Positions 1 to 5,650 of a stretch of 5,650 nt of DNA are shown here, piece by piece (positions within the stretch are counted from its first letter, which is position 1; each line of letters begins with the position of its first letter). The notes beneath the pieces are model-generated. The model was not told where the DNA came from. It did not search any database and saw only the letters and a list, made by a program, of their open reading frames with translations. This DNA comes from JACRDV01 sp024860865 [NCBI: Methanobacteriota archaeon] (GTDB lineage: Archaea > JACRDV01). A program made the translations under genes and the position numbers. The stretch covers positions 1 to 5,650 of the forward strand of contig JACRDV010000116.1 in NCBI GenBank assembly GCA_024860865.1, written 5' to 3'.

Positions 1-1
1 A

Positions 2-235
2 ATTACAAATATCCGAGGTAAGAAGAAGACTTTTATTGTAAGTAAATTTATTGAGTACGATAGGATTAGAGGCGTAGGAAAAATAGCTCATGTGAAGGAC
101 GGTAAAGAACCTTCTTTAACAAGGTTAGCAAAGAAACTGGGCATTAAAGAAAAAGAACTATTGCGAAAAGGAAGAAAGTTAGACCTTTATGACATTGCAA
201 TACTGAAGAGGGACTTTAAAGATGCTTTCGCCTAA
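2..235 (+). CDS. Unidentified basic protein, C-terminal 77 residues (cassette 1, 5' end outside window)
   Basis: An open frame runs from the window edge to a TAA at 233-235, with no internal stop, giving 77 residues rich in Lys and Arg. It includes stretches such as RIRGVGKIAHVKDG and LAKKLGIKEKELLRKGRKL, the latter resembling a short helical or helix-turn-helix-like segment. I do not recognise the family. The last sense codon and the stop (GCC TAA) lie inside the R'' box of the first attC, so the reading frame runs into the recombination site and ends in Phe-Ala. The truncated toxin of the next cassette ends in the same kind of way (Ile-Ala), so this protein too may have been shortened when attC became attached. 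Its start and total length cannot be seen. Confidence 0.6.
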   Translation: MTNIRGKKKTFIVSKFIEYDRIRGVGKIAHVKDGKEPSLTRLAKKLGIKEKELLRKGRKLDLYDIAILKRDFKDAFA

Positions 236-318
236 CACAGCATAAAAGGTTCGTGCCTTATGGCACTTACCCAAATTTTTGCTTTGCAAAAACTTCTTTT
301 ATGCTGGAGCCGTTAAAT
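230..318 (+). repeat. attC: attC recombination site A (complete, 89 bp)
   Basis: R'' is GCCTAAC at 230-236 and R' is GTTAAAT at 312-318, both fitting RYYYAAC and GTTRRRY. The inner stem is exact over 11 bp: CAGCATAAAAG at 238-248 pairs with CTTTTATGCTG at 296-306. Between the stems lie two perfect hairpins, GTGCC/GGCAC (253-257 and 262-266) and TTTTTGC/GCAAAAA (276-282 and 286-292), joined by a CCAAA linker. Unpaired bases (307-311) separate L' from R', as in the unpaired spacer of known attC sites. R'' and R' match only partly in their outer halves. That is expected when the R' outer half (TTAAAT) was brought in by a different cassette. The predicted crossover point is between G312 and T313. 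Confidence 0.88.
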
Positions 319-334
319 AGATAAACATAGAAAT

Positions 335-340
335 GGAGGT
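335..340 (+). promoter_or_regulatory. Ribosome-binding site that sets the antitoxin start
   Basis: GGAGGT at 335-340 lies 7 nt before ATG 348. It overlaps the earlier in-frame ATG at 333, so translation should begin at 348, not at 333. Confidence 0.8.
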
Positions 341-347
341 AAAAATT

Positions 348-560
348 ATGTACGAAAAAGATATCGAGGTGAAAGTGCGAGAACTTCCTGAAGATTTGAG
401 GGGGGCGGTTTTAGATTATATGGATTTCCTACTACAGAAGTATAAGAGCAAGAAGGTCGCGGCGAAGAAGTTTAGGTTTAACTGGGAGGGGGGCTTATCA
501 AATATCCGGAAGAAATTCACTTCCGTTGAGCTGCAACATAGAGCTTTGGAGTGGAGGTAA
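348..560 (+). CDS. DUF2281-like (VapB-type) antitoxin, 70 aa
   Basis: This small protein resembles the DUF2281 antitoxin group that pairs with PIN-domain toxins in archaea and some bacteria. An N-terminal segment with the pattern LPEDLRGAVLDYMDFL (residues 13-28) forms the likely helix. It is followed by a basic linker, a FRFNWEGGLS motif (42-51) and a C-terminal SVELQHRALEW helix (59-69) that typically contacts the toxin. An in-frame ATG 15 nt upstream (333) would add five residues, but it overlaps the ribosome-binding site, so 348 is preferred. The stop (558-560) shares its last base with the start of the toxin frame, a coupled toxin-antitoxin layout. It lies 29 bp after attC A and is transcribed away from it. 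Its partner is truncated, so the antitoxin may be an orphan or may counter toxins encoded elsewhere. The family call is by pattern recognition only. Confidence 0.75.
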   Translation: MYEKDIEVKVRELPEDLRGAVLDYMDFLLQKYKSKKVAAKKFRFNWEGGLSNIRKKFTSVELQHRALEWR

Positions 561-694
561 TGTTTTTAGTTGATACAAATGTATTTTTGGAAATCCTCTT
601 GAGGCAGGATAAGAAAGAAGATTGTAAACGTTTTCTGGACAATAATATCGGCAATCTCAACATAACAGATTTTTCTTTGCACTCCATCGCCTAA
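560..694 (+). pseudogene. Truncated VapC/PIN-domain toxin, 44 aa, cut off at attC B
   Basis: The frame opens at ATG 560, overlapping the antitoxin stop by one base. It begins MFLVDTNVFLEILL, the classic start of a VapC-like PIN ribonuclease with the first catalytic Asp at residue 5. It continues to NITDFSLHSI (34-43), where Asp37 matches the second acidic position of related PIN toxins. PIN toxins are usually about 125-145 residues; here the protein ends after 44 as Ile-Ala-stop, and the GCC TAA comes from the R'' box of attC B. The last two acidic residues of the active site are therefore missing and nuclease activity is unlikely. GGAGGT at 553-558 sits only one base from the ATG, which is tight but usual for overlapping pairs. 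The break coincides exactly with the recombination site, so it arose with cassette formation or rearrangement and not from a random nonsense mutation. This last point is inference. Confidence 0.75.
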
Positions 695-768
695 CAGCGG
701 ATAAAAGGGAAATCAAAGATTTCCCCAAATTGCCTTCGGCAACCTCTTTTATCCGCAAAACGTTAGGC
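689..768 (+). repeat. attC: attC recombination site B (complete, 80 bp)
   Basis: R'' GCCTAAC (689-695) and R' GTTAGGC (762-768) are perfect inverse complements, extended to 9 bp if the flanking TC/GA is included. The inner stem is an exact 11 bp: GCGGATAAAAG at 697-707 against CTTTTATCCGC at 746-756. One unpaired base on the left (A696) and AAAAC on the right (757-761) form the spacer between the R and L stems. Two hairpins fill the interior: GGGAAATC/GATTTCCC (707-714 and 718-725) and TTGCC/GGCAA (730-734 and 738-742), joined by a CAAA linker. This is the clearest attC in the window. The predicted crossover is between G762 and T763. Confidence 0.93.
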
Positions 769-780
769 GAAACGAAATTT

Positions 781-786
781 GGAGGG
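781..786 (+). promoter_or_regulatory. Ribosome-binding site of the nuclease cassette
   Basis: GGAGGG at 781-786 sits 6-7 nt before ATG 793 and only 18 nt after the attC crossover point, leaving little room for a promoter inside the cassette. Confidence 0.75.
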
Positions 787-792
787 TAGTAA

Positions 793-1452
793 ATGGGTGA
801 AATACTTGGATACGGAGAAGATGCCTTTACCCTGTGGGCAATAAAGAAACTTATTTCTGAAATTCTTAATAAATTGAAAGACCGCTCAAGCCCATCAGAT
901 TGTCTTATATTTTTTCGCCCAAGTTTCGGTCGAAGTGGAGGCAAAGAGAGTGAACAATTCGGGGAATTCGATTCAATTCTAGCTTCTCCAGAAAACATAT
1001 ATCTGATAGAAAGTAAGTGGGATAATTTTTCAGAAAATAAAGAGGATGAAATTGAACTTGAGCACGAACAAGTGTTACGGCATGAACTTTTTACATGGTA
1101 TCACAAAAATTGGATGTCCCAAGGATATCGAGATTGGAAAGAATTTAGAACTGTACTACAAAATGATTTTGAAAGGAATTTTCTGGATAGAAAGAAGGCG
1201 ATTGCCCCAGTGGGAAGCTTATTGGCCGAAAATCTGGAGTTTGTATTAAGGAAGTTAAAAGAGCACTTTAAAGAATTTTCTTGTGTTTACAAAGAGCCAA
1301 AAAATGTCCTATTCTATTTTTATAACAAAAATAGATCAAAAGAAATATGGAAAGTTAGATCTAAAGATGTAGATGTAAAAGATGTAAATTTCGAAGTAAT
1401 AAATATTGATTACAGTCAATATGTTTTGGGCAATTTCATTCACCTGGATTAA
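793..1452 (+). CDS. PD-(D/E)XK nuclease-like protein, 219 aa (cassette 3 cargo)
   Basis: The N-terminal 80 residues show the layout of the PD-(D/E)XK nuclease fold. A helix near the start carries Glu9 (GYGEDAFTLWAI). A strand follows with FGEFDSI (Asp60), and after it a strand with YLIESKW, in which Glu73 and Lys75 form the E-x-K part of the motif. A basic FFRPSFGRSGG segment (40-50) precedes Asp60. The remaining 140 residues are charged, mixed helix and strand, with no membrane segment or second domain I can name. The protein probably cuts or binds DNA and may act as a restriction- or defence-like enzyme, but the target is unknown and no methyltransferase or other partner lies beside it. The start at 793 is supported by the GGAGGG upstream. 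It is a single-gene integron cassette, ending 9 bp before the next attC. Fold assignment is from motif spacing and needs a profile search to confirm. Confidence 0.6.
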   Translation: MGEILGYGEDAFTLWAIKKLISEILNKLKDRSSPSDCLIFFRPSFGRSGGKESEQFGEFDSILASPENIYLIESKWDNFSENKEDEIELEHEQVLRHELFTWYHKNWMSQGYRDWKEFRTVLQNDFERNFLDRKKAIAPVGSLLAENLEFVLRKLKEHFKEFSCVYKEPKNVLFYFYNKNRSKEIWKVRSKDVDVKDVNFEVINIDYSQYVLGNFIHLD

Positions 1453-1461
1453 TTTCGCTTC

Positions 1462-1510
1462 GCCTAACAGAGCGTATCTGACTTCGTGCCTTCGGCACTA
1501 CGCTCAAATT
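1462..1510 (+). repeat. attC: attC recombination site C (left half only, R' box missing)
   Basis: R'' GCCTAAC is intact at 1462-1468. GAGCGTA (1470-1476) pairs with TACGCTC (1499-1505), and between them lies the same GTGCC-TTC-GGCAC hairpin (1486-1498) that is conserved in the other sites. The CAAATT linker (1505-1510) also aligns with those of attC A and B. Beyond it there is no second hairpin and no GTTRRRY box at the expected distance. Either the right half was deleted, or this is a short attC whose R' has decayed. In both cases it should be a poor substrate for an integrase, and it marks the end of the array. Confidence 0.65.
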
Positions 1511-1603
1511 CCCTAAGACAATGGGGTTCTAACAGGGTTCTAACCATGCTAGACTAGTAAACTTTAGAGGATTGAGCACACAGATTGGACAATTAGAAAA
1601 GAG
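1511..1603. other. Junction between cassette array and chromosome, no gene seen
   Basis: The stretch holds no convincing reading frame or RNA. Its one notable element is a tandem 11-bp unit, GGGTTCTAAC plus one base (1524-1534 and 1535-1545). The unit contains CTAAC, which resembles the end of an R'' box. The stretch is probably remnant DNA at the eroded right edge of the array. Confidence 0.4.
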
Positions 1604-1780
1604 ATGGGTAAAAACTTCGGTGAAATGCGAGATAGATATGGGATAATATCCGAAAAATTCACGGACGCTATCGAAACGTTTCAAAAAGAATCTATAAAAA
1701 CTAGAAAAGAAATGGTAAGGGCTGTTAACAATTTGTCAAAGTTGGTACAAGAATTCATAAGACGAGCTAGAAGCAAATGA
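1604..1780 (+). CDS. Small helical hypothetical protein, 58 aa
   Basis: An ATG at 1604 opens a 58-codon frame ending in TGA at 1778-1780. The frame stays open upstream to a TAG at 1565-1567 but has no ATG, GTG or TTG there. The product (MGKNFGEMRDRYG... to ...FIRRARSK) is strongly charged and almost free of helix breakers. Residues about 15-55 have a heptad-like hydrophobic spacing (I, F, A, I, F, then V, V, L, L, V, F, I), suggesting an amphipathic helix or short coiled coil. It has no recognised family, and the purine-rich AGAAAAGAG before the ATG is only a weak ribosome-binding site. Because the open frame extends upstream towards the array junction, it could be the 3' remnant of a longer gene that lost its beginning when the array was rearranged. 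Confidence 0.4.
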   Translation: MGKNFGEMRDRYGIISEKFTDAIETFQKESIKTRKEMVRAVNNLSKLVQEFIRRARSK

Positions 1781-1885
1781 GATGCATAGATAATGAATTA
1801 AAAACCTAATTCTTTGTTGCTTTTTCATTAAAATGGATTTTTGTAAAATATTATATTTTTAATTATTTTTTAAACCTAAAAATTC
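1781..1885 (+). promoter_or_regulatory. AT-rich intergenic region with poly-T stretch and likely TATA box of the deacetylase gene
   Basis: A T-rich run around 1810-1828 resembles an archaeal poly-T terminator for the preceding ORF. Further on, TTATATTT at about 1851-1858 is a plausible TATA box, roughly 40 nt before the TTG start at 1898. The exact elements are uncertain because the whole region is AT-rich. Confidence 0.4.
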
Positions 1886-1891
1886 GGTGAT
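1886..1891 (+). promoter_or_regulatory. Ribosome-binding site supporting a TTG start
   Basis: GGTGAT at 1886-1891 matches the 3' part of the archaeal consensus GGAGGTGAT and stands 6 nt before TTG 1898. It is the main argument for that non-ATG start. Confidence 0.7.
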
Positions 1892-1897
1892 AATTAG

Positions 1898-2965
1898 TTG
1901 AAACTCGGGATTGTTTATCACGAGAATTACCTTAAACATAATTTTGGTCCAAACCACCCTGCATCACCTGAACAATTAGCTCTCACCGTAAAAATTCTCC
2001 AAGAAAAACAAATTTGGAACGATCCGAGTGTAACAATTTTATCTCCAATTACTGCAACTGAAGAAGATTTAAAAAGCGTCCATGATCCTGCATTTATCTC
2101 GCTGATAAAGAAATATAGTGAAATCGGCGGTAGCTTAACTGCTGATACTCCAATTCCTGTTGGAAGTTTTGAATTTGCAAAATTAGCGGTGGGCGGAGCA
2201 GTAGTTGCTGGTGAGGCTATAGTAAAAGGCCAAGTTGACTCTTCTTATGCTCTCACACGGCCTGGAGGCCATCATGCTGGTATAACAAGCTCTTCAGGTT
2301 TTTGCTATTTTAATGAAGTAGCAGTGATGGTTGAGAACTTAAAGAAAAAATATCACCTTAAAAAAGCCATGATTGTTGACTACGATGTGCATCACGGCAA
2401 TGGGACTCAAGAGATTTTTTATGAAGATCCAAATGTCCTGTATATTTCAACCCATCAAGATCCAAAAACGCTCTACCCAGGAACTGGATTTATTTGGGAG
2501 GTAGGTTCTGGAGCTGGAGAAGGATTTACAGTAAATATTCCATTGCCACCGAGAACCGGACACCGAGCTTATTTGCATGCTTTTGATAATATCGTTGTTC
2601 CAGTTGCTCGCGAATTTAAGCCTGAGCTAATAATTGGATATGTTGGTGCAGATGCACATTTTTTAGATCCTTTAGCAAATCTTGATTTAAAGCTTGAAAC
2701 ATATACCCAAGTCGCAAAGCGAATCATATCTTTAGCAAACGAAATGGAGAGCAGGTTAGTTTTCTTTTTTGCCGGGGGTTATAATATCCAAGTAGTTCCC
2801 CAAGTTCATCTAACTACAATTGCGACTATTCTTAATAAATCAGTTGAACTAAATGAACCAAAAACTCCACCAAAGGAGTTCCCAAGTATTATTCGAAGAG
2901 TTGAAAAACTTACTTTGGAAATTCGCGAAAATTTGAAACCATATTGGAAATGTTTTAAGATCTAA
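1898..2965 (+). CDS. Histone deacetylase family (class II, AcuC/polyamine-deacetylase-like) amidohydrolase, 355 aa
   Basis: This is a zinc-dependent arginase/deacetylase-fold enzyme that removes acyl groups from acetyl-lysine- or acetylpolyamine-type amides in the cytoplasm. Signature elements appear in order: RPGGHHA with the His125-His126 charge-relay pair; GFCYFNEVAV (134-143); DYDVHHGNGT with zinc ligands Asp163 and His165; ADAHFLDPL with the third zinc ligand Asp252; and FAGGYN with the transition-state Tyr295. Length and domain cover match a single complete deacetylase domain. One variation is Ala292 where many family members have Glu (EGGY). The N-terminus GIVYHENYLKHNFGPNHP is the usual first strand and loop, and fits the TTG start. 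It stands alone, converging with the lipoprotein gene 28 bp downstream. Substrate cannot be told from sequence; archaeal protein (for example Alba-type) deacetylation and acetylpolyamine hydrolysis are both possible. Confidence 0.92.
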   Translation: MKLGIVYHENYLKHNFGPNHPASPEQLALTVKILQEKQIWNDPSVTILSPITATEEDLKSVHDPAFISLIKKYSEIGGSLTADTPIPVGSFEFAKLAVGGAVVAGEAIVKGQVDSSYALTRPGGHHAGITSSSGFCYFNEVAVMVENLKKKYHLKKAMIVDYDVHHGNGTQEIFYEDPNVLYISTHQDPKTLYPGTGFIWEVGSGAGEGFTVNIPLPPRTGHRAYLHAFDNIVVPVAREFKPELIIGYVGADAHFLDPLANLDLKLETYTQVAKRIISLANEMESRLVFFFAGGYNIQVVPQVHLTTIATILNKSVELNEPKTPPKEFPSIIRRVEKLTLEIRENLKPYWKCFKI

Positions 2966-2993
2966 TTCTAAATTGCCAAAATTCCTAAAAACT

Positions 2994-4040
2994 CTATGTT
3001 TGAAACCAATCGGAGTGACTTTCATCCATTAAATACTTATCACTAATAATTCGAACGAGTAATCTAGTATGCTTATTACTGGGAACATCAAGGTGTAATG
3101 TTATAGTAGCTTTTGACCCGGTATCTAGATTAAATGCATCACTTTCCTTTGGATTGTAAACATAATTTTCCCCAGCATCAAAAGCTGCATACACTTTAAC
3201 ATTATGCGCCGCTGCTGTCCCAACATTTTCAACAATGACAGTTAATTCCATGGTATCAATTAGAATGCTGCGCGTTCGAGTTCCAGTCCAAGTGTGAGTA
3301 AGCACAGCTTTTGGTAGAAGATGATATAATTTTACAGTAGAATCCTTATACTCATCTGGAATTTGCCCAATTTTCCAACCATCACCAGTAGTTTCTAAAT
3401 AAAAGTACTTTTTTCCATTTTCCGTATAATAGGCTCCATAGATGCCCTCTCCTCCCAGAATACCTACTGCCATGTGCTTAGGCAATTCAATCAACACAAC
3501 ATCATAATTCATCTTATTGAGGAGAGCTGCAGTTAGTATTGAAGTATCTTCGCAATCTCCTCCGTGGTCAACAAGAGTTTCTATAGGATACCTTGGATAT
3601 TCATCGAAACCAGTTGTTACAATATCTGGAGTATATTGGAGGCTCTGCACAAAAGCTATTACAAAATTAACCTTTTCGTATTCGTTATATCCTTTTTTTG
3701 CAGTAGCCTCATCAAACTGTTTTATGAGACTCTCTATGTATTGGTCATCAAAAGGATCAGTTATATAAATTGAATAATCTTTAGTAGGTAGCCTAGGTCT
3801 ATTTTTGTAGTATTCGTATAACGATCTAGGTATTTTTAGGTCCCATTTCCATTTTGCGCCGCCATAGCCCATTTCGTAATGCCTAGTTATAGTTTCAGCA
3901 GATTTTGGAGGCGGATAAATGGTAGCCGAATAATTTATGCTTGGTTCTGGCGTCTTAGTACTTATACATCCTGATATCAATATTACAAAAACAATCAGCG
4001 TTAATATTGTATTCTTCAATTTTTGCCTCGATAAATTCAC
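2994..4040 (-). CDS. Lipoprotein with transglutaminase-like domain and CARDB-like C-terminus, 348 aa
   Basis: The protein starts with a basic N-terminus, a hydrophobic segment (11-22) and a lipobox LISGC with Cys25. It is therefore expected to be lipid-anchored on the outer face of the membrane. A transglutaminase-like cysteine protease fold follows. YEKVNFVIAFVQSLQYTPD (121-139) is the helix preceding the active site. GGDCEDTS holds the likely nucleophile Cys163, KHMAVG the likely His189, and YLETTGDGW the acidic third residue (Glu216 or Asp220). From about residue 258 a beta-rich region with VENVGTAAAHNVKVYA (270-285) resembles CARDB/Ig-like domains that bind or space surface proteins. The start is GTG at 4040-4038; an in-frame TAA lies two codons upstream (4046-4044), so no longer N-terminus is possible. 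No good ribosome-binding site is seen. It is convergent with the deacetylase gene and divergent from EF-1A. It may act as a surface peptidase or crosslinking enzyme; the substrate is unknown. Confidence 0.85.
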   Translation of the reverse strand: MNLSRQKLKNTILTLIVFVILISGCISTKTPEPSINYSATIYPPPKSAETITRHYEMGYGGAKWKWDLKIPRSLYEYYKNRPRLPTKDYSIYITDPFDDQYIESLIKQFDEATAKKGYNEYEKVNFVIAFVQSLQYTPDIVTTGFDEYPRYPIETLVDHGGDCEDTSILTAALLNKMNYDVVLIELPKHMAVGILGGEGIYGAYYTENGKKYFYLETTGDGWKIGQIPDEYKDSTVKLYHLLPKAVLTHTWTGTRTRSILIDTMELTVIVENVGTAAAHNVKVYAAFDAGENYVYNPKESDAFNLDTGSKATITLHLDVPSNKHTRLLVRIISDKYLMDESHSDWFQT

Positions 4041-4229
4041 TTTTTAGGTGCTTCTCTATCTGGACTAGAATATTAGTTCAAAATAAATCCACAATTAATT
4101 AATGCCTATACCTCTCCTTTACCACCATTTAGGGGGCCATATCAGATATAATTTGACTTCAAATAATCCACATGAAATTTAATATAACCTTCCTCAATAA
4201 TTTAGTCAGAGATTATAAGGGGAAAACTT
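4041..4229. promoter_or_regulatory. Divergent intergenic region between lipoprotein and EF-1A genes
   Basis: The 189 bp must hold promoters for both directions. For EF-1A, TTTAATATAA at 4178-4187 is a fitting TATA box, about 43 nt before the ATG. AAGGGG at 4217-4222 is a weak ribosome-binding site 7 nt from it. For the lipoprotein gene, TTTATTTT on the minus strand (about 4087-4080) is a weaker TATA candidate some 40 nt upstream of GTG. No operator or riboswitch could be seen. Confidence 0.45.
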
Positions 4230-5492
4230 ATGAAAGCCCATATCAACCTAGTATTTATAGGTCATGTGGATCATGGTAAGTCAACATTGATTGGTAGAAT
4301 GCTCTTCGATGCTGGAATGATTTCTGAAAAAGATCTCCTTAAGCTTAAAGAATATGCAAAAGCAATTGGAAAGGAAACCTTTGAGTTTGCATTTATTATG
4401 GATAAGTCGCGTGAAGAACGAGAGCGCGGTTTAACAATTGATATAGCATATAAAGAGCTTTCAACGCCAAAAAATGACATAACAATAATCGATGCCCCTG
4501 GTCATCGTGACTTCGTTAAAAATATGATCACTGGTGCTTCACAAGCTGATGCAACTGTTTTAGTTGTAGCTGCAGATGATGGAGTTATGCCTCAAACAAG
4601 AGAACATGCTTTTCTTGCAAAAACACTTGGCATCCGTCAAATTATTGTTGCGATCAATAAAATGGATTTGGCTAACTATAACCAAAGCAGATACGATATG
4701 ATAAAAGCTGATGTTGAGAAATTATTGCTCTCAATTGGCTATAAGCTAGAGGAAATTACTTTCACTCCAATTTCAGCGTTTCACGGAGACAATGTCGTTA
4801 AAAGAAGTTCAAAAATGGGTTGGTATGATGGATTAACTGTTTTCGAAGCTCTTGATCAACTTAAGCCACCTCTAACAAAGCCAGTTGATAAACCTCTGAG
4901 AATTCCAATTCAAAACATATTTTCCATTAAAGGTGTCGGTGCTGTTCCAATCGGCAGAGTTGAAACTGGAATTTTGAAAGTTGAGCAAGAAGTGATTTTT
5001 GAACCAGCCCATGTGAAAGCTGAAGTAAAAAGTATTGAAATGCACCATAAAAAATTGGATAAAGCTGAACCCGGCGATAACATCGGTTTTAATGTGCGCG
5101 GCATCAGCTCAACTGACGTTCAAAGAGGGGATGTTTGTGGGCCAATCGATAACCCCCCACTTGTGGCTAAAGAATTTGTTGGGCGTATAATTATACTTGA
5201 GCATCCCACTTCAATTTCTTTAGGGTATACCCCTGTACTGCACTGCCACACTGCAACGGTTCCATGCGTTTTCACAGAGCTAATTCAAAAACTCGATCCA
5301 AGAACTGGTGCTGTTATTGAAGAAAAGCCAAAGATGTTAAAGAAAGGGGATGCTGCTGTGGTTAGATTAGTGCCAACTAAACCTCTAGTAATCGAGAAAG
5401 TTAGCGATTTCCCGCCATTAGGAAGATTTGCTCTAAGGCATGGCGGTCAAACAGTAGCAGTTGGCATGTGCATTGAGGTAGTCTCTCGATAA
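4230..5492 (+). CDS. tuf: Translation elongation factor 1A (archaeal EF-Tu equivalent), 420 aa
   Basis: This GTPase delivers aminoacyl-tRNA to the ribosomal A site. All G motifs are present: the P-loop GHVDHGKS (11-18), ERGLTID with Thr69 in switch I (65-71), DAPGH (88-92), NKMD (143-146) and SAF (182-184). Domain II begins near residue 221 (KPLRIPIQNIFSIKGVGAVPIGRVETG) and domain III ends with LGRFALRHGGQTVAVG (407-421 region) and a short tail. The length of 420 residues and the insertion between the P-loop and switch I (KLKEYAKAIGKETFEFAFIMD) are those of archaeal/eukaryotic EF-1A, not bacterial EF-Tu. This is the best evidence for an archaeal host. The ATG is preceded by AAGGGG and a TATA-like element, so it is likely transcribed alone from its own promoter. 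The ribosomal protein S10 gene that often follows it in archaea is not seen in the next 158 bp. Confidence 0.97.
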   Translation: MKAHINLVFIGHVDHGKSTLIGRMLFDAGMISEKDLLKLKEYAKAIGKETFEFAFIMDKSREERERGLTIDIAYKELSTPKNDITIIDAPGHRDFVKNMITGASQADATVLVVAADDGVMPQTREHAFLAKTLGIRQIIVAINKMDLANYNQSRYDMIKADVEKLLLSIGYKLEEITFTPISAFHGDNVVKRSSKMGWYDGLTVFEALDQLKPPLTKPVDKPLRIPIQNIFSIKGVGAVPIGRVETGILKVEQEVIFEPAHVKAEVKSIEMHHKKLDKAEPGDNIGFNVRGISSTDVQRGDVCGPIDNPPLVAKEFVGRIIILEHPTSISLGYTPVLHCHTATVPCVFTELIQKLDPRTGAVIEEKPKMLKKGDAAVVRLVPTKPLVIEKVSDFPPLGRFALRHGGQTVAVGMCIEVVSR

Positions 5493-5531
5493 AATTAACA
5501 AATTCATAGTATAAGGATAAAACGAGAAAAA

Positions 5532-5539
5532 CTTATAAG
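5532..5539 (+). promoter_or_regulatory. TATA box downstream of EF-1A
   Basis: CTTATAAG at 5532-5539, preceded by the purine-rich GAGAAAAA that fits a BRE, is the cleanest archaeal promoter in the window. It would place a transcription start near 5560 and so serve the frame opening at 5589. Confidence 0.5.
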
Positions 5540-5588
5540 AAACAAATTCTATGAAAAGGCATTTGCTTCTAAATATTATGCTCATGAA

Positions 5589-5650
5589 ATGAAGATTAAA
5601 TTTGAATCGGGTGTTACCTTGCCCAATGATTCACAACCCAAGAGAGGAAC
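5589..5650 (+). CDS. Possible start of a further gene (partial, 20 full codons)
   Basis: ATG 5589 opens a frame (MKIKFESGVTLPNDS and on) that continues past the window end. The same frame is open back to a stop at 5496-5498 and also reads as coding-like (RNKFYEKAFASKYYAHE), but has no standard start there apart from the ATG at 5589. The promoter at 5532 fits a short leader. No ribosome-binding site is evident, and too little is visible to name a product. Confidence 0.35.
   Translation, partial: MKIKFESGVTLPNDSQPKRG

What the first reader, a model, noticed from the sequence alone, without database searches (positions are those of the whole stretch)
1..1510. Integron attC cassette array joined to archaeal chromosomal genes
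Seen: two complete sites with GCCTAAC ... GTTRRRY boxes, exact 11-bp inner stems and unpaired spacers, plus a third partial site, all in gene-then-attC order. They are on the same DNA as an archaeal EF-1A and a lipoprotein gene with archaeal features. Known: this architecture defines integron cassettes, mostly bacterial, with archaeal cases only recently reported as far as I recall. Inference: cassettes were captured by, or moved into, an archaeon, possibly enabling gene exchange between bacteria and archaea.
Basis: partly seen in the sequence, partly recalled or inferred. Interest (0 to 1): 0.9.

Follow-up and report, generated by a model that had tools for sequence, protein, structure and literature searches.

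The report
Archaeal integron with unusual integrase
A piece of archaeal DNA carries mobile gene cassettes, one of them also found in a bacterium, and related archaeal genomes keep such cassettes beside a recombinase that lacks the part thought essential for capturing cassettes, so archaea may run their own kind of gene-collecting system.

Summary
Window 1-1512 has two complete attC-like sites (230-318, 689-768) and the left half of a third (from 1462), in gene-then-site order, on a contig with an EF-1A gene. Cassette 763-1470 recurs in a Cloacimonadota bacterium (631 of 693 ungapped bases identical); the likeness starts at the predicted cut point. A chimera is unlikely: six more sites lie on five other contigs of this genome, and 72 of 394 archaeal genomes match a model of the sites, three single-contig ones among them. 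Archaeal integrons are already in print (PMC9668308). New appears to be the type: branched sites that a class 1 attC model does not detect, and no integrase above the IntI cut-off. Instead, nine integrases related to IntI and XerA, without the IntI-specific insert, lie 246-1306 bp from such a site, all divergent; 0 of 14 control loci show a site. Only 3 of 32 integrase loci taken without regard to nearness show this, and 38 of 72 site-bearing genomes lack a strong integrase match. The window genome has broken copies. Likeliest: a leftover array of an integron variant whose integrase lacks the I2 helix. Activity is inferred, not shown.

The parts
2..235 (+). Gene of cassette 1, cut by the contig start; 77 aa left, no Pfam family at E 0.001; its stop lies inside the R'' box of site A
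230..318 (+). Site A, complete attC-like site; predicted cut between 312 and 313
   Evidence: model R2 77.1 bits (A is in the model's seed)
333..560 (+). Cassette 2: DUF2281 protein (probable antitoxin, inferred)
   Evidence: Pfam PF10047 E 3.8e-14
551..694 (+). Cassette 2: start of a PIN-domain protein, 47 aa; stop inside the R'' box of site B
   Evidence: Pfam PIN E 0.0059, below the curated cut-off
689..768 (+). Site B, complete attC-like site; predicted cut between 762 and 763
   Evidence: model R2 103 bits (B is in the model's seed)
762..779 (+). Left arm of an 18-base inverted repeat (94%) that spans cassette 3
793..1452 (+). Cassette 3: 219-aa protein, weakly like NERD nucleases; the cassette is shared with a Cloacimonadota genome
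   Evidence: (NERD E 0.064, below cut-off)
1451..1468 (+). Right arm of the cassette-spanning inverted repeat
1462..1512 (+). Site C, left half of an attC-like site; the right half is missing (end by eye)
1898..2965 (+). Neighbour: histone-deacetylase-family protein
   Evidence: Pfam PF00850 E 2.2e-88
4230..5492 (+). Neighbour: EF-1A, one of two EF-1A genes in this genome

Best explanation
The window holds the last three cassettes of a small array in an archaeal chromosome. Shown by sequence: gene-then-site order, folded sites whose stems covary, the same cassette in a bacterium from the predicted cut point onward, and the same site family elsewhere in this genome and in many archaea. Inferred: the sites are cut between G and TT of the right-hand box by a tyrosine recombinase. 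The likely recombinase is an integrase related to IntI and XerA that lacks the IntI-specific insert (the I2 region), because such integrases lie next to these sites in relatives, divergent from the array as in classical integrons. In this genome the copies of that integrase are broken, so the array is probably a leftover that integrases of other cells could still move. The last site was truncated by a later rearrangement.
For: Folds and boxes. Covariation score 0.477 on 15 sites against at most 0.117 with slid partners, 0.560 on 43 other sites against at most 0.093 (both alignments fitted to the structure). Shared cassette. Six further sites in this genome. 72 of 394 archaeal genomes. Site at E up to 0.001 in 16 of 42 integrase loci of site-bearing genomes against 0 of 14 control loci; nearest site reads away from the integrase in 16 of 16, and in the nine loci with a site within 1.5 kb it lies upstream on the other strand. 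Insert absent. Broken copies here; the C36 remnant begins 168 bp from a site.
Against: 10 of the 42 loci had been chosen for nearness; of the other 32, 6 have a site and 3 have it within 1.5 kb. 38 of the 72 site-bearing genomes have no integrase match at E 1e-20. In the tree the label 'site-adjacent' is no more clustered than in shuffles (10 changes, shuffled mean 10.2). No recombination was measured; attI is only guessed. Control integrase L216, without a site, scores much like the site-linked ones on the family models.
Confidence: 0.6

Rival explanations
1. An ordinary cluster of attC sites without integrase (CALIN) of the kind already reported in archaea. A classical IntI, lost, unassembled or in another cell, moved the cassettes; the nearby XerA-like integrases are coincidence.
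For: CALINs are the commonest form reported in archaea, and eight of nine archaeal attC sites tested there recombined with IntI1 at comparable frequencies (PMC9668308). 38 of 72 site-bearing genomes lack a strong integrase match; most integrase loci taken without regard to nearness have no site close by.
Against: 0 of 72 genomes have a match above the IntI cut-off. Nine of nine close integrase-site pairs share one arrangement, two of them in single-contig genomes, and 0 of 14 control loci have a site.
Confidence: 0.27
2. Chimeric assembly or misbinned contig: a bacterial array joined by error to archaeal genes.
For: Metagenome assembly in 160 contigs; the genome has two EF-1A genes and the window's copy is not sister to the C134 copy. 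No reads were available.
Against: Six more sites on five other contigs, on C128 beside an Asp/Asn-type tRNA synthetase and SMC genes and on C36 beside pyrI. Sites in single-contig archaeal genomes. Six of the 120 other archaeal genomes searched also have two EF-1A genes.
Confidence: 0.07
3. The sites are structured repeats (terminators or non-autonomous elements) and not recombination sites.
For: Many occur singly between genes; a class 1 attC model scores them at background.
Against: The TAAC and GTTA ends are kept while the stems covary. The shared cassette begins at the base predicted from attC logic. Seven sites with ORFs between them follow an integrase in L163.
Confidence: 0.06

Closest known systems
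Integrons of Archaea (Ghaly and others 2022, PMC9668308; read: section 5 parts 1-2 of 3, section 12 part 1 of 2, passages)
   Same: attC clusters in archaeal genomes, mostly without IntI, accessory cassette genes, exchange with bacteria; the window meets the paper's cluster rule (two sites less than 4 kb apart).
   Different: The paper reports archaeal IntIs with the IntI-specific domain and leaves out single sites; here many sites are single and the linked integrases lack that domain. Whether this genome was in its set is unknown.
Class 1 integron (IntI1 and its attC sites; L032-L036)
   Same: Gene-then-site order, R boxes, folded site; integrase divergent from the array.
   Different: Models do not cross-detect above background: R1 on the window and archaeal arrays, R3 on class 1 arrays, though several of the weak top hits are real sites. 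The class 1 site folded has a one-base bulge in its stem; A and B do not. IntI1 has the insert.
IntI4 of PDB entry 2a3v (Vibrio integrase, species recalled)
   Same: Best PDB match of the G295 integrase, E 3.3e-46.
   Different: The match skips residues 186-240 of 2a3v.
Archaeal XerA (NCBIfam NF040815, whose own description reads tyrosine recombinase/integron integrase; PDB 5hxy, 4a8e)
   Same: Size and lack of the insert; five archaeal site-linked integrases score 199-246 bits, cut-off 220.
   Different: These five score nearly as high on the IntI model (175-238), whereas control L203 scores 354 on XerA and 148 on IntI; control L216 (262 and 235) is in between.

Membership tests
Integron | attC sites: paired R boxes around an inner stem, gene-then-site order | tested here: met
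Integron | Recognition by a covariance model of bacterial attC sites | tested here: not met
   Narrow model R1 of ten class 1 sites: B 8.4 bits, E 4.4; A not listed. The broader published model was not available.
Integron | Extrahelical base in the site's stem | tested here: not met
   None in the predicted folds of A and B; present in the class 1 site folded alongside. The other family sites were not inspected one by one.
Integron | IntI integrase with the IntI-specific domain | tested here: not met
   0 of 72 site-bearing archaeal genomes above the TIGR02249 cut-off, this genome included, nor the Cloacimonadota genome; insert absent in 11 site-linked integrases aligned
Integron | Integrase next to and divergent from the array | tested here: met
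   In relatives: nine loci at 246-1306 bp. In this genome only a broken copy on C36, 168 bp from a site; none in the window.
Integron | attI site | tested here: inconclusive
   GTTATACGAA-like boxes between integrase and first site in several relatives, by eye
Integron | Recombination of the sites by the integrase | not testable with these tools
   needs an assay
CALIN | At least two attC sites less than 4 kb apart, no integrase | tested here: met
   A and B, 371 bases apart; definition from PMC9668308. attC status judged with my own finder and models.

The most novel reading that the evidence does not exclude
Archaea and some Cloacimonadota carry an integron lineage whose integrase never had, or lost, the I2 helix and reads branched, bulge-free folded sites in another way. 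IntI1 falls among these integrases in the trees, so they may be the nearest living relatives of the form that existed before I2, and cassettes pass between the domains through this shared pool.
Probability: 0.35. Interest if true: 0.93.

Novelty: new variant of a known kind. Interest (0 to 1): 0.8.

Why it matters
[quoted passage not shown] Integrases without it beside folded cassette arrays, in single-contig archaeal genomes, would make the origin of integrons testable. They could also explain why most archaeal attC clusters seem to lack an integrase, since detection requires the IntI-specific domain (PMC9668308). The shared cassette is a concrete case of exchange between archaea and bacteria.

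Tried and rejected
Rfam: 3 matches at E up to 10, all below gathering score. Plasmids: no blastn match to window 1-1600 at E 1e-5. Viral contigs: no relative of the 219-aa protein by the pattern-based search. A narrow gap pattern missed the sites and was widened. Synteny in archaea with two EF-1A genes: neither the deacetylase, the lipoprotein-like gene nor ORF 1604-1780 was found beside theirs, so the contig's lineage was not settled. No 20-base match of the window's first bases to the stretches held of C40, C125, C36, C54, C116, C128 or C34. The host's phylum could not be named: the single genome-contig scan went to the cassette protein, and kinship says only 'same domain'. The site on C77 and the 319-aa weak recombinase match on C152 (E 4.9e-4) were not read. 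Five fragment integrase loci listed were not fetched. The structure predictor was not used: its rule does not name the tool that gave the integrase loci.

Papers: PMC9668308 (section 5 parts 1-2 of 3, section 12 part 1 of 2, passages), PMC7790495 (section 3 whole, section 4 part 1 of 3), PMC8371274 (passages). Other papers were seen only as listings. In the listings I saw no title or abstract start that reports integrases without I2 at attC arrays; only open-licence PMC papers are held and the lists are capped.

Full report
WHAT IS THERE. The window is the whole of contig C70 (5650 bases) of a 1.54-Mb assembly in 160 contigs, 92.45% complete, 0.73% contaminated. At 1-1512 lie three cassettes reading rightwards. 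Sites A (230-318) and B (689-768) are complete; site C (from 1462 to about 1512) is a left half. The cassettes hold an ORF cut by the contig start, a DUF2281 plus truncated PIN pair, and a 219-aa ORF with weak likeness to NERD nucleases. The stops of the ORFs at 2-235 and 551-694 fall within the R'' box. To the right come a histone-deacetylase-family gene, a lipoprotein-like gene with a sub-threshold transglutaminase-like match, and an EF-1A gene.

IS IT MORE THAN CHANCE. A finder that asks for both boxes and an inner stem gives A 26 and B 30; the next best place in the window has 19; the class 1 sites that it found have 24-30, and it misses some. Shuffled windows reach 26 in 6 of 400 cases and 30 in 1 of 400, before asking for two at once; in 42 archaeal stretches (283,728 bases) two places reach 26 or more. 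Bottom-strand folds have z -5.73 (A) and -7.93 (B); C is weak at -2.07.

THE SAME CASSETTE IN A BACTERIUM. The pattern-based scan of genome contigs, which finds close relatives only, gave one relative of the 219-aa protein: Candidatus Cloacimonadota bacterium RS_16_45, JAGMCF010000083.1. Over window 763-1470, 631 of 693 ungapped bases are identical (18 gap columns); 184 of 214 aligned residues agree; dN 0.074, dS 0.233, so the protein was under constraint. The likeness begins at 763, just after the G of the predicted G|TT cut, and runs into the R'' box, after which the sites differ. The bacterial cassette's own site is close to the window's site B, which in the window belongs to the preceding cassette; sites seem to have been swapped between cassettes.

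MORE SITES IN THE SAME GENOME. Model R2, from A, B and the bacterial site, finds sites on C128, C54, C116 and C36 at E 2e-5 or better and a second one on C36. R3 finds these and one on C77, so six further sites on five contigs (R3 was trained on the first five). On C128 a cassette with a ClpP-like protease gene lies between a tRNA synthetase (D, K and N type) and SMC. On C36 a nucleotidyltransferase/HepT pair lies between two sites, next to pyrI and an ORF that reads like pyrB. One chimeric contig cannot explain this.

DISTRIBUTION. R2 matches 15 of 124 genomes of the Cloacimonadota genome's phylum at E up to 0.01. R3, a model of 15 sites from the two genomes, matches 72 of 394 archaeal genomes and 60 of 252 genera at E up to 0.01. 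Both counts include the seed genomes. Single-contig genomes G295, G357 and G093 are among the 72. E-values of these models are rough by the tool's own statement, and the large scans use filters that lose weak matches.

STRUCTURE. On the 15 sites 20 of 25 pairs show changes on both sides; covariation is 0.477 against at most 0.117 with slid partners. On 43 other sites, none from the seed genomes, it is 0.560 against at most 0.093. Both alignments were fitted to the model. A, B and the bacterial site share a loop of two hairpins and an uneven spacer; no single-base bulge breaks the inner stem of A or B, whereas the class 1 site folded in the same call has one. A class 1 model (R1, ten sites) recognises two class 1 sites outside its seed (70.2 and 59.6 bits) but gives B 8.4 bits, E 4.4, and does not list A; on four archaeal stretches its best is 12.0 bits, E 0.71, at a real site. 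R3 gives at most 12.0 bits, E 2.1, on class 1 arrays, again at a real site. The two types are thus far apart in sequence; a faint kinship is not excluded.

THE INTEGRASE. No match over the IntI cut-off of 265 bits occurs in the window genome, the Cloacimonadota genome or the 72 site-bearing archaea, of which 34 have some match at E 1e-20. The listed matches mostly split around model positions 180-237. I fetched 42 integrase loci from site-bearing archaea and 14 from genomes not among the 72; five fragment loci and this genome's own copies are not in that count. Sites at E up to 0.001 lie in 16 of 42, and in 0 of 14 controls even at E up to 1. Stretch lengths differ, and many are cut by contig ends. 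Ten of the 42 had been picked for nearness; of the other 32, 6 have a site and 3 have it within 1.5 kb. In all 16 the nearest site reads away from the integrase. In the nine loci with an open frame of 257-284 aa and a site within 1.5 kb, the site lies upstream on the other strand, at 246-1306 bp; one of the nine (L161) lacks a segment near the catalytic lysine. In G295 and G357, single contigs, the distances are 246 and 256 bp. Alignment with IntI1 shows the insert absent in the 11 site-linked integrases. The G295 protein's best PDB match is IntI4 (E 3.3e-46, residues 186-240 skipped), before XerA (E 1.4e-43). In an IQ-TREE analysis of 56 rows the 11 site-linked integrases, IntI1, a Cloacimonadota integrase and this genome's C40 fragment fall in one 31-row group (support 86/76, below the tool's mark for strong); 12 of 13 controls lie outside, the thirteenth on a very long branch. 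Within that group site-linked and other integrases are mixed, and the site-adjacent label is no more clustered than in shuffles (10 changes, mean 10.2). L169, whose site is 7.2 kb away, lies outside. A FastTree run gave the same grouping without controls, support 0.57. The window genome has broken copies on C36, C40 and C125; on C36 the remnant begins 168 bp from a site.

CASSETTE ENDS. Over 29 cassettes the start of a cassette pairs with the stretch before its site better than with those of other cassettes: 0 of 2000 permutations reach the observed sum, and 11 of 29 own pairs score 20 or more against 11% of cross pairs. In the window this is the repeat 762-779 / 1451-1468. Its role is unknown; it may help the cassette fold as one unit.

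LIMITS. The host's phylum could not be named. The genome has two EF-1A genes, and the window's copy is not sister to the C134 copy; six of 120 other archaeal genomes also have two, so misbinning among archaea is neither shown nor excluded. No reads were available and no activity was measured.

VERDICT. The finding is real. Archaeal integron cassettes as such are known (PMC9668308). The probable novelty is a dispersed site family linked to an integrase that lacks the IntI-specific insert, against the view that this insert is necessary (PMC7790495).

Noticed in passing
window 4230-5492; G000 C134 4534-5787 (L078): Two EF-1A genes 59% alike in one genome. The window's copy is sister to a clade of archaea that have two copies each, not to the C134 copy.
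   Followed up: partly
window 551-694: The PIN-domain gene is cut to 47 aa and ends in the R'' box, so cassette 2 seems to carry an antitoxin-like gene with a truncated toxin-like partner.
   Followed up: no
window 1524-1545; L023 2888-2935: GGGTTCTAAC occurs twice just after the truncated site C, and a similar GGGGTTCTAA follows a GCCTAAC box in the Cloacimonadota contig (by eye).
   Followed up: no
L023 430-735 and 1930-2265: The 3' end of the gene before the shared cassette is repeated some 1.5 kb further on in the Cloacimonadota contig, as if an insertion had copied it.
   Followed up: no
L094 8755-8775; L023 720-742: Two cassettes outside arrays begin T|TTAGGC where G|TTAGGC would be expected, which may mark insertion at a secondary site.
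   Followed up: no
130 bases before the sites of L157-L176: TTGCAC occurs before 11 of 43 sites against 39 of 1508 background windows, and cassettes often begin TTATACGCAATTCG-like.
   Followed up: partly
L106 8370-9461 (G061 C141): A 363-aa Cloacimonadota integrase groups with archaeal site-linked integrases; a weak R2 site lies on the same contig (27.9 bits).
   Followed up: partly
L157 3664-9499: In G357 the genes between two sites include NurA-like and HerA-like proteins with matches to defence models.
   Followed up: partly
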